Positions 1-64,000 of a stretch of 64,000 nt of DNA are shown piece after piece. The notes under the pieces were generated by a model. The model did no database searches. It saw only the letters and a list, made by a program, of their open reading frames with translations, and was not told where the DNA came from. Positions within the stretch are counted from its first letter, which is position 1, and every line of letters begins with the position of its first letter. The translations under genes were made by a program, and so were the position numbers. Source of the stretch: Candidatus Gastranaerophilales bacterium (lineage in GTDB: Bacteria > Cyanobacteriota > Vampirovibrionia > Gastranaerophilales > Gastranaerophilaceae); contig CALUYZ010000007.1 of NCBI GenBank assembly GCA_944325175.1, positions 1-64,000 of the forward strand. The letters are read 5' to 3'.

Positions 1-1
1 T

Positions 2-223
2 CACGTTAATATTGAAAAAGTGGTTCCTGCCGCTTATAAAATGCTTGAAAAAATTATAAAAGTTCAAATGCAAGGAAACTACATTGAAGCCGAAAAATAT
101 GTTCAAGATAATTTTATCTGGACAAATGAAATGGAAATTATCGCCGGATTGTTAAAAGATGTTAACAAAACTTTAAATGGAAGGGTTATTTCAGCCCTTG
201 CCGAGAAAATGTTGGCAGAATAG
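2..223 (+). CDS. C-terminal fragment of an unidentified protein (possibly M49-like peptidase)
   Basis: The reading frame is open from the first complete codon of the window to TAG at 221-223, so the gene starts upstream of the window and only its last 73 or so residues are seen. The fragment is helical, with a pattern 'VNIEKVVPAAYKML...GNYIEAEKYVQDN' that recalls the C-terminal end of dipeptidyl-peptidase III (M49)-like bacterial proteins. This resemblance is from memory and weak. An internal GTG at 20 could be taken as a start, but no ribosome-binding site precedes it and the open frame continues upstream. No catalytic motif lies in the visible part. Confidence 0.5.
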   Translation, partial: HVNIEKVVPAAYKMLEKIIKVQMQGNYIEAEKYVQDNFIWTNEMEIIAGLLKDVNKTLNGRVISALAEKMLAE

Positions 224-291
224 CTAAAATTTTATACACTTCCTTTTGTAATACCCCACATCACAATGGAATATTAAGAAAAGGAGGATGT

Positions 292-843
292 ATGAAACAC
301 TTGGTTGAACCAATTAGAAACAAAGAGGAGGTAAAAGCCGTTGAAAATTACCTTATAAGGCACAATGAAGGTAAAAGAAACAGGCTTATATATGCAATAG
401 GCGTAAATACCGGATTAAGAATTTCAGATATTTTAGGGCTTGATATATCAGATGTACTTGGCAAAACACACATTGATATAATAGAAAAAAAGACAGGCAA
501 AAAGAAAAAATTTCCCCTAAACAACAAACTTGTAATTTTAGTAAGAGATTATCTTAAAGATTTTTACCAATCAGGACCTCTTTTTTTGGGAAAACACCAC
601 AAAAGGCTAAACAGGTCGCAAGTATACAGGTTTATAAATCGTGCTTGTAAAAAAGTCGGGGTAAATGCAAACGTCGGAACTCACACAATGCGAAAAACAT
701 TTGGCTATCACCACTATAAACAATTTAAAGATGTTGTTATATTACAAAAAATTTTTAACCACTCCTCTCAATCAATTACATTAAGGTATATAGGAATTGA
801 ACAGGATGATATAGATATGAGCTATCAAAACTTCGAATTGTAA
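292..843 (+). CDS. Minimal tyrosine recombinase / integrase catalytic domain
   Basis: A 183-residue site-specific recombinase of the tyrosine (phage integrase) family, which breaks and rejoins DNA through a 3'-phosphotyrosine. The catalytic set is present in order: Arg43 (NTGLRISDIL), a Lys in the hairpin near residues 67-70 (KKTGK), His131-x-x-Arg134 (HTMRKT), His157 (FNHSS) and nucleophile Tyr166 (LRYIG). The protein has almost no N-terminal core-binding domain, so it is little more than the catalytic domain and much shorter than the usual 300-400 residues. A strong AAGGAGG at 281-287 fixes the start. It is followed by terminators and has no obvious partner genes. It could serve a small mobile element, plasmid-type resolution or DNA inversion; no inverted-repeat target was identified nearby. 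Confidence 0.85.
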   Translation: MKHLVEPIRNKEEVKAVENYLIRHNEGKRNRLIYAIGVNTGLRISDILGLDISDVLGKTHIDIIEKKTGKKKKFPLNNKLVILVRDYLKDFYQSGPLFLGKHHKRLNRSQVYRFINRACKKVGVNANVGTHTMRKTFGYHHYKQFKDVVILQKIFNHSSQSITLRYIGIEQDDIDMSYQNFEL

Positions 844-852
844 AAAATAAAC

Positions 853-875
853 GGGGTCTTTTAAAGACTCCTTTT
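853..875 (+). terminator. Rho-independent terminator after the integrase
   Basis: GGGGTCTT pairs with AAGACTCC (one G-U pair) around a short TTAA loop and is followed by TTTT. It lies 10 bases after the integrase stop. Confidence 0.7.
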
Positions 876-885
876 AACAATAAAA

Positions 886-904
886 AAGCCCTTTTTTAGG
901 GCTT
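886..904 (+). terminator. Second hairpin, possible tandem terminator
   Basis: AAGCCCT and AGGGCTT form a 7-bp stem with a T-rich loop. Short T runs follow after a few bases. The rest of 905-1139 is AT-rich and shows no gene, RNA or repeat that I can recognise. Confidence 0.5.
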
Positions 905-1139
905 AAACTTTTTTATGTCCTCTATAGTTTTAGATTGTGGTAAATTTCTTTTTTCTCTCTTTTTCTCTCTTGTACTTATATAAAGTTTTATATTGAAAAA
1001 ATATTGCTTTTTTATATACTCAATGCTTAACAAAAATTAATATTTTAAATTTTATGTTAAAATATGTAGCAAAAATTAAATTCAAAAGGGCTAAAATAAA
1101 AGCCTTGCAGTATTTTTCTATTTTTTATGTCAAATTTTA

Positions 1140-1168
1140 TTGAAAGAGATTATAAAATAAGTTATACT
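1140..1168 (+). promoter_or_regulatory. Sigma-70 type promoter of the pseudopilin operon
   Basis: TTGAAA (1140-1145), a 17-bp spacer, and TATACT (1163-1168). Transcription would start near 1175, giving a leader of about 40 nt before the ATG at 1214. It is the only good promoter before three closely spaced genes of the same family. Confidence 0.7.
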
Positions 1169-1213
1169 AAAATAGCTGTGGTAATTGCGGATTAATCATT
1201 TTAGGCAGTTTGA

Positions 1214-3400
1214 ATGAGAAAAAAAAATATAAAAATAAATTCTAAAAGTTTTGGATTTTCTTTAGTAGAAATATTAATGTCCATTTTAATAGTTTCACTC
1301 ATATTTGTTGCAATGGCGCCTGTTTTCACCAAAAGGATGATGCCGCCAAAAAATAACGGTCTTGTTTTTACATACAAAGGCGCAACGGCTCTTTCAAATC
1401 AAAACAGCTGCTTTATTACCGATGTGGATTTTGAAGACGGAAATTTTGATGAAACATATTTTGCCTCAACGAATTGCAGCGAATATAAATTTAAAGTTCC
1501 AAACGGGGTTCATAAAATTAACTTAACCCTTGTTGCAGGCGGTGGCGGCGGTGGCGGCGCCGCAGGCGGTTTTGAGCAGACAACAACTTTATCTACAACT
1601 GCAAATGAATCTTCTTATCAAACAAACGTAAGCCCCGATATAGTAAAAGGAGCTCAAATTTCATACCTTTCAGCAAAAGGCAAAAATGGCAACAGTGCCT
1701 ATTTTGAAGGAAGTTCCGCAAATACGGAATGTGCTAAAACAATATCAGGGACAACTTCAGGCTACTGCGCAGGTAAAGGCGGTGCATCATCACCTGTCAT
1801 ATACAATTTTAACTTGCCCAATGAATATATAAAAGGTTTGAATTTTGTAAATAATTTATCAACATCATCTCCCATACAAGGAAGATATTTAGTTTCAAAC
1901 GAAGACGGCAATGCCTTATTTTCAGCCTCTTGGGGAGATTTTGCCCAAAGCAAAACAATATCATACGGCATAAATCAAACAAGCAATTCTTATGAACTTT
2001 ATTGCTCGTTAAATGCAACAAAATATATCTCAACAAACAGCTCTTTTTCAAATATATGTCAAATTTCTTCTAACAGCATAATGCAATCAACGGAAGGCGC
2101 TTATGGCACCTATGCGGAAAACGGAAACAGCACAAAAGTAAGCGTAAATACTGTCTATAAAGGCGGTCTTGGCGGCAAGGCACCCCTTTCGTTAGGCTAT
2201 TACGGTGCAGGCGGTCAAGGGCAAAGTTTTCAAATTACAAAATGCCCGCAAGGCACAAGCTATGGACAAACCTGTAATATAAACGAAGCAAACTTCACAA
2301 AGCTTGATTTAGATAACGATGACGGCTCTATAAATGAAATAAGACAAGGTAAAACAGGAAATTCCACACTAATATTGTTAACAGAAAGAGCAGGCGGCAC
2401 AGGCGGTGGCGGCGCAGGGGGTTCTGTTACAAGAATACTCAATATGCAAGTAACCCCAAATGCTACCTACACAATAGTTGTAGGTGCAGGCGGTCAAGGC
2501 GGTCAAGGCGGAAGCAGCTCATCTAATCCGACAGCAGGCGCAAACGGCACAGGCGGAACAACAAGCGCCATATATGATGAAAGCGGCAATTTATTATACA
2601 TGGTAAATGGCGGTGCAGGCGGTCAAGGCGGAAAAGTTTGGAATTCAACCTCAGGAAATTATGCAGGTGAAAACGGCGTTTCAGGCAGAAACTATAAAAT
2701 GCTTGTTACAAAAAATGTTAATCTTTTCAATTCTCTTTCCTTGGATGAAAAGCTTTTATCATCAATAACAACCCTTCCTTCAACTCCTTCTTTTAAAGAT
2801 GAAAATGGCGGGGCTGTTTCAAACATCAATGCAAGAAGATTGGTTTATACAAAATTGCAAAATCAGCCTTATTTGGAATTAAATACAAGAAAAGCTTCAA
2901 ATACAAACTATACAGGCAATCTTGCAAATAAAACAGGCGGTTTTTCAGGTTTTGATATAGCAAATGTCAATGTGTCAAACAGTCAATACGACGGCTTTTA
3001 TTACAGAAGTTTGGTGAACAATCAAGGCGCCTACATTGGCGGTCTTGGCGGTTTTTCGGGACTTGGCACAAAAGCAGGCTGCGGCGGATTTTTTATGGGC
3101 AATTTTGACGGCAGACAAAATGCTGCAGGCGCTATCCCCACAAATGATTTAACAAGATTAAACAATATAAATACATTCACCTATAACAATATCTCATACA
3201 AAGTTTCAGACTATTATGAAAATTGTTCTGCAATAACACCAAACGGCACAAGTGCAGAATTTGTTTCTCCTAAACCAAACTCTTCAAATTTAGGTTCAGC
3301 AGGTTCAGGCGGCGGTGGCGGCGGCTATAACATAAGTTTAGGCTCAGGTAACGGCGGTGACGGGCAAAACGGCTATGTTATGATTGAATGGCGCAAATAA
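1214..3400 (+). CDS. Glycine-rich pseudopilin-like surface protein, copy 1
   Basis: 728 residues. The N-terminus is a class III (type IV pilin-like) signal: a Lys-rich leader, then Gly14-FSLVE with Glu at mature position 5, then a hydrophobic helix to about residue 36. The rest matches the glycine-rich domain seen in some phage tail and surface proteins. It has the entry motif 'FKVPNGVHKINLTLV' then GGGGGGGGAAGG (near residue 110), repeated GAGGQGG turns after 'YTIVVG', and a closing GGGGGGY...'GYVMIEW'. Conserved cysteines flank the domain (NSC, TNCSEY, KAGCGG, ENCS). Such proteins are probably exported and assembled or anchored through the pilin helix. The actual role is unknown. It is the first gene of a three-gene tandem array, 12 nt before copy 2. 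Confidence 0.75.
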   Translation: MRKKNIKINSKSFGFSLVEILMSILIVSLIFVAMAPVFTKRMMPPKNNGLVFTYKGATALSNQNSCFITDVDFEDGNFDETYFASTNCSEYKFKVPNGVHKINLTLVAGGGGGGGAAGGFEQTTTLSTTANESSYQTNVSPDIVKGAQISYLSAKGKNGNSAYFEGSSANTECAKTISGTTSGYCAGKGGASSPVIYNFNLPNEYIKGLNFVNNLSTSSPIQGRYLVSNEDGNALFSASWGDFAQSKTISYGINQTSNSYELYCSLNATKYISTNSSFSNICQISSNSIMQSTEGAYGTYAENGNSTKVSVNTVYKGGLGGKAPLSLGYYGAGGQGQSFQITKCPQGTSYGQTCNINEANFTKLDLDNDDGSINEIRQGKTGNSTLILLTERAGGTGGGGAGGSVTRILNMQVTPNATYTIVVGAGGQGGQGGSSSSNPTAGANGTGGTTSAIYDESGNLLYMVNGGAGGQGGKVWNSTSGNYAGENGVSGRNYKMLVTKNVNLFNSLSLDEKLLSSITTLPSTPSFKDENGGAVSNINARRLVYTKLQNQPYLELNTRKASNTNYTGNLANKTGGFSGFDIANVNVSNSQYDGFYYRSLVNNQGAYIGGLGGFSGLGTKAGCGGFFMGNFDGRQNAAGAIPTNDLTRLNNINTFTYNNISYKVSDYYENCSAITPNGTSAEFVSPKPNSSNLGSAGSGGGGGGYNISLGSGNGGDGQNGYVMIEWRK

Positions 3401-3412
3401 TAAAGAGGCAAA

Positions 3413-5515
3413 ATGATAAAAAATACATTAAAAATAAACAAAAATAAAGCTTTTTCACTTGTTGAGGTGTTAATTTCACTTCTTTTAATATCTCTTGTTA
3501 TGGTTGCCATGGCGCCTGTTATTACAAAAAAGACTACAGAAAAAACAAACGAAGGAATTGTTTATACTTATAATCCAAACAACAATACAATAAATAATAA
3601 TGTTTGCTATATAACAAATTTATCAAGCTATTCTTCAAGTACAGAAACCTATACCTCAACCAGAAATTGTTCTGAATATCAATTTAAGGTTCCAAACGGG
3701 GTTCATAAAATTAACTTAACCCTTGTTGCAGGCGGTGGCGGCGGTGGCGGTGCTGCGGGCGGAAAAACGGAAACAAAAACATTTCAAACACAAGGCGCTG
3801 CCGTAAGTCATACAAATACTCAAGGTTTTAAACCCGATATTTTAAAATCAATAACAATTAAAAACCTTATAGCAAAAGGACAAAATGGTAAAGATGTTAA
3901 CAGCGAATGTAATTCAGGCGACACAAAATGTGGCGGCAGAGGCGGAAATTCTTCTGTTTCATTTTTAAATTTTAAAATTCCCGAAAAATATATAAGGGGC
4001 TTTAATTTCACAAACAGCTTGCAAACCCCGAGTAATTTAAACGGCAAACTTACCATTGAAGCAACCACAAACCCTTATGTTAAAATCACAACATCTGAAA
4101 CATCAAGTTTTATTGAAGCAAATAAAACACAATATGGTATAGATTATGGCGATACAAGCTATTCTCCCTATTGCAATTTAGGCTCTGAATCAAGAATCAC
4201 TTTCACACCCTCAGGTTCTCCCGTTTGCGGAATAATGCCGCCTTATATTATAGATAGCGTTCAAGGCGACTATGGCAGAGGAGAAAGCGGAGAAAAAACA
4301 ATTTATACAGATTCTCAAGGTGCCATTTTTGCAGGCGGTGCAGGCGCTATGGCAAAAGGTTCTTCAACTTTTGGCTCAGGCGGTATGGGCGCATTTTTAA
4401 AACTTGTATGCCCAAATACCCCAACAAACAAAGAATGTTTAGTTAAAAACACGACAGATAGCACCTACACACAAGCTACAGAAGGAAATGGCGCATTTGT
4501 TTCTGTTGATTACACCGTTGAATACGCAGGCGGCACCGGCGGTGGCGGTGCAGGCGGTTCTGCTGCAAGAATAATAGGCTTGGACGTAGTTCCTAATAAA
4601 ACATACACAATCGTTGTAGGTAAAGGCGGAAAAGGCGGAACAGGCGGCAGCACCTCAAATTCTCCGACAGCAGGCGCAAACGGCACAGGCGGAACAACAA
4701 GCGCCATATATGATGAAAGCGGCAATTTATTATACATGGTAAATGGCGGTGCAGGCGGTCAGGGCGGAAGCGTATATGACGGCTCGTCTTATGCAGGAAA
4801 AATGGGCTATTCAGGCAGATTTGCCCCAAAAATTATTTCAGGCGATAAAAATCTTATTTCAAATATAAAATTGGATAATAAACTAAATACAAAATCAAAT
4901 TCAAATATCGGCTCTAAACCTTCAAATGCAGGAAACAGCACATCTTTAGACAGTATTAACATTTTATATCCTTACAACGATACAGAGCCGTTTTTAACCC
5001 TAAACAATAAAAAAGACGACAATCCGGCATCGGTTGATTACAGAACGGGCGGTTTTTCAGGTTTTGATATATCTTCTGTTACATATTCAACTGTTTCATA
5101 TAACGGCGATAATATAAGTTCCGCATACAACGGGCTTTATTACAGAAACCTTATAAATAACTATGGTGCCTACATTGGCGGTCTTGGCGGCTTTTCGGGT
5201 GTTAGCCAAAAAGCAGGCTGCGGCGGATTTTTTATGGGCAATTTTGACGGCAGAACAAACGGCTCATCAAATTCAAGCTTAATAAATAAATTTATTGCAG
5301 GCAACAAGCTGTTTTCGGTTTCAAAATATTATGAAAATTGTTCAATAAATTCGCCAAACGGCACAAGTGCAGAATTTGTTTCTCCTAAACCAAACTCTTC
5401 AAATTTAGGTTCAGCAGGTTCAGGCGGCGGTGGCGGCGGCTATAACATAAGTTTAGGCTCAGGTAACGGCGGTGACGGGCAAAACGGCTATGTTATGATT
5501 GAATGGCGCAAATAA
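3413..5515 (+). CDS. Glycine-rich pseudopilin-like surface protein, copy 2
   Basis: 700 residues, the same architecture as the preceding gene: leader, Ala13 before FSLVE (Ala instead of the usual Gly at the cleavage site), hydrophobic helix, glycine-rich entry motif near residues 100-125, middle 'YTIVVGKGGKGGTGG' and the same C-terminus. Long stretches are identical in DNA to copy 1. The clearest is a perfect 200-bp block covering the last ~160 coding bases and the junction into the next gene (5354-5553 equals 3239-3438). A second block near 4670-4770 equals one near 2534-2634. Between identical blocks the two proteins differ strongly, a mosaic that implies gene conversion or recent duplication. 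RBS-like AAGAGGC precedes the ATG. Confidence 0.75.
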   Translation: MIKNTLKINKNKAFSLVEVLISLLLISLVMVAMAPVITKKTTEKTNEGIVYTYNPNNNTINNNVCYITNLSSYSSSTETYTSTRNCSEYQFKVPNGVHKINLTLVAGGGGGGGAAGGKTETKTFQTQGAAVSHTNTQGFKPDILKSITIKNLIAKGQNGKDVNSECNSGDTKCGGRGGNSSVSFLNFKIPEKYIRGFNFTNSLQTPSNLNGKLTIEATTNPYVKITTSETSSFIEANKTQYGIDYGDTSYSPYCNLGSESRITFTPSGSPVCGIMPPYIIDSVQGDYGRGESGEKTIYTDSQGAIFAGGAGAMAKGSSTFGSGGMGAFLKLVCPNTPTNKECLVKNTTDSTYTQATEGNGAFVSVDYTVEYAGGTGGGGAGGSAARIIGLDVVPNKTYTIVVGKGGKGGTGGSTSNSPTAGANGTGGTTSAIYDESGNLLYMVNGGAGGQGGSVYDGSSYAGKMGYSGRFAPKIISGDKNLISNIKLDNKLNTKSNSNIGSKPSNAGNSTSLDSINILYPYNDTEPFLTLNNKKDDNPASVDYRTGGFSGFDISSVTYSTVSYNGDNISSAYNGLYYRNLINNYGAYIGGLGGFSGVSQKAGCGGFFMGNFDGRTNGSSNSSLINKFIAGNKLFSVSKYYENCSINSPNGTSAEFVSPKPNSSNLGSAGSGGGGGGYNISLGSGNGGDGQNGYVMIEWRK

Positions 5516-5527
5516 TAAAGAGGCAAA

Positions 5528-8068
5528 ATGATAAAAAATACATTAAAAATAAATAAAAAGAACGCTTTTTCACTTGCAGAAGTTTTAGTTTCACTTCTTA
5601 TAATTTCTGTTATTTTGCTTTTGGCATTGCCTGTCATCACTAAAAAGGGCAATTTTGCAAACAATTCAAAAAAAGGCGGCAGTCAGGTTTTTCTTTTTCA
5701 ACAACAAAGTGAAGAAGACGCCAATTTTCCTTGCTATGTAACAAATACAGATGCTTCAGGCACAACAATCGTAAAACAGGCAACAGGAAAATGCCAAAGA
5801 TACACCTTCACCGTTCCAAACAATGTATATAAAATGGATTTAACCCTCGTTGCAGGCGGTGGCGGCGGTGGCGGTGCTGCCGGCGGTACGATTTTTAAAA
5901 AAGAATATACATCACAAGCAACAAGCTCTTTTAAACTTTTGCACTCAAGAATACAAAAATTTGTAATAAACACGCTTGTATCAAGCGGTGCAGACGGCAA
6001 ACAAAGAGATAAAACAACCAATTCAACAATTTATGCAGGAAATGGCGGCGCTTCAGGCAACGCAATTATAAATCATACATTACCGCTAAATTTTCTAACT
6101 CTTGATTATACTCCCAATTTTTTGTCGGAAACCGCTGCTCAAAATTCTTCCATGACAATGAAATTTGGTGATGAGCATATTTTATTCGATAATTTATTAA
6201 ATAAACAGGCAAAAAAATGTGTTGAGTGGAATACGACTCATAGCGCCTGTTTGTCATATTCAACAGAAAATTTATATGATATAAATTCATACGCAGGTTA
6301 CGGGCTTTTGTTTGAATCAGATAAAACCGTTACTCTGGAACAAGGTTCAGGCTGGGAAGAATGGCTTGTAGGTTCAAACGTTGATACAAAAAGCAAAGCT
6401 TCGGTTTTTGTGCCTTCAAAACAGGGCTCAGGCAATGAAATACAATGTTTTATAACTAATTTAGATGAAGTTGACGGAAAATATACTTGGAGCTCAAATT
6501 CAGCAAATATCACTAATATTGCAAGCGCATCGGTTGATTCTTCAATAGAACCAAACTCTGCAATAGCTTCATCGTTGTGTAAATTGTCCTCTTTGTCTTT
6601 TATACCGTCAAATGCGGGTAAAACTTCATATCTTTCACCTTCAAATATTACAGACAAAGTAAGCAACGGCTATTTAGTTCAAGGCGGTGAAGGCGGAAGG
6701 GTTTTTGGCTTAGGTAATTACGGTGCAGGCGGTCGTGGTGAGGGCGCTCAAATTTTGTGTGAAAACAATAGCGCATTTTGCTCATTGCCCAATAACAGTC
6801 AAGATACAAGCACTGTTTCCGCTATTAATGTTGCAAGAATAAAAACCATTGAAGCTGAAAAAAATCTAAACAACCAATACGGAAAAGTAAGCGCATATAT
6901 AAATAACCCCGGCGGTGTAGGTTCAGGCGGCGCAGGGGGTTCTGTTATTAAAATAAAAGATTTCCCCACAACTCCGGGTGCTAAGTATACAATAGTTGTA
7001 GGCGCAGGCGGAGCTGGCGGTAATCAAGGCTCTGACGGAATTATCTCCTCTTCATCAGGTTCATACATTAAAACTCCGACTGTAGGCAATAACGGCACAG
7101 GCGGCTCTTCAAGCGCAATATACGATGAAAATAATAAACTTATTTTGCTTGTTATAGGCGGTGTGGGCGGATATGGCGGAAACATTAACACAAATGCTCA
7201 AACAATTCCTTCAGGCGATGACCTGTCTAATTATGCGCCATTATCTAATATGCCTCAAAGTGCAAGAAACGTGCCTTTGGTGTTATCGTCATCCGTTAAT
7301 TATATAGATGAAATAATCCCTCTTTTAGATACAAATATTACATCTTCAATAGAAACTACCAATTCTTCAACACCAAACGAGGTTGCAAGCGGGCTTGTTG
7401 CAAGAAGAATTGTAAACCGATTTATGATGTATGATAACAACAATAAAAGAAAATCGCCCTATTTTGAATTGAACAAAAACTCTTTAAATGTTTCGCAAGG
7501 TATTGCAATCACAAATGCTCAAGCATCAGATGACTATAAAACAGGCGGTTTTATTAATTTTGATAACAATTTATCAAGAACGCTAAACGATGTATCATCT
7601 AAGGCAAGCATTGTGCATAACGGCTTAAATAAAAATACATCGGCATATAGAGGGCTATATTTTAGGTCTGTTATTGGCAACACATATTCATACGCAGGCG
7701 GTCTTGGCGGTTTTTCGGGGCTTGGCACAAAGGCAGGCTGTGGGGGCTTGTTTGTCGGAAATAATAACGGCATTTTATCTGACGGCGGGTATAATAATGC
7801 CTATAAAAATACATTTATGATAAATACGGCAGCATCCGGCGAGAATTTTATTCCATACAATATCAATAATTATTACGGAAATTGTACGGTTTCAAATTCA
7901 AACGGTCAAACGGCGGAATTTGTGGCGCCTTCTTATGTTTCATCAGCCGGTGAAAAATTGGGTTCCGCAGGTTCAGGCGGCGGTGGCGGCGGTTATAGCA
8001 GCAAATATGGCGCAGGCAAGGGCGGCAGCGGTCAAAACGGTTATGTAATGATAAATTGGCGCTATTAG
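5528..8068 (+). CDS. Glycine-rich pseudopilin-like surface protein, copy 3 (longest)
   Basis: 846 residues. It has the same leader as copy 2 (Ala13 then FSLAE), the same entry motif with GGGGGGGGAAGG near residue 112, a larger and divergent middle region (about residues 130-470) and the conserved ending GGGGGGY...'GYVMINW'. Its start region and upstream 12-nt spacer are shared with copy 2. It keeps the family cysteines (FPCYVT, GKCQRY, KAGCGG, GNCTV). It is the last gene of the operon and is followed by a strong terminator. The size difference lies mainly in the Ser/Asn-rich middle, which may be the exposed part. The function is unknown; adhesion or surface coating is an inference from the pilin anchor plus glycine-rich domain. 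Confidence 0.75.
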   Translation: MIKNTLKINKKNAFSLAEVLVSLLIISVILLLALPVITKKGNFANNSKKGGSQVFLFQQQSEEDANFPCYVTNTDASGTTIVKQATGKCQRYTFTVPNNVYKMDLTLVAGGGGGGGAAGGTIFKKEYTSQATSSFKLLHSRIQKFVINTLVSSGADGKQRDKTTNSTIYAGNGGASGNAIINHTLPLNFLTLDYTPNFLSETAAQNSSMTMKFGDEHILFDNLLNKQAKKCVEWNTTHSACLSYSTENLYDINSYAGYGLLFESDKTVTLEQGSGWEEWLVGSNVDTKSKASVFVPSKQGSGNEIQCFITNLDEVDGKYTWSSNSANITNIASASVDSSIEPNSAIASSLCKLSSLSFIPSNAGKTSYLSPSNITDKVSNGYLVQGGEGGRVFGLGNYGAGGRGEGAQILCENNSAFCSLPNNSQDTSTVSAINVARIKTIEAEKNLNNQYGKVSAYINNPGGVGSGGAGGSVIKIKDFPTTPGAKYTIVVGAGGAGGNQGSDGIISSSSGSYIKTPTVGNNGTGGSSSAIYDENNKLILLVIGGVGGYGGNINTNAQTIPSGDDLSNYAPLSNMPQSARNVPLVLSSSVNYIDEIIPLLDTNITSSIETTNSSTPNEVASGLVARRIVNRFMMYDNNNKRKSPYFELNKNSLNVSQGIAITNAQASDDYKTGGFINFDNNLSRTLNDVSSKASIVHNGLNKNTSAYRGLYFRSVIGNTYSYAGGLGGFSGLGTKAGCGGLFVGNNNGILSDGGYNNAYKNTFMINTAASGENFIPYNINNYYGNCTVSNSNGQTAEFVAPSYVSSAGEKLGSAGSGGGGGGYSSKYGAGKGGSGQNGYVMINWRY

Positions 8069-8092
8069 TTAATTAAAAATTAAAATAGATTG

Positions 8093-8137
8093 AAACCCTA
8101 AAATTTGATAAAGTAAAAAGTCAACTTTAGGGTTTTT
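8093..8137 (+). terminator. Terminator of the pseudopilin operon
   Basis: AAACCCTAAA (8093-8102) pairs with TTTAGGGTTT (8126-8135) and is followed by TT. It lies 24 nt after the stop of the third gene. Confidence 0.75.
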
Positions 8138-8170
8138 GTATAGTTATAGCTATAAAATAAGCTTTTTGGG

Positions 8171-8740
8171 CTATTAAATAATTTGTCGATAGGCTATAAA
8201 AACAGTGTAATATAATTGTTTCGCATGAGTGTTTTTAAACGAATAGTTTTTAAATATTTTAAATGTGAACTAAAATGCAAAAAGGCAATAATTTTTGATG
8301 AATTAATGGTCGGAATGAATTATAACCTATGGCTTTTGGTTATAAAATAGGGTTTTTGGGCTATTAAATAATTTGTCGATAGGCTATAAAAACAGTGTAA
8401 TATAATTGTTTCGCATGAGTGTTTTTAAACGAATAGTTTTTAAATATTTTAAATGTGAACTAAAATGCAAAAAGGCAATAATTTTTGATGAATTAATGGT
8501 CGGAATGAATTATAACCTATGGCTTTTGGTTATAAAATAGGGTTTTTGGGCTATTAAATAATTTGTCGATAGGCTATAAAAACAGTGTAATATAATTGTT
8601 TCGCATGAGTGTTTTTAAACGAATAGTTTTTAAATATTTTAAATGTGAACTAAAAAGCAAAAAGGCAATAATTTTTGATGAATTAATGGTCGGAATGAAT
8701 TATAACCTATGGCTTTTGGTTATGAAATAGAGTTTTTGGG
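8171..8740 (+). repeat. Three tandem copies of a 190-bp repeat with an internal 41-codon ORF
   Basis: Copies run 8171-8360, 8361-8550 and 8551-8740, with partial matches before (about 8150-8170) and after (to 8747). Copies 1 and 2 look identical; copy 3 has a few substitutions. Each copy contains TATAAT (first at 8211-8216), nine bases later an ATG, and an uninterrupted 41-codon frame to TAG (8225-8350, 8415-8540, 8605-8730). The frame starts MSVFKRIVFKYFK and is basic, then hydrophobic. There is no ribosome-binding site; a transcript driven by this -10 box would be almost leaderless. The -35 region is poor. Near the end of the frame TATAACC and GGTTATA form a hairpin. Changes in copy 3 (Cys to Ser, Ile to Met) leave the frame open. 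No larger gene fits in 8,069-8,829. Confidence 0.9.
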
Positions 8741-8794
8741 CTATTAAGTTTAATTTATATTTATAAAATGCTTTCATAGAAAAAGATAAAAATT

Positions 8795-8820
8795 AAGCCC
8801 CATTTATTGGGGCTTTTTGT
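8795..8820 (-). terminator. Terminator of the keto-acid decarboxylase gene
   Basis: AAGCCCC (8795-8801) and GGGGCTT (8809-8815) form the stem. On the minus strand it is followed by a T-rich tail just after the stop at 8830. T residues also follow on the plus strand, so it may act in both directions. Confidence 0.8.
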
Positions 8821-8829
8821 TGGTTAAAA

Positions 8830-10476
8830 TTAAAGGGTTGATGCAAAATTTTTCATATTTGAAATAAATTTATTGCACAAAGTGCCAAAATCGTTTTTAT
8901 CTGTAATTATTTCGATATAGCAAAGTTTTTTACCTTTGAGGGTTTTAATTTCATTGATTGTTTCAATAAAATCTTTTGTGGTTAAAACTTTTTTTGAATA
9001 AAAATCTTTGTTGTCGGAAAAAGCTTGCATGAGCTTGATGTAGTTCCAGTTTGTTATATCGTTGAATTTGTCGTTCGGGTCTTTGGATAAAACTCTTTCA
9101 ACCGTATATCCGCTATTGTTTAAGACAAAAATAACAGGGTGCAAATCATATTCGAAAAAATTTGCAGCCTCTTGAACGGTTAATTGGTGGGCGCCTTCGC
9201 CTGTAAACATGATATGGTTTCTTTTTTTATCTGCAAGCATTGCACCAAATAAAGCAGGTGTTGCCCAACCGATTGAACCCCAAAGGGTTTGAGAAATGTA
9301 TTCCATTTTGCTTTTTAAATTTAAAAAAGCGCCGGATAAGCTTACAAGCCCTGTTTCCATTGTAAAAACATCATTTTCATCAAACAAAGTTTCAATTATG
9401 GGTAAAATGTCATCGGTTTGAATTTTTTCTTTGCCTGTTATTTTTTTGGTTGTTTGTTTAAAATTATTTTTTTCAAAAGTTTTTGTGATTTTTTCGTTTA
9501 ATTTTGAAATAATATCTTGAATTAAGACATTTTTATAAATTTTGCCCTGAATTATAACTTCATCTTTTTTAATTTCAATGTCAATTTCTTTTTCAAATGC
9601 GCTAAAACCACCGGTGTTTAAATCGACATTCAAAAAACCCATTGTTATTATTAAATCTGAAGCTTTTATTGTTTCTTGAACGGAAGGCGACAATTTGCCT
9701 GCATTTACACCGATAAAATTTGAATTTAGTTCGTCTATAACGCCTTTTCCCATTAAAAAGGTTCCAAACTTCATATTTGTTTTATCAATAAAGTTTAAAA
9801 TTTCATTTTGAAGCTTGTATCTTTTGCATAAATAATCAAAAAATATAACAGGATTTTTTGATTTTTCAATTAGTGAAACAATTTTATCAGCTGCTTCATT
9901 TAGCGTTAATTCTTCTGATTTTTTGTAATTTATTTTGTCAAAATCATCTTCTTTAATTAAATGCTCTGTCACATCTATTGGAATTGCAATATAAACAGGC
10001 ATTTTCTCGTTAACAAAAACATCAAAAATTCTGTCTATTTCTTCTTTTGCATTGTCAAAATTTAGAAATGCCGTTGTTTTAACAACATTTTTGTATGCAT
10101 TTTGAAAATTATGGTAATTAACATCTGAAAAATTGTGATGAACAATAACATTTTTTTCTATAAAAGATGTTTTTGGGGTGCCTACTATATGAATAACAGG
10201 AACATTTTCAGCCATAGAACCGGCTATGCCGTTTATTGCGCTTAATTCGCCAACTCCATAAGTGGTAACTATTGCGCCATAGCCTTTTATTCTTGCATAA
10301 CCGTCTGCTGCATAGCTTGCGTTTAGCTCGTTTGTGCAATTTGTCCAATTTAGTTCATCATCTTTTATAATTGCATCTAAAATATTGAAGTTATAATCTC
10401 CGGGAAGCCCAAAGACATTTTCAATTCCCAAAAATTTTAATTTTTTAACAAGATAATCTGCAACTTTAATTTCCAT
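8830..10476 (-). CDS. Thiamine-diphosphate-dependent alpha-keto-acid decarboxylase (pyruvate/indolepyruvate type)
   Basis: 548 residues, the normal length for the PDC/IpdC/KdcA family, which decarboxylates 2-keto acids to aldehydes in the cytoplasm. Family landmarks are in place: GLPGDYN (23-29), the ThDP-activating Glu50 (TNELNASYAADGYAR), the active-site His113-His114 pair, and Glu460 in NNSGYTVE, equivalent to the catalytic Glu of yeast and Zymomonas enzymes. The metal-binding motif, usually GDG, reads GEG at 426-428 (GEGAHQLT), a conservative but uncommon change. The substrate (pyruvate, indolepyruvate or branched keto acids) cannot be decided from sequence. The gene stands alone between terminators, so it is probably monocistronic. 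With an alcohol dehydrogenase elsewhere it would give a fermentative ethanol or fusel-alcohol route. Confidence 0.88.
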   Translation of the reverse strand: MEIKVADYLVKKLKFLGIENVFGLPGDYNFNILDAIIKDDELNWTNCTNELNASYAADGYARIKGYGAIVTTYGVGELSAINGIAGSMAENVPVIHIVGTPKTSFIEKNVIVHHNFSDVNYHNFQNAYKNVVKTTAFLNFDNAKEEIDRIFDVFVNEKMPVYIAIPIDVTEHLIKEDDFDKINYKKSEELTLNEAADKIVSLIEKSKNPVIFFDYLCKRYKLQNEILNFIDKTNMKFGTFLMGKGVIDELNSNFIGVNAGKLSPSVQETIKASDLIITMGFLNVDLNTGGFSAFEKEIDIEIKKDEVIIQGKIYKNVLIQDIISKLNEKITKTFEKNNFKQTTKKITGKEKIQTDDILPIIETLFDENDVFTMETGLVSLSGAFLNLKSKMEYISQTLWGSIGWATPALFGAMLADKKRNHIMFTGEGAHQLTVQEAANFFEYDLHPVIFVLNNSGYTVERVLSKDPNDKFNDITNWNYIKLMQAFSDNKDFYSKKVLTTKDFIETINEIKTLKGKKLCYIEIITDKNDFGTLCNKFISNMKNFASTL

Positions 10477-10559
10477 TTTAATGCTCCAAATAATTGCTAC
10501 ATGTATAGTAATTCTAAAACAAAAATAAAGCTTATGTCATTATCTTGATAAAATCTTTA

Positions 10560-10587
10560 TAAAAAAAGCCCCTTTGTTTGGGGCTTT
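10560..10587 (-). terminator. Terminator of the LysM-like protein gene
   Basis: AAAGCCCC (10565-10572) and GGGGCTTT (10580-10587) form the stem. Read on the minus strand it ends in seven T residues, eight bases after the stop of the gene at 10595. Confidence 0.85.
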
Positions 10588-10594
10588 ATATATT

Positions 10595-12586
10595 TTATTC
10601 CTCTTGATTTGCAAGAACGTATAGTTCTGCAAGAATCGGCATATATTTTTCTTGAGTTGCACTGTCTAAGTTTCTTATGGCATCTATTATTTTATCGCTT
10701 GAATTGTAGTTAGAATATAATTTGCCGATTATATTTTGCGCTTCTTCTTTTGTCATATTCGAGGTATCAACATTTTCAAGCAAATTTTCAACTGTATTAT
10801 TGCTTATATTTGTGGTTCTGTAATATTCACTTGATTTGCTTGCAATTTCATCTGAATTATCATAACCAAACGAGTTAAAATATTCTTTAAGTGCGTTGGT
10901 TTCGCCACCGCCCCATTGGTCTTGCTGAATGTCTGAAACGTATTGAGATGCAAGCTCATAATCGTTTGTAACGCCTGCTTTATCAATTCTATCTCCGTAA
11001 TTATAGAGATCTTTACTGTCTAAGCTTTTTTCAAGGCTTCTTTCGTTTTCTGTGCCTGTTTTATTATAGGCGCGTTTGATGTCTGTCATTAATTCATCTG
11101 AAATATTATAGTTGCCGTTTTCATCAGAGCCAAATATTGCCTTCATTACTTCATCTTCGTTGTATGTGCTGCTATAATTACCGTAGTAACTTATATTGCT
11201 TGGGTTTGTTAAACTTTTTTCTATGTCGTTTGCAATTAAAGATGCGATTTCTTCTTTTTGGGCTGCATCTCCCTCATTATAAGCCTGTTGAAGGGCGTTT
11301 ACCATTTTTGTACACATTTCAGGATTATCTTTATAAGCTTCTAATAGCGAACTTTGAACCTCATCGCCTGAATATATTTGCGCAAGTTCATAAACAGCAT
11401 TATAATTGCCGCTTTCTATGTATTCGTTAATAAAATCAACGGCACCTTCAGGATTATTTTTGATGTTGTTTGAAATGGCTGTAAGTTCTTGAGTCATATC
11501 ATCAGAGCCTTGTCTTGCAAACGGTTGTACAAGCCCATCATCAATATCTTCACCGCTTACTTTTGCCATATATGTTGCGCCACCTTCGCTATCGTACATA
11601 ACCGAAGGAAGTGCGGACCATTCGCCTGTTTCAGGGTCTTTATAAAATTCTGCGCTTGTACCGTCAGAATATGTTACGCTTTTTGTTCTGCCACCGTCAA
11701 TATATTTTTCTTCAGCAATTTCTTTATCGGTGTATTCAAGAGCTGTCATTGTGTTTTGAGAATTTATACAGGCAGCATCTATATCTGCTTGAGTTATGTT
11801 TGAATCATCAAGAGAATATGTTCCGTCATCATTTTTAACAACTCCAAGCGCAAGAGCATCTTCCTGTTGATTTTTGGCTGCTTGTTGCTCGGCTTTTGCT
11901 TGTTCTATTGAACCTTCTGTTTCTTGAATATTTGTTTCAATGCTTGCTATGTGTTCGTCTAATTTTGCAAGTTCTTCTTGATATTCATCTTTTTCATCAG
12001 CATATTCTTGTTTTAGCTCATCTAATTCTTTCTTATATTGTTCAAGTTCTGATTTTTTGGTATCAATCAGCTCTTGTTTTTCATCTGCTTTACTTTTGGC
12101 GTCATCTTGTTTTTGAAGTGCATCAAGATATGCTTGTTTTGCATCTTCAAGCGCTGCTTGCAAATTTGCTTTATCTTCATCACTTGCATTGTTATATTCT
12201 GATAATTTTGAACTGTAATCAGCTAAGGCGGAATTTAGAGAAATGTTGGCATCTGAAAGTTCTTTTTGTGCGTCTGAAAGCTCTTTTTGTGCGCCTGTAA
12301 TTTCTTCTTGTTTGGTTGAAACATTTGTTTGAATTTCATCCATTGCATATTCAAGAGGAATAAAAACCTGATCTCCTGCGCATAAAACTTCGCCTTGTCT
12401 TTGAATTGCAGTATTTTTTTCCTGATTATATTGTTGTAATTGATTACAAAGGGCCTGAATTTCTTGAGCGCTTGCACCTTCTCCAAGCTGGTTTGCAGCT
12501 ATATTCCAATAGCAATCATTGCGGTTTCCCGTTCCCCAGGCATCAACCTTAATTGAATTCAGTGCTGAAATTTTGTCTTCGCTCAT
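10595..12586 (-). CDS. LysM-like N-terminal domain plus long coiled coil, unknown function
   Basis: 663 residues from the ATG at 12586, chosen because AAGGAAGGAAAAGGA lies just before it. An in-frame start 42 bases upstream (12628) has no such site. Residues about 5-85 look like a LysM-type fold: WGTGNRNDCYWNIAANQLG at the front and 'GEVLCAGDQVFIPL' at the end, the usual pattern of a peptidoglycan/chitin-binding motif. There follows a heptad-rich coiled coil of about 150 residues (Glu/Lys/Gln/Ala), then an Asp/Asn/Tyr-rich helical C-terminal half without recognised motifs. There is no signal peptide. The protein is very acidic. I do not recognise the whole protein; a structural or cell-wall-associated role is a guess. 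Confidence 0.7.
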   Translation of the reverse strand: MSEDKISALNSIKVDAWGTGNRNDCYWNIAANQLGEGASAQEIQALCNQLQQYNQEKNTAIQRQGEVLCAGDQVFIPLEYAMDEIQTNVSTKQEEITGAQKELSDAQKELSDANISLNSALADYSSKLSEYNNASDEDKANLQAALEDAKQAYLDALQKQDDAKSKADEKQELIDTKKSELEQYKKELDELKQEYADEKDEYQEELAKLDEHIASIETNIQETEGSIEQAKAEQQAAKNQQEDALALGVVKNDDGTYSLDDSNITQADIDAACINSQNTMTALEYTDKEIAEEKYIDGGRTKSVTYSDGTSAEFYKDPETGEWSALPSVMYDSEGGATYMAKVSGEDIDDGLVQPFARQGSDDMTQELTAISNNIKNNPEGAVDFINEYIESGNYNAVYELAQIYSGDEVQSSLLEAYKDNPEMCTKMVNALQQAYNEGDAAQKEEIASLIANDIEKSLTNPSNISYYGNYSSTYNEDEVMKAIFGSDENGNYNISDELMTDIKRAYNKTGTENERSLEKSLDSKDLYNYGDRIDKAGVTNDYELASQYVSDIQQDQWGGGETNALKEYFNSFGYDNSDEIASKSSEYYRTTNISNNTVENLLENVDTSNMTKEEAQNIIGKLYSNYNSSDKIIDAIRNLDSATQEKYMPILAELYVLANQEE

Positions 12587-12726
12587 AATTTTTCCTTTTC
12601 CTTCCTTTACCTTTATATTAATCGGCAAATGTCCATAAAAGCTTTAAAACAAGAAAAAAACCGCTTTACAAATGTTTACAATTATAATAATTTGCCTTTT
12701 AAATTTTTGTTTGATAGATTTTAGAA

Positions 12727-14388
12727 ATGGAGTTTATTAAAAAAAATAAAATTTTATTAATATTATTGGTTTTGGCTGCTTTTTGCCTTTATTTATCGGT
12801 TGGAACCGTTGCAAATGTTTATATAGATGTAGGAAGAGAAATTTATTATCCAAAAGCCATTTTAGAGGGAAAAATTTTATATAAAGATTTATTTTGCATC
12901 TATGGACCTTTTTCCTATTTGCTAAACGCATTTTTATATAAAGTTTTTAAAGAAAGCCTTAATACTTTATATTTTGCAGGAAGTTTGTCTGCCCTTTTAA
13001 TTGTTTCTTTTGTTTATTTAATTTCAAAAAAATTTTTAACTAACTTTGTTTCAATCTCAATAACTTTGTTTGTAATTATAACAGGTTGTCTTGCAACAAG
13101 AATTTTTAATTATACTCTTCCTTATTCTTATGCTGTTTTGTATGGTCTTGTTTGCTTTTTAGCTTCTCTTTATTTTTTAATAAAATATGAAGAAGAAAAA
13201 AAAGAAAGAAACATCCTTTTAGCTTCTTTGTTTGGGGGGTTATCTTTTGTAAATAAATATGATTTTTTGCTTTATATAATTCCTTTTTCTGTAGTTATTT
13301 TTAAAACAAAAAATTTAAAATTAATTCTGAAATCATATTTTTTATACCTTTTGCCCGTTATTCTTTCTTTTGCATTTTTATTTTTTCAAGGTTTAACAAT
13401 ATCAAATTTAATCAATATGGCAAATGTGATTAAAAATTTCACCTTAACGGATGCAATGAAAAACTTTTATACAACACAAGGGGTTTACTATACAAACAAG
13501 GTTTGGTTTGGGTGGTTTGAATCTTTAATTTCAGATTTTATATATTTAATTTTTATAATTCCTTCGATTGTTTTATTTAAGAAAGAAAATAAATTTTTAA
13601 AGATTTTAGCTTCTTTTGTTATTTTAATTTGCTTTGTTTTGGGTTCTGTTTATATCAGGCAAACGGATTATCTTTTTTTAACGTTTTTAACTTTAGTTTT
13701 ATTTGTTTTTAGATTTAATAAGAACAATTTTTCAGAAAATATTCTTATTTTAAGCTCGCTTTCAATAAGTTTAAAATCTCTGTGGGGTTTGTCACACGTT
13801 AATTACGGCATTTACTATGCACCTGTTATTTTTATTTCATTTTTTATAATTGTGAAAAATAACTTAAATAAAACTTTGCTAAATTCATTGGCTGTGTTTT
13901 TGCTTGTTATGTCAGCTGCATATTTTTCCGTGAATTTGTCTTGGATAGTTAATATAAAAGGAAAAATTGAAACCAAAAAAGGTACCGTAACAACTGTTGA
14001 CGAGTGGGGCAATATAACAAAAGAATTAATTAACTATATTGACACCATAAAAGAAGACAACCCCAACATTTTAATTTTGCCTGAAGGGTTAATTATAAAT
14101 TTCTTGGCAAATAAAAAAAATACACCGGAAGGGTTTTATAATTCACTAATTCCCCTTTATACAGAGGGTTTTGGCGAAGATAAAATAATAGACCATTATA
14201 AAAAAAATTCGCCTGATTATTTTGTTTTAACCAATATGCAAACAGGAAGCTATAACAAGGGTGAAATTTGCAATACTTACGCTTTTGAAATTTGTAAATT
14301 TATTTTGGAAAATTATATTCCGATTAAAAAAATTGAAGATAAAAATTCAAAAATACTTATATTTAAAAAAGAGAGGGGCAATTTATGA
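12727..14388 (+). CDS. GT-C type membrane glycosyltransferase (GT39/PMT-like)
   Basis: 553 residues with about ten to eleven hydrophobic segments and a short soluble C-terminal domain (from about 430). The start of the first loop, 'VGREIYYPKAILEGKILYKDLFCIYGP' in spirit (residues 35-60), carries an acidic residue (D35) and the layout typical of dolichyl/undecaprenyl-phosphate-sugar glycosyltransferases of the ArnT/PMT/GT39 group. Such enzymes move sugars from a lipid carrier to an extracytoplasmic acceptor. The acceptor here is unknown. It overlaps the next gene by 4 nt (ATGA), so the two are translationally coupled. Confidence 0.75.
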   Translation: MEFIKKNKILLILLVLAAFCLYLSVGTVANVYIDVGREIYYPKAILEGKILYKDLFCIYGPFSYLLNAFLYKVFKESLNTLYFAGSLSALLIVSFVYLISKKFLTNFVSISITLFVIITGCLATRIFNYTLPYSYAVLYGLVCFLASLYFLIKYEEEKKERNILLASLFGGLSFVNKYDFLLYIIPFSVVIFKTKNLKLILKSYFLYLLPVILSFAFLFFQGLTISNLINMANVIKNFTLTDAMKNFYTTQGVYYTNKVWFGWFESLISDFIYLIFIIPSIVLFKKENKFLKILASFVILICFVLGSVYIRQTDYLFLTFLTLVLFVFRFNKNNFSENILILSSLSISLKSLWGLSHVNYGIYYAPVIFISFFIIVKNNLNKTLLNSLAVFLLVMSAAYFSVNLSWIVNIKGKIETKKGTVTTVDEWGNITKELINYIDTIKEDNPNILILPEGLIINFLANKKNTPEGFYNSLIPLYTEGFGEDKIIDHYKKNSPDYFVLTNMQTGSYNKGEICNTYAFEICKFILENYIPIKKIEDKNSKILIFKKERGNL

Positions 14389-14828
14389 TATTTGATGATT
14401 TTAAAAATTTTGATTTATATGATATTGATGAAACAGTTAAAAATTTTATTTTAAATATAGACCCAAACATCTCAACAGGGCGCCATATAATTTCAGATAA
14501 GGTATTTATAAATATTGACGAATACAAAACAAGAGATGACAGTGAAACTAAACTTGAAGCCCACAGAAAATATATAGATATTCAATTTTTAATTCAAGGG
14601 GAAGAAAAAGTTTATATAACAGATAGAAACAACCTAAAAGTTAATGTTGAATATAATGATGAAAAAGACATCGAATTTTTTGAAAAAACAGATAAAAAAT
14701 TAAACGTTGTTTATTTAGAAAAAAACAAATTCGTTGTTTTATATCCTGATGATGTTCACAGCCCCTGTATGAACTATGAAAACGAAAATAAACCTGTAAA
14801 AAAGGCGATTGTTAAAATAAAAATTTAA
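14385..14828 (+). CDS. YhcH/YjgK/YiaL family cupin-like protein (DUF386)
   Basis: 147 residues, the usual length of the family. Diagnostic stretches are 'EAHRKYIDIQFLIQGEEKVY' (about 62-82) and 'FVVLYPDDVHSPCM' near the C-terminus, which hold the His and acidic residues of the cupin metal site (E62, H64, D69 and H125 by rough count). Members such as EbgC and NanQ act on sugars as mutarotase or anomerase-like enzymes. The 4-nt overlap with the preceding glycosyltransferase suggests that it supports the same sugar pathway. Confidence 0.85.
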   Translation: MIFDDFKNFDLYDIDETVKNFILNIDPNISTGRHIISDKVFINIDEYKTRDDSETKLEAHRKYIDIQFLIQGEEKVYITDRNNLKVNVEYNDEKDIEFFEKTDKKLNVVYLEKNKFVVLYPDDVHSPCMNYENENKPVKKAIVKIKI

Positions 14829-14829
14829 A

Positions 14830-14858
14830 AAGGGCTTCTTTAATTTAAAGAAGCCCTT
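14830..14858. terminator. Bidirectional terminator between convergent genes
   Basis: A 13-bp stem, AAGGGCTTCTTTA with TAAAGAAGCCCTT, around a 3-base loop. The minus strand is followed by TTTTTAAATTT, so it serves the SLH gene. It is also the only hairpin after the plus-strand YhcH gene. Confidence 0.8.
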
Positions 14859-14916
14859 AAAGGAGGTCAAAACAACAAACCGTTCCTTTTTGATTATTTT
14901 ATAAAATTGTTGTTTT

Positions 14917-16848
14917 TTAGTTATTACCAAAGGCAATGGTAACTGTTTCTTTGGGGTTAACCCTTGAGATTCTGTTACCTGAACCGTCTACAACGTATGT
15001 GATTTCATCACCTGCGTTTTGGAATAAGCCCATTGTGCCTGATAGTGCGGTTCTTGTTAAGTCAACAGGAGCTTTAAGGGTTGTTTTAATGCCGTCACCA
15101 TAGCTTCTGCCTGCGGCTTTAAAGTTAGCTGAAAGCAATTCGCCCGTACCTGTACCAACTTGGTCTAATAATGCTTCAGATGCGTTACCTAAACCAACAA
15201 GCATACCGCCAACGGTTCTGCCTACGTTACCTAAGGTTGAACCAACCAAAGTAAATGGCATTTCAATGAATCTTATAATACCGTTTACATCTTTTTGTTT
15301 TTCAATTCTTGCGGTTAAAACTTGTTTTGGTAACGGGTGTTTGCAGCCGTTGCAATCAACAATTTCCGTAAATGCAAGTTTAAGTGCGCCGTCATCACAT
15401 TTAGACGGTCTTACAACTTCTGTTACTTTACCGTTTACTCGGCTTCCGCAAGGGAATGTAACGCCGTCTATTGTAATTTCGTGTTTGGTTACAGCTGCAA
15501 ATCTTTCACCAACGTTTGCGTTTTTAGCGTTAATTATATCTTTCATTTCTAAAGATAAAGTAGGAATACAAACGGGTGTTTCTTTTTCTACATAAGTTGT
15601 TTTAGAAGGACCTATTGCTGTTTTTGTTTGAGCAGTGTCGTATCCCCCTGCAATTCTTACGTTTTGAAGCATTGATGAAATTTCAGCACGTGTTGCATTG
15701 TCTTTTGGTCTGATTTTATTAGGTGTTTGGCTGTCTTTTAAGGCACCGTTATCTATTGCCTTTGCAACATGTTCTTTTGCCCAAGCGGGAACTTGGTTAC
15801 CGTCTTGATATTTGCTTAAAATTTCATCAGCTTTGCAAGCATCCATTGGGCAGTTTACGCCTTTAGATAAAATGCTCATAGCTTCGCACCTTGTAATTGG
15901 GCTGTTTGGCATAAATTTGCCGTCAGGGTGTCCTGCTAACATATCGGATGAAACACCTTTATTAATTGCTTCATAAGCCCAGTGGTTTTTTGGAACATCT
16001 TTAAAATCGCCTGAAGCGCTTAGAGGTGTATTTTCAAGGTTGTAGCCTTTTACAACCATTTGCGCCATTTCAGCACGTGAGATATTTTTGTTTGGTTTAA
16101 ACATATTATCAGGATACCCCACAACAACGCATTGGTCTGTTAAGCGGTTAATTTCGCCTGATGCCCAATAGTTGTTTGGAACATCGGGGTATTTTTGATC
16201 AAACATGCCAGAAGCACCACCTGTAGCACAGCCGCAATCTGATTTAGAATTGCAGCAAGGCTCCATTTCTTTGTAGATAGCCTTCATTGTGTTTGGTGAT
16301 TGAATGTTTGGTTCAGGGCAGCAAGCGCTTTTTGGAAGAATTTTTTCATCTAAAATAGGAGCTGCTGCACCCGTTAAACATTGGTCTTCAACCGGAACGC
16401 CCGCAATCATACCCATTTTTGAATCTTTAATGATTGCAACATTGTTGGGTTCACCCACAACGGCACTATTTGCATTTGTGTATACTGAATTTGGGTATGT
16501 GTAGGTTTGAAGGTTTGTGTTTACTTTGCTATCGTCGTAGCAAGGTTTTGCGCACTTATCTTGTTTGCACTTGTTGCAATTATCCATTGCCTTCTGGCAT
16601 GGGTCGCACGGTGCTGCTGCTCCCGTTTCGCATGGGTCGCATTTCTTCTTTTTTTTTGCCTTTTTACATTTGCATTTGTCTTCTGCTTGTTTGCATTTAG
16701 AACATGTTGCAGTATCAGGCGTTACCTTTTGAACTGATTCAACAGGGCAAGCACCGCCTGTAGAGCATGCAGCAAAACTTACAGGTACCGTAAAGGCAAA
16801 AACGGTAGCAACTAAAGTAGCTGTCAAAAAGAATTTTTTTGTGGTCAT
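14917..16848 (-). CDS. S-layer-homology (SLH) protein with cysteine-rich N-terminal region
   Basis: 643 residues from the ATG at 16848, which follows AAAGGAGG; an upstream in-frame ATG at 16884 lacks such a site. Signal peptide: MTTKKFF then a hydrophobic run ending VSFAA, with Cys next. Residues ~25-100 are packed with about twenty Cys between Lys (CSKCKQ, CKCKK, CDPC, CNKCKQDKC). Three SLH repeats follow (about 225-420: 'YPDVPNNYWASGEINRL', 'FKDVPKNHWAYEAINK', 'VPAWAKEHVAKAIDNG', each with an ITR/ISRAEM-type motif). SLH domains bind peptidoglycan-linked polymer. The C-terminal 230 residues form a predicted beta domain (FPCGSRVNGKV) and an amphipathic region. There is no obvious porin barrel, unlike cyanobacterial SLH porins. 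It is probably an abundant cell-envelope protein; the Cys cluster may form disulfides or bind metal. Confidence 0.8.
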   Translation of the reverse strand: MTTKKFFLTATLVATVFAFTVPVSFAACSTGGACPVESVQKVTPDTATCSKCKQAEDKCKCKKAKKKKKCDPCETGAAAPCDPCQKAMDNCNKCKQDKCAKPCYDDSKVNTNLQTYTYPNSVYTNANSAVVGEPNNVAIIKDSKMGMIAGVPVEDQCLTGAAAPILDEKILPKSACCPEPNIQSPNTMKAIYKEMEPCCNSKSDCGCATGGASGMFDQKYPDVPNNYWASGEINRLTDQCVVVGYPDNMFKPNKNISRAEMAQMVVKGYNLENTPLSASGDFKDVPKNHWAYEAINKGVSSDMLAGHPDGKFMPNSPITRCEAMSILSKGVNCPMDACKADEILSKYQDGNQVPAWAKEHVAKAIDNGALKDSQTPNKIRPKDNATRAEISSMLQNVRIAGGYDTAQTKTAIGPSKTTYVEKETPVCIPTLSLEMKDIINAKNANVGERFAAVTKHEITIDGVTFPCGSRVNGKVTEVVRPSKCDDGALKLAFTEIVDCNGCKHPLPKQVLTARIEKQKDVNGIIRFIEMPFTLVGSTLGNVGRTVGGMLVGLGNASEALLDQVGTGTGELLSANFKAAGRSYGDGIKTTLKAPVDLTRTALSGTMGLFQNAGDEITYVVDGSGNRISRVNPKETVTIAFGNN

Positions 16849-16883
16849 CTTTCCTCCTTTTATTAAAGAAATATTTTTGTTCA

Positions 16884-16936
16884 TGCAAAAAGTGCATAAT
16901 TAACTATTTAGCTTTAGTTGAATTATGCACTTTTAA
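16884..16936 (-). terminator. Strong terminator downstream of the HEAT-like gene
   Basis: AAAAGTGCATAATT (16888-16901) pairs with AATTATGCACTTTT (16921-16934), extended by AACT/AGTT after a one-base bulge. On the minus strand the stem is followed by TTTTT. It lies only about 40 nt before the SLH start, so the SLH promoter must overlap it or lie in the short gap. Confidence 0.8.
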
Positions 16937-17064
16937 AATATTATCTTCATTGCCACTATCGACTATCTTTGTGGGTTATTTTATTTTGTTTTATTGTCCC
17001 ATCCGATATTTTTTTGTCAAAAAGGGCAAGGGGGTTGGATTTTACGGATATTATGAGAAAAGGG

Positions 17065-17391
17065 TTAGAAAGTTCCTTCAATTTCTTTAATAATATAATC
17101 ACTGACCCAAACAAAGTTTTTGTTTGCTTCCGCTAATTGTCTTAAAGGATTAATTGAATTTTCACCGATTCTAATTAAGCTCATAGCGGCAACACCTCTT
17201 TGAACGCCTTTAGAGCCGGTTAATTTATCAATAAGAAATTCAATGGCGCAATCACCATAGCTTACAATTTCATTTTCAATAGCGCTTTTTAAATTGTTAT
17301 CTGCACTGTTTAATTTTTCAAATAAATTTGAAAGTTCAAATTTAATGTCTTTAATTTCTCTAATTGCGCTATTTGTGAGTACTGCCTGCAT
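17065..17391 (-). CDS. Small HEAT-repeat-like protein
   Basis: 108 residues, all helical. 'AIEFLIDKLTGSKGVQRGVAAMSLIRIGENSINPLRQL' (about 50-88) has the paired-helix layout of a HEAT-type repeat with the conserved Ala/Arg/Ile-Gly pattern. No enzyme motif. GGAGATGAA before the ATG supports the start. It is probably a protein-protein interaction module; partner unknown. It is followed by its own terminator, so it is not clearly co-transcribed with the SLH gene. Confidence 0.7.
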   Translation of the reverse strand: MQAVLTNSAIREIKDIKFELSNLFEKLNSADNNLKSAIENEIVSYGDCAIEFLIDKLTGSKGVQRGVAAMSLIRIGENSINPLRQLAEANKNFVWVSDYIIKEIEGTF

Positions 17392-17566
17392 TTCATCTCC
17401 TTTATGTGTTATTTTATATTCTGAATTATAAGTGAAAAAAAATGAAAACTCGTTTTTTTTAATATAATCTTTATATCAAAGTAAAGCTTTATAAAGATTA
17501 CCCCCGATAATCTAATTGTAAGCCGTATTTTAGCCTTTTATATTTTTTAAAAAGGAGGGCTTTTTT

Positions 17567-18916
17567 ATGCAAGAAAAAATTAAAAATATTAATGCAAGGC
17601 AAATTTTAGATTCAAGAGGAACACCCACAATTTCTGTTGAAATTGAGCTTAATTCAGGGCTTAGGGCTTCAGCTTCGGTTCCGTCCGGCGCTTCAACAGG
17701 AATTAATGAGGCTTATGAATTAAGAGATAATGAAAAAACCGTTTATATGGGACGAGGGGTTTTATGTGCGGTTAAAAATGTTAAGGAGATAATTTCAAAG
17801 GCATTAATCGGAACATCTGTTTTAGAGCAGAGAAAAATTGATGAAATATTAATTAATATTGATGATTCTGAAAATAAGCAAAATTTAGGCGCAAACGCAA
17901 TTTTGGGTGTTTCGCTTGCAGCATCAAGGGCGGCTTGTAAATTTTTAAATATCCCCCTTTATAAATATTTAGGCGGAATTAACGGAAACATTTTGCCAAC
18001 GCCTATGATAAATATAATAAATGGCGGCGTTCATGCAGATAATAATCTTGAATTTCAAGAATTTATGATAACACCAACAGGTGCAGACAGTTTCCATTCA
18101 GGGCTTAGAATGGCAGTTGAAACTTTTTATTCCCTTAAAAAAATTTTAAAAGAAGAAAATATGATAACCTCTGTTGGTGATGAAGGCGGTTTTGCGACTA
18201 ATATAAAATCAACAAGAGAAGCGCTTGATATGATAATAGCAGCAATAAACAAGGCAGGATACACTACGGAAGATATAAAAATATGCTTAGATGTTGCCTC
18301 AAGTGAATTTTACAATGAAAATTATTATGAATTAAAATCTGAAAATTTAAAACTCACTCGTTTAGAAATGGCAACTTATATTCAAAATTTAGTGGAAGAT
18401 TATCCTATCATTTCAGTTGAAGACCCTATGGCAGAACAAGATTATGAAGGGTGGAAAATTATAACAAATAATCTTAAAGATAAATGCCTTCTTGTTGGCG
18501 ATGACCTTTTTACAACAAATGTAAAATTGTTATCTGAAGGAATTAACAATAATCTTGCAAATGCAATTTTAATTAAACCAAACCAAATAGGCACATTAAC
18601 AGAAACTCTTGAATGTATTAAATTGGCACAATTAAACGGCTATAAAACAATAATTTCACATCGTTCAGGCGAAACAGAAGACAGTTTTATTTCAGATTTA
18701 GCGGTTGGCATAAACTCAGGTTTAATTAAAACAGGTTCTGTTACAAGGTCTGAAAGATGCGCAAAATATAACAGATTACTTGAAATTGAAGGTGAATTAA
18801 ACAGGGAATTTCAAGGTTGCAGAGGCGAAGGCGCAAGATATTTAGGCTATGGCAGTTATAATAATAAATTCTTAAAATGGAATTTTTGTAATATGAACTG
18901 TAATAAAAGAAATTAA
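17567..18916 (+). CDS. eno: Enolase
   Basis: 449 residues. Glycolytic phosphopyruvate hydratase, 2-phosphoglycerate to phosphoenolpyruvate, Mg-dependent. Seen in order: N-terminal 'ARQILDSRGTPT', mobile loop SGASTG, 'INGGVHADNN' with the active-site His, GDEGG with the catalytic Glu, metal ligands in CLDVASSEF, SVEDP and GDDLF, the catalytic Lys in IKPNQIGT, SHRSGETEDS, and 'KTGSVTRSERCAKYN'. The acidic loop after the second ligand reads MAEQDYEGW rather than the common GLDENDWEGW. The C-terminus is about 20 residues longer than usual and contains two Cys. RBS AAGGAGGG is at about 17551. The leader contains a short AGATTA/TAATCT hairpin. Confidence 0.95.
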   Translation: MQEKIKNINARQILDSRGTPTISVEIELNSGLRASASVPSGASTGINEAYELRDNEKTVYMGRGVLCAVKNVKEIISKALIGTSVLEQRKIDEILINIDDSENKQNLGANAILGVSLAASRAACKFLNIPLYKYLGGINGNILPTPMINIINGGVHADNNLEFQEFMITPTGADSFHSGLRMAVETFYSLKKILKEENMITSVGDEGGFATNIKSTREALDMIIAAINKAGYTTEDIKICLDVASSEFYNENYYELKSENLKLTRLEMATYIQNLVEDYPIISVEDPMAEQDYEGWKIITNNLKDKCLLVGDDLFTTNVKLLSEGINNNLANAILIKPNQIGTLTETLECIKLAQLNGYKTIISHRSGETEDSFISDLAVGINSGLIKTGSVTRSERCAKYNRLLEIEGELNREFQGCRGEGARYLGYGSYNNKFLKWNFCNMNCNKRN

Positions 18917-18930
18917 TTTTAAACAGAAAA

Positions 18931-18960
18931 AATAACCGGATGATATCATCCGGTTATTTT
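18931..18960. terminator. Bidirectional terminator after enolase
   Basis: A near-perfect palindrome (AATAACCGGATGA with TCATCCGGTTATT) followed by TT on one side and a T run on the other. It separates eno from a convergent small gene. Confidence 0.9.
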
Positions 18961-18974
18961 AACTTAATAAAACT

Positions 18975-19187
18975 TTATGCAATAGTATTTAATTTATTGC
19001 CCGAGTTTGAATCAAATTTATCTTGTGCGTTTTGTTGCAATTTTAAAACATTGTTAACTGCTGCCATATAATCGCTTCTAACGCTTCTTTGAGTTTTTGT
19101 GGCAGGTGTGCTGCCGGTAAAACCTTCTGAACTTTTATTTACCTTACCACCTTTAAATACGACATTCTGCTGAATTGGATTTATCAT
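18975..19187 (-). CDS. Small protein of unknown function
   Basis: 70 residues, Ser/Thr/Asn/Gln-rich, without signal peptide or membrane segment. It starts MINPIQQNVVFKGGKV; the 'NVVFKG' start is a pattern I associate with small proteins of Gastranaerophilales, but no function is known. GGGGGTAG lies eight bases before the ATG. It is followed by the enolase terminator. The 120 bases upstream carry no clear promoter that I can defend. Confidence 0.55.
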   Translation of the reverse strand: MINPIQQNVVFKGGKVNKSSEGFTGSTPATKTQRSVRSDYMAAVNNVLKLQQNAQDKFDSNSGNKLNTIA

Positions 19188-19310
19188 AACAACTACCCCC
19201 GTATGTACAAAACATGAAATGAAAAAAAATTGCTCTAACTGACAAAAATATCTTCACCTATGTTCTTGTTTAATATTATCATATTTTTATTTTTTTGAAC
19301 AGTACCCTAT

Positions 19311-21023
19311 CTAACTTATTTTAATCGGAAGCAAAATTATAAAACTTGTAGATTTTTCCCCGTTTTTCAACTGTTTTGAGCTAAAAGTTATTTTTCCTTC
19401 GTGTTTTTCTATTATTTTTTTACAAATTGCAAGCCCAAGCCCTGTACCTTCGCCCACTTTTTTTGTGGTAAAGCCTGCTGTAAAAATTTTCTTTTTGTCG
19501 GCTTCTTTAATTCCATAGCCGTTATCTGTTATTTTTATTTCAAGAAAATCATTCTTTTTGTTTGTTGCAATGGTTATTTCACCTTTTCTATCGGGATTTT
19601 CTGATTTTTCTTTTTCAATACTTTGAATTGAGTTCATTAAAATGTTTAAGAAAACTTGATTTAACATGTTGGGGTAGCAGTCAATTTCAGGAATATTACC
19701 GTATTCTTTTATAATTTGAATTCCTTTTTTGGTTTTGTGTCTTAAAATTTCTAAGGTGAGGTCAAGCTCTTTGTTTATATTTGCGGCTTGTTTTATTGTT
19801 TCATCAAGCCTTACAAACCTTTTTAGCGATTGAACCAAATTTGTAATTCTTTTAATTGCTTCCCTGTCAATATTGTTTATATCTTCAAAGGTTTCAGATA
19901 AATCAGAATCAATATTGGCTTTAATTGCATTTGTCAGCTTGAATAAAATTTCGTTGTTGGCTGAAATTGAAGCTAAGGGAGTATTAATTTCATGGGCAAC
20001 AGATGCTATTAATTGCCCTAAAGACGCCATTTTTTCTGAATTTATGAGCTGTAGTTGAGTTTCTTTAAGTTCATTTAAGGTTTTTTGAAGTTCTTCTTTT
20101 TGCTTGTTCACTTCCATAAATAAACTTGCACTTAAAATTGCATTTGAAACTTGCATTGAAATGCTTACTAAAAGCTCTCTTTCAGCTTCCGTTATATTCT
20201 TTTTGGGTGTAAAAATGACGATGATTGAAAAAAGTTCGTTTCTTTTATATATTGGCATAATGATTCTTTTAACACCTGTTTTTATGTGTGTTTTAGATTT
20301 ATCATGGTCTTTTAAGCTCATCATTATGCTTGGTTGATTTTTATTAAGCTCGTCTGTAATTTTATTGCCGTAGTATAAAATTTTATCATCAGGAACCTTG
20401 TTTAGCGGATAATTAAATTCAATTTCAAATTCGTTTTCATTAATTTTTTTTGCATAGTAAAGCTTGTTTGCGCCAAAAATAAGGCTTAATTCTTTTAGTG
20501 CATTATTTATTAAAGTTGTTATATCAAGGGTTTTAGAGAGGCTTGTTAAAATTCTGTTTAAAAGTGCCATTTTAACCGCTTGGTTTTGCGCTTTTGAATT
20601 AATGTTTGAAAATTCCTGATTTTGAATTTTTAGTTTTTCGTTTTCTTCAAAAATTTTTTCACATTCTAAATCTTTTGTGCAATCGTAAAAATAAATTATT
20701 CGATATTTTTTAATTGAAAAAGCCTTTACGATAAAATATAAAAAATTATTCTCTGTTTGCTGGTACATACCATAAGTTACATAAGACAATTTTGACTCAA
20801 TCGCTTCATCGAAAGGGGTTTTTGTTATATCACCGTTTAAAAGGCAAAAATCAAAATTAAATTTATACCCTATTTTTCTTAGGGTTTTTATATCGTTGGA
20901 ATTTGCTTTTATGTTGAAAACATTCTGGCATGCTCTATTTTGGTAAAACGTGCCTTGAATTGTATCATAGATTATAATCGGTTCTTTTAAATTGTGATAA
21001 AAACTTCTTAAAAGGCTGCTCAT
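19311..21023 (-). CDS. Sensor histidine kinase with GAF domain
   Basis: 570 residues, soluble. The N-terminus (1-115) resembles a PAS-type sensor, a short coiled coil follows, then a GAF-like domain (about 155-300), a dimerisation/phosphoacceptor helix with His344 (SVAHEINTPLAS) and an HATPase domain with N box (NILMNSIQSIE), G1 (ITDNGYGI), F box (FTAGFTTK) and G2 (GTGLGLAI). It would autophosphorylate and pass phosphate to a response regulator, none of which is nearby. Its ATG directly follows the stop of the MerR-like gene, so the two form an operon and probably act together. Confidence 0.9.
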   Translation of the reverse strand: MSSLLRSFYHNLKEPIIIYDTIQGTFYQNRACQNVFNIKANSNDIKTLRKIGYKFNFDFCLLNGDITKTPFDEAIESKLSYVTYGMYQQTENNFLYFIVKAFSIKKYRIIYFYDCTKDLECEKIFEENEKLKIQNQEFSNINSKAQNQAVKMALLNRILTSLSKTLDITTLINNALKELSLIFGANKLYYAKKINENEFEIEFNYPLNKVPDDKILYYGNKITDELNKNQPSIMMSLKDHDKSKTHIKTGVKRIIMPIYKRNELFSIIVIFTPKKNITEAERELLVSISMQVSNAILSASLFMEVNKQKEELQKTLNELKETQLQLINSEKMASLGQLIASVAHEINTPLASISANNEILFKLTNAIKANIDSDLSETFEDINNIDREAIKRITNLVQSLKRFVRLDETIKQAANINKELDLTLEILRHKTKKGIQIIKEYGNIPEIDCYPNMLNQVFLNILMNSIQSIEKEKSENPDRKGEITIATNKKNDFLEIKITDNGYGIKEADKKKIFTAGFTTKKVGEGTGLGLAICKKIIEKHEGKITFSSKQLKNGEKSTSFIILLPIKIS

Positions 21024-21767
21024 CTAAAATGTAAATTCGTCTGTCGGTTTTTTAACATAAAAGCCTAAGCCCACGGGTTTGAAACTTGAATTTTCCGTTT
21101 TAAGAGCAAAATTTTCTTTATTTAATTCATTAACTTTTTGTCTTAAAGTTTCATTTTCCGTTTTTGCTTTTATAAGCTCAACAATAACTTCATCAAGCCC
21201 GTCAAGCTTTTCTGATAGAACGTTTGTAATTTTATTTATAACATTATTTTCAACGGCATCAATTCTTTTAATGAATGTAGCCTGAACATTTGCACTAAGA
21301 GGTTCAATTTTTGGAGCTTCGCTTCTTGTAGGCAAACTTTTGGAAGCTAAAAAGTCTTCATCTAAAGCCACAGGTTCTTTTTCTATTATTTCCGGTTTGT
21401 TTCTTAAAATTGTTTCTTCTCTTAGTTTTCTTATTTTATTTTCTTTAGCTTGAGAATTATCCGCAAAATTTTGCGCCATTTGCCGGCTTCTTTCTTCTTG
21501 TAATTTTTTTGTATGTTCGTATAGCTCTTTAACTTTTCTTAAAACATCCACATCACTTTTTGAAAAATATATATTGCCAAAGCCGTCTTTTTTAGGTCTT
21601 AAACAAGCCCTTTGGCAGAGCGCGGAAATTTCCCTTGCATCGGAATCCAGTATTCTTAAAAGTTGTCCTGCACTTACTATTTCATCGGGGTAATTAGTTT
21701 TTGTTGCTTCCACTTGAAAACTTCCTCTTAAAAAATCTTGTTTGATTACATTATAATTTAAAACCAT
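21024..21767 (-). CDS. MerR-like DNA-binding domain with coiled-coil tail
   Basis: 247 residues. Residues about 28-85 ('IVSAGQLLRILDSDAREISALCQRACLRPKKDGFGNIYFSKSDVDVL' in outline) have the layout of a MerR-type winged helix: helix-turn-helix, then a wing ending in the 'YFSKSDVDVLRKV' motif. A charged linker and a C-terminal coiled coil (about 170-230) follow, which would give dimerisation. There is no effector domain like those of metal or drug sensors. It directly precedes the histidine kinase with zero spacing. Alternative: a DNA-organising or phage-derived protein. Confidence 0.65.
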   Translation of the reverse strand: MVLNYNVIKQDFLRGSFQVEATKTNYPDEIVSAGQLLRILDSDAREISALCQRACLRPKKDGFGNIYFSKSDVDVLRKVKELYEHTKKLQEERSRQMAQNFADNSQAKENKIRKLREETILRNKPEIIEKEPVALDEDFLASKSLPTRSEAPKIEPLSANVQATFIKRIDAVENNVINKITNVLSEKLDGLDEVIVELIKAKTENETLRQKVNELNKENFALKTENSSFKPVGLGFYVKKPTDEFTF

Positions 21768-21825
21768 TAAAAAAACGTTAATTGTAATTTTATTTTTACA
21801 AATCGAAACGAACAGGCGAAAACAT

Positions 21826-22161
21826 TTATATATTGCCCCCTTCTAAATATTTTTTGATTACTAAAATGTTTTCATCAATTTCGACATTAAGAAAATCAAC
21901 ACTCGGGTTTATTTCTAAAATTTCAATTAGCTCTATCGGAAAATATATTCCAAAACTGCCGCCGCTTTTTTGAAAAGTTCTTACCATATTATTTTTATAT
22001 TTTTCAATATCTTCTTTAAAAACAGGTTTGATAAAAATTGCACCATTTTTGGATGTTATTAAAACCTTGTCTTCTTTTGGGTCATAGCCTAAAAGTTTTA
22101 ACAATGGCTTTGAAAAATAAAATTCCCACCCGTTTCCGCTTGCTTTTAGCTTTTTCTTCAT
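21826..22161 (-). CDS. Two-domain AbrB/MazE-like DNA-binding protein
   Basis: 111 residues with two similar halves: 'GNGWEFYFSKPLLKLLGYDPKEDKVLI' and 'GGSFGIYFPIELIEILEINPSVDFLNVEI' share the swapped-hairpin pattern (Phe/Pro then Leu-Leu, then Asp-x-hydrophobic strand) of AbrB/MazE proteins. The second domain ends in 'ENILVIKKY'. One chain may therefore act like an AbrB dimer half with both subunits fused. It faces a small plus-strand gene across an inverted repeat, so autoregulation is plausible. No toxin gene is recognised beside it. Confidence 0.65.
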   Translation of the reverse strand: MKKKLKASGNGWEFYFSKPLLKLLGYDPKEDKVLITSKNGAIFIKPVFKEDIEKYKNNMVRTFQKSGGSFGIYFPIELIEILEINPSVDFLNVEIDENILVIKKYLEGGNI

Positions 22162-22185
22162 AATAAAACCTGCAATTATTTTGTG

Positions 22186-22267
22186 CGTTCAATAAAATGT
22201 ATTATTTGACAAAATTATAAAAAATCGCTAAATTATTTAATACATTCTATTTACCTTATAATGAACG
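22186..22267. promoter_or_regulatory. Divergent promoter region with inverted repeat
   Basis: TTGACA (22206-22211), a 17-bp spacer and TAAATT (22229-22234) make a plus-strand promoter for the gene at 22269. It lies between AATGTATTA (22196-22204) and TAATACATT (22238-22246), a 9-bp inverted repeat, with CGTTCA/TGAACG further out (22186-22191, 22262-22267). The arrangement suits an operator bound by a dimeric regulator, the adjacent AbrB-like protein being the first candidate. Confidence 0.55.
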
Positions 22268-22268
22268 T

Positions 22269-22496
22269 ATGAATATGAAAGATACAGATTTTGTAATTAC
22301 AAAAGAGTTTGAAAAAATGATTGATGAACTGCTTGCGCTAAATATGGAAACCCATTCCCTTTTGATGAAATTAAAAGCTAATTCTATTAAGGGTACAGTT
22401 CAAATTAAAGAGGTTATTTTTTTGTTAAACCATATAAGTTCTGAAAGTAATGAGATTGCAAGCTTTATTAGAAATGCAATTAAAATATACTGGTAA
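22269..22496 (+). CDS. Small helical protein of unknown function
   Basis: 75 residues, predicted all-helical (ITKEFEKMIDELLALNMETHS start), acidic, without signal or membrane segment. It is driven by a good promoter that lies between inverted-repeat arms and is divergent from an AbrB-like regulator. It may form a regulatory pair with that gene. I see no similarity to known toxins. No strong ribosome-binding site precedes the ATG, so translation may be weak. Confidence 0.5.
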   Translation: MNMKDTDFVITKEFEKMIDELLALNMETHSLLMKLKANSIKGTVQIKEVIFLLNHISSESNEIASFIRNAIKIYW

Positions 22497-22569
22497 AGAT
22501 TGGCAAATTTTCTTGAAGTTTTTCACTTTTTTTCAGATAATGTAATTAATATTTTTTGGGAGTAATTTT

Positions 22570-23187
22570 ATGACAAGGGGTGTTTTTATTACATTTGAAG
22601 GGGCGGACGGTTGCGGCAAAACCACACAAATTGAGCTTTTAAAAAAATATTTGGATGAGAAAAAAATTAAAAATATTCAAACAAGAGAACCGGGCGCAAC
22701 AGAACTTGGCGTAGAACTTAGGAAAATTCTTCTTCACTATGAAAAACCGGTTTCAAGTGTTGCAGAAACTTTTCTTTATTTGGCAGATAGGGCGCAGCAT
22801 ATTGAATTTGAAATAAAACCAATGTTAGATGAAGGTTACATTATTTTATGCGACAGATTTATTGATTCCACCGTTTCATATCAAGGGTATGCAAGAAAAC
22901 AAGATATTGAACAAATAAAAAAATTGAATGAAATTGCAACTAAAGGCCTAAAGCCTGATTTAACCATTGTTTTTGACATTGAATCAGAAGTTGCGCAAAA
23001 AAGGCTTCAAGGCGAAAAAGACCGTCTGGAAAAAGAAGGCTTAGAATTTCACAAAGCCCTAAGGTTTGGCTATTTAGAATTAGCCAAAAAAGAGCCTGAA
23101 AGAATTAAAGTAATAAATTCTAATGACACAATTCAAAATATCCATAAAAAAGTGGTTGAATTAATTTCAAGGTATATTGAATGTTAA
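22570..23187 (+). CDS. tmk: Thymidylate kinase
   Basis: 205 residues. Phosphorylates dTMP to dTDP in dTTP synthesis. P-loop FEGADGCGKTT (residues 9-19), the dTMP-binding 'TREPGATELG' segment (about 38-47), CDRFIDSTVSYQGYAR with the DR(Y/F/H) motif near 95, and a lid region 'RLQGEKDRLEKEG' are visible. The length is normal. It overlaps the following TPR gene by 7 nt and leads a run of closely spaced plus-strand genes. Confidence 0.95.
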   Translation: MTRGVFITFEGADGCGKTTQIELLKKYLDEKKIKNIQTREPGATELGVELRKILLHYEKPVSSVAETFLYLADRAQHIEFEIKPMLDEGYIILCDRFIDSTVSYQGYARKQDIEQIKKLNEIATKGLKPDLTIVFDIESEVAQKRLQGEKDRLEKEGLEFHKALRFGYLELAKKEPERIKVINSNDTIQNIHKKVVELISRYIEC

Positions 23188-24119
23188 AAAAAATCTTTAT
23201 TTTCCTTGTATTGTTTGGGTTTTGCCTTCCTTCCCATTCATATAGCGAAGAAAATTATAATCTGCTTTTAGAACAATATAAAAATAATGAAATAAAAAGC
23301 GCTCTAAAAACAATCAAAAAAATTGATTTAGAGGGTAGTTCAGATGCTAAAATTTCTCTTTTGAAATATGAAATTTATAGGCGTGCAAATAAATTAAACA
23401 AAGCAAAAGAAGCCTTAATTGATGCAATTCAATTTGATTCCAAGTGTTTTGAAGCCTACATCGGCTTAACTATTATTTCAATTCAAAATAACGACCCGAA
23501 AAGTGCAAAAAATTATTTAAAAGAAGCTGTTGAAATTGAGCCTCAATTAAATGATTCGCCCGATATTTTATACTACTTGGCAAAAATTTGTATTTTAGAC
23601 AAAGATTTTAATTCAGCCAAAGAATACATTTTAAATGCGATTGAATTAAACCGTGATGAAAAAGAATATTATCTGGAATTAGGGAAAATTTATTTATTTC
23701 AAAAAGATTATCTGAAAGCCGTAAACGCTCTTTCTTTTGTACTTGACGGCAATGATTTTTTAGAAGCCGAAGCTTCAAATTATATAGGGCTTGCCAACTA
23801 TAAAAGGGGAAATTATTCTCAAGCCCTTAATTACTTTGAAAAAGCGGTTGAAATAAACCCAAACGGCTTTATTTATTTAAACAACCTTGCAATATGTTAT
23901 AAAAGTATTCAAGATATTGAAAATTTTAAAAAAACAGTAGATAAAATTTTAAATTTAACCCCTGAAATTCCTGAAGATTATATTGAATTAAGCCAATTAT
24001 ATATGGATAGAAACAACTTTGAAGCCGCCAAAAACACCTTAGAAGAAGGGGTTAAAAACTATCCTGATAACCTTCTTTTAAAAGAATTGCTTAATAAACT
24101 TAACAAAACTCAAATTTAA
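23181..24119 (+). CDS. Secreted or periplasmic TPR-repeat protein
   Basis: 312 residues. The signal peptide is MLKKIFIFLVLFGFCLPSHS, ending before about residue 21. The rest consists of tetratricopeptide repeats with the usual W/Y-G-F/Y-A-P pattern, for example 'AKEYILNAIELNRDEKEYYLELGKIY' and 'YSQALNYFEKAVEINPN'. About seven repeats fill the chain. TPR solenoids hold protein partners; an envelope-assembly scaffold is likely. It is translationally coupled to tmk by a 7-nt overlap and precedes glmU. Confidence 0.8.
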   Translation: MLKKIFIFLVLFGFCLPSHSYSEENYNLLLEQYKNNEIKSALKTIKKIDLEGSSDAKISLLKYEIYRRANKLNKAKEALIDAIQFDSKCFEAYIGLTIISIQNNDPKSAKNYLKEAVEIEPQLNDSPDILYYLAKICILDKDFNSAKEYILNAIELNRDEKEYYLELGKIYLFQKDYLKAVNALSFVLDGNDFLEAEASNYIGLANYKRGNYSQALNYFEKAVEINPNGFIYLNNLAICYKSIQDIENFKKTVDKILNLTPEIPEDYIELSQLYMDRNNFEAAKNTLEEGVKNYPDNLLLKELLNKLNKTQI

Positions 24120-24170
24120 CTTCATTTTCATTATTTTTCATGGGAAAATCGCCTTAAAAAAGGTTTTAAA

Positions 24171-25445
24171 ATGGAAAAAGATTTAAAAGCGGTTATTTTG
24201 GCGGCAGGCAAAGGAACAAGGATGAAATCTTTGCTGCCTAAAGTTATGCATGAAGTTTTTAATAAGCCGCTTGTTGCAAGAGTTTTAGATTCCGTAATTG
24301 AGGCAGGAGCTAAAGAAAACATTGTTATAACAGGGCACAAAAGAGAAATAGTTGATGAATATTTAGCTAAAAATTACCCCTCAACCGTTTCTGTTTTTCA
24401 AAAAGAACAGTTAGGAACAGGGCATGCTATAAAATGTGCAAGCGAAAAAATACAAAATTTTAAAGGCAACATTTTAATTTTGTGCGGCGATACGCCTTTA
24501 ATTACATCAAAATCAATTCAAAATATCGTAAAATTTCATAATGAAAATAATGCAGATATAACGGTCGTATCTGCATTTTTTGATGACCCATACGGTTATG
24601 GCAGAATTGTTAGAGATAATGAAAATAATGTATCTGAAATTGTTGAAGAAAAAGATGCAAGCCCTGAAATTAAAAAAATAAAAGAAGTAAACGCCGGCAT
24701 TTACTGCATTAACTGGGAAACAACAGGCAAATACATTGATGAAATTAAAAACGATAACAACCAAAAAGAATATTACTTAACAGACTTAATAAAATTAGCA
24801 AAAAAAGGTTCAAAAAAAGTTTGTCCGTACGTTTTAGAATCAGCAGATGAAATTTTTGGCATCAATTCAAGAAAAAATTTAGCAGAAGCAATATCTATAA
24901 TGAGACAAAGGAAATTAGACGAATTAATGGAAGCAGGTGTCACAATTATTGACCCAATGACTACATATATTTCACCTGAAACCACCATTGAACCTGAAAC
25001 CGTTATTTTGCCATCAACTGTTATTGAAGGCAAAAATAAAATCGGCAAAAACTGTAAAATCGGTCCCTTTGCACATTTAAGAGGTGATTGCACAATAGCG
25101 GATTTTGTTAAAATCGGAAATTTTGTCGAACTTAAAAAAGCTAATGTTCAAAGCCACACAAATATTTGCCACTTATCTTATGTGGGTGACAGCATAGTTG
25201 GCGAAAACGTGAATATAGGAGCCGGCACAATTACTGCAAACTATGATTCAAGAACAAAAATTAAATCACAAACGGTAATTAAAAATAAGGCTTCAATCGG
25301 TTCAAACACGGTTATTGTCGCCCCTGTTGAAATTGGCGAAAATGCACTTATTGGCGCAGGCTCTGTTATTACATCAGATATAAAAGCAAATTCGCTTGGT
25401 ATAACAAGAGCAAAACAAAGAGAAATTGAAAATTACGTTAAATAA
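24171..25445 (+). CDS. glmU: Bifunctional UDP-N-acetylglucosamine pyrophosphorylase / glucosamine-1-phosphate acetyltransferase
   Basis: 424 residues, slightly shorter than E. coli GlmU (456). It makes UDP-GlcNAc, the precursor of peptidoglycan and lipid A. The N-terminal nucleotidyltransferase starts LAAGKGTRMKSLLPKVMH (about 11-28), with the GTGHA and CGDTPL motifs. The C-terminal half is a left-handed beta-helix of hexapeptide repeats with 'VELKKANV', 'CHLSYVGDS', 'NIGAGTITANYD' and final 'ITRAKQREI'. Its neighbours tmk and prs make nucleotide substrates. Confidence 0.95.
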   Translation: MEKDLKAVILAAGKGTRMKSLLPKVMHEVFNKPLVARVLDSVIEAGAKENIVITGHKREIVDEYLAKNYPSTVSVFQKEQLGTGHAIKCASEKIQNFKGNILILCGDTPLITSKSIQNIVKFHNENNADITVVSAFFDDPYGYGRIVRDNENNVSEIVEEKDASPEIKKIKEVNAGIYCINWETTGKYIDEIKNDNNQKEYYLTDLIKLAKKGSKKVCPYVLESADEIFGINSRKNLAEAISIMRQRKLDELMEAGVTIIDPMTTYISPETTIEPETVILPSTVIEGKNKIGKNCKIGPFAHLRGDCTIADFVKIGNFVELKKANVQSHTNICHLSYVGDSIVGENVNIGAGTITANYDSRTKIKSQTVIKNKASIGSNTVIVAPVEIGENALIGAGSVITSDIKANSLGITRAKQREIENYVK

Positions 25446-25460
25446 AAAAGGAGAAAATTA

Positions 25461-26480
25461 ATGAAAGAAAGTGTAGAAGCTGTTTTAGAAAGAAAAACAA
25501 ACGTTCTGCCCACCCATGATATAAAACTTTTCTCAGGCCGTTCAAATACAGTTTTGGCGGATGAAATTGCCAAATATTTAGGCACAAGCGTTGGTCCGAT
25601 GATTATTAAAAACTTTTCTGACGGCGAAATTTACGTTCAAATTCAAGATTCAATAAGGGGTGATGATGTTTTTGTTGTTCAACCTTTATGCAACCCCGTT
25701 AATGAAAATTTAGTTGAGCTTTTAATTATAATTGACGCTTTTAAAAGAGCAAGCGCAAAAACAATTACAGCCGTTATTCCATACTATGGTTATGCTCGCC
25801 AAGACAGAAAAACCTCAGGCAGAGAAGCAATTACGGCTAAATTGGTTGCAGACCTTTTAACAACAGCGGGTGCTACAAGAGTTCTTGCAATGGATTTACA
25901 CACAGGTCAAATTCAAGGCTTCTTCAACATTTTGGTTGATCATATTTATGCAACAAATATTATTGTAGATTATATTAAAAGGCTAAATTTAAACCACGAT
26001 GAACTTGTTGCAGTATCCCCAGACACAGGCGGTGTTCAAAGAACAAGAGCATTTGCAAAACAACTTGCTTGCCCTCTTGCAATTATTGATAAAAGAAGAA
26101 CTCAACATAACGTTGCCGTTGCAGACCATGTTATAGGCGATGTTAAAGGCAAAATTTGCGTTATGTTCGATGATATGATTGATACCGCAGGTACAATTTG
26201 CGAAGCAAGCAAACTTTTAATAAGAGAAGGCGCAAAAGAAGTTTACGTTTGTGCGGTTCACCCTGTATTTTCAGGACCTGCCTTACAAAGGTTAAACGAT
26301 GCTCCTATTAAAGAAGTTATTGTTACAAACACAATTCCATTAACCACATCAGAATATATTCCTGAAAAAATTACTCAATTATCGGTTGCGCCATTATTAG
26401 GGGAAGCAATTTCAAGAATCCATGATGACCAATCCGTAAGTTCACTTTTTGGGTTTGAAAAGGAATATAAAACGTATTAA
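25461..26480 (+). CDS. prs: Ribose-phosphate pyrophosphokinase (PRPP synthetase)
   Basis: 339 residues. Makes 5-phosphoribosyl-1-pyrophosphate from ribose-5-phosphate and ATP, for nucleotides, His and Trp. Seen: 'FSDGEIYVQIQDSIRG', 'RQDRKTSGREAITAK', the metal site 'DLHTGQIQGFF', and the PRPP loop DDMIDTAGTIC. The N-terminus is about 18 residues longer than the usual start. AAGGAGAAA precedes the ATG. Its stop codon shares one base with the next start (TAATG). Confidence 0.95.
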   Translation: MKESVEAVLERKTNVLPTHDIKLFSGRSNTVLADEIAKYLGTSVGPMIIKNFSDGEIYVQIQDSIRGDDVFVVQPLCNPVNENLVELLIIIDAFKRASAKTITAVIPYYGYARQDRKTSGREAITAKLVADLLTTAGATRVLAMDLHTGQIQGFFNILVDHIYATNIIVDYIKRLNLNHDELVAVSPDTGGVQRTRAFAKQLACPLAIIDKRRTQHNVAVADHVIGDVKGKICVMFDDMIDTAGTICEASKLLIREGAKEVYVCAVHPVFSGPALQRLNDAPIKEVIVTNTIPLTTSEYIPEKITQLSVAPLLGEAISRIHDDQSVSSLFGFEKEYKTY

Positions 26481-27040
26481 TGCTTGATGAATTAAAAAAA
26501 GAATTGGAAAATTGCACAAAATGCCCGCTTCATGCGGGCAGAAATAAACTCGTTTTTTCAGACGGTTCCATAAATGCCAAAATTATGCTTATAGGAGAAG
26601 CCCCCGGTGCTGATGAAGACAAATCGGGGCTTCCTTTTGTAGGTCGTGCGGGTAAATTTTTAAATGAGTTATTGGAAAAAGCGGGAATAGACAGAAAAAA
26701 AGATTTATACATTGCAAACACGGTTAAATGCAGGCCGCCTGAGAACAGAAAACCTTTGCCCAATGAAAAAATAGCCTGTGAGGGTAATTTATTCAAACAA
26801 ATTGAAGTGGTAAAACCAAAAGTTATAATTTTATGCGGTTCAACAGCAGTTGAAACGTTTATAAAAGATAAAAAACTTACAATCACAAAAATCAGAGGGC
26901 AAGTTTTTGAATATAAAAACGGCATAAAGCTTGTTCCCATTTTTCATCCCTCATATCTTTTAAGAAAACATTCAATAGAACCGGATGCCCCGAGGATGCT
27001 TACTTTAAAAGATTTAGAGATGATAAAAACAATGGTTTAA
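26480..27040 (+). CDS. Family 4 uracil-DNA glycosylase (Fe-S type)
   Basis: 186 residues. Removes uracil from DNA. Motifs: C-x2-C at residues 13-16 (CTKCPLH), GEAPGADED-SGLPFVGRAG (active-site motif A), 'NTVKCRPPENRKP' with the third Cys and ACEG with the fourth, which together hold the 4Fe-4S cluster, and HPSYLLR (motif B). It is coupled to prs by the overlapping TAATG. Family 4 enzymes are typical of thermophiles and many anaerobes lacking ung. Confidence 0.9.
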   Translation: MLDELKKELENCTKCPLHAGRNKLVFSDGSINAKIMLIGEAPGADEDKSGLPFVGRAGKFLNELLEKAGIDRKKDLYIANTVKCRPPENRKPLPNEKIACEGNLFKQIEVVKPKVIILCGSTAVETFIKDKKLTITKIRGQVFEYKNGIKLVPIFHPSYLLRKHSIEPDAPRMLTLKDLEMIKTMV

Positions 27041-27137
27041 GTTGTAAAGAAACTGTAAAAATTAGCCAAAATACAGATTTTAAGCTAATATATTGTTGAT
27101 TATGGGGAAATATCAAGAGATTGGGTCAGATTAAATT

Positions 27138-30100
27138 ATGAGCATGAATAATAATTTAGAGGTAAAAGTTAGTGAATTAACGGATGTTATTAGAGGTTTA
27201 TCGAATAAACCTTTTGTTGAAGCGTCTGATTTAAACAATGTTTTGAATAATTTTGTAAAACGAGTTGAAGATTCAAACGAGCTTAATATAAGCAAAATAA
27301 CGGATGAAATGTCTGATGCTCTAATTAATGCTCTTAATGAAAAATATAAAGAAATTCAAGAAAGGCTTTCCTTATTTGAAAATTTTGCTGCCTCAGTTGA
27401 AAAAACCATTCAAAATTCAAAAACAGAATCGGAAATTACAAGAATTTTAAATGATATTGAAGCACTTCACTCTAAAATGAATTCTCAAGAGCTTCAAACA
27501 GAAAATTTAATTAATGCGTTTGATGCTGTTAAAAATTCATCAAGCGCAGGGCAAGTTTCAAGGCTGGCTGATGAAATTGTTTCAATTTCAAAATCGTATG
27601 ACGGCATTGTTGAAGTTTTAAATAACAATTTTCAAGAATTTTTAAGAAGAGTTGAGGCGCAAGGCAGCAAGGAAGATATTCAAAGATTAAGATATTTCTT
27701 GGAATCTCTTGAAAATAACCAAAATGTTTTGGTTTCTGCAATGAATGTGGTGAATGACAAGCAAGAGGAAATCAAAAACATTGTAAGGCAATCATCTTCA
27801 GCACAAGCCATAGAAAAAATGGAATACATCCAAAATGCAATCAACCAGCTGAACAGAACCGCAATAGATGCTGCAACAAAGGCTGATCTTGAAATTGTAT
27901 CCGATAAAATCAGCCAAACAATGGGGTTTATCAGCGAATTTAAACGTCAATATACAGATGACAACTCAGCTGATGTAAAAAACATTCTTCAAGGGCAATT
28001 AAACAACATTATAAGTAAACTTGAAAGCCTAAAATTTGATAATTCCTCAAATGTTAATGAGGATATAATAAGGCTTTATACATCGGTTGCAGAATTTAAA
28101 GACGGTGTGTATTCCGCTATAAATAATCAACTGAATGATGTTATTACTTCAATGGATGTGCAATTTGATAAAATTTCAAATTCTGTCGTCAATTCAACCT
28201 TGGATAATAACGAAGCAATTAACCATTTAACAGGCGAAATTCAAAAGGCTCAAAGCATTATGTCAGAAGGACTTGACGGTAAAATTGCTTCAATAAAAGA
28301 GGAAATTCAAAAACAAAACAGAGAAAATGCAATAACCGTTGTTAATTCCCTAAAAGGTGAATTAGAGGTTTTAAAAAATAATTTATCATCTGCAAATAAT
28401 AATGAAAATATTCAAAATTTAGTTAATGCAATAGATGGTCTAAAATCGGGTTTAGATATTGATACTATTTTAATTCAAATTGATCAAATTAAATCTGCGC
28501 TTGATTTTACCCCCATAAAAGAACAAATCGAGCTTTTAAATAAAGATGAAACTATCAATTTAATTAATCAAAAAATTGACAGACTTTTTGAAATTTCAAA
28601 TGCCGATAAAATTTTAAACAAATTGGAAGAAGTTTCTTCTGTTCTAAACCCCGATAACTTATATTCAGCGCTAAATTCAATTAATTCCAAAATTGATTTT
28701 TCTTATCTGGATGAAAAATTAAATTCCATTAAAGATTATCTTTCAAAAGGCGGTTTGGACGATAAACTTTTAAATATAAACGAAAAATTAAATATCGTTG
28801 AAAATATAAATGAAGAAATTGTTTCAATTAAAAATATTGACTATGCCCTAAATGAAATAAAAACTTCGATAGAAGAATATTTTAGGCTAAGCAATGAAAA
28901 AAACAATCAAGACAGGCAAAATCAACAAGATATTAAAGATGCCCTGAAAACAATTTATGAAAAATTGCAAGATGAATATAAGTTTGATGAACTTAAAAAC
29001 CTTGTTAATTCGCTAAAAGAAGTTAAATTTTTACCTCAAGGCACAAATTTAAACTATGGCGATTTAAAAGAAAATTTTGTTTCCGTTAATGAAAATTTTG
29101 ACAACTTAAATAAAAAAATAGATGAAATAAAAAATGAAAATTCAGCCTCAATTCAAAGAGTTTTAAATTCAATAAGTCAAAATTGGAATTCATCTTCAGA
29201 TAATGCACAAGCTCAAAATAATCTTGATTTTAATACTGAATTATATGATGTTGCAAATTCAATAAGGGATGATATTAATTCTCAAGGTTCAAGATTAACA
29301 GGCTCTGTAATTGAACTTCAAGCAGAGGTAAAAGATGTTCAAGGCAATATTAAAGAAGATTTAAACACGTTTAATAAATACATACAAAATAAATTTGAAT
29401 CTTTGGATGAAAGTTTTGTTAATTCGATTAATGAAATTTCAGAAAAAATAAACCTTTTAAATATTTCTTCAAATGAAGGATACGATAAACAAGCTTTAGA
29501 TGATGTTAAAGAACAAATTATAACAGTTAATGAGTCTATTAAAAGAATTTCTGAAAATTCAATTTCTGACCAATTAAGCAATTTAGAACAAAGCATATTG
29601 GCTGCAAATATAGATAATACAAACATTACAAGGGAACTTGTTCAGCAAATACAAGCTTCTGTTTTAGAAAACATTCAATCCGTAAGGGGCAGCATATTGG
29701 CTCATGGCAGACAAGTGCCTTTTAATGAAACGGTAATTCCTTTGTTTGATGAATTTGAAACAAGGTTGAATGATAAAATTGTATCTCTTGAAACACTGAT
29801 TGAAGAAACCGGAAAAACAGGCAATGACGGGCTTCAAGAGGTTTTATTGCAAGAAATAAATCAAACAAAAACAGAACTTCAAAATCAAATTAAAGTAATT
29901 GTAGAAGGTGCAAATGAAGCCCAAAAAGCCCTTTTGGGTGAATTAATCAAAGCGCAGCTTAATGAATTGCAGCTTGATAGTGTTAATTATCTAAAACAAG
30001 AAAGCGAAATTTTAACTTCTTTTGTTACGGAAAATCTTGAAGTACAAACAAAAGAAATCGTTTCAAAATTTGTTCAAATTTTAAATGCTAAAGAAAATTC

Positions 30101-33100
30101 AGAAGTAAGAATTAATTTAATTAAAACAATTACAGGCAATATTTCTGAAATTTTGGAAAACTCTAACTTTATAAAAGAAGGTTTTTCTTCCTTTAATGCT
30201 CAATTTGAAGAAATTTCATCTGCCTCAAAAGCGGTCAATGGGCTTTTAGAAGATTTTACCAATAAATTAGGGCTTGATTTTGAAAAAGCATTTTCTAATT
30301 TAGATGAAAAATTTAATTCCTTTGATTTACAAATTAAAGAAATTTTAAGCGAAAATAATTCTAATTTAATGGATAAACTTACATCTGTTGTAGATTTTGC
30401 AAATGAAATATCTTCAAAGCTTGTAAATTTAGATAGTGAAAATAATTCAAACTTAGAACTTTCGGTTAATGCAATTATAGAAAATGTTAAAGACCTTGAA
30501 GAAAAACTAAAAGAAACCGTTGAGGAAAAAACAAACAACTTAGAAGACAAATTAATTTCAATAAATAATGCATTTGAATTTCTAAAAGAAAAAGTTGAAA
30601 ATTCGCTTGATGAGCAAAAAAATTCCATTGAAGGCGCAGCGAATTTAATTAACCTTGGTTTTGATGAATCTAAAGCCGATTTTAGAAATATTTCAGAAGG
30701 CAATAAAAAAGAATTATTAGATACAATTCAAAGCCTAAAGGATAATATCAATTTAATTGAAGCAAACATTGAAATTTTGGCTAAAAAAGACGGTCAGGAT
30801 TCAAATTTAATTTTTGATAAAATTATTTCTCAAATAAGCGCCATTGCTATGAATTTGCAAGAAATAAACGCAAATAACCTTGAAGAAATTAAAGGCAAAT
30901 TTTTAAATCTAAACGATGATATAAATTCAATTAAATCAAACCTTGAAACAATTTTTGCAAATCAAGCATCAAATAATGAAGAACATTTTGAAAACTTAAA
31001 TGCAAATATTAATTTAATTCAAGATAATATAAAAACTTCAATGGAAGCCTTTATATCAAATTTGAATGAAAAATATTCTCAAATTCAAAACGATATAAAC
31101 GGTATCCACCCCGATTTAAAAGAAATTATCGAAGATACGGTTTCCGGCTTAAATGAAAAATACGGTCAAATTCAAGATGTTATAAATAACATCCGCCCCG
31201 ATTTAAAAGAATCAATTTCAGCCGAAATTTCAGACATTAAAGAACAATGCCTGCAATTTGCAGAAAATTTAAACAGCATGCAATCCGGTTTGTTTGAAAT
31301 AAACGCAAATAACCTTGAAGAAATTAAAGGCAAATTTTTAAATCTAAACGATGATATAAATTCAATTAAATCAAACCTTGAAACAATTTTTGCAAATCAA
31401 GCATCAAATAATGAAGAACATTTTGAAAACTTAAATGCAAATATTAATTTAATTCAAGATAATATAAAAACTTCAATGGAAGCCTTTATATCAAATTTGA
31501 ATGAAAAATATTCTCAAATTCAAAACGACATAAACGGTATCCACCCCGATTTAAAAGAAATTATCGAAGATACGGTTTCAAACCTAAATGAAAAATACGG
31601 TCAAATTCAAGACAATATAAATAATATTCAGCCTGATTTAAAAGAAGCAATTTCAGCCGAAATTTCAGACATTAAAGCTCATTGCGAAAAGTTGGCAGAA
31701 ACCGTTGATATAATGGGCGAAAACCTTGATAATTCACTAAATAAAACAGATTTAACTCTTAAAGATTATTTTGACGACACCAAAAGAAGCGTAAATGCAA
31801 TTCAGGCAATCGTTGAAAATATGGGTGATTCTGTCAAAACAAATCAAGAAGAAATCAACAATTTTGTTCAAGAAATAAAAACCGAAAATGTTGAAATAAA
31901 AAGCGATATTGAAAGCAAGCTTCAACATTTAATTGAAAAAATTTCAGAAGTCGAAAAGAAAGAAGTGCTTGGCGAGCAAGATTTAACCACTCTTAAAGAG
32001 AATATAATTCAGGCTTTTGAAAATTTATCATCCTCTAAAAATGAAATTTTATACAATGAAATTAAAACCGTTTTTGATGAAGATAAAATCGGCGACATTA
32101 AAAATTCTATTGTTTATGCGCTAAATAACTCATCTGATTCAAGAAAAGCTACCGTCATAGAAAAAATTGAAGAAAATGCTAACAATATTCATCAAAATAT
32201 AAACGAATTTAAAGACCAAACAAATTCAATTAAACAGGGCATTATTTCTTCAATAAGCGAAAAAGAAGAATTAATTCAAAACTCAATAACAAACTTAAAA
32301 TACGATGTTCAAAATGCCAAAAATGAAATAAACAACAATGCTCAAGGGTTGATTGAACAATTAAAACAAGAAATGGAAGACATTAAAGGCTCTATTCAAT
32401 CAAAAATTGCAGAGAGCGACAACAAAGAAGAACTTGTTACAACTTTAATTAATTCCTTTGAAGAAAAAATGCAAGAAAAGGTTTCTGTTCTTGAAAATGT
32501 TATTGACAGTTCTTTTTCAAATTTAGACGAAAAGACCATTGAAACCTTAAACAGAGCAAACGAAGACTATAAAAAGGCGCTGGATAACAGAGTTGATTTT
32601 ATACTTGAAAAACTGCAAACAGAATATGAAGACAAATTAACAGATATTCAAAAGTTAATCGACAATAGAATTTATGAAATAATTAACAAAAATAACGACA
32701 TTATTAAAGATGAAATTAAATACAGCGCAAATTCAACCATAAAAGATATTACACAAGAATTTAGCAATAAAATTGCAAAAATAGAATCTGTTCTTGTGAA
32801 AGAGGAAAATGAAGAAGGCGAAAAACAAGGCTATACTTTGGCAGATGTTGAATCTGACATTGCAAAAATTCGTCTTGGGCTTGAAAAAACCAATAAATTA
32901 ACAAACTTTAAAGAATTTGCCTCAAGGCTTGTCGAGCTTAAAAATATCAACCTTGAAAATGCTAAAATTTCAAGGGTTATAGGTTCCGATATAATGCGTT
33001 TTGATACTTGGTTAAAAAATACAACCGCAAAAATCGACCTTTTGGCAGCAAAAATTGAAAAATCCGAAAAAATCAAAATGGAAGATTTAAAATCAAGGCT

Positions 33101-33392
33101 TATTCAAACTGAAAAAAATCAAGCTATGCCTCAAAAAGTTGAAGAAGCCATTATGACAATATACAAAAAATACAGAGTTCAAGAAACAAAAATTGAAGAA
33201 ATGATAAACAAAATGGATTCTCTTGTTCAAAAGCAATCAGATACTTTTGACATTAAAGAATTTATTGATTTATTCTATGATAATACTAAAAAACAAGATA
33301 ATCTGATTAGTCGAATGGACGGGATTGAAGACAAGATGGATTATATGCAGGCAAAAATTGACCACATAATTTCATCTTGTATCGATGAATAG
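27138..33392 (+). CDS. Giant coiled-coil protein (2,084 residues), unknown function
   Basis: Almost the whole chain is heptad-rich and acidic (Glu, Asn, Lys, Ile, Leu), with many 'I.S.L..I...I' and 'NL.EK...I...I' patterns. There is no signal peptide, membrane segment or SMC-type ATPase head. Residues about 1242-1336 and 1387-1481 are nearly the same: the DNA blocks 30861-31145 and 31296-31580 match with a single visible difference, a 435-bp in-frame duplication. The C-terminal 180 residues ('FASRLVELKNINLENAKISRVIGSDIMRF' onward) look less repetitive and may be a distinct domain. It stands alone, with a strong terminator after it. Possible roles are a cytoskeletal filament, chromosome-bridging or cell-shape factor; none can be shown. 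Confidence 0.8.
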   Translation: MSMNNNLEVKVSELTDVIRGLSNKPFVEASDLNNVLNNFVKRVEDSNELNISKITDEMSDALINALNEKYKEIQERLSLFENFAASVEKTIQNSKTESEITRILNDIEALHSKMNSQELQTENLINAFDAVKNSSSAGQVSRLADEIVSISKSYDGIVEVLNNNFQEFLRRVEAQGSKEDIQRLRYFLESLENNQNVLVSAMNVVNDKQEEIKNIVRQSSSAQAIEKMEYIQNAINQLNRTAIDAATKADLEIVSDKISQTMGFISEFKRQYTDDNSADVKNILQGQLNNIISKLESLKFDNSSNVNEDIIRLYTSVAEFKDGVYSAINNQLNDVITSMDVQFDKISNSVVNSTLDNNEAINHLTGEIQKAQSIMSEGLDGKIASIKEEIQKQNRENAITVVNSLKGELEVLKNNLSSANNNENIQNLVNAIDGLKSGLDIDTILIQIDQIKSALDFTPIKEQIELLNKDETINLINQKIDRLFEISNADKILNKLEEVSSVLNPDNLYSALNSINSKIDFSYLDEKLNSIKDYLSKGGLDDKLLNINEKLNIVENINEEIVSIKNIDYALNEIKTSIEEYFRLSNEKNNQDRQNQQDIKDALKTIYEKLQDEYKFDELKNLVNSLKEVKFLPQGTNLNYGDLKENFVSVNENFDNLNKKIDEIKNENSASIQRVLNSISQNWNSSSDNAQAQNNLDFNTELYDVANSIRDDINSQGSRLTGSVIELQAEVKDVQGNIKEDLNTFNKYIQNKFESLDESFVNSINEISEKINLLNISSNEGYDKQALDDVKEQIITVNESIKRISENSISDQLSNLEQSILAANIDNTNITRELVQQIQASVLENIQSVRGSILAHGRQVPFNETVIPLFDEFETRLNDKIVSLETLIEETGKTGNDGLQEVLLQEINQTKTELQNQIKVIVEGANEAQKALLGELIKAQLNELQLDSVNYLKQESEILTSFVTENLEVQTKEIVSKFVQILNAKENSEVRINLIKTITGNISEILENSNFIKEGFSSFNAQFEEISSASKAVNGLLEDFTNKLGLDFEKAFSNLDEKFNSFDLQIKEILSENNSNLMDKLTSVVDFANEISSKLVNLDSENNSNLELSVNAIIENVKDLEEKLKETVEEKTNNLEDKLISINNAFEFLKEKVENSLDEQKNSIEGAANLINLGFDESKADFRNISEGNKKELLDTIQSLKDNINLIEANIEILAKKDGQDSNLIFDKIISQISAIAMNLQEINANNLEEIKGKFLNLNDDINSIKSNLETIFANQASNNEEHFENLNANINLIQDNIKTSMEAFISNLNEKYSQIQNDINGIHPDLKEIIEDTVSGLNEKYGQIQDVINNIRPDLKESISAEISDIKEQCLQFAENLNSMQSGLFEINANNLEEIKGKFLNLNDDINSIKSNLETIFANQASNNEEHFENLNANINLIQDNIKTSMEAFISNLNEKYSQIQNDINGIHPDLKEIIEDTVSNLNEKYGQIQDNINNIQPDLKEAISAEISDIKAHCEKLAETVDIMGENLDNSLNKTDLTLKDYFDDTKRSVNAIQAIVENMGDSVKTNQEEINNFVQEIKTENVEIKSDIESKLQHLIEKISEVEKKEVLGEQDLTTLKENIIQAFENLSSSKNEILYNEIKTVFDEDKIGDIKNSIVYALNNSSDSRKATVIEKIEENANNIHQNINEFKDQTNSIKQGIISSISEKEELIQNSITNLKYDVQNAKNEINNNAQGLIEQLKQEMEDIKGSIQSKIAESDNKEELVTTLINSFEEKMQEKVSVLENVIDSSFSNLDEKTIETLNRANEDYKKALDNRVDFILEKLQTEYEDKLTDIQKLIDNRIYEIINKNNDIIKDEIKYSANSTIKDITQEFSNKIAKIESVLVKEENEEGEKQGYTLADVESDIAKIRLGLEKTNKLTNFKEFASRLVELKNINLENAKISRVIGSDIMRFDTWLKNTTAKIDLLAAKIEKSEKIKMEDLKSRLIQTEKNQAMPQKVEEAIMTIYKKYRVQETKIEEMINKMDSLVQKQSDTFDIKEFIDLFYDNTKKQDNLISRMDGIEDKMDYMQAKIDHIISSCIDE

Positions 33393-33403
33393 ATGAGTTT
33401 AGT

Positions 33404-33433
33404 GCCTTCTTTTATAAAAGAAGGCATTTTTTT
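33404..33433 (+). terminator. Terminator of the giant coiled-coil gene
   Basis: GCCTTCTTTTATAAAAGAAGGC is a near-perfect stem followed by ATTTTTTT. Confidence 0.9.
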
Positions 33434-33464
33434 CTCAATTTAATAAAAAATAAAAAGTTAAAAA

Positions 33465-33986
33465 ATGAAAAACGCCAATTTTAAATATTCAATAAAAAAT
33501 TTTGTTTCAGGAGATGAAATAAGCCTTGCTTGTGAAAATTCAACTCCAAAAAGAGTTTTAAATTTGTTTTTGGAACATAAAAATTTTAATTATAATGCCC
33601 TTAGCTTTGATTTAGAAATAAAAAACGAACAAGAATTAATTTGCACGATTCCTTTTAATAATTTTCTTTTGAAGGAATTTCCTTTGTTTTTAAAAGAAGC
33701 TGAAACAGCAAGTATACCATTGGTTTTTTATATTTTTGAAAAAGGTGTTGAAACTATAATTTATTTTTCAAAAATAAATAAAGATGAAGCAAGATTTTTA
33801 ATTTTAAACACTAAAGCGCTTCAACAAAAAGAAAAAGAAGGCAAAATTTTAAGCCATTCTTACGTTGAGGCAAAAGTTATGCTTGATATTTTAATGAACA
33901 AAAATGATTTAATAATGGAATTTAAAAAAGAAATTCAAAATATTTATAAAAAATATAATAATATTGCTTTTTTTGAAAAAATTTAA
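33465..33986 (+). CDS. Conserved-looking hypothetical protein
   Basis: 173 residues, mixed alpha/beta, no signal peptide and no membrane segment. It begins MKNANFKYSIKNF and ends in a helical Lys-rich tail. No motif was recognised. It has its own short upstream region after the terminator at 33404-33433. Its last four bases overlap the 3' end of ribD on the other strand, so the two genes converge without a separate terminator. Confidence 0.55.
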   Translation: MKNANFKYSIKNFVSGDEISLACENSTPKRVLNLFLEHKNFNYNALSFDLEIKNEQELICTIPFNNFLLKEFPLFLKEAETASIPLVFYIFEKGVETIIYFSKINKDEARFLILNTKALQQKEKEGKILSHSYVEAKVMLDILMNKNDLIMEFKKEIQNIYKKYNNIAFFEKI

Positions 33987-35029
33987 TATTGAAGCTTATA
34001 ATTCAGCATAATGTCAGGCTCAAATTTCTTAATTTTCAAATCATGGGCAATTATATTTTCATCAATTTTTTTTGGGCTAAAGCCGTCTATAAAATTAATC
34101 CCCCCGCCTAAAATTTTAGGGGCAATAAAGTGGTAAATTTCATCAACGCATTTTTCTTTTAAAAAAGCGGAATTCAAGCCACACCCTGATTCAATTAAAA
34201 TGGAATAAATTCCCATATTAAATAAAGTTTTTAAAAGTTCATTTATATTTGAAAAACCAATTTTTTCAACGTGGCTTGGGCATTTTCTTTTTGTGTTATC
34301 AATTAATATAATTCTTGTGCCATTATCTTCAAAAACGTTGTAATTAAAGGGAATTTGCCCTTTTTTATCCATAATAATTCGAATGGGATTAATTCCCCCT
34401 TTTATTCTTGATGTTAATTTGGGGTTATCATATAAAACAGTGTTTGAGCCTGTAATAATTGCTTGATAGAGGCTTCTTAATTTCATCACCTCTAACCTTG
34501 AACTATCCCCTGTAATCCACTTTGAATTATAATTTTCGGTTGCAATTTTAGAATCAAGCGTTGTTGCTGTTTTAAGCGCAATGTAGGGAATTTTTTTTGT
34601 TATATTTTTGAAAAAAACCTTGTTTAATTCATCCCCCTCTTTTTCTAAAACACCGCCCAAAACTTCAATTCCAGCTTCTTTTAATTTTTTTACACCGTCT
34701 ACTTTCGGGTTTTTATCAAATGAAGAAAAAACCACCCTTTTTATTTTTTTCTCTATTATTAAATCAGCGCAAGGGGGCGTTTTTCCAAAATGTGAACAAG
34801 GTTCTAAATTAACATAAATGGTAGCGCCTTCAAGGCTTTCTTTTGCATTTAAAATAGCGTTTCTTTCTGCGTGAAATTCGCCGTGTTTTTTATGATAGCC
34901 TTTTGAAATTATTCTTCCTTCTTTAACAATTAAAGAGCCTACCATTGGGTTTGGAAGAACATTGTTTTTTCCTTTTTTTGCCAGTTGAAAACATTTTTTT
35001 ATATATTTTTCATCATTATTTAAAGCCAT
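33983..35029 (-). CDS. ribD: Bifunctional riboflavin biosynthesis deaminase/reductase
   Basis: 348 residues, typical length. Catalyses the second and third steps of riboflavin synthesis. The N-terminal deaminase holds the zinc site: HAE (GEFHAERNA, about 47-55) and 'EPCSHFGKTPPC' (about 74-85). The C-terminal DHFR-like reductase contains 'ATTLDSKIATENYNSKWITGD' and 'IESGCGLNSAFL'. It overlaps tadC by 14 nt and is the last gene of the Tad operon, an unusual place. No FMN riboswitch is seen, and the other rib genes are absent from the window. Confidence 0.93.
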   Translation of the reverse strand: MALNNDEKYIKKCFQLAKKGKNNVLPNPMVGSLIVKEGRIISKGYHKKHGEFHAERNAILNAKESLEGATIYVNLEPCSHFGKTPPCADLIIEKKIKRVVFSSFDKNPKVDGVKKLKEAGIEVLGGVLEKEGDELNKVFFKNITKKIPYIALKTATTLDSKIATENYNSKWITGDSSRLEVMKLRSLYQAIITGSNTVLYDNPKLTSRIKGGINPIRIIMDKKGQIPFNYNVFEDNGTRIILIDNTKRKCPSHVEKIGFSNINELLKTLFNMGIYSILIESGCGLNSAFLKEKCVDEIYHFIAPKILGGGINFIDGFSPKKIDENIIAHDLKIKKFEPDIMLNYKLQY

Positions 35030-35969
35030 TCATTTTACCTAAGCTTTCTATAACTTGAATAATTGCAGGGGTTAGAATAACCGCAAATGTTGCAGGCAAT
35101 AGGAATAATACAAGCGGTATGGTCATTTTTGTGCTTGCAGCTGAAACTAAAGCCTCAAGCCTTTGTTTCCTTTTGGTTCTCAAGCTGTCTGCAGAAATTG
35201 CAAGAGATGATGATATACTTGCGCCCATTTTGTCTGCTTGAATAATAATTGCAACAAAAGATTGAATATCTTTATTATGAACCCTTTCAGATAAACCCCT
35301 CAGGGCGTCTTGTTTTGAAACGCCCGATAAAATATCTTTTGCAATTCTGTTAAATTCAGCACCAACTTCAGGCGAAAAGTTGCTAAATTCTCTGCCTACA
35401 CGTTCAATGGCGCTATCTATGCTTAAACCCGCTTCTACACAAACACAAAGAAGGTCAATCGCATCAGGAAAAAATTTTTCAAAAGCTTTTTCTTTTTTTT
35501 GTATTCTTGCGTTTAAATTCCAAGTAGGGCTTTTATATGCAATAAAGGAAGGTAAACATATAAAAACCGTGCCAAGCATAAGTTTAATTGACCCTGAGTC
35601 TTCTCCGGCATCTAAAAAAGGCAAAATAACGAATGTTAAAATGGTGCTTACCATTAAAACTATGATAAGCCTTAACATTCTTCTGTTTTCAAAATCCATA
35701 ATATCATTTTCATTTGCAGGAAGCCCTAATTGAATTAACATTTGTTTAATAGAGCCTGTATTTCTGCTGTTTTTCATATTGGCAACAGTAAAGGGCTTAA
35801 TAACCTCTAAAAGGTCATCTAAGATACTTTTTCTTTTAACAACGCTATGCCCTCTTTTTAATCTTTCAAGAAGATAATTGCTGTCACGGTTAAAAATTGT
35901 ATAAACAAGTAACCCTGTCATAAAGGTCATTACAAGTAAAATACAAATTTTCATTATAAAATCAAACAT
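35016..35969 (-). CDS. tadC: Tad pilus inner-membrane platform protein TadC
   Basis: 317 residues, type II secretion F family. Hydrophobic segments lie at the N-terminus, near residues 100-140 and at the C-terminus (VLFLLPATFAVILTPAII). The cytoplasmic part contains 'FFPDAIDLLCVCVEAGLSIDSAIERVG', the signature of TadC/GspF proteins. It forms the membrane platform with TadB for Flp pilus assembly. It starts at the shared TAATG with tadB and overlaps ribD. Confidence 0.9.
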   Translation of the reverse strand: MFDFIMKICILLVMTFMTGLLVYTIFNRDSNYLLERLKRGHSVVKRKSILDDLLEVIKPFTVANMKNSRNTGSIKQMLIQLGLPANENDIMDFENRRMLRLIIVLMVSTILTFVILPFLDAGEDSGSIKLMLGTVFICLPSFIAYKSPTWNLNARIQKKEKAFEKFFPDAIDLLCVCVEAGLSIDSAIERVGREFSNFSPEVGAEFNRIAKDILSGVSKQDALRGLSERVHNKDIQSFVAIIIQADKMGASISSSLAISADSLRTKRKQRLEALVSAASTKMTIPLVLFLLPATFAVILTPAIIQVIESLGKMNGFK

Positions 35970-36943
35970 TATATCTCAATATCCGTTATTTTATTAATTA
36001 CAAAATATCCTATAATCATTAATATAATAGAAACCCCTAATGCAATTTTACCCCACAAATGCCCCGTAAGGTAGTCCATATATTCAGGCGCCATTATAAA
36101 AAGCACAACGCAAATAATAGGGGGAATAACAGAAACTATTATCCCCGATAACCTTGCTTGCATTGTTTGAGCCTTTAGCTGCCCAATCATTTTAAACCTT
36201 TCTCTAATGGTGCCCGCCAAAATTTCAAGCAATTTAATTAAGTTGCCGCCTATTTCTCTTTGTAAAATTACAACGGTTGTAAAAAATCTTAAATCGACAG
36301 ACCCCGGCACCATTCTTTGAAGCGATTTCATTGCATCTTTTGCATCAACACCGAGGGCAATTTCATCTGTTAAAATTTTGAAAATTTTACTTATGGGATT
36401 GGGCATTTCGTTTACAATAACTTCAAAAGCAGAAAACAGTGAATGTCCCGCCCTAAGCGCATTACACAATAAATCAAGCGCATCAGGCAGTTGTTGAGTA
36501 AATAATGTTGTTCTTTTTTTAATTTTATATTTTGCATATAAAAACGGTCCAAAAAGCCCGACAACACAAACCAAAATTAAAAGCGGAGTGAAAATTAGGG
36601 CAAGAACAAGGGGAATTAACCCTAAAACAATACTTACAATAACAAAAGTATCAACTTGCCAGGGGATGTCTGCCTGTTCAAGCAATGCCTTTATTTTTTC
36701 AACAATTTTTATATTTTTAAATATTTTTGAAAAAACTTTGAACTGAAAGTTCGATTTTGTCATGGTAAAGCCGTTGTTATTTGGCTTATTGCCTTTAAAA
36801 TCGTGGTTTTTCACCGCAATAAGTCTTTTTACAACTTCTTTTTCATCTAAATGAAAGTAATTGCACAGGTTAATTACGCAAATATAAGTTAAAATGCTGC
36901 TAAAAATACAGGCAGCGAGTTTAAGTATTAAATCTACGTCCAT
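35969..36943 (-). CDS. tadB: Tad pilus inner-membrane platform protein TadB
   Basis: 324 residues, type II secretion F family. It has an N-terminal membrane helix, two central helices (about 95-140) and a C-terminal pair. The signature is 'QLPDALDLLCNALRAGHSLFSAFEVI' and 'LQREIGGNLIKLLEILAGTIRER'. It overlaps tadA by 23 nt and tadC by one base. Confidence 0.9.
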   Translation of the reverse strand: MDVDLILKLAACIFSSILTYICVINLCNYFHLDEKEVVKRLIAVKNHDFKGNKPNNNGFTMTKSNFQFKVFSKIFKNIKIVEKIKALLEQADIPWQVDTFVIVSIVLGLIPLVLALIFTPLLILVCVVGLFGPFLYAKYKIKKRTTLFTQQLPDALDLLCNALRAGHSLFSAFEVIVNEMPNPISKIFKILTDEIALGVDAKDAMKSLQRMVPGSVDLRFFTTVVILQREIGGNLIKLLEILAGTIRERFKMIGQLKAQTMQARLSGIIVSVIPPIICVVLFIMAPEYMDYLTGHLWGKIALGVSIILMIIGYFVINKITDIEI

Positions 36944-38477
36944 TTTTACTTTGCAGCCTTCTTAATATATCAGCTTCCTGTTCGCTTTTTAAAACCATTG
37001 ATTTTCTGACAGATTCAATATTTTGAGTGTCTTTTTTGTCTGCAATAGGGCTTTTGTGTTTTGTTATATTTTCATTTTGTGATGATGATTTTATGATGTA
37101 GGTGTGCTTATAATTGGCATCAAAAATTCTTGAATTTATTTCAATACCGATGCGCTCAATTTTTTTCATAAATTCAGGGCGCACACCTGTTGAAACATGG
37201 TTTCCTATAACGGCATTATCACTTACTCCTGTTTGTTTCCAAACAAAAATATCCTGCATGGTAATTACAGATTCTTCCATGCCTGTAATTTCAGAAACCC
37301 TTGTCACTTTTCTGGAACCGTCTTGCAGCCTTGAGGTTTGAATAATTATATTAATAGCCGAAGCTATTTGCTGCTTAATATTTTTACTCGGAAGGTCAAC
37401 CCCTGCATATAAAACCATGGTTTCTAACCTTGAGAGTGCATCTCTTGGCGAATTAGCGTGAAGTGTGGTTAAAGAGCCGTCGTGACCCGTGTTCATGGCT
37501 TGTAACATATCAAGAGTTTCTGCGCCACGACATTCACCGATTACAATTCTATCAGGGCGCATACGAAGCGAGTTTATAACTAAATCTCTTGTTGAAATTT
37601 CACCTTCGCCTTCAATGTTTTTCGGTCTTGTTTCAAGCCTTACAACATGTTCTTGCTGCAAGCAAAGTTCGGCTGAATCTTCTATTGTAATAATTCTTTC
37701 TCCTGAGGGTATTCTTGCAGATAAACTGTTTAATAATGTTGTTTTACCGGCACCTGTTCCGCCTGAAATTATTATGTTGCATCTTGCTCGAACCGCAGCT
37801 TGCAAGACATCTGCAATTTCCGTTGACATTGAACCCCACCTCAATAAGGCTTCAATCGTCCCTGCATCTTTTTTAAAACGTCTTATAGATAATGAAGGAC
37901 CATCTATTGCAAGAGGGGGAATAATTGCGTTTACACGGCTTCCGTCAGCTAATCTGGCATCTACCATTGGAGATTTTTCATCAATTCTTCTGCCCACTTT
38001 TGAAACAATTCTTTCAATGATATTTTTCAAATGGTCGTTATCTTTAAAGGTAACAGATGTTTTATACAGTTTGCCGTTTTTTTCTATATAAACGCTTTTT
38101 GCGCCGTTTACCAAAATATCGCTTATGTTTGGGTCTTCAAGCAATGGGTCCAGCGGACCAAAACCTTTGGTGTCTTGAATAATTTCTTTTATCAGCCGTT
38201 CTTTTTCTGATTTATTAATAGGAACTTGCCTAAAATTACTTGCAATTTGAAATTCAATAAACTGCCTGATTAAATTCTTCTGCTCGTCATCAGAAAAATT
38301 TGACCAATTTGGCGTTGTGTTAACTTTTTCAATCAAAAGCACATGCAGCTGGTCTTTTAGGCTTCTTAATTCCTCATTTAACGGTGTGACGGAATAGTTT
38401 AAATACCCGCTTGAATCTTCTTTTATGTTGCGCTCATTATTATTGTGATTGGCGTTTAATCTGTCTTTTAAAGACAA
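36921..38477 (-). CDS. tadA: Tad secretion ATPase (TadA/CpaF)
   Basis: 518 residues. Hexameric ATPase that powers Flp pilus assembly. Walker A GGTGAGKTT (about 243-251), Asp box, Walker B-like 'RPDRIVIGECRGAETLDML', His box 'GSLTTLHANSPRDAL', and 'ILVNGAKSVYIEKNGKLYK' in the N-terminal part. The C-terminal 90 residues, Lys/Gln-rich, extend past the usual core. The stop of tadZ abuts its start with no gap. Confidence 0.95.
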   Translation of the reverse strand: MSLKDRLNANHNNNERNIKEDSSGYLNYSVTPLNEELRSLKDQLHVLLIEKVNTTPNWSNFSDDEQKNLIRQFIEFQIASNFRQVPINKSEKERLIKEIIQDTKGFGPLDPLLEDPNISDILVNGAKSVYIEKNGKLYKTSVTFKDNDHLKNIIERIVSKVGRRIDEKSPMVDARLADGSRVNAIIPPLAIDGPSLSIRRFKKDAGTIEALLRWGSMSTEIADVLQAAVRARCNIIISGGTGAGKTTLLNSLSARIPSGERIITIEDSAELCLQQEHVVRLETRPKNIEGEGEISTRDLVINSLRMRPDRIVIGECRGAETLDMLQAMNTGHDGSLTTLHANSPRDALSRLETMVLYAGVDLPSKNIKQQIASAINIIIQTSRLQDGSRKVTRVSEITGMEESVITMQDIFVWKQTGVSDNAVIGNHVSTGVRPEFMKKIERIGIEINSRIFDANYKHTYIIKSSSQNENITKHKSPIADKKDTQNIESVRKSMVLKSEQEADILRRLQSKNGRRFNT

Positions 38478-39701
38478 TTAGTTTTCTCCTTTATTTTTGC
38501 TAAACAGGTTTAAGAAATTAAACCCAAAATCTCTTTGGTTTTGGTTTTTTAAGCTTTTATTCGTATAGCTGTAATTATCCGATAATAATGCTCCCAGTTG
38601 TTTGAAGCTTTTGCAAATATTTGAATTTGGTGCGGCGTCACAAATTGGAATACCTTTGTTTATCGAATTTATAACGGTGTAGTAGTTGTTTGGAATTTTA
38701 AAGAAAACTTTATGATCCAAAACTTCTTCAACATCTTCAATTTTGATGTCATCAGCTTCCATAAAACGATTTATGATAAGTTTGATTTTATCTTTAGAAT
38801 AACCCAATTTTTTAAATAGGTCAAAACATCTTTGACAATTTCTGATAGAAGGCAAGTTTATGATTGAAACCAACAGAATTAAATCCGAGTTATCAAGAGC
38901 TGTAATGGTTTTTGCATCAAAACTTGAGGTTGTGTCTATTACAATATATGAAAAAACATTTCTTAAAACATTTATAAGGGTTGTAATATCTTCGCTTGTA
39001 ATAATTTCCGCTTGCTCAATATCAGGCGGGTCTGCAAGCACGTATAAGCTGGTTTTATTATATTGTTCCAAAGTTGTTAAAAGAAAAGTTTCATCAATTC
39101 TGTCTAAATTGTTTATTACATAAGATGTGTCAAACGAAGGGTCAATATTTAAAAACGTTGTAATGTCGCCCATTTGCATGTTAAGGTCAACAAGCGCCAC
39201 TTTTTCTTTTGTTATATTTGCAATTTCCATAGCTAAGTTAACTGCAATGCAAGTTTTTCCAATACCGCCTTTATTTGAAAAAGTTGTTATAACTTTGCAT
39301 TTTGTTGCATCGTTAATGTTTCCCAGAATTAAATCTTTCATTTTTTGAACAGAGGCTATGAAATCTTTTTCAATTAAGGGTTTTACCAAAAATTCCCTTG
39401 CCCCTGCTCTTAGAGCTTTTATTACCGTGTTAGATTCAGTTTCATAGGATAAAACAATAATTTTGATATTTTTTATAAGAGTGGTTAATTTTGAAATAAT
39501 ATCAAGAGAAAGATTTGTTTTCTTTGTTATATCAACAACAACAAGCATGGGTCTGTTTTCTATAATGTAGTCTTGTGCGGTTAATATATCTTTAAATTGC
39601 TGAATAATATTAATATCATCAATGGTTTCAAGATAATTTACGATAAGTTCCCTTGATGTATCTTCTGAATCTATTATTACAGTATCAATTTTTATAGCCA
39701 T
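38478..39701 (-). CDS. tadZ: Tad localisation ATPase TadZ/CpaE
   Basis: 407 residues. Residues 1-120 resemble a response-regulator receiver (VVVDIT with a phosphoacceptor-like Asp, ending 'GAREFLVKPL'). Residues about 135-380 form a MinD/ParA-type ATPase with the deviant Walker A KGGIGKT, then 'VALVDLNMQMGDITTFLNI' and 'YIVIDTTSSFD'. TadZ proteins place the Tad machine at the cell pole. Five bases separate it from the secretin gene. Confidence 0.9.
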   Translation of the reverse strand: MAIKIDTVIIDSEDTSRELIVNYLETIDDINIIQQFKDILTAQDYIIENRPMLVVVDITKKTNLSLDIISKLTTLIKNIKIIVLSYETESNTVIKALRAGAREFLVKPLIEKDFIASVQKMKDLILGNINDATKCKVITTFSNKGGIGKTCIAVNLAMEIANITKEKVALVDLNMQMGDITTFLNIDPSFDTSYVINNLDRIDETFLLTTLEQYNKTSLYVLADPPDIEQAEIITSEDITTLINVLRNVFSYIVIDTTSSFDAKTITALDNSDLILLVSIINLPSIRNCQRCFDLFKKLGYSKDKIKLIINRFMEADDIKIEDVEEVLDHKVFFKIPNNYYTVINSINKGIPICDAAPNSNICKSFKQLGALLSDNYSYTNKSLKNQNQRDFGFNFLNLFSKNKGEN

Positions 39702-39706
39702 ATTTT

Positions 39707-41038
39707 TTACAGATTATCTACACTTACAGAGTTATCAACAATTTTGGGAGTGATGAATATTACAAGTTCTTCATCATCTCTATCATCATTTGTTACCGAA
39801 AAGAAATTTCCAAGTATTGGTATATTACCAAGAATTGGAACTTGTGTCCTGCTCTTTGAAGATGAATTTCTAAGCAGCCCTGCAATTATTAAGGTTTCCC
39901 CGTCCATAAGCTCAACCGTTGTTGAAACTTTTCTTGTCTTAAAGCCATAAACGGCAGCGCCTGATGTACTTGTAACAGAAACGGATTGGTCAACTTCAGA
40001 TACTTCAGGGTTTAAAACAAGCCTTATTCTGCCTGAATCTTCCATAATTGTAGGGGTGAATTTTAAAATAACGCCCGTATCTTTATATTCATAAGAAACG
40101 TTGCCGTATTGCCCCATTTCAGAAGGCACCGGCACTTGATTACCTACAGAAAAGCTGCCCTCTTCACCGTTGACGGATAAAAGTTTTGGTTCCGCTAAAA
40201 TTTTAATGTCGCCTTTTGCTTCACTTGCTTGAATATCAATGCCGAATTTTCCGGGTTTAAAGTATCCTAAAACAAGCCCGTCGCTGCCTGTTTGGAAAAA
40301 TTTTCCGCTGTTTCCCGTGCTATCTACCCAACTGTCGCCTATTTTTCCGTCTGAAATATTTTTCCCGCCAATTAAATTAACACCCAGTCTTCTTGTAAAA
40401 TTTTTGCTTGCTTCCGTTATTTTTACTTCCAAAAGCACTTGTTTAGCTGGGCTTTCAGTTACATCCGTCAGGTTCATATTGTATGCTTTTGCAAGATTTT
40501 TAATCTTTTCTTTTACGGCAGTTGAACTTAGATGCCCTGTTAAAACCGCACCGTTATCGTTAAAAACAAGAGATATATTTTCGTTTGGCGCAATATATTC
40601 AACGGCTTGAATAAAAGCATCTGCATTTTGTTGAATTACAAGGTTGTAAAAAACAGGCGCCAAAGAATTTTCACTCCAAAAAATTATGCTTGTGCTGCCC
40701 GGGTTTTTGCCGTTAATTAAAACTTGTTTTGGGGATAAAACAACAATTTCAGCTATTTTATCGTTTGTGATTGAAACTCTTTCAATGTTTTTATCAAAGC
40801 TTAAAACTTGCGATTTTCCAACAACACCGTATAATTTTTCGTTACCGTCTTTTATTGCATTTATTGTTTCAAAAGAAGGTTTTACCGTTGTATGAGAATT
40901 GTTTAATTCTTCTGTTTGAACGACAGGAATTTCATTTTCAAAGCTTGTTGAATTAATTTCTCTAAACTTTGCACTAAGCGCAGGAAGCCCTGAAATTAAC
41001 AAAAAGCATATTATTAAATTTTTTATTATTTTGTTCAT
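39707..41038 (-). CDS. rcpA: Tad outer-membrane secretin (RcpA/CpaC)
   Basis: 443 residues. Signal peptide MNKIIKNLIICFLLISGLPALS. The N-terminal pilus secretin N-domain contains 'IEVVLSPKQVLINGKNPGSTSIIFW' (in outline), then a BON/N1-like region. The secretin core has 'KLLSVNGEEGSFSVGNQVPVP' and 'VELMDGETLIIAGLLRN...VPILGNIPILGNFF', the family signature. It forms the outer-membrane channel, which implies a diderm envelope. One base overlaps rcpC (TAATG). Confidence 0.93.
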   Translation of the reverse strand: MNKIIKNLIICFLLISGLPALSAKFREINSTSFENEIPVVQTEELNNSHTTVKPSFETINAIKDGNEKLYGVVGKSQVLSFDKNIERVSITNDKIAEIVVLSPKQVLINGKNPGSTSIIFWSENSLAPVFYNLVIQQNADAFIQAVEYIAPNENISLVFNDNGAVLTGHLSSTAVKEKIKNLAKAYNMNLTDVTESPAKQVLLEVKITEASKNFTRRLGVNLIGGKNISDGKIGDSWVDSTGNSGKFFQTGSDGLVLGYFKPGKFGIDIQASEAKGDIKILAEPKLLSVNGEEGSFSVGNQVPVPSEMGQYGNVSYEYKDTGVILKFTPTIMEDSGRIRLVLNPEVSEVDQSVSVTSTSGAAVYGFKTRKVSTTVELMDGETLIIAGLLRNSSSKSRTQVPILGNIPILGNFFSVTNDDRDDEELVIFITPKIVDNSVSVDNL

Positions 41039-41892
41039 TAATCATCAAATTCCATTTTTGTTTTTGAACTGCCGACAATAACTTCCACCTGTTTTCCTTT
41101 TTTAGGAGCAACAAAGCCTGTAGATTGAATGTCAGGTATTTGATTATAGTTGTCTTTGATACTTTCAATGGGCGGTAAGCTTGAAGGAATATCGCCTTCT
41201 GTTATCGGTCCATAATTTTTTATTTTTTCTATTTCTTGTTTTTTTATGTCTATAAAACGATATTTGCCTATATCTTCTTTATTTTTTTGCAAGAAAACAA
41301 AACCCTTTGTTGCAACTTGATATTTTATAAAAGTTGGAACATCTTCCGATTTAATTTCCAATATCAACATTTTATTTGCATCATCCCTTGTCGGGTCTAA
41401 AATGTTTAAAATTTTCAAATTTTCAATAATCATTGAGTTGTCTTTTGTTGCAAGGTCAAACCTGTCATCCAGAGAAATGTAGGGTGGCAGAGAGCTTTTT
41501 TTAATTAAAACAGGTATTGCCCTAAAGCCTTCTTGTGGTTTAATTCCTTCTTTTGGCTCTTCTTTAATTTTAATTTCTTGAACAAAAGCCTTCACAAGCG
41601 GTTTTCCGACTTCAATATCAATTTTGGCTTTTCTGCCGACAACTTCGCCCGTTGCCTTATATGTTCCGCCAATTTCAACAGGCGACATTTTAATTTCAAC
41701 GTCTTCTTCTTTAATTACATCATTTTTTTTAATTGCATTTTTTGTAATTACATATTGAAATTGAGGAGTTTTTTCTCTTGCTGCATCAATTTTGCCATTG
41801 CCGTTAAATGTAATCGAACCAAAAATTATAAGCACAAAAAGAGCTGCAACGGTTGCTGCTATTAAAGATTTTCTGTTATTCATTAAACTCAT
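41038..41892 (-). CDS. rcpC: Tad periplasmic protein RcpC/CpaB
   Basis: 284 residues. One N-terminal membrane helix (SLIAATVAALFVLIIFGSI), then a SAF domain ('YVITKNAIKKNDVIKEEDVEIKMS', 'VVGRKAKIDIEVGKPLV'), then a C-terminal region of the RcpC/CpaB type. It is the first gene of the operon. Flp pilin, prepilin peptidase (TadV) and TadD/E/F/G are not in the window and must be elsewhere if the system is complete. Confidence 0.88.
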   Translation of the reverse strand: MSLMNNRKSLIAATVAALFVLIIFGSITFNGNGKIDAAREKTPQFQYVITKNAIKKNDVIKEEDVEIKMSPVEIGGTYKATGEVVGRKAKIDIEVGKPLVKAFVQEIKIKEEPKEGIKPQEGFRAIPVLIKKSSLPPYISLDDRFDLATKDNSMIIENLKILNILDPTRDDANKMLILEIKSEDVPTFIKYQVATKGFVFLQKNKEDIGKYRFIDIKKQEIEKIKNYGPITEGDIPSSLPPIESIKDNYNQIPDIQSTGFVAPKKGKQVEVIVGSSKTKMEFDD

Positions 41893-41934
41893 ATAATCTT
41901 AAAATCCAATAAACTCTTTTTTATACATTTTTTG

Positions 41935-41959
41935 GTACAACTACCCACTGGTATTGTAC
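41935..41959 (-). promoter_or_regulatory. Palindromic operator/leader hairpin upstream of the Tad operon
   Basis: GTACAA, one unpaired C, TACC, CACT loop, GGTA, TTGTAC: a ten-base-pair palindrome with one bulge, 43 bases before the rcpC start. TATAAA-like boxes lie on both sides, but I cannot fix one promoter. It is a candidate repressor site or 5'-leader structure for the whole Tad-ribD operon. Confidence 0.45.
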
Positions 41960-41995
41960 TATATTTTATAAATCAAGGAAAATCATTAAGTTATC

Positions 41996-43015
41996 TTAAT
42001 GAAAAACAAAAATAAGAAGGATAAAAAAGCTCAAATACCAAATTATGCAAGATAAAAGAATTATTGCAGGCAGTTTTTTTATAATTTTTGAAAGAATAAA
42101 TACGCTTAAAGTTGCACAAATTGTGCAAGAAATATTTAACATTGCATCATCTGAAAATTTCCAATCCGTAAAAATAAGCCCCAAAGATGTGCAAATTGAA
42201 GCCTGATAAACCATAGCGCCTGTTATATTTGAAATTGCAAGGGAATCTTTTTTGCTTTTAATCCAAATAATGCTGTTTGTAATTTCGGGTAATTCCGTTG
42301 CAAGTGGCGATAAAACAAGGCTTGTAACAAGCGGGCTTATTCCTGTTAATAAAGAAAACCCTTGAATTTCATTAACGAAAAGTTTTGAAAATACAAAAAG
42401 TAAAAATAGTGAAAATATTGTTTGTATAATAATCAAAAATAAATTACCGTTTAATTTTTCATAATTAAATGCAAAATATAACTTTGGGCAATCATCCTCT
42501 GATTCTGTTGCAATAGAATTTGAAACTGTTTTTATGGCATAGAATATCCAATACGAAATTAAAAATATTCCTATTATAATTTTTATGTTTTTGAAATCTG
42601 TAAAGCCCGATAAAATTGCAATAAAATAGGCTATTATAAAAAATTTATAATCTCTTTGAAAATTTTTAAAATTAATATTTAGTGCATTTGATAATTTTTC
42701 TTTTTGGAAAAATACAAAAGAAAGCCCGCTTATAAAAAGCGCTAAGGTTGACAACAAAAAAGATGACCCCAAAATTGCCCCTGTACCTATTTCAATGCCC
42801 GATAAAGAAGCATCTGAATTTTGAAATATTGCAATTAAGGGCAAAAGTGTTTCAGGAAGGGCTGTTCCTATTGCAGCAAGAATGGAGCCTGTAGCGCTTT
42901 CTCCAAAGTTTAATTTTTTTCCTAAATTTTCAATGGAATTTGTAAAAAGGTTGCAGGTCAAAACTATTGAAAAAAGATATACTAAAACAAAAAACAGATT
43001 TATTAATATTTCCAT
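41996..43015 (-). CDS. Sodium/calcium exchanger family (CaCA) membrane protein
   Basis: 339 residues with about ten transmembrane segments and the two inverted alpha repeats: 'GESATGSILAAIGTALPETLLPL' (about 36-58) and 'TSLVLSPLATELPEITNSIIWI' (about 240-262). Both carry the acidic residue in the (A/S)LPE motif that binds the cation. It exchanges Na+ or H+ for Ca2+ across the inner membrane. Its start region overlaps, on the opposite strand, the area just before nrnA. Confidence 0.85.
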   Translation of the reverse strand: MEILINLFFVLVYLFSIVLTCNLFTNSIENLGKKLNFGESATGSILAAIGTALPETLLPLIAIFQNSDASLSGIEIGTGAILGSSFLLSTLALFISGLSFVFFQKEKLSNALNINFKNFQRDYKFFIIAYFIAILSGFTDFKNIKIIIGIFLISYWIFYAIKTVSNSIATESEDDCPKLYFAFNYEKLNGNLFLIIIQTIFSLFLLFVFSKLFVNEIQGFSLLTGISPLVTSLVLSPLATELPEITNSIIWIKSKKDSLAISNITGAMVYQASICTSLGLIFTDWKFSDDAMLNISCTICATLSVFILSKIIKKLPAIILLSCIIWYLSFFILLIFVFH

Positions 43016-43053
43016 ATTTTGAAAAAACTTTTAATTATGCAATAATAGGGTTT

Positions 43054-44010
43054 ATGATAGATGAAATTTTAGAAAAAATCAAACAGGCAAATAAAGTTTT
43101 AATTATTACTCATGTTAATCCTGATGGCGACACCTTAGGCTCTGCTTTAGCTATGAAGCTTTTTATCGGAGAAAAGGCAGATGTTTTGGTTCAAACAAAC
43201 AAAAATATTTCTTATCCTAAAACTTATGCTTTTTTGCCTGAAATAGAAAAGGTTAAATTTTTAGATACCGTTAAAGACGAATACGACCTTTATATAGCGG
43301 TTGATGTTGCTTCAATCGACAGAATAGTGGAATTTCCAAGGGAATTATTTAACAAATCCATAAATACGATAAATATTGACCACCACAAAACAAACAGAGG
43401 ATATGGGAAAATTAATCTTATAAAAGGCGGCTATTCAAGCACCGGCGAAGTTTTATATGATTTTTTCAATGAAGCCGGAATTCAAATTACAAAAGAAATG
43501 GCAGAGTGCTTGTATGTTGCCATTTTAACAGATACCGGCTGTTTTAAATATGAAACGGTTACAAAAGATACATTTTTGGCAGCTTCAAATTTAATGCAAA
43601 AAGGAATTGATACGTCTTTAATTGCAAAAAAATGTTATGACAATAAGCCAAAAGCAATGATAACTTTTCAAGCGGAAGTAATTACAAATGCAAAATTTGC
43701 TCTCGATGATAAAGTTGTATATGCGATGATAACTCCTTCCCTTATGAAAAAATATAATGTAAAAAATGAACACACGGAAGGAATTGCAGAAACTTTAAGA
43801 AGTATAGAAACCGTAGATATTTCAATTCTTCTTAAAGAAAATGAAGATAAAACCACAAAAGTATCTTTGCGAAGCAAAACCATTGATCTTACCCCTGTTG
43901 TTGAAAAATTTAACGGCGGTGGGCATAAAATGGCAGCAGGATGCACGATAAGGCGCCCTATAAAGGTTGCAATAGAACTTCTTTTAGACGAATTAATAAA
44001 ATATGTTTAA
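43054..44010 (+). CDS. nrnA: DHH-DHHA1 phosphoesterase (NrnA-like nanoRNase / pAp phosphatase)
   Basis: 318 residues from the ATG at 43054, which has AGGG before it. A longer in-frame start at 42967 would run 49 bases into the divergent antiporter gene and adds a non-homologous stretch. Motifs: 'THVNPDGDTLGSALA' (about 22-36), VDVASIDR, NIDHHKTN (DHH), 'SSTGEVLYDF', 'LTDTGCFKYETV', and the DHHA1 ending 'FNGGGHKMAAGC'. It degrades 2-5-mer oligoribonucleotides or pAp, or cyclic-di-AMP products. It overlaps the next gene by 8 nt. Confidence 0.92.
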   Translation: MIDEILEKIKQANKVLIITHVNPDGDTLGSALAMKLFIGEKADVLVQTNKNISYPKTYAFLPEIEKVKFLDTVKDEYDLYIAVDVASIDRIVEFPRELFNKSINTINIDHHKTNRGYGKINLIKGGYSSTGEVLYDFFNEAGIQITKEMAECLYVAILTDTGCFKYETVTKDTFLAASNLMQKGIDTSLIAKKCYDNKPKAMITFQAEVITNAKFALDDKVVYAMITPSLMKKYNVKNEHTEGIAETLRSIETVDISILLKENEDKTTKVSLRSKTIDLTPVVEKFNGGGHKMAAGCTIRRPIKVAIELLLDELIKYV

Positions 44011-44863
44011 ACTTTTAAAAGAATACATAACAAATTTGATAGACAGCATAATAGCTGAAGATTTTGCCAATGCGGCAGGCGAAATGGCTTATATGCTTGC
44101 GATAGGCATATTTCCTTTTATGCTTTTTTTAACGGCGGTTTTTGGCTGGCTTGGCAAAAAAGTTTTTGTTACAAAAATTTTGGTTGCACTCTCAACGGTT
44201 GCGCCAAGCGGTGTAATTGAGCTTATTCAAGGCGTTTTAAAAGAAGTTACTCTTTTTCAAAACGGCGGAATTATGGCAATTTTTGGTTTTCTTGTAACGT
44301 GGTTTATGGCATCAAATGCAATAGCCGTAATTATAAAAGGCTTAAACCGTGCCAACAAAGTTAAAGAAACAAGAACGTTTTTGCAAACAAGAATTTTATC
44401 TTTTTTAATGGTAATTTTAAATGCCTTTTTGCTTTTTATAAGCGTTAACCTTGTAATTTTCGGTAAAGTTATTGTTAATTTTTTACAATTTTACATTCAT
44501 CTAAACGATTCAATGGCAAAAATGATGCTTATCACAAGGTGGCCGCTTGCCTTTTTGATGCTGTTTTTGCTTGCTACGGTTAATTATTACGTTTTACCTT
44601 GCAAACAATTTTCCATAAAAAGAAGCGTCATCCCGGGTTCATTGTTTTTCTGCATTTTTTGGCTTCTTGGCTCATGGCTTTTTTCTTTATATGTCAATGA
44701 ACTTGGTACATACAATAAGGTTTACGGCACCATAGGTGCTTTTGCAATTTTAATGGTTTGGCTTTATTATACCTCTGTTATCATGCTTATTGGCGGCGAG
44801 ATAAACGGGCAGACCATGGACAAACTTTATCAAAGAAAAAACGGAAATTGTACACAAAATTAA
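44003..44863 (+). CDS. YihY/BrkB family inner-membrane protein
   Basis: 286 residues with about six transmembrane segments. Family pattern: 'AGEMAYMLAIGIFPFMLFLTAVF' near residue 30 and 'VYGTIGAFAILMVWLYYTSVIMLIGGEIN' near 250. Once called RNase BN, but a membrane transport or envelope role is now preferred. It is coupled to nrnA by an 8-nt overlap and converges with a CDF transporter gene with a 4-nt overlap. Confidence 0.88.
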   Translation: MFKLLKEYITNLIDSIIAEDFANAAGEMAYMLAIGIFPFMLFLTAVFGWLGKKVFVTKILVALSTVAPSGVIELIQGVLKEVTLFQNGGIMAIFGFLVTWFMASNAIAVIIKGLNRANKVKETRTFLQTRILSFLMVILNAFLLFISVNLVIFGKVIVNFLQFYIHLNDSMAKMMLITRWPLAFLMLFLLATVNYYVLPCKQFSIKRSVIPGSLFFCIFWLLGSWLFSLYVNELGTYNKVYGTIGAFAILMVWLYYTSVIMLIGGEINGQTMDKLYQRKNGNCTQN

Positions 44864-45771
44864 TTGCAGCTTTTTAGCCATTTGCAAGTTTCTTTGTTAT
44901 CGCAAACATTATCAGGCTCAGGATGAATTACAACATTTGTGTTTTTTAATTTATGCTCAAGGTCAAATTCAATTTTATCGCACAGGGTGTGAGTATCTTT
45001 TAATGTCATCATACAGGGGAAATCAATTACAAGAACAATGTTTTTAATACTCCCTGATTTTGAAGTTTTAATTGCCTTAACCCCTTTTATACCATGGGCT
45101 TTATAGCCTTCTAAAATTTCTTCTATTTTGTTTAAATCATCTTTTGGCAAACTTGAATCTAAAAGCGAATCTGCCGTTTGTCCCATTAAAGTTATGCCTG
45201 TTTTTAAAATCATAATGGCAACCGAAATTGCTATAACGGGGTCTAAAATGGTTAAACCTGTTAATTTAACCGCAATAAGCCCGACAATAACCGCTAAAGA
45301 TGAATATACATCTGCCAAAAGATGATGCCCGTCACCCAAAATTGCACTGGAATCAGCTTCTTTGCCTTTTTTAAGTAAAATTGTGCCTACGATAAAATTT
45401 ATAATAACAGATAAAATCATAATTAAAATTGCAAGTTCGGCTTTAATTTCCATATCTTGATTATTGGAGATAATTTTTTCAAAGCCTGCCCATAAAATAA
45501 AAAGAGCGCTTATTATAATTAAAATTGCTTCAATAAACCCCGCCATATCTTCATATTTGCCATGACCAAACTGGTGCTTGACATCAGCCGGTTTTGAAGA
45601 TTCCACAACAGAAAAAAACGCAATAAAGGAAGCAACAAAATCTCCAAAAGAATGAAGTGCTTCAGATAAAATGCTTATAGAGCCTGTAAAAATTCCTGCT
45701 ATAAGTTTTAGAAGGGTTAAACTTCCGTTTGATAAAACAGAAACGATAATAATTTTTTTATTTTCATCCAT
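44860..45771 (-). CDS. Cation diffusion facilitator (CDF) efflux transporter
   Basis: 303 residues from the ATG at 45771, which has AAAGGG before it; a longer start at 45828 lacks this. Six transmembrane segments. Metal-site HxxxD pairs lie in 'SEALHSFGDFVAS' and 'GDGHHLLADVYSS'. The cytoplasmic C-terminal domain ('KAIKTSKSGSIKNIVLVIDFP') ends in a Cys-containing tail (CDNKETCKWLKSC). It exports divalent metals such as Zn, Fe or Mn; the metal cannot be named. Confidence 0.9.
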   Translation of the reverse strand: MDENKKIIIVSVLSNGSLTLLKLIAGIFTGSISILSEALHSFGDFVASFIAFFSVVESSKPADVKHQFGHGKYEDMAGFIEAILIIISALFILWAGFEKIISNNQDMEIKAELAILIMILSVIINFIVGTILLKKGKEADSSAILGDGHHLLADVYSSLAVIVGLIAVKLTGLTILDPVIAISVAIMILKTGITLMGQTADSLLDSSLPKDDLNKIEEILEGYKAHGIKGVKAIKTSKSGSIKNIVLVIDFPCMMTLKDTHTLCDKIEFDLEHKLKNTNVVIHPEPDNVCDNKETCKWLKSCN

Positions 45772-45836
45772 TAATCTGCCCTTTAAATTTTTAAAAATAT
45801 TATCACATAAATAGAGTATTTTGAGCATTAATGTAT

Positions 45837-45865
45837 TTGTTAATTAATATCTTTGTTGGTATAAT
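45837..45865 (+). promoter_or_regulatory. Promoter of the T2SS-E-N-like gene
   Basis: TTGTTA (45837-45842), a 17-bp spacer, TATAAT (45860-45865). Expected transcript start is near 45872, then TAGGAG at 45885-45890 and TTG start at 45897. Confidence 0.7.
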
Positions 45866-45896
45866 TAAGATTGTAGAATAGAATTAGGAGCCGGTT

Positions 45897-46649
45897 TTGA
45901 CTTCTCAACCCATATCAGAGTTATTTTTGCACAATATTGATGTTTTGCCCCTTTGGGTGAAACAAGTGTTGTATTTAAAAACAAGGGATAAATTAAGAGA
46001 AGAATTGGCAGAATTTTTGGATGTTTTGGTGACTGATAATTTAATGCAATATTATATACCAAAGCTTACCTTTGCCGGCAGAACAGAGCTTGAAACCCGT
46101 GAAAAAAGGCTTCCTGAAGAATTTTATACATTTTATACAGGCGTTCAAAACGGAAACGATTTGTTTGAAATAACAATTTCAAATTATTGGACATTTGCTC
46201 AAACTTGTTCTTTATTTGTTCGCTCAATAGAGCTTCAATATATTAATATACCTGAAAATGAATCTATAATTTCAATCGCACAGTTTATGGCAGGTAAAAT
46301 CAGAACCGGTGAAATGTTGAAGCGTCTTGGCAAAATTGATGTTATGCAATTAGAACATGCAATTAGAATTCAAAGAGAAAGAAACGAACAAAATAAGCCC
46401 GTTAAAATGGCCGAGCTTATGATTGAATTAGGATATATAACAGAAAAAGACGTTAAAATTTTACTTACATTTAAAGATGATGCTAAAAAGCGTTTTGTTA
46501 TGGGAATTGGCTTTTCTCTTGTAAAACCGAGAGACGAGCAAGAAACGCAAACTCTTGTGCGTGGTATGCAAAAAGAAATAAAACGCTTAGATGAAGAAAA
46601 CAGAATTTTAAAAAGCCGTCTTAGAAAAATATTAAACATTAAAGAGTAG
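45897..46649 (+). CDS. Protein with T2SS-E N-terminal-like domain, unknown function
   Basis: 250 residues, starting at TTG (45897), six bases after TAGGAG. Residues about 135-190, 'GEMLKRLGKIDVMQLEHAIRIQRERNE' followed by 'MAELMIELGYITEKDVKILL', match the repeated helical pattern of the GspE/PilB N-terminal (MshEN-like) domain, which in some proteins binds cyclic-di-GMP. No ATPase domain follows; instead there is a C-terminal coiled coil (about 215-250). The N-terminal 130 residues are unrecognised. It may be a regulator or adaptor for a secretion or pilus ATPase. The asparaginase gene starts 2 bases after its stop. Confidence 0.65.
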   Translation: MTSQPISELFLHNIDVLPLWVKQVLYLKTRDKLREELAEFLDVLVTDNLMQYYIPKLTFAGRTELETREKRLPEEFYTFYTGVQNGNDLFEITISNYWTFAQTCSLFVRSIELQYINIPENESIISIAQFMAGKIRTGEMLKRLGKIDVMQLEHAIRIQRERNEQNKPVKMAELMIELGYITEKDVKILLTFKDDAKKRFVMGIGFSLVKPRDEQETQTLVRGMQKEIKRLDEENRILKSRLRKILNIKE

Positions 46650-46651
46650 TT

Positions 46652-47632
46652 ATGGAAGAGCCGAATTATTTTCCTTTGCTTGATATTTATAGGTCTGATT
46701 ATATAGACTGCCGCTTTTATGCGCTTATCGGCTTATACGATAAAAATGGCGCTTTATTTGAAATTGGACAACATAATAATGCAAAATTTTTTCTAAGAAG
46801 CATGATGAAACCAATTCAAGCCTCAATTCTTGCTGATGATAAAATTTATGAATATTTTAATTTTACATTGGAAGAAATAGCTGTTATGCAAGGCTCTCAC
46901 TCGGGTTCGCCTAAACATATAAAGCTTGTTGAATCAATTCTAAAAAAAATCGGTTTGGATGAAACTTCGCTATTATGCCCTGTTATTCCCCCGCTTGATT
47001 TAAGCCGATATAAAGAAGAACAAAATTATACCGCTCTTCATAATAATTGCTCGGGAAAACATTCCATGATGCTTGCATATTGCGTTTATAATCATTTAGA
47101 TATTTCAAATTATACGGATTTCAATCATCCGATGCAGCTAAAAATTAAAGAAAAGCTGATAAAATATTCGCAAACAGATGATATAATTGCAACAACAGAC
47201 GGCTGTGGCACACCTGTTTTTGGGTTAGAGCTTAGAAATATTGCAAAGGCAATTTTGAATTTTTATGCCGATGAAAAAAACAAAGTATTAATTGAAGCTT
47301 ATAAAAATAACCCCTTAATTATAGGCGGATACGACAATTTTGGCAAAAGAAGCGATACAAAAATAATGCAATTAAGCCCTTTTCTTTTGTCTAAAGTGGG
47401 TGCTTGCGGTTTTATTTATGTTTTTAATATAAAAAATAAGCAAGTTTTAATTGTTAAAATGGCACAAAATAATAACCCTGAAAGAGAAATTTTAACTCTT
47501 GAACTTTTATATAGGCTAAATTGGCTTAATGAAAGATATTTTGACGACAAAATTTATACAGAAAGTAAAATGCCCGTTGGTAAATATAAGTTTGCTTTCA
47601 GCAAAGATAAAAATTTTTTTCATAACTGTTGA
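46652..47632 (+). CDS. L-asparaginase II family protein (Rhizobium type)
   Basis: 326 residues, the usual length. Family markers: 'FFLRSMMKPIQAS' (about 45-58), 'MQGSHSGSPKHI', 'LHNNCSGKHSMMLAY' (about 130-144) and 'ATTDGCGTPVFGL'. Residues of the active site in this class (Ser, Lys, Cys in NCSGKH) are present. It would hydrolyse asparagine to aspartate and ammonia in the cytoplasm. It forms a two-gene operon with the preceding gene. Confidence 0.85.
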   Translation: MEEPNYFPLLDIYRSDYIDCRFYALIGLYDKNGALFEIGQHNNAKFFLRSMMKPIQASILADDKIYEYFNFTLEEIAVMQGSHSGSPKHIKLVESILKKIGLDETSLLCPVIPPLDLSRYKEEQNYTALHNNCSGKHSMMLAYCVYNHLDISNYTDFNHPMQLKIKEKLIKYSQTDDIIATTDGCGTPVFGLELRNIAKAILNFYADEKNKVLIEAYKNNPLIIGGYDNFGKRSDTKIMQLSPFLLSKVGACGFIYVFNIKNKQVLIVKMAQNNNPEREILTLELLYRLNWLNERYFDDKIYTESKMPVGKYKFAFSKDKNFFHNC

Positions 47633-47657
47633 CAAAGTTTTTTTATCATGGTAAACT
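47629..47657 (+). promoter_or_regulatory. Consensus promoter at the end of the asparaginase gene
   Basis: TTGACA (47629-47634), a 17-bp spacer, TAAACT (47652-47657). It overlaps the last codons of the asparaginase gene. The leader of about 110 nt before 47775 contains a small AAGTTC/GAACTT hairpin. Confidence 0.75.
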
Positions 47658-47774
47658 ATTAAAAATTTAAAAAAAGTTCGATATTTGAATGTTGAACTTA
47701 CCAAGGAATGTATAACTCATGTCTTTCACCTTTTAGGGTTTTAGGGCATGTTTAATTGTGTGAAATGGGTAAAA

Positions 47775-48422
47775 ATGAGAGTAAACAGCGTAGGACAAGA
47801 GAATAACTCAAAAACATCAAGTGTGCTTAAAGCCGGTGGCATTGGCGCTATTGGTGGCGCTGTTGTTAGAAATCTTGCCCCGCTTACAACCGAAGAACAT
47901 GATTTTTTCTTTAATTCATCTGCAGTTTCAGGAATTGAACAAAAGGTTAGAAAAGTTAGAGCAAATGAAATTGAAAAAATTGCTAACGAATTCAAGGCAG
48001 GCAAATTAAGTGTTACAAAAAATGCCTTTGATACTTTTGAAAAACATAAAGATTTAATACAAGACGAGCCAAAAAGCGCTTTAGGCTATATAAAAAATGC
48101 ATCAGATGATGTTAAAAGAGGTGTAAGCGCATTAGTTAACAGGGTTGATGCCATAGGTGCCGCCAAAGAACACATTGAAGTTTCAAACATTAAAAGTGCG
48201 GCTAAATCTCAAAGACCTTTAACATATTTTGCCCTTGCAGGCGCATTAATCGCAATGAGCGGACAAGTTTTGGTAAATGCTTTCAAATCTTGCATGCCTG
48301 AAACTGAAAAAACCGCTAAAGAACAAGAACCATTAACCATGGCAGATGTCTTACTTGAAGGTCTTGGCACAAACACAGAAGTGCTTTTCCTAACAAATGA
48401 AGCCTTTCAAGGTAAGCACTAA
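47775..48422 (+). CDS. Unknown protein with two hydrophobic segments
   Basis: 215 residues from the ATG at 47775 (MRVNSVGQ). An in-frame ATG 27 bases earlier (47748) is possible but gives a non-matching start. The MRVNSV type of N-terminus recurs in proteins of this lineage as I remember it. A Gly/Ala-rich hydrophobic stretch (GGIGAIGGAVVRNLAP) lies near the start, and a stronger one (YFALAGALIAMSGQVLVNAF) near residue 165. The middle is helical. No motif recognised. It has its own consensus promoter and terminator, so it is probably well expressed on its own. Confidence 0.6.
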   Translation: MRVNSVGQENNSKTSSVLKAGGIGAIGGAVVRNLAPLTTEEHDFFFNSSAVSGIEQKVRKVRANEIEKIANEFKAGKLSVTKNAFDTFEKHKDLIQDEPKSALGYIKNASDDVKRGVSALVNRVDAIGAAKEHIEVSNIKSAAKSQRPLTYFALAGALIAMSGQVLVNAFKSCMPETEKTAKEQEPLTMADVLLEGLGTNTEVLFLTNEAFQGKH

Positions 48423-48442
48423 AAAAAAATAAATCCATAAAA

Positions 48443-48470
48443 AATGCCTGAAAAACAGGCATTTTTTTTA
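48443..48470 (+). terminator. Terminator after the 47775 gene
   Basis: AATGCCTG and CAGGCATT form a stem around AAAAA, followed by a run of T. Confidence 0.9.
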
Positions 48471-48472
48471 TA

Positions 48473-48815
48473 CCTTAAAACTCTAACCCCATAAAAATAA
48501 ACCCCGCAAATATAATTCAACTCTAACCCCCCCCGCCTTTCAATTCACCCAAAAACACCTTCAATCAAACATATTTTTCACCCGTTAAAAACCAAAAAAC
48601 CCAATTTAATTCACCTTTTTACATTCCCCAAAAGCCTTCATACCTATCATAAGTCATATATTTTTCACAAATTTCATCCGCCCGCCCCCCTTTTTTTTCA
48701 TAAAACATTTCATCCGCCTCTCCCATTTTTTCTCTAAAACCCTCTTTCCAACCAAACCAACACACCCACCCTATCAATCCGCCCGCCTAAAAACTCTATC
48801 TCCCCTCTCTCCCAA
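48473..48815. other. Gene-free, G-depleted stretch with strong strand asymmetry
   Basis: For about 340 bases the plus strand has almost no G but many C runs (for example near 48521-48532 and 48680-48692), while the minus strand is G-rich and C-poor. Neighbouring intergenic DNA is ordinary AT-rich sequence. No reading frame of any length, hairpin or repeat unit stands out. It lies downstream of the first pilin-like gene (minus strand) and would be its 3' flank if termination at 48821-48847 failed. Confidence 0.7.
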
Positions 48816-48820
48816 CAAAA

Positions 48821-48847
48821 AAGCGCCATTTATTAAAAACAGCGCTA
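48821..48847 (-). terminator. Terminator of the first pilin-like gene
   Basis: AGCGC and GCGCT arms about 15 bases apart. On the minus strand the second arm is followed by TTTTTT. Confidence 0.6.
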
Positions 48848-48868
48848 ATTTTAGAATTTTGACAGCAT

Positions 48869-49843
48869 TTATCTTCTGATGCAGCGTATAGAGTATGCCC
48901 AAGAACGGCGAGGATGCCCGCAATGACCATTATCAAAACTTTGGTCCCAACCAAATCCGGAATCACCAAGTGAAATAATCGAACCTGACCAATAGTAATC
49001 AGTACTTTCACCCAGTTCAATAAGAGGAGCATTTATAAACATTGACGCAAGCTCATCTCTATTAGGAAGCCTTAAATCATCACCCATAGTTTTGCATGCA
49101 GTTGAAGCATCTATCTTATCTTCTGCCTCTGTGTATTGAGGTGCGGTTGATGCATAATCTTTGCTATATGGATTTGGCGCTACAACAACGGAGTTTTTAT
49201 TATAAAGTGCTGTAATAAATCCAACATCTTTACCAACCTGATTAGGTCCTTCTTCACCATTTAAGTCGTAGACGAAGTTAACACACATTTTGTTTTGAGC
49301 ATAATGTTGATTGGCTGTATCTGAGCCGCAAAGCGGATTATAGAATACCGCAACGGATTCTCCATTTACTGTTTCAAACCCTGCCGCTTTTGTATCTGCA
49401 ATGCCACCTGTTTCAGTGCCTTGCCAATTTGAATCATTTAATAATTTTGCATTTAATTCACTCATTTTAGTTGGAAACTTTAATGCATCTGTTCCGTTTA
49501 ACGTAGCAATGCTTGACGGAATACCGCAAGCAGAAAGCTTATCCGCCCCACAAACATTATTTATCTTATACACCTTCGACAACGCATCCAAAATAAAACT
49601 CTCCGCCGCCGTATCTTCTGTCGCCGTTCCGTCTTCATCTTCCGTATACGTTCCATACCCACCCAACGTATTCATCTGCCCAATCGCTTGCGCCAACCTC
49701 GCATGCAACGCCTTCTTCTGTGCATCCCAAGCCTTTTCATTTACATTCACCAACAAACTCGGCAACGTAATCGCCGCCACAATCCCAATAATCGCCAAAG
49801 TAATCAACACTTCAGCAAGCGTAAAACCTCTAAACTTTTTCAT
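48869..49843 (-). CDS. Pilin-like protein A with variable Lcl_C/C-type-lectin-like tail
   Basis: 324 residues from the ATG at 49843 (AAAGGAAAG before it); an upstream in-frame start at 49876 is less likely. Type IV pilin-like start MKKFRG then FTLAE (cleavage after Gly6, Glu5) and a hydrophobic helix. The middle is close to the two paralogues. The C-terminus, 'DLRLPNRDELASMF' ... YYWSGS ... WDQSF ... IRCIRR, matches the DUF1566/Lcl_C pattern with a C-type-lectin-type fold. The last ~45 codons differ strongly from the paralogues and use CGC/CGT arginine. Codons in the 5' half of this gene (about 49570-49800) end in G far more often than in the paralogues. It would be a minor pilin or adhesin; unproven. 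Confidence 0.85.
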   Translation of the reverse strand: MKKFRGFTLAEVLITLAIIGIVAAITLPSLLVNVNEKAWDAQKKALHARLAQAIGQMNTLGGYGTYTEDEDGTATEDTAAESFILDALSKVYKINNVCGADKLSACGIPSSIATLNGTDALKFPTKMSELNAKLLNDSNWQGTETGGIADTKAAGFETVNGESVAVFYNPLCGSDTANQHYAQNKMCVNFVYDLNGEEGPNQVGKDVGFITALYNKNSVVVAPNPYSKDYASTAPQYTEAEDKIDASTACKTMGDDLRLPNRDELASMFINAPLIELGESTDYYWSGSIISLGDSGFGWDQSFDNGHCGHPRRSWAYSIRCIRR

Positions 49844-50007
49844 ATTTTCTGCTTTCCTTTCAACTTTTTGCACCAATCTGTTTTATTTTGTTGCAACCCA
49901 TTGAAAGTACCATATTTACAACGTTTTTGCCCACTCAAAAACCCCATCCATTCTTTTTTCCAACCTTGAACAAAATCCAAAACAATGCTATATTAATAAA
50001 AAGACCT

Positions 50008-50041
50008 AAAATGCACCAAACTAAAACATTTTGGTGCATTT
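50008..50041. terminator. Conserved hairpin upstream of pilin A
   Basis: AAATGCACCAAA (50009-50020) pairs with TTTGGTGCATTT (50030-50041), with T or A runs on both sides. A nearly identical hairpin lies at the same distance upstream of pilin B (51335-51369). It may be a terminator or a regulatory structure. It shares the TTGGTGCA core with the leaders of pilins A and B. Confidence 0.6.
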
Positions 50042-50077
50042 TTTATTATCAAATTCCCCCGCAAAGTAGCAAGGTAG

Positions 50078-50096
50078 GTTGGGCTTTCAGCCCAAC
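50078..50096. repeat. Short GC-rich palindrome (REP-like)
   Basis: GTTGGGCT and AGCCCAAC form an 8-bp stem with a 3-base loop, preceded by TAG. No T run follows. Its GC content contrasts with the AT-rich surroundings. Similar GTTGGG-based palindromes are dispersed in many cyanobacterial genomes; only one copy is in this window. Confidence 0.5.
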
Positions 50097-50150
50097 AGCA
50101 TAAAGCATCAAAACATTTTTCCGCCACCCCTTTTGAAGCACCAAAAACAA

Positions 50151-50182
50151 AACAAGTGTCACTTAAAAATGGCACTTGTTTG
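50151..50182 (-). terminator. Terminator of pilin-like gene B
   Basis: AACAAGTG (50151-50158) pairs with CACTTGTT (50173-50180). On the minus strand a T-rich tail follows. Confidence 0.75.
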
Positions 50183-50203
50183 ATAATGAAGTTGATTAGA
50201 AAT

Positions 50204-51172
50204 TTATCTTTTGATGCAGCGCACGTAGTTCGTAAGAGTACGAGAGTTGCGACCACGTCCACCGGTATCGAAGCCCTGTGCCCAGACTAATCCGGAAGCT
50301 CCCGGTGAAATAACTGAGCCTGACCAATAGCCGCTAATGTTACCTATGTTGATAAGAGGAGTGTTTACAAATAATGATGCAAGTTCATCTCTATCAGGCA
50401 ATCTTAGGTCTTCCCCCATGGTTTTACAAACTGATATTGCATCTACTGTTTTTTCTGTTTCCGCATAGTATTGTACTGCCATTGCATAGTCTGTGCTGTA
50501 TGGAACAGGTGCTACAACGACAGGGTTTTTGTTATAAAAAGCTGTGATGAAGCCTACATCTTTACCTACTTGATTAGGTCCTTCGACACCATTTAGGTCA
50601 TATATAAAATTAATACACATTTTGTTTTGAGCATAATGTTCTGCAGAAGTATCTGAACTGCATAATGGGTTATAAAAGACTGCTAGTGATTCACCATTAA
50701 CTGTTTCAAATGCAGCTGCTTTGGTATCTGCCATGTCGCCGTTTTCATTTTCTACATGAAGACCGTTTAATAATTTTGAATTCAATTCGCTCATTTTGGT
50801 TGGAAATGCGATTTCAGATGTTGCATTTAGTGTTGTAATTTTGCTTGGAATACCGCAAGAGGAAAGTTTATCGGGTCCGCAAACGTTGTTTATTTTGTAA
50901 ACTTTTGATAATGCGTCTAAAATAAAGCTTTCAGCAGCGGTATCTGCCGTTGCGGTTCCTTCTTCATCAGTTTCAAATGTTCCATACCCGCCCAACGTAT
51001 TCATCTGCCCAATCGCTTGCGCCATCCTTGCATGCAACGCCTTTCTCTGCGCTTCCCATGCTTTTTCGTTAACATTTACAAGCAAACTGGGTAAAGTAAT
51101 TGCAGCAACAATGCCGATAATTGCTAAAGTAATTAAAATTTCAGCTAAAGTAAAGCCTTTAAACTTTTTCAT
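50204..51172 (-). CDS. Pilin-like protein B with variable Lcl_C/C-type-lectin-like tail
   Basis: 322 residues; the ATG at 51172 follows GAAAGGA. MKKFKG then FTLAE prepilin start. Its conserved middle ('FYNPLCSSDTSAEHYAQNKMC', 'NQVGKDVGFITAFYNKNPVVVAP') is close to A and C. The tail after YWSGS reads VWAQGF then Gly/Arg/Asn-rich, ending YVRCIKR. Four of its five tail arginines are CGT/CGC, while those upstream are AGA/AGG. A patch near 50986-51040 is almost identical to pilin A but not to C, a sign of gene conversion. The 5' leader (TTGGTGCAAAA-GTTGAAAGGA) is shared with pilin A. Confidence 0.85.
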   Translation of the reverse strand: MKKFKGFTLAEILITLAIIGIVAAITLPSLLVNVNEKAWEAQRKALHARMAQAIGQMNTLGGYGTFETDEEGTATADTAAESFILDALSKVYKINNVCGPDKLSSCGIPSKITTLNATSEIAFPTKMSELNSKLLNGLHVENENGDMADTKAAAFETVNGESLAVFYNPLCSSDTSAEHYAQNKMCINFIYDLNGVEGPNQVGKDVGFITAFYNKNPVVVAPVPYSTDYAMAVQYYAETEKTVDAISVCKTMGEDLRLPDRDELASLFVNTPLINIGNISGYWSGSVISPGASGLVWAQGFDTGGRGRNSRTLTNYVRCIKR

Positions 51173-51334
51173 ATTTTTCTATCCTTTCAACTTTTGCACC
51201 AATTTGAGCTAATTTGATGCAAGTAGTTGAAAGTGCTATTATGAAGGGGTTTTAGGGATTAAAAAGTAAAATATATTAAGGATTTGGGCTCTTGAATTAA
51301 TAGGGAAACAATGATATATTAAGAAAAAGAAGAT

Positions 51335-51369
51335 AAAATGCACCAAGATAGCTCATTTTGGTGCATTTT
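51335..51369. terminator. Conserved hairpin between pilin genes B and C
   Basis: AAAATGCACCAA (51335-51346) and TTGGTGCATTTT (51358-51369). It lies after the stop of pilin C on the minus strand and upstream of pilin B. Sequence to its left in the transcription direction (TTAATATA...CATTGTTT) is also shared with the copy before pilin A. Confidence 0.65.
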
Positions 51370-51401
51370 TGCGGTTATGGTATTAAATTTGTTTGGAGAA
51401 T

Positions 51402-52373
51402 TTATTTTTTTATGCAGCGAACATAATAGGTGTTGGAACGAACGCTGCGAGCTCTGCTGCCGAGGGTGAAGCTTTGGTTCCAAGCAAAGCCTGATGCACC
51501 TGATGAAATGACGGAGCCTGACCAGTAGCTTGTTTTGTTATCGGCAAGATTAATTAGGGGTGCATTGATAAAAAGAGATGCAATTTCATCTCTATCGGGA
51601 AGTCTTAAATCTTCTGCCATTGTTTTGCATGCGCTTGATGCATCAACTGTTGCTGATGTATCTGTGAATTGAGCGACAGTTGAGGTGTAATCTGCGGTGT
51701 GGGGGGCAGGTGCCACAACAACAGGGTTTTTATTATAAAAAGCTGTTATAAAGCCAACATCTTTGCCCACTTGGTTTGGTCCTTCTGTGCCATTTAGGTC
51801 GTATACAAAATTAACACACATTTTGTTTTGAACATAATGAGTTGCGCTTGTATCCGAACTGCACAAAGGATTATAAAAGACAGCGATTGATTCGCCGTTT
51901 ACTGTTTCAAATGCAGCAGCTTTTGTGTCTGCTACATCGCCGTATTCACCTTCATAATGCTGTCCGTTCAACAATTTGCTGTTTAGTTCGCTAATTTTTG
52001 TCGGAAATGTAATTTCAGATGTTGCATTTAGGGTTGTAATTTTGCTTGGAATACCGCAAGAAGAAAGCTTATCAGGACCGCACACGTTATTTATTTTATA
52101 AACTTTAGAAAGCGCATCTAAAATAAAATTTTCAGCAGATGTATCAACTGTCGCATCTTCTGTTTCGCCTTTTGTGTATGTTCCATACCCGCCCAGTGTG
52201 TTCATTTGTCCAATAGCTTGAGCCAACCTTGCATGTAATGCCTTCTTTTGAGCATCCCATGCTTTTTCATTCACATTTACAAGCAAACCGGGTAACGTAA
52301 TTGCTGCAACGATACCAATAATCGCCAAAGTAATCAGAATTTCTGCAAGCGTAAAGCCTTTTAATTTCTTCAT
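51402..52373 (-). CDS. Pilin-like protein C with variable Lcl_C/C-type-lectin-like tail
   Basis: 323 residues from the ATG at 52373 (AAAGAAAGGT before it); an in-frame start at 52406 is less likely. MKKLKG then FTLAE start. Middle region as in A and B with local differences (KGETEDATVDTSAEN segment). Tail: SYWSGS, AWNQSF, then Thr/Leu/Ser/Arg/Asn codons nearly all ending in C or T, then YYVRCIKK. Its codons in the conserved part end mostly in A/T, as in the rest of the window. Its upstream region differs from that of A and B and lacks the TTGGTGCA leader. The 52,407-52,661 gap holds no gene that I can see. Confidence 0.85.
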   Translation of the reverse strand: MKKLKGFTLAEILITLAIIGIVAAITLPGLLVNVNEKAWDAQKKALHARLAQAIGQMNTLGGYGTYTKGETEDATVDTSAENFILDALSKVYKINNVCGPDKLSSCGIPSKITTLNATSEITFPTKISELNSKLLNGQHYEGEYGDVADTKAAAFETVNGESIAVFYNPLCSSDTSATHYVQNKMCVNFVYDLNGTEGPNQVGKDVGFITAFYNKNPVVVAPAPHTADYTSTVAQFTDTSATVDASSACKTMAEDLRLPDRDEIASLFINAPLINLADNKTSYWSGSVISSGASGFAWNQSFTLGSRARSVRSNTYYVRCIKK

Positions 52374-52661
52374 AAAAATTACCTTTCTTTTGCTAAATAA
52401 TTTCAACAGGAATATATGATAAGCAATACTTCACATATATATTTTATCATTGTTTTATCTTGCCTTCAACGCATGAATTAAAGCGCTTTTTTAGCTTGTC
52501 CGGCATGGTTTTTCAATCATAATTCAGATTATGGTTAATATATTCTGTTTTAATTTCTCCGAAGTGGATTTTTTGCTTGTCTGCTTTTATTTTCTTAAAT
52601 CTTATACATTCATTGTTTGCCTGTAAGAAAGAAGTAAAAATGGGAGTAAATATAAAAAATA

Positions 52662-52997
52662 TTATTTCCAATAAACTTTGAAATTTTCAATTTCTTCAAG
52701 AGTTTTGTTGTAATCGCCTTTAAAGCAAATTGTTCTGTCGTTAATGTAAAGATAAGAAGGAAGTTTTATATTTGTTACATCTTTAAAAAATTTATCTAAA
52801 TTGTTTTTAATTAACCATTTTGTAGAAAGCATTAAATTTCTCGATGTAAAAAGATACAATTCAGCACTTTGGGATAAACTTTCTAAAAATTCATAAGCCC
52901 CGACCTTAATTTCAGGGATATAATTTTCATTGAATTTCTCTTTCCCATACTCATTTAGTACGCCGTCTAAATCTATAAGTATCTTTTTAGTAAACAT
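52662..52997 (-). CDS. HAD-like hydrolase, small (5'-nucleotidase-like)
   Basis: 111 residues. Motif I 'LIDLDGVLNEYG' (residues 7-18) gives the nucleophilic Asp and the acid/base Asp; motif II is in YLFTSRN. A later Asp (INDRTICFKGD) fits motif IV. It is shorter than typical HAD enzymes and has only a minimal cap. A phosphatase acting on a small phosphorylated molecule is likely; substrate unknown. It is divergent from an XRE-type regulator across about 60 bases. Confidence 0.7.
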   Translation of the reverse strand: MFTKKILIDLDGVLNEYGKEKFNENYIPEIKVGAYEFLESLSQSAELYLFTSRNLMLSTKWLIKNNLDKFFKDVTNIKLPSYLYINDRTICFKGDYNKTLEEIENFKVYWK

Positions 52998-53005
52998 AAG
53001 CTATT

Positions 53006-53049
53006 TTGTCCGTCTCACAGTTTGTCTGCATTGTCATTATAGCGGACAA
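53006..53049. promoter_or_regulatory. Inverted repeat in the HAD/XRE divergent region
   Basis: TTGTCCG (53006-53012) and CGGACAA (53043-53049) are 30 bases apart, directly before the XRE start at 53057. The pair could be the operator of the XRE repressor, controlling both divergent genes. Confidence 0.4.
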
Positions 53050-53056
53050 TTCAATC

Positions 53057-53269
53057 ATGGATAAGGTTTTATTACAAAAATTAGCAAATCGTATAAAAGA
53101 GTTGAGGAAATTACATAAGTACACTCAAGATGATTTGGCGGATTTAGCTCAAATTGCACGCTCTACTTTAGGGAATATTGAAGCTGCTCAAAATGATGTA
53201 ACCTTTTCCAAATTAAATAAAATAGCCAAAGCTTTTAATCTAACATTAGCTGAATTTTTAAATTTTTAG
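53057..53269 (+). CDS. XRE-family helix-turn-helix regulator
   Basis: 70 residues from the ATG at 53057 (MDKVLLQKL); an alternative upstream start at 53006 would add a hydrophobic stretch not seen in the family. The HTH is classic: 'RIKELRKLHKYTQDDLADLA', then 'RSTLGNIEAAQNDVTFSKLNKIAKAF' and a final 'LTLAEFLNF'. The size is that of HipB/antitoxin-like or small phage-type repressors. No toxin-like partner is next to it on the same strand. Confidence 0.85.
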   Translation: MDKVLLQKLANRIKELRKLHKYTQDDLADLAQIARSTLGNIEAAQNDVTFSKLNKIAKAFNLTLAEFLNF

Positions 53270-53582
53270 TTAGTATCCAAATCTTATTGATAATTAGATA
53301 TATCTCAAATTGCAAGCAAAAATAAAATTGCACTTTTTTGCACTTTCTTGAACTGGGTTTAACTTCAAACGCCAAGGCGATTTAAGCCTAATGTGGTCTT
53401 AAAATTTTGCAAATGGAGTGTGAAAGAGTGCAAGAAATGTCCCATGCATCTCAATACAAAAAAACAGCCTCAATCGTGCTGTCTGTTTGATTTTTTATTA
53501 AATTTTTTCTGTCTCAATGTCCCAGAAACCTATTAAGAGGGGGAGAACCCTTTGGGGTGAGAATCCCTGTTTTTTGCAATAA
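53270..53582. other. Intergenic region with no recognised gene
   Basis: About 310 bases between the XRE gene and the tRNA terminator. All frames are broken. It contains a possible hairpin near 53466-53492 (ACAGC/GCTGT) followed by a T-rich stretch. Composition is ordinary. It is the 3' flank of tRNA-Val, a common place for integrated elements, but no attachment repeat or integrase is found here. Confidence 0.6.
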
Positions 53583-53610
53583 AAAAACCACTCATTTGTT
53601 GAGTGGTTTT
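53583..53610 (-). terminator. Terminator of the tRNA-Val transcript
   Basis: AAAACCACTC (53584-53593) and GAGTGGTTTT (53601-53610). On the minus strand a run of seven T follows. Confidence 0.9.
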
Positions 53611-53613
53611 AAA

Positions 53614-53689
53614 TGGTGGGCGTTGAGGGATTCGAACCCCCGACCCTCTCCTTGTAAGGGAGACGCTCTACCAGCTGAGCTAAACGCCC
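53614..53689 (-). tRNA. tRNA-Val (anticodon TAC)
   Basis: 76 nt on the minus strand, starting GGGCGTTTAGCTCAGC. The acceptor stem GGGCGTT/AACGCCC is complete with an encoded CCA end. D arm GCTC...GAGC, anticodon stem TCTCC/GGAGA with loop CTTACAA (anticodon TAC, reads GTN valine codons, mainly GTA) and T arm GGGGGTTCGAATCCC are all seen. Confidence 0.95.
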
Positions 53690-53876
53690 TCAATCATATT
53701 TAATTTTCAACGCGTCTCCCAAGGGAGACTTTATTTTGTTGAAAAGCTTGAACGCTTTTCAAGCAGCCAGAGCTAAACGCCCTCAATCATATTTAATTTT
53801 CACCGCGTCTCCCAAGGGAGACTTTATTTTGTTGAAAAGCTTGAACGCTTTTCAAGCAGCCAGAGCTAAACGCCCT
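53678..53876 (-). repeat. 93-bp tandem repeats carrying the 5' end of tRNA-Val
   Basis: Units start at 53678, 53771 and 53864 (partial). Each unit contains, in minus-strand order, the first ~13 nt of the tRNA (GGGCGTTTAGCTC), then TGGCTGC, a hairpin TTGAAAAGC/GCTTTTCAA, then GTCTCCC-TT-GGGAGAC (shares AAGGGAGAC with the tRNA anticodon arm), and the AT-rich block found just before the true tRNA. Thus the real tRNA is preceded by one complete and one further copy of a decayed or rearranged tRNA-5' unit. The units lack a T arm and CCA, so they are not tRNAs. Confidence 0.85.
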
Positions 53877-54007
53877 TGAAGGGATAAAGCAGAATTTAGC
53901 TGCTATTTGTGGCTGATTTATTTATCAACCTTTAATAATATTATCTAATCAATTTTTATTGTCAAGTTTAATTTTATTTTTTATTTTGTGTTAAAATTTT
54001 AAGCATA

Positions 54008-55021
54008 ATGGATAAGAAAAAAATATTAGACAACTTAAATAAACTGAAAGAGCCTAGAATTCTTGTAATTGGCGATTTTGCAATAGATGAAATGGTGTTT
54101 GGGCAAACGGAAAGAATTTCAAGAGAGGCGCCTGTTTTAATTTTAGAGCATACTGAAACTAAGATTATTTTAGGCACTGCTTCAAATGCTGCAAACAATA
54201 TTTCGTCATTAAACCTTGGAAAAGTTGGTGCAATAGGCGTTTTGGGCGATGATTATTACGGCAAAGTTTTAATAAATGCCTTAAATGAAGCTAAAATAAA
54301 TACAGATTTTATGGTGGTGGATAAAGAAAGAAAAACAACCACAAAAACAAGAATTTCAGGGTCTTGTTCTCAAAGTGTTACACAGCAAATTGTAAGAATA
54401 GACAGGCAAACAAAAACCCCTGTAACGGGTGATGTTGAGAAAAAAATAATCGAAAATATTAAAAAAGCAATGCCAATGTATGACGGGGTAATTTTGTCGG
54501 ATTACCATTTGGGGTGTTTAACTCAAAATGTTATAACGGCAGCAATTAAAGAGGCTAAAAGGTTAAATAAAATTATTGTTGCAGATATTCAAAAAGAAAT
54601 GGAAAAATATAAAGGCGTAAGTGCAATTACACCAAACCAACCGGACACCGAGAAATTTATTTCAAAATTCATTAAAGATGATAAAACTTTGAATGAAGCC
54701 GGGCTTGAATTAATGGACAAATTAGATTTAAAAACTTTATTGATTACAAGGGGCGAAAACGGCATGGCTGTTTTTGAAAAAGATAGAGAAATGGTAAAAA
54801 TTCCCGCTTTTAATAAAAAAGAAGTTTTTGATGTAACAGGTGCCGGTGATACGGTGGTTGCAGCTTTTACTTTGGCGCTTTGTTCCGGTTTTACGCCACC
54901 TGAAGCAGCAATTATAGGCAATACGGCTGCAAGCATTGTTATAAGGCATTTTGGATGTCATACAACAACTGTTGATGAAATAGAATTTGAATTAAAAAAC
55001 TTATCAGGAGTTAATTTATGA
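54008..55021 (+). CDS. rfaE1: D-glycero-beta-D-manno-heptose-7-phosphate kinase (RfaE1-like, PfkB family)
   Basis: 337 residues. Phosphorylates heptose-7-phosphate at C1 in ADP-heptose synthesis for LPS. Family landmarks: 'ILVIGDFAIDEMVFGQTERISREAPV' at the start, GTASNAANN (about 57-65), 'SDYHLGCL', 'ITPNQPDTEKF', 'LITRGENGM', and the PfkB signature DVTGAGDTVVAAF (about 277-289). The separate C-terminal nucleotidyltransferase (RfaE2) is not fused. First gene of a three-gene operon; overlaps the next by 4 nt. Confidence 0.88.
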   Translation: MDKKKILDNLNKLKEPRILVIGDFAIDEMVFGQTERISREAPVLILEHTETKIILGTASNAANNISSLNLGKVGAIGVLGDDYYGKVLINALNEAKINTDFMVVDKERKTTTKTRISGSCSQSVTQQIVRIDRQTKTPVTGDVEKKIIENIKKAMPMYDGVILSDYHLGCLTQNVITAAIKEAKRLNKIIVADIQKEMEKYKGVSAITPNQPDTEKFISKFIKDDKTLNEAGLELMDKLDLKTLLITRGENGMAVFEKDREMVKIPAFNKKEVFDVTGAGDTVVAAFTLALCSGFTPPEAAIIGNTAASIVIRHFGCHTTTVDEIEFELKNLSGVNL

Positions 55022-55581
55022 ATTTTTTAAAAAAATTAAGACCGTTTGATATAGTAGTAATTGTGCTTATTTTGGCTGCACTTATGGTATTTTTTGCAAC
55101 AAGCACAGGCAAAAGAATGACATCTTCCAATCAAATTGAAGCAGAAACAAAAGTGGATATAGAAGTATATTTCAGAGGGGTTGTTGTAACAAGTAAAAAT
55201 TCACCCTTTAAAGAAGGCGATGAAACCTTTATTACAATAAGGAATGTTCCCTATACAAAATTAAAAATTAAATCGGCAAGTTATGAAAGAAAAAAAATCA
55301 TGCTTCCAAGCTCAGGTTCAAAATATCAAGTTGTTGAAGATTTATCTTCCCCCTTTAATTATGACTTTTTGGTAACCGTTCAAGATAACGCAAAAATCAC
55401 AAAAGACGGCGCCGTTGTTGGCGGCAACAAAATTAAAATAGGCTTGCCCGTTACATTAGAAGGCGTTGATTATAAATTAAACGGCGTTGTTTCAAATATT
55501 ACATTATCAAAAACAGCAGATGAAACCCCTACGGGCGATGATTTGGATGCCGAGGTAAACAAAAACCAAGATGTTCATTAA
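55018..55581 (+). CDS. DUF4330 family membrane-anchored protein
   Basis: 187 residues with one N-terminal membrane helix (FDIVVIVLILAALMVFFA, about 9-26) followed by a predicted beta-rich domain outside. 'RPFDIVV' followed by the helix and the 'IEVYFRGVVVTS' strand are typical of DUF4330, found mainly in Cyanobacteria and relatives. Function unknown; the operon places it in polysaccharide or LPS assembly. Confidence 0.75.
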   Translation: MNFLKKLRPFDIVVIVLILAALMVFFATSTGKRMTSSNQIEAETKVDIEVYFRGVVVTSKNSPFKEGDETFITIRNVPYTKLKIKSASYERKKIMLPSSGSKYQVVEDLSSPFNYDFLVTVQDNAKITKDGAVVGGNKIKIGLPVTLEGVDYKLNGVVSNITLSKTADETPTGDDLDAEVNKNQDVH

Positions 55582-56986
55582 TTCCCTTCTTAGTTGTTTT
55601 CAAAAAACAAAATTGGCTTCAATACTAAAAGACAGCTTGTTGTTTGATAACATTGATAAAATTTTATTCATTCTTTTAAATACGGTAATAATTTCAACCG
55701 CCTTTATGCCAACCGATTTTATAGGGCTTTTGGCCTTAGTTTTTGCTTTCGGCTGTCTTTTCAAGGTGCTTGTAAAAAGCGGCGAGACGGCGGAATTATC
55801 AACTATAAATAAAATTTTAATTTTATATCTTTTGATTGTAATAATTTCCCTTATGGGTTCAAGCTATTTTATGCTGAGCTTAAAGGGCATTTTAAAAACA
55901 TTTGTATACATTGCCTTTTATTTTGCATCTGTATATTTTTTATCTGAAAACAGAAAAAAAATAATTCCTCTTGTAGTAATTACAACAGGAATTATGGGCA
56001 TTGAAAGTATTATTGCAATTATGCAAAATGTTTCTCACATAGAAGCCATAGCAACTTGGCAAGACACAACAAATGTTTCAGACCCAACTCAAATAATATC
56101 AAGAGCATACGGCACATTGCAGCCTTACAATCCAAACCTTTTAGCCGGATATTTAATTGCGGGAATTTCATTCATTTTTTCATATATCGGAATTGCAGTT
56201 TTCAATAAAGATAAAAAAACTGCAATTATTGGTGCTTCGGTTTTTCTTTTAACATTTTTGGCAATTTTTGCGACAGGGTGCAGAGGCGCTTATTTAGGGC
56301 TTTTTGCTTTTATTGCCGTTTGCTTTATTGCATTTTTATTCATCTTAAAGAAAAAATTCGGCAGCTTTAATAAAATAAAAACAAAATATAAAGCAATGTT
56401 ATCGGCATTTTTGGCATTTTGCGCATCGGTTGTTCTTTTTGTGCCTTCAATTAATCAAAGAATTTTATCTATTTTTACGTTAAGAAAAGATTCTTCTATT
56501 TCATTTAGAATGAATGTTTACGAAGCTTGCTATCAAATGTTTTTAGACAACAAATTTTTAGGTATTGGCGTTGGCAATAAAAATTTTAGAGAAATATACG
56601 GGCTTTATATGAAAACGGGTTTTGATGCCTTGGGGGCATATTCCGTTCCTTTAGAAATTGCCGTAGAATCAGGCATTTTTGCACTTGTTTCGTTTGTGGC
56701 ATTTTTAGCTGCAATTATTTACAAAATAGTTAAATATGTAACTTTTAAAGGTGCGCATCCGGTTCATAAAATTCTTGTTTTTTCCACACTTTTGACAATC
56801 ATTGCAACAATGTCCCACGGCTTATTTGACACGGTTTTTTTCAGACCTCAAATTCAAATTTTATTTTGGCTCAGCATTGCAATTTTTCATTCAATCGTAA
56901 TTAAAAGAGGAAGGCTCAAAAAGTCTCGTATTGAAGGAAAAACGATTTTTTATTTTTTAGATTTGATTAAAAATAAATGTAAATAA
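55571..56986 (+). CDS. O-antigen ligase / polymerase family (Wzy/WaaL-like)
   Basis: 471 residues with about twelve transmembrane segments. The large extracytoplasmic loop and 'ATGCRGAYLGLFAFI' (about 235-250), with the functional Arg, match the WaaL/Wzy_C family. A second motif, 'DNKFLGIGVGNKNFREIYGLY', lies near 330. It joins or polymerises lipid-linked sugar units at the outer face of the inner membrane. Its start overlaps the DUF4330 gene by 11 nt. Confidence 0.85.
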   Translation: MFINSLLSCFQKTKLASILKDSLLFDNIDKILFILLNTVIISTAFMPTDFIGLLALVFAFGCLFKVLVKSGETAELSTINKILILYLLIVIISLMGSSYFMLSLKGILKTFVYIAFYFASVYFLSENRKKIIPLVVITTGIMGIESIIAIMQNVSHIEAIATWQDTTNVSDPTQIISRAYGTLQPYNPNLLAGYLIAGISFIFSYIGIAVFNKDKKTAIIGASVFLLTFLAIFATGCRGAYLGLFAFIAVCFIAFLFILKKKFGSFNKIKTKYKAMLSAFLAFCASVVLFVPSINQRILSIFTLRKDSSISFRMNVYEACYQMFLDNKFLGIGVGNKNFREIYGLYMKTGFDALGAYSVPLEIAVESGIFALVSFVAFLAAIIYKIVKYVTFKGAHPVHKILVFSTLLTIIATMSHGLFDTVFFRPQIQILFWLSIAIFHSIVIKRGRLKKSRIEGKTIFYFLDLIKNKCK

Positions 56987-56991
56987 ATTTA

Positions 56992-57699
56992 TTAAATTTC
57001 AAGAATATCTTTAATAACTTCGCTTGCCATAATAAGCCCTGCTGTAGGCGGAACAAAAGATATGCTGGATGGAATTTGTTTGTTTAATTCGTTAAATAAG
57101 ATTTCTTTAGGTTTCTTTGGCGTTTCTTTTGAATAAACAACCTTTAATTTTTTAATATTTCTTTTTTTAAGCTCTTGCCTCATAACCCTTGCAAGCGGGC
57201 AAACGGAAGTTTTTGAAATGTCTGAAACCAAAAAATCCAATGGGTTTAATTTGTTTCCTGTTCCCATTGAGGAAATAATTTTTACGTTGCTTTCTTTTGC
57301 ACGAACAATAAGCTCAATTTTGCTTGAAACGGTATCTATGGCATCGATTATATAATCATAATTCTTAAAATTAATAAGGCTTGAATTTTCTTTTGTGAAA
57401 AATAAATTAAGTGCATTAATTTTTATATTAGGGTTGATTTCTAAAAACCTTTCTTTGGCAGCTTCTGTTTTATATTTGCCGACGGTTGTTTTTAGTGCAA
57501 AAATTTGCCTGTTTAAATTTGTTTCATTTATTTTATCATTATCAACAATAAGAACTTCGCCAATTCCCGCCCTTACAACTGCTTCAGCTGCCATGCCGCC
57601 AACACCGCCAAGCCCGAATATTGCAACTTTTGATTTTTTTAATTTTTCAATATTATCATATCCAACTAAAAGCTCTTCTCTTTGAAGCCAGTTATTCAT
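56992..57699 (-). CDS. tcdA: tRNA threonylcarbamoyladenosine dehydratase (TcdA/CsdL)
   Basis: 235 residues. ATP-dependent cyclisation of t6A to ct6A in tRNA. The E1-like (ThiF/MoeB) fold is clear: 'AIFGLGGVGGMAAEAVVRAGIG' (nucleotide loop), 'IVDNDKINETNLNRQIFA', 'IDAIDTVSSKIELI' and the TcdA-specific 'SSMGTGNKLNP' and 'DISKTSVCPLARVMRQELK'. Its start overlaps the end of the following (upstream on this strand) membrane protein gene by 8 nt. Confidence 0.92.
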   Translation of the reverse strand: MNNWLQREELLVGYDNIEKLKKSKVAIFGLGGVGGMAAEAVVRAGIGEVLIVDNDKINETNLNRQIFALKTTVGKYKTEAAKERFLEINPNIKINALNLFFTKENSSLINFKNYDYIIDAIDTVSSKIELIVRAKESNVKIISSMGTGNKLNPLDFLVSDISKTSVCPLARVMRQELKKRNIKKLKVVYSKETPKKPKEILFNELNKQIPSSISFVPPTAGLIMASEVIKDILEI

Positions 57700-58321
57700 C
57701 TTGATTTTCCGTTGCTTTTATATATTTTTCATTGAAACCTTGCAAATATATTAATGCCATAAAGGAAAGATAAAATAAAGTTTCTGTCATCTCTTCTAAT
57801 TGTATATTGCCGATTTTTTCACCTAATGTGCCTAAAATTATACCTAAAAATAAAAATATCCAATTCCAAAAAGAAATTTTTGCGCTTTTTATGTAGTTGA
57901 ATAAAACTTTATATGATTTTGAACGAATAAAATATAAAAAGCATCCTGCCATAAAAAGCCCGTATAATGGATGCACAAGGTAGCCAAAAGGTATTTCTTT
58001 CCAAGGGTAAAATGCGTTTTCCATGCCTTCTATTGGGAAAAACACAGTTCTAAAGCAATTAATTTCTCTTAAAAATAAAATTACACAAACTAAAAAAATG
58101 GAGATAAAAAATTTATTATCCGTTTTTGCTTTTAGACAAAATGTCATTGTAATTGCAAGAATTACAAGCTGTAAATTTTCAATTAAACAGTTTTCATAGC
58201 AATATTGAATAGGAAGCCATTTTATCGCAAGAGGGGTTAATATCAATGTTAAAAGAGGGAAAATTACAATCGGCTGGAATGAAAAATCCAACCTTGAGAT
58301 AAAATTTCTCATTAATTTCAT
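57692..58321 (-). CDS. Membrane protein of unknown function
   Basis: 209 residues with about six transmembrane segments. The first loop contains CYENC. Charged and aromatic residues in 'LREINCFRTVFF' and 'YPWKEIPFGYLVHPLYGLF' suggest a functional site near the membrane face. I do not recognise the family. It is 8 nt overlapped with tcdA on the same strand and lies 22 nt after a small secreted-protein gene. Confidence 0.6.
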   Translation of the reverse strand: MKLMRNFISRLDFSFQPIVIFPLLTLILTPLAIKWLPIQYCYENCLIENLQLVILAITMTFCLKAKTDNKFFISIFLVCVILFLREINCFRTVFFPIEGMENAFYPWKEIPFGYLVHPLYGLFMAGCFLYFIRSKSYKVLFNYIKSAKISFWNWIFLFLGIILGTLGEKIGNIQLEEMTETLFYLSFMALIYLQGFNEKYIKATENQDE

Positions 58322-58343
58322 TTTTTAATTCCTTAATTCCATA

Positions 58344-58820
58344 TTAAAATTTTTGTAAGTTATCTATAACGGCACATTGTCCTTTTGCGCTAAAATCTCT
58401 GTTTTCATAGGTTAAAGAAGCCCAAGCTCCATAATCATGGCGAATTGTGCCTTCGCCTTTTGCACGTCCTGTGTATCTGTTTAGTGTGTAGTTTTCTGTA
58501 TATGTTCTTTTATTTGCATGGTATTTGTTTACGAATTTAATTTCTTTGTCATCATAAGAAACAATTTCTGCCATTTCTTCTTTATTTTCATTATATATTT
58601 TTTTATGAGGTTCGTCTAAATATAAATAAAAATCTACTTCATCATAATTAATGGAATTAGCATAGCTTATTGCCCAATGCTTATAATCAACAGTGCACCA
58701 AAGCTTTTTCATTTTGTCAAAATCACTACATTCGCCATTTGCATTATTTATTGCAACAACCGCAAACGAAGGGGCTATAAGAAAAAACATTATGACAATA
58801 CAAAAAATTTTTTTAAACAT
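58344..58820 (-). CDS. Small secreted protein of unknown function
   Basis: 158 residues. Signal peptide MFKKIFCIVIMFFLIAPSFA. The mature part is beta-rich with many Tyr, Asp and Lys ('WAISYANSINYDEVDFYLYLDEPHKKIY') and Cys near both ends (GECSDF, KGQCAV) that could form a disulfide. The 'YTENYTLNRYTGRAKGEG' segment is common in small envelope or stress proteins that resemble YbgF-neighbour lipoproteins, but I cannot name a family. Confidence 0.55.
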   Translation of the reverse strand: MFKKIFCIVIMFFLIAPSFAVVAINNANGECSDFDKMKKLWCTVDYKHWAISYANSINYDEVDFYLYLDEPHKKIYNENKEEMAEIVSYDDKEIKFVNKYHANKRTYTENYTLNRYTGRAKGEGTIRHDYGAWASLTYENRDFSAKGQCAVIDNLQKF

Positions 58821-58901
58821 CTCTCCCCAATTTTTTAAAAGCGATAATTAAACATCTTATTCCAATAAAATGGAAAAGTAAAACAGTTTATAAAAATTAA
58901 T

Positions 58902-58933
58902 AAACACCCTATCTTGTATTAGACAGGGTGTTT
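58902..58933 (-). terminator. Terminator of the HU gene
   Basis: AAACACCCT (58902-58910) pairs with AGGGTGTTT (58925-58933), extended by TCT/AGA. T-rich flanks on both sides. Confidence 0.85.
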
Positions 58934-58961
58934 TTAGAAAAATTAAGATAAAAATTAAAAA

Positions 58962-59234
58962 CTATTTAACAAGTTCTTTAAATTTTTTGCCTGCTGAAAA
59001 TGCGGGAACGGTTTTTGCAGCAATTTTAATTTCTTTGCCTGTTTGTGGGTTGCGGCCTGTTCTTGCTGCTCTTTTACGTGCTTCAAAAGAACCAAAGCCA
59101 ACCAATGTAACTTTTTTGCCCTTAGAAACTGTTTTTTGAATTGTTTCTAAAACAGCACCAACAATTTCAGCTGTTGCTTTTTGAGAAATTTTTGCTTTTT
59201 CCGCAATTTCTTTTACTAATTCTTCTTTGTTCAT
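58962..59234 (-). CDS. hup: HU-type nucleoid DNA-binding protein
   Basis: 90 residues, the canonical length. 'MNKEELVKEIAEKAKISQ' start, 'GFGSFEARKRAARTGRNPQTGKEI' with the DNA-binding arm proline (RNPQTG), and final 'VPAFSAGKKFKELV'. Binds and bends DNA as a dimer. RBS AAAGGTGG. It has its own promoter and terminator. Confidence 0.96.
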   Translation of the reverse strand: MNKEELVKEIAEKAKISQKATAEIVGAVLETIQKTVSKGKKVTLVGFGSFEARKRAARTGRNPQTGKEIKIAAKTVPAFSAGKKFKELVK

Positions 59235-59270
59235 CTTTTGTCCACCTTTCTAAAACACATAACAGGTTCT

Positions 59271-59298
59271 ATTATACCTATTTTGAAAGAATTGACAA
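59271..59298 (-). promoter_or_regulatory. Promoter of the HU gene
   Basis: On the minus strand TTGTCA (59298-59293), a 16-bp spacer, and TATAAT (59276-59271). Expected start of transcription is near 59264, about 30 nt before the ATG. Confidence 0.75.
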
Positions 59299-59384
59299 GA
59301 GGTTTTAACTATTTTTTACATTGTAAAGTAATGAAAATGCCTTTTTCAAGGAAAATCAAAAGCTGATAAGCAATATTTAAGGGG

Positions 59385-60305
59385 TTAATCTCCGGTTGAA
59401 ATTTTAGAAAAATTTATATCTTTATAAAAATATTTTAAAATGTCAAATGCGCTATATCCTTTGTTTGCAAGATTATTGGCGCCATGCTGGCTCATACCGA
59501 CCCCATGACCGTTTTTCCTTATTCCGTCATCATAAGCTTTAACAGAATGTAGATAAGGTGCATTGTTTGCCCAAGCAGCGCCTGAATTAACCGTTCTTCC
59601 GCCTGAGCTTGCATGGTAGTATGCAGGAACAACTTTTCCTTTATAGGTTATAACAATGCCCTTCGTATCAACAACTGCTTGATTTGTTTTTTTATTTTCA
59701 GCGCTTGCACCGCCATAGGCTTGATCGTAGGTGTTATCTAAAAGGTCATAACCTTTTGAACCTCTTTTATTAAGGTTTGCAACGGCATAGCTTCTTGCTG
59801 CTATGGCTTGCGCTTTATGTGCTTCTTTATTCCATGAAGAAGGCATCTCTGAAGGCACAACGCCTAAAAGGTAAAGCTCTATGGGCAATCTGTTTATAAC
59901 CGTTAATTTTTTATTGTAATTATAAATAACAAGCTCCCCTCTGTACCACCTGTTTTTAGTTGCCACAAAGTCGTTTTTTGTTGAGGGTTTAACCATTATG
60001 TAGTTTGTGTTTAGGTCATAAAATTTATTATCAACTTTTATTGCTATTGAATTACCGTGGGCTTTAATTCCGTAGGGCTGCATTTTTTTGGTTTTAAAAA
60101 TCGGCTTGTTTGTTTTTGCATCATAAATAAGCCCTTCTGTTGATGTTCCAAAATATGATTGTTTTACATCAACGCTAAGCCCTATTCTTATTGCTTCAGA
60201 TGTTTGAATTGAAACAATTTGAATAAAAATTGCAAAAAATATGTATAATAAAATCTTTCTCATAGGTGATAACATTGTAAAACGTGAAAATATTTTTTTT
60301 ATCAA
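59385..60305 (-). CDS. SpoIID/LytB-domain protein (peptidoglycan lytic or amidase-associated)
   Basis: 306 residues if translation begins at TTG 60305; ATG codons at 60275 and 60263 are equally possible, and none has a clear RBS. A hydrophobic N-terminal segment (ILLYIFFAIFIQIVSIQTSEA) is a signal peptide or anchor. The SpoIID domain contains 'GVVPSEMPSSWNKEAHKAQAIAARSYA' (catalytic Glu in SEMP), 'YHASSGGRT' and 'GHGVGMSQHGA'. In Bacillus, SpoIID cuts denuded glycan strands; in non-sporulating relatives it serves cell-wall remodelling. It is adjacent to a small gene on the same strand. Confidence 0.85.
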   Translation of the reverse strand: MIKKIFSRFTMLSPMRKILLYIFFAIFIQIVSIQTSEAIRIGLSVDVKQSYFGTSTEGLIYDAKTNKPIFKTKKMQPYGIKAHGNSIAIKVDNKFYDLNTNYIMVKPSTKNDFVATKNRWYRGELVIYNYNKKLTVINRLPIELYLLGVVPSEMPSSWNKEAHKAQAIAARSYAVANLNKRGSKGYDLLDNTYDQAYGGASAENKKTNQAVVDTKGIVITYKGKVVPAYYHASSGGRTVNSGAAWANNAPYLHSVKAYDDGIRKNGHGVGMSQHGANNLANKGYSAFDILKYFYKDINFSKISTGD

Positions 60306-60319
60306 ATGATTAGATGAAT

Positions 60320-60616
60320 TTATTCTTCGTCTTCTTTAAAATTTTCTATATATTTAATAATTTCCATTGAAATTTCTTTTTTGGTTTCAAAATCAATAAT
60401 TTTAAGATATTCCATGGCTTCAAAATATTTCATATTGTTATCTTGCCACCTTTGCCAGAAACAATCAAAATTATTTTCATTTAATGAAAGCCCCATATTT
60501 CTTGCTTCTTCAATTATGTAATCGGCAATATAATCTTTCACTTTTTCATTTGATTTTTCAATCAAATTGACAGCAAGTTTTAAAATAGGGTCTTTATCAT
60601 ACCAGCGCTTGTTCAT
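60320..60616 (-). CDS. Small acidic helical protein, unknown function
   Basis: 98 residues from the ATG at 60616 (MNKRWYDKDPILKLAVNLIEK); an in-frame start at 60652 is less natural. No signal or membrane segment, rich in Glu, Lys, Asn and Trp ('FDCFWQRWQDNNMKYFEAMEYL'). Family not recognised. It lies 14 nt before the SpoIID-like gene and probably shares its transcript. Confidence 0.55.
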   Translation of the reverse strand: MNKRWYDKDPILKLAVNLIEKSNEKVKDYIADYIIEEARNMGLSLNENNFDCFWQRWQDNNMKYFEAMEYLKIIDFETKKEISMEIIKYIENFKEDEE

Positions 60617-60733
60617 AGAATTAAGAATAATATTTTTAATAAAAAATGTCAATTTAAGCTACAAATGTTCAATTTTTGTTTAAGCCCTTTCGGGTAATTT
60701 ATTTTGAATTAAAACAAAATAAAATGGTTCATT

Positions 60734-62185
60734 ATGAATGATTTATTTAATATGTTTGATAAAACCCCATGTAAAAGTTTGGGTGTATGCTCTGAAAACC
60801 CCGTTTTGTCCTCAATAAATGCGGTTATTGTAAATGAAATAAGGCAAGTTGCCTATTATATAGTTAAATTAAAAGAACTGAATTTTATAAACGACAAAAT
60901 AATGAAAGAGGCAATTTCTGCCCTTTCTGTAACTATTTCAGATACAAGCTTTAACAAAAATGCTTTTGTAGACTTCTTTTTAAAACTTGAAAACTTAAAA
61001 AAGGAAACAGAAAATTTTTATAATAAAAAATGTCAAGAAATGGGAATAAATTACGAACATTTAACGACATTTTCTTTTAAAGACGGCGAGAAAATAAGCT
61101 CTAACACCCTTATAAAGTGGGGTGAAAAAATTTTAACTCACGTTTTTAACACTATGGATGAAAATAAAATTTGTCTTTTTGATTTAATCATCTTTATGAC
61201 AAAAACCGCTTCTTGCAAATTATTAGAACTTGAAAATTACAAAAAAGTTGAAACAAACGAGTATTTTGAAGTTTTAAGATTATTATCTTTGACAAACTCA
61301 ATTTCTCAAAGATGTGAAAAATTGACAAGAAGAATAAAAGAATTTTCCGCAATTTTATATAAACTAAACGAAGAATTAATATATGAAAGAAATAAATTCT
61401 TTGGCTCAAGACAAAATATAAAAATTGAAAGAAATATTGAAAAAGGAAAATCTGTTTTTGTTGTAGGCGGAGATATTTGTGAATTATATAATCTTCTTGA
61501 AAAAACAAAAGATACTGAAATAAATATATATACAAACTTTTCAATGATGTTAGCTTATATTTATCCTAAATTTTTTGAATATAAAAATTTTAAAGGTTTA
61601 TATGGCACAGGTGATATTGAATATGATTTTTCAAAATTCAAAGGCGCAATATATGTAACAGAACATGCAAATATCAGGCTTGATAATGTAATAAGAGGTA
61701 AAATTTTTACAACAAAATTAATTCCGTCGGATAATTCGACAAAAATTGAAAAAACAAACCTCACCCCCTTAATTGAAGCAGCTTTAAGTGAAGAAGGCTT
61801 TGATTTTGAAGAAAAAAATAAAGAAATAACTTTTGAATACAATAAAAACCTTTTAGAAAAAACCGTTGAAGAAAACAGAAATAAAAAAATATTAATTTCA
61901 ATGGGCAAGGTTTCAGATTTTATAAAGGAAAAAAATGCCAATTATTCAATTATAAGCGTTCAATTTCCATACGATTTTGAAAGTTTAATATACATTTTAA
62001 AATCACTCCCAAATGAAGAAAAAATTGTTTATTTTTCAAAATGTTGTATAGAAATTATAAAAATATTGACAACTCTTTTAGATGTAAACTGTGAAATTTA
62101 TATCGAAACATGTTTGTCTGAAAATATCAGCCCGCATATTTTACAAGCATTGGGCAGTAATTTTGACATAAATTATATAAGCTAG
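60734..62185 (+). CDS. Degenerate homologue of hybrid cluster protein (Hcp), cluster ligands lost
   Basis: 483 residues (Hcp is about 540-550). Similarity to Hcp is visible along the chain: 'PCKSLGVCSENPVL' at 12-25 resembles the end of the N-terminal Cys motif (C-x5-C, here C13 and C19, with the first Cys pair missing). 'VFVVGGDICELYNLLEKT' and 'INIYTNFSMMLAY' (about 241-275) align with Hcp VSGHDLKDLEELL and YTHGEMLPAH, but the ligand His and Glu are Gly and Ser. 'GAIYVTEHAN' replaces the segment with a ligand Cys. Near the end, YFSK replaces YEQK (Glu lost, Lys kept), and the final 'NISPHILQALGSNFDINYIS' matches the Hcp C-terminus. It is therefore probably not a redox enzyme; a structural or regulatory role is open. 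Confidence 0.7.
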   Translation: MNDLFNMFDKTPCKSLGVCSENPVLSSINAVIVNEIRQVAYYIVKLKELNFINDKIMKEAISALSVTISDTSFNKNAFVDFFLKLENLKKETENFYNKKCQEMGINYEHLTTFSFKDGEKISSNTLIKWGEKILTHVFNTMDENKICLFDLIIFMTKTASCKLLELENYKKVETNEYFEVLRLLSLTNSISQRCEKLTRRIKEFSAILYKLNEELIYERNKFFGSRQNIKIERNIEKGKSVFVVGGDICELYNLLEKTKDTEINIYTNFSMMLAYIYPKFFEYKNFKGLYGTGDIEYDFSKFKGAIYVTEHANIRLDNVIRGKIFTTKLIPSDNSTKIEKTNLTPLIEAALSEEGFDFEEKNKEITFEYNKNLLEKTVEENRNKKILISMGKVSDFIKEKNANYSIISVQFPYDFESLIYILKSLPNEEKIVYFSKCCIEIIKILTTLLDVNCEIYIETCLSENISPHILQALGSNFDINYIS

Positions 62186-62239
62186 AAAATCCGTTTTCTT
62201 TTCTATAGTTGATTTTGCTTTTATTTAAAACATTTTCTT

Positions 62240-62268
62240 TTGCTTTTATGGGCGTTTTAATGTAAAAT
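62240..62268 (+). promoter_or_regulatory. Promoter of pnp
   Basis: TTGCTT (62240-62245), a 17-bp spacer, TAAAAT (62263-62268). It gives a leader of about 40 nt before the ATG at 62316. Confidence 0.6.
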
Positions 62269-62315
62269 CGTACTAGAAAATAGAAGTGAATCACTAAAAA
62301 AAGAAAGAAGAGAAA

Positions 62316-64000
62316 ATGGAAAACACACCAATTACGCACAAATTTGAGATTGAAATCGGCGGTAAAAATGTTGTTGTTGAAACAGGCAAATATGCTAAAC
62401 AAGCAACAAGTTCAGTTACCGTCAGATGCGAAGACACAATGCTTTTTATACACGCTGTTGTATCAAAAGAACCAAGAGTAGGGATTGATTTCTTTCCTCT
62501 CCTTATAGATTATGAAGAAAGAATGTCAGCAATCGGTAAAATCCCCGGTGGCTACACAAGAACAGAAGGCAAAGCAAGCGAAAAGGCAATTCTTGTTTCA
62601 AGGTTAATTGACCGCCCTATTCGCCCACTTTGGCCTAAAGGATATAGAAACGATGTTCAAATTGTTTCACAATTATTCAGCTATGACCAAAAAAACCAAC
62701 CTGATGTTTTATCAATTTTAGGTGCATCATCTGCCTTAATGTTATCGGGCGCTCCTTTTGAAGGTCCTGTTGGTGCAGTTAGAGTGGGCAGAATAGACGG
62801 GCAAATGATTGCAAACCCAACACACCAAGAAATTGAAAAATCTGATATGGATATTGTAATTGCAGGCACAATGGATTCTGTGATTATGGTTGAAGCAGGC
62901 TGCAAATTCGTAACTGAAGATGATATTATGGCAGCTGTTGAATTTGCACAAGTTGAAATTAAAAAACAATGCGAAGCGCAAATTCAATTTGCAAAAGATT
63001 GCGGTGTAGTTAAAGAAGAATTTGTTAACCCCTACGATACATCTGAAATTGCACAAATAATTAAAGAAACATCATACGATGCTATCGTTGATGCTTACCA
63101 CAATTTTGACCGTGAATACAGACAAAATAAACTTGATGAAACCAAAAAAGCTGTTAAAGAAAAAATCGAAGCACTTCCTGAAGACCACCCGATTAAAACA
63201 ATGATTGAAGAAACAGGAATTGATTTTGTTGCAGAAGAATTTAAAGCATTAGAAAAGAAAATAATGCGTGCAATGATAAAAGATGAAGGCGTTAGAGCAG
63301 ACGGCAGAAAAGTAACCGATGTTCGCCCAATTTGGTGCGAAGTTGGCGTTCTTCCAAGAGCCCATGGGAGTGCCGTTTTTACAAGAGGCCAAACACAAAT
63401 TTTATCTTGCGCAACTTTAGCAGGGCCTAATATGGCGCAAGAATTAGACGGTGTTGACCCATTAACTACTAAACGCTATATGCATAAATACATTTTCCCG
63501 GGGTTCTCAGTTGGCGAAGTAAAAGCACTAAGAGGCCCCGGCCGTCGTGAAGTTGGCCATGGTAACTTAGCAGAACGTGCTAATGTTCCCGCACTTCCAA
63601 GCGAAGAAGAATTTCCTTATGCAATAAGAGTTACATCTGATGTATTAGAATCAAACGGTTCAACATCAATGGGTTCAACCTGTGCAAGCTCAATGGCTTT
63701 AATGGATGCAGGCGTTCCTGTTAAATATATGATAGGCGGTGTTGCAATGGGTCTTATTAAAGAAGGCGACACAGACATCGTTTTAACAGATATTCAAGGC
63801 ATTGAAGACTTTTTAGGCGATATGGACTTTAAAGTTACAGGTAATGATTATGGTATAACAGCACTTCAAATGGATATGAAAATTAAAGGTATTTCAAATG
63901 AAACTCTAAGACGTGCTTTATATCAAGCAAAAGACGGAAGATTACATATTATGGGCAAAATGAGAGAAGCAATAACTGAACCAAGAAAAGAGCTTTCACC
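62316..64000 (+). CDS. pnp: Polynucleotide phosphorylase, N-terminal part (runs off the window)
   Basis: 561 codons are visible from the ATG at 62316 (preceded by AGAAGAGAAA); the full protein is usually about 700 residues, with KH and S1 domains beyond the edge. 3'-5' phosphorolytic exoribonuclease of the RNA degradosome. First RNase PH domain: 'SSVTVRCEDTMLFIHAVVS', 'FFPLLIDYEERMSAIGKIPGGY', 'RLIDRPIRPLWPKGYRND'. Helical linker about 240-320. Second RNase PH domain: 'RADGRKVTDVRPI', 'LPRAHGSAVFTRGQTQ', 'RGPGRREVGHGNLAERA', 'SNGSTSMGS' and 'DIQGIEDFLGDMDFK' with the catalytic acidic residues. Confidence 0.96.
   Translation, partial: MENTPITHKFEIEIGGKNVVVETGKYAKQATSSVTVRCEDTMLFIHAVVSKEPRVGIDFFPLLIDYEERMSAIGKIPGGYTRTEGKASEKAILVSRLIDRPIRPLWPKGYRNDVQIVSQLFSYDQKNQPDVLSILGASSALMLSGAPFEGPVGAVRVGRIDGQMIANPTHQEIEKSDMDIVIAGTMDSVIMVEAGCKFVTEDDIMAAVEFAQVEIKKQCEAQIQFAKDCGVVKEEFVNPYDTSEIAQIIKETSYDAIVDAYHNFDREYRQNKLDETKKAVKEKIEALPEDHPIKTMIEETGIDFVAEEFKALEKKIMRAMIKDEGVRADGRKVTDVRPIWCEVGVLPRAHGSAVFTRGQTQILSCATLAGPNMAQELDGVDPLTTKRYMHKYIFPGFSVGEVKALRGPGRREVGHGNLAERANVPALPSEEEFPYAIRVTSDVLESNGSTSMGSTCASSMALMDAGVPVKYMIGGVAMGLIKEGDTDIVLTDIQGIEDFLGDMDFKVTGNDYGITALQMDMKIKGISNETLRRALYQAKDGRLHIMGKMREAITEPRKELS

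Follow-up and report, generated by a model that had tools for sequence, protein, structure and literature searches.

Three pilin-like genes of the window (the whole stretch of 64,000 nucleotides analyzed here), designated A, B and C (Table 1), raise the question of whether their divergent 3' ends were written by a diversity-generating retroelement (DGR) and, if so, by which one and how long ago. The source genome is a 2.0 Mb MAG, 89% complete, with several copies of the same gene family at contig ends. The three intact pilin-like ORFs marked in a sequence-only reading of this DNA were found as such. The same reading took the genes to be nearly alike up to the motif DLRLP and divergent afterwards; the divergence of the last 41 codons holds, but the likeness upstream had been overstated, with B showing 73% amino acid identity to A and 79% to C. 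When 76 complete genes were compared, the closest body of A, of B and of C was in each case elsewhere in the genome (79-81% nucleotide identity), so that a recent tandem origin of the three was rejected. The codon usage ascribed to the tails was confirmed: at the ten AAC/AAT (AAY) codons of the template described below, 8/10 codons in A, 8/10 in B and 10/10 in C end in C or T (NNY), and arginine, which upstream is AGA or AGG in 11/11 cases, is CGC or CGT in 10/14 cases in the tails. It should be noted that 1/10 of these CGC/CGT arginines lies at an AAY site, while the other nine correspond to codons that are CGC/CGT already in the template.

Table 1. Features of the window and template repeat of the DGR locus (window positions, except for the template repeat, which is numbered within its own locus)
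Feature	Position	Strand	Remarks
Pilin-like gene A, 324 aa	48869..49843	-	Prepilin-type type IV N-terminus and C-type-lectin-like C-terminus
Variable tail of A	48869..48994	-	41 codons and stop; vs template, 30/93 non-adenine and 13/20 AAY-adenine positions changed
Pilin-like gene B, 322 aa	50204..51172	-	Intact ORF
Variable tail of B	50204..50329	-	vs template, 21/93 non-adenine and 14/20 AAY-adenine positions changed
Pilin-like gene C, 323 aa	51402..52373	-	Intact ORF
Variable tail of C	51402..51527	-	vs template, 29/93 non-adenine and 11/20 AAY-adenine positions changed
T2SSE-family ATPase match (type II secretion/type IV pilus motor family)	37269..38168	-	One of five in the genome above cut-off
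Non-coding template repeat	L002 (locus on C2) 1066-1191	+	Without pilin frame upstream; next to the RT

A search of the full genome for a DGR-type reverse transcriptase (RT) and an AAC/AAT-rich template had been proposed as a check, and it supported the DGR interpretation of the window tails: RT, Avd, template and a pilin tail matching the template were found together on contig C2. In this locus avd and, after it, the template repeat share one strand; the RT and one pilin gene, a fourth one, adjoin them on the opposite strand. The RT gene matched RVT_1 above cut-off and phrog_1423 (E 8e-100); no DGR-specific RT model of NCBIfam matched it, the best being a group II intron model below cut-off. 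The Avd gene matched bAvd (PF22296, 52.5 bits for a cut-off of 40) and phrog_3206 (E 6e-20), and the NCBIfam Avd model with E 4e-12, yet at 46 bits, under its cut-off of 80. The template carries AAC/AAT at the hypervariable codons, and the tail of the adjacent pilin differs from it at 0/93 non-adenine and 6/20 AAY-adenine positions. The locus thus presents an RT, a non-coding template beside it, a variable repeat changed at template adenines, and an Avd. Among 90 motif places in the genome there was one template-like copy only; the reverse-pattern controls of the motif searches gave 6 against 90, 8 against 81, 8 against 50 and, for the source genome, 23 against 123. As neither RT nor template had been seen in the window, the tails had been attributed either to a template acting from a distance or to old relics. 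The genome search agrees with that absence (no RT match on contig C7, single template-like copy on C2), and both alternatives hold in part: the template would act from a distance, and the tails of A, B and C look old.

As judged from these sequences, A, B and C are three among at least 92 dispersed pilin-type tails of the genome, 91 of 41 codons and one of 40. The length is the same in 88/89 uncut tails, template included, in an alignment without the five tails cut by locus ends and without the 40-codon tail. The tail candidates numbered 94, three of them antisense false hits that were dropped from the analyses of 91 tails; the genome's own template was the closest one for 77 of the 94 (the three false ones counted). 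The family makes up about 4% of the assembly; 74 copies have a complete ORF (315-332 aa). A common promoter was not apparent upstream of these 74 genes, where, apart from a stretch rich in A and resembling AGGA ahead of the start, the consensus is weak. Fresh tails, with no more than four non-adenine differences to the template, are 5/91, and one is perfect at non-adenines, so the figure of ninety refers to tails written at some time and not to live ones; the oldest would also have been written by the DGR on C2.

The variation in fresh tails is directed to adenines. In 17 fresh tails from five genomes, 177/316 adenines of AAN codons were changed against 36/1447 non-adenines; the fresh-tail cut holds the second count low by choice, whereas the first is free. 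Differences in fresh tails are mostly at template adenines, also on bodies that have drifted. Differences at the first and second positions of AAY codons stay at 0.59-0.63 across all five age classes, while those at other first and second positions climb from 0.02 to 0.28. The same contrast is seen in A, B and C, where, next to the AAY counts of Table 1, 9/56, 4/56 and 4/56 of the other first and second positions differ from the template (Fisher, 9e-5, 1e-7 and 2e-5, respectively). With regard to the third position, 519/627 mutated AAY codons in the 76 complete genes still end in C or T, compared with 0.50 of body codons, and among the 91 tails the NNY share falls with age (1.00, 0.89, 0.87, 0.79 and 0.66), being near background in the 15 oldest tails (0.66). 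However, mutated tail codons other than AAY whose template codon ends in C or T keep that ending at a similar rate until the tails are middle-aged (63/71, 73/86), which weakens NNY as separate evidence; what it shows is that the tails descend from the template, and not adenine targeting in itself. A, B and C look like old DGR products, with a wobble match to the template in tail and body of 0.41 vs 0.59, 0.59 vs 0.62 and 0.41 vs 0.57, respectively. Since these tails are not fresher than their bodies, it is from the family that we infer their writing by the present template.

Another aspect to consider is how the tails reached so many places. That fresh tails on drifted bodies differ from the template mostly at its adenines points to homing in trans: in the four freshest remote tails 0.92-0.97 of the wobble sites match the template, and their bodies are 0.74-0.83 alike to the RT-adjacent pilin. 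The bodies of the fresh genes are more alike close to the tail (0.81-1.00 in the last 45 codons vs 0.72-0.82 further up), so recombination between copies may have carried over some fresh tails. Runs of template-matching wobble sites gave no sign of partial homing tracts, long runs being present in 2/91 tails at p<0.05, which is below chance, and neither of these in the window. Clonal spread of already diversified genes was rejected for most tails, since the mutated AAY dinucleotides common to the 91 tails are at the level of shuffled tails, with the exception of one pair that has eight in common; one pair of copies, those on C18 and C38, has a common tail. B takes part in both pairs with five common mutated dinucleotides, and a kinship of its tail with others is thus possible, the number of such pairs being about that expected by chance. 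In Neisseria pilE/pilS, many pilin copies with variable ends exist and silent fragments recombine into the expressed gene, and an analogous shuffling of tails among copies, with the DGR as a minor source, could be imagined here. It would fit the likeness of fresh-gene bodies beside the tail, the pair with eight common dinucleotides, and the long stretches of identity in copies that diverge elsewhere (687 nt in two neighbours on C2, 480 nt between the C18 and C38 copies; runs of at least 60 nt in 58/2850 gene pairs). Nevertheless, just 2/58 of these runs extend into the last 123 nt, stretches of this kind may, in a MAG, stem from misassembly, the mutated codons common to tails do not exceed the shuffled level outside that one pair, and the copies are complete genes, not silent fragments, whose tails follow a non-coding template. 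We consider this explanation extremely improbable.

It is also very improbable that no DGR ever wrote the old tails, including those of A, B and C, and that they are simply lectin-tip paralogues shaped by diversifying selection, from one of which the template was derived. Ligand-facing residues of C-type-lectin-like folds often vary, and in five other MAGs the tails mostly lack a template match, vary in length and are in some cases conserved between MAGs. In the source genome, on the other hand, nearly all tails are equal in length, the excess at AAY positions does not change with age and is significant in A, in B and in C, NNY declines steadily with age, and for fresh tails this origin is excluded. 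A second template, lost or unassembled, could have written A, B and C in place of an earlier form of the present template, given that 11% of the genome is missing and that many tails have in common bases absent from the template, such as T at tail positions 75 and 93 (48/87 each). But the genome holds one template-like copy only, and the four freshest remote tails also have T at 93 (4/4) and at 75 (3/4), which is explained by a recent change of the present template; we regard a second template as unlikely. Rather more doubtful still is that A, B and C are live targets, rewritten occasionally by the present template: the three retain the scaffold and the 41-codon length, and B retains the template 3' end TACGAACTACGTGCGCTGC, but the tails carry 21-30 non-adenine differences without any fresh tract and are no fresher than the bodies. 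Very probably, then, A, B and C are members of a scattered set of at least 92 pilin-type genes in which a single DGR, acting in trans, wrote the final 41 codons. The template RNA would be copied by the RT with Avd, with errors at adenines, and the cDNA would take the place of a pilin gene's 3' end. In A, B and C this would have happened long ago; their tails would since have undergone ordinary mutational drift with the scaffold retained, and the place of these genes in the repertoire is today probably fixed.

Regarding the proteins, PF07963 and TIGR02532 identify the prepilin N-terminal cleavage/methylation motif above cut-off in A, B and C. The tip is predicted to be a C-type-lectin-like domain of the Lcl type. 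The model of B (pLDDT 87) has the Legionella Lcl C-terminal domain as its top PDB match, and its alignment with 8q4e (VIA-align) gave Z 12.6 over 111 residues with an rmsd of 4.1; the next matches were the C-terminal domain of Bdellovibrio Bd2740 (Z 10.7) and C-type lectins and intimin/invasin-type domains (Z 8-9.6). Foldseek gave a best E of 1.2e-3, with none at or below 0.001. The Lcl domain (PF07603) is the best relative of the tip in both sequence and fold, but in A, B and C it falls under the Pfam gathering score (22.0-23.7 bits vs 34.9), and unlike Lcl it sits behind a prepilin stalk. Each protein would thus be a type IV (pseudo)pilin with about ten variable residues at its tip, presumably displayed by the cell, which with so many such pilins would carry many ready-made adhesins or receptors and would still be able to write new ones. 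The T2SSE matches show that genes of pilus-type machinery are present in the genome; whether this serves A, B and C is a separate matter.

The proposed comparison of tails between strains was made between species. Seven more genomes likewise have a template beside the RT (G017 and CAMUPF being taken as one). In two MAGs with identical template, the RT-adjacent pilins have bodies 86% identical in nucleotides and tails that differ at template adenines only, in seven codons. The tails of three genomes mostly or wholly follow their own template, as is the case in G002 (31/31) and G017 (13/13) for the tails read in the fetched loci. Five other MAGs also have the RT; there, 9/48 of the best pilin loci end in a 41-codon tail and matches to the template are few. 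Their unmatched tails, some conserved between MAGs, indicate that such pilins also diversify without the DGR. A ninety-tail state in all RT-bearing genomes is therefore not borne out; we claim it for the source genome and for G002, and G017 has a smaller number of tails (13). Relatives were obtained from the best 80 of 395 matches of a pilin-alignment search, where a search of the named genome collection with the RT protein alone found none. A pilin-family match of some kind is present in 52/58 genomes, mostly weak, the listed ones covering mainly the N-terminal part; family sizes are lower bounds, with up to 38 candidates scored per genome. Large and more distant pilin families also exist in relatives without RT, and in one of these, 99% complete and with at least 25 family matches, neither RT nor Avd was found, which lets one ask what becomes of a library without its writer.

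On balance we lean slightly towards a broader reading, in which one DGR template separately wrote some 90 pilin genes scattered over the genome. A few of these would be fresh and the majority frozen, and together they would preserve, in layers, the history of the template and provide a standing library of adhesin tips. Recombination would keep the stalks alike and the retroelement would keep the tips apart, and G002, of the same genus, with at least 31 tails following its own template, would do likewise. If this is true, tail ages could be read within a single genome with the non-adenine drift as a clock, the family would be a natural test of how much target drift homing tolerates, and a repertoire-type surface system would exist in relatives of Cyanobacteria. 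Some Bacteroides DGRs have been reported to diversify pilin-type adhesins. A literature search over open-licence papers found no report of a DGR-pilin system in Gastranaerophilales/Melainabacteria. Such systems may have been missed, since a large metagenome survey states that its own method would not detect remote targets (PMC8144416).

Several described systems resemble the present one. In Treponema denticola (TvpA family), as in the source genome, one RT and one template serve several remote targets with C-type-lectin fold, some with excess mutations, and isolates without RT and template retain the target genes; however, there are two to seven targets per isolate, of FGE type, against at least 92 template-like tails on pilins here, five of them fresh (PMC4891356). 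Cyanobacterial DGRs also have dispersed C-type-lectin paralogues with graded similarity to the template at their 3' ends, but the 76 remote targets are distributed over 21 genomes and most consist of just the lectin, or of the lectin joined to a putative kinase domain; the main text of that paper nowhere uses the word "pilin" (PMC7517822). In Thiohalocapsa PB-PSB1, trans activity was deduced too, there from a perfect non-adenine match to a distant template, and nine DGR loci serve 15 target proteins with 21 tails, proposed as antigen sensors (PMC10907252). A dozen to hundreds of copies per template have been claimed to be possible, one named case being Pseudomonas costantinii, with 91 template-copy pairs, 21 merged repeats in one ORF and, by the paper's own account, few adenine changes (PMC6642488). 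The solid precedents consulted go up to seven genes served by a single template in T. denticola (PMC4891356) and, in PB-PSB1, to 15 targets shared by nine loci (PMC10907252), compared with some ninety tails of graded age that match one template here.

The genome that contains the window (2.02 Mb in 52 contigs, 89% complete, with the window on contig C7) presented five matches to reverse transcriptases (RT), one of which, at locus L002 on contig C2, adjoins an Avd gene and a pilin of the same family as the pilin-like genes A, B and C. The sequence-only reading, which took these three genes for targets of a diversity-generating retroelement (DGR), had found neither RT nor template in the window. 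The L002 template is a copy of the pilin tail (the last 41 codons of the gene), opposite in strand to the RT-adjacent pilin and without a pilin frame in front. Its ten hypervariable codons are all AAC or AAT (AAY); since a further AAC, read directly, immediately precedes the template stretch, such codons may number eleven. The tail of the RT-adjacent pilin differs from the template at 6 of the 20 AAY adenines and at 0 of 93 non-adenine positions. In the relative genomes G002 and G017, avd, template and RT all lie on the same strand; here the RT is inverted (L002 551-2415, compared with L100 and L101) and may need its own promoter. Other RT genes are listed in the table; locus L001, where a possible template was seen by eye between the RT and the phage tail-protein relative, looks like a prophage DGR.

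Coordinates of the pilin-like genes and of further RT loci (G000, the genome containing the window; G042, a relative)
Feature	Location	Strand	Description
Pilin-like gene A	48869-49843	-	
Pilin-like gene B	50204-51172	-	
Pilin-like gene C	51402-52373	-	
Second DGR-like locus	L001 (G000:C4:20485-24084), RT 1261-2358, ORF 2871-3461	both -	RT phrog_1423; ORF, phage tail-protein relative phrog_5302
Two adjacent RT genes	L003/L004 (G000:C6:61009-66119)		First, Drt3a antiviral reverse transcriptase above curated cut-off
Retron-like RT	L005 (G000:C42) 548-1543	-	Best model retron St85 family, E 9e-34, below its cut-off
G042 DGR	L103 443-562 and 1342-1464		RT 55% alike; target tail YWSSTE... on a different, lectin-looking protein

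The search for the tail motif in the genome returned 90 places, the template among them, versus 6 for the reversed pattern, and the fetched loci held 91 tails of 41 codons and one of 40. Three of the 94 candidates were false hits, 74 were complete genes (315-332 aa) within the fetched pieces, and two (in L036 and L060) had seemingly broken frames; 15 run past the fetched piece, B, C and the RT-adjacent gene of these being complete elsewhere. By arithmetic, 92 genes of about 970 nt amount to near 90 kb, or ~4% of the assembly, and the true number may differ because several copies sit at contig ends.

Over the 94 candidates, first and second positions of AAY codons differ from the template at a rate of 0.615, compared with 0.157 at other first and second positions and 0.494 at other wobble positions. 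Non-adenine differences were read as time since writing, and tails were classed by them (0-9, 10-19, 20-29, 30-39 and >=40; n=7, 24, 19, 26 and 15). Through these classes the AAY rate stays flat (0.59-0.63), while that of the other first and second positions climbs (0.02, 0.08, 0.13, 0.19, 0.28). The share of mutated AAY codons ending in C or T (NNY) drops from 1.00 through 0.89, 0.87 and 0.79 to 0.66, the level in the bodies being 0.50. Other mutated codons that are NNY in the template also keep C or T (3/3, 63/71, 73/86, 105/146 and 61/122), so NNY is a mark of descent from the template and not of adenine targeting alone.

The four freshest remote tails, away from the RT locus, agree with the template in a fraction of 0.92-0.97 of their wobble sites, while the bodies of their genes match that of the RT-adjacent pilin only at 0.74-0.83. 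Over the last 45 codons of the body the likeness is greater (0.81-1.00), and recombination may therefore have helped to move some of these tails. At tail position 93 all four have T, as do three of the four at position 75, whereas C stands at both in the template and in the pilin beside it, which suggests that the template itself was altered after those tails were written. In the MAGs CALUQY and CALVBO, which have the same template, the bodies of the RT-adjacent pilins share 86% of nucleotides. Between the tails of these pilins 7 codons are different, in each case at template adenines, and the remaining bases are identical. For the tails read, the nearest template was their own in 31/31 cases in G002, 13/13 in G017 and 77/94 in the present genome. 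With the exception of one pair, tails share mutated codons as seldom as in shuffled data; most would thus have been written separately, or drift has erased the traces of their kinship, and for the oldest tails either may be the case.

Otherwise different bodies also share identical tracts of up to 687 nt, which may reflect recombination; runs of at least 60 nt occur in 58 of 2850 gene pairs, 2 of the 58 extending into the tail. In two neighbouring C2 pilins (L010 1882-2847 and L065 471-1439) the first 687 nt are the same, and similarity falls to about 60% toward the tail; either gene conversion not long ago or faulty assembly would account for this. If it is not assembly error, body recombination keeps the stalks alike while the tips differ.

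A, B and C each have a prepilin N-terminus above the curated cut-off, and a C-terminal part akin to the Lcl domain of Legionella (PF07603 in Pfam; E-values from 6e-5 to 2e-4, short of the gathering score). The AlphaFold2 model of B, built with 46 family members, has a mean pLDDT of 87; most rows of the structure comparison match residues 221-322. Its top match is the C-terminal domain of Legionella Lcl (Z 12.6 in VIA-align over 111 residues, with rmsd 4.1; best Foldseek E 1.2e-3); next come a protein of Bdellovibrio (Z 10.7) and then C-type lectins. The excess of adenine changes also holds for these three genes alone. Non-adenine differences number 30 in A, 21 in B and 29 in C, no fresh tract was found in their tails, and tail and template are no closer than their bodies and that of the RT-adjacent pilin. 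Two pairs of tails have five mutated dinucleotides in common, as many pairs as chance would give, and B is a member of each. The three tails are best read as old products, by now fixed; the template that wrote them may be the present one, a former state of it or a sister since lost.

Outside relatives were examined through the best 79 of 395 loci found, from six MAGs, all with an RT at 60-63% identity and an adjoining AAY-rich template. Five are labelled Melainabacteria, Gastranaerophilales or Gastranaerophilus; the other, labelled Fusobacterium sp. (JAMPIJ01, NALB_7963_5; L171, L174 and others), also carries the pilin family and a DGR, and its label is probably wrong. In one of its pilins (L174, match 2001-2990) the tail equals the template exactly, with every AAY codon unmutated, as expected of a target never yet written or of one copied recently without errors. 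CAMUPF (G058) is apparently the same genome as G017, with identical coordinates. In the five other MAGs, only 9/48 of the best loci have the 41-codon tail, and few of the tails agree with the template; possession of some ninety such tails is not a general trait of MAGs with the RT. Tails of other lengths (L195, L199, L236; L216, L218, L245; L193, L203) are nearly conserved between MAGs, so long-lived tips outside DGR rewriting exist.

At an E-value of 1e-20, eight of 58 genomes, the present one included, matched the RT; identity is at least 60% in G000, G002 and G017, and 50-57% in four other relatives. In one of these four, G042, the template beside the RT is similar to the tail of another protein; within the order, the DGR machinery also serves targets other than these pilins. 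Strong full-length family matches, among those listed, are in G000, G002, G017 and G004; many relatives without the RT have weaker, mostly N-terminal matches, so the stalk family extends beyond the DGR. G004 (99% complete) has at least 25 family matches and no match to RT or Avd, which fits a loss of the machine.

Each part of this pilin system belongs to a known kind. In excerpts of published work, two to seven DGR targets are given for T. denticola (PMC4891356), 76 remote targets summed over 21 cyanobacterial genomes (PMC7517822) and nine DGR loci with 15 targets (PMC10907252); dozens to hundreds of copies are claimed in another source, whose named example differs in kind (PMC6642488), and a DGR survey states that remote targets would escape it (PMC8144416). 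No account of DGR pilins on such a scale, or in this lineage, was found in the open-licence literature. Since only 5/91 tails are fresh (<=4 non-adenine differences), live targets may be about as many as in known systems; the exceptional point is the number of tails apparently written and kept.
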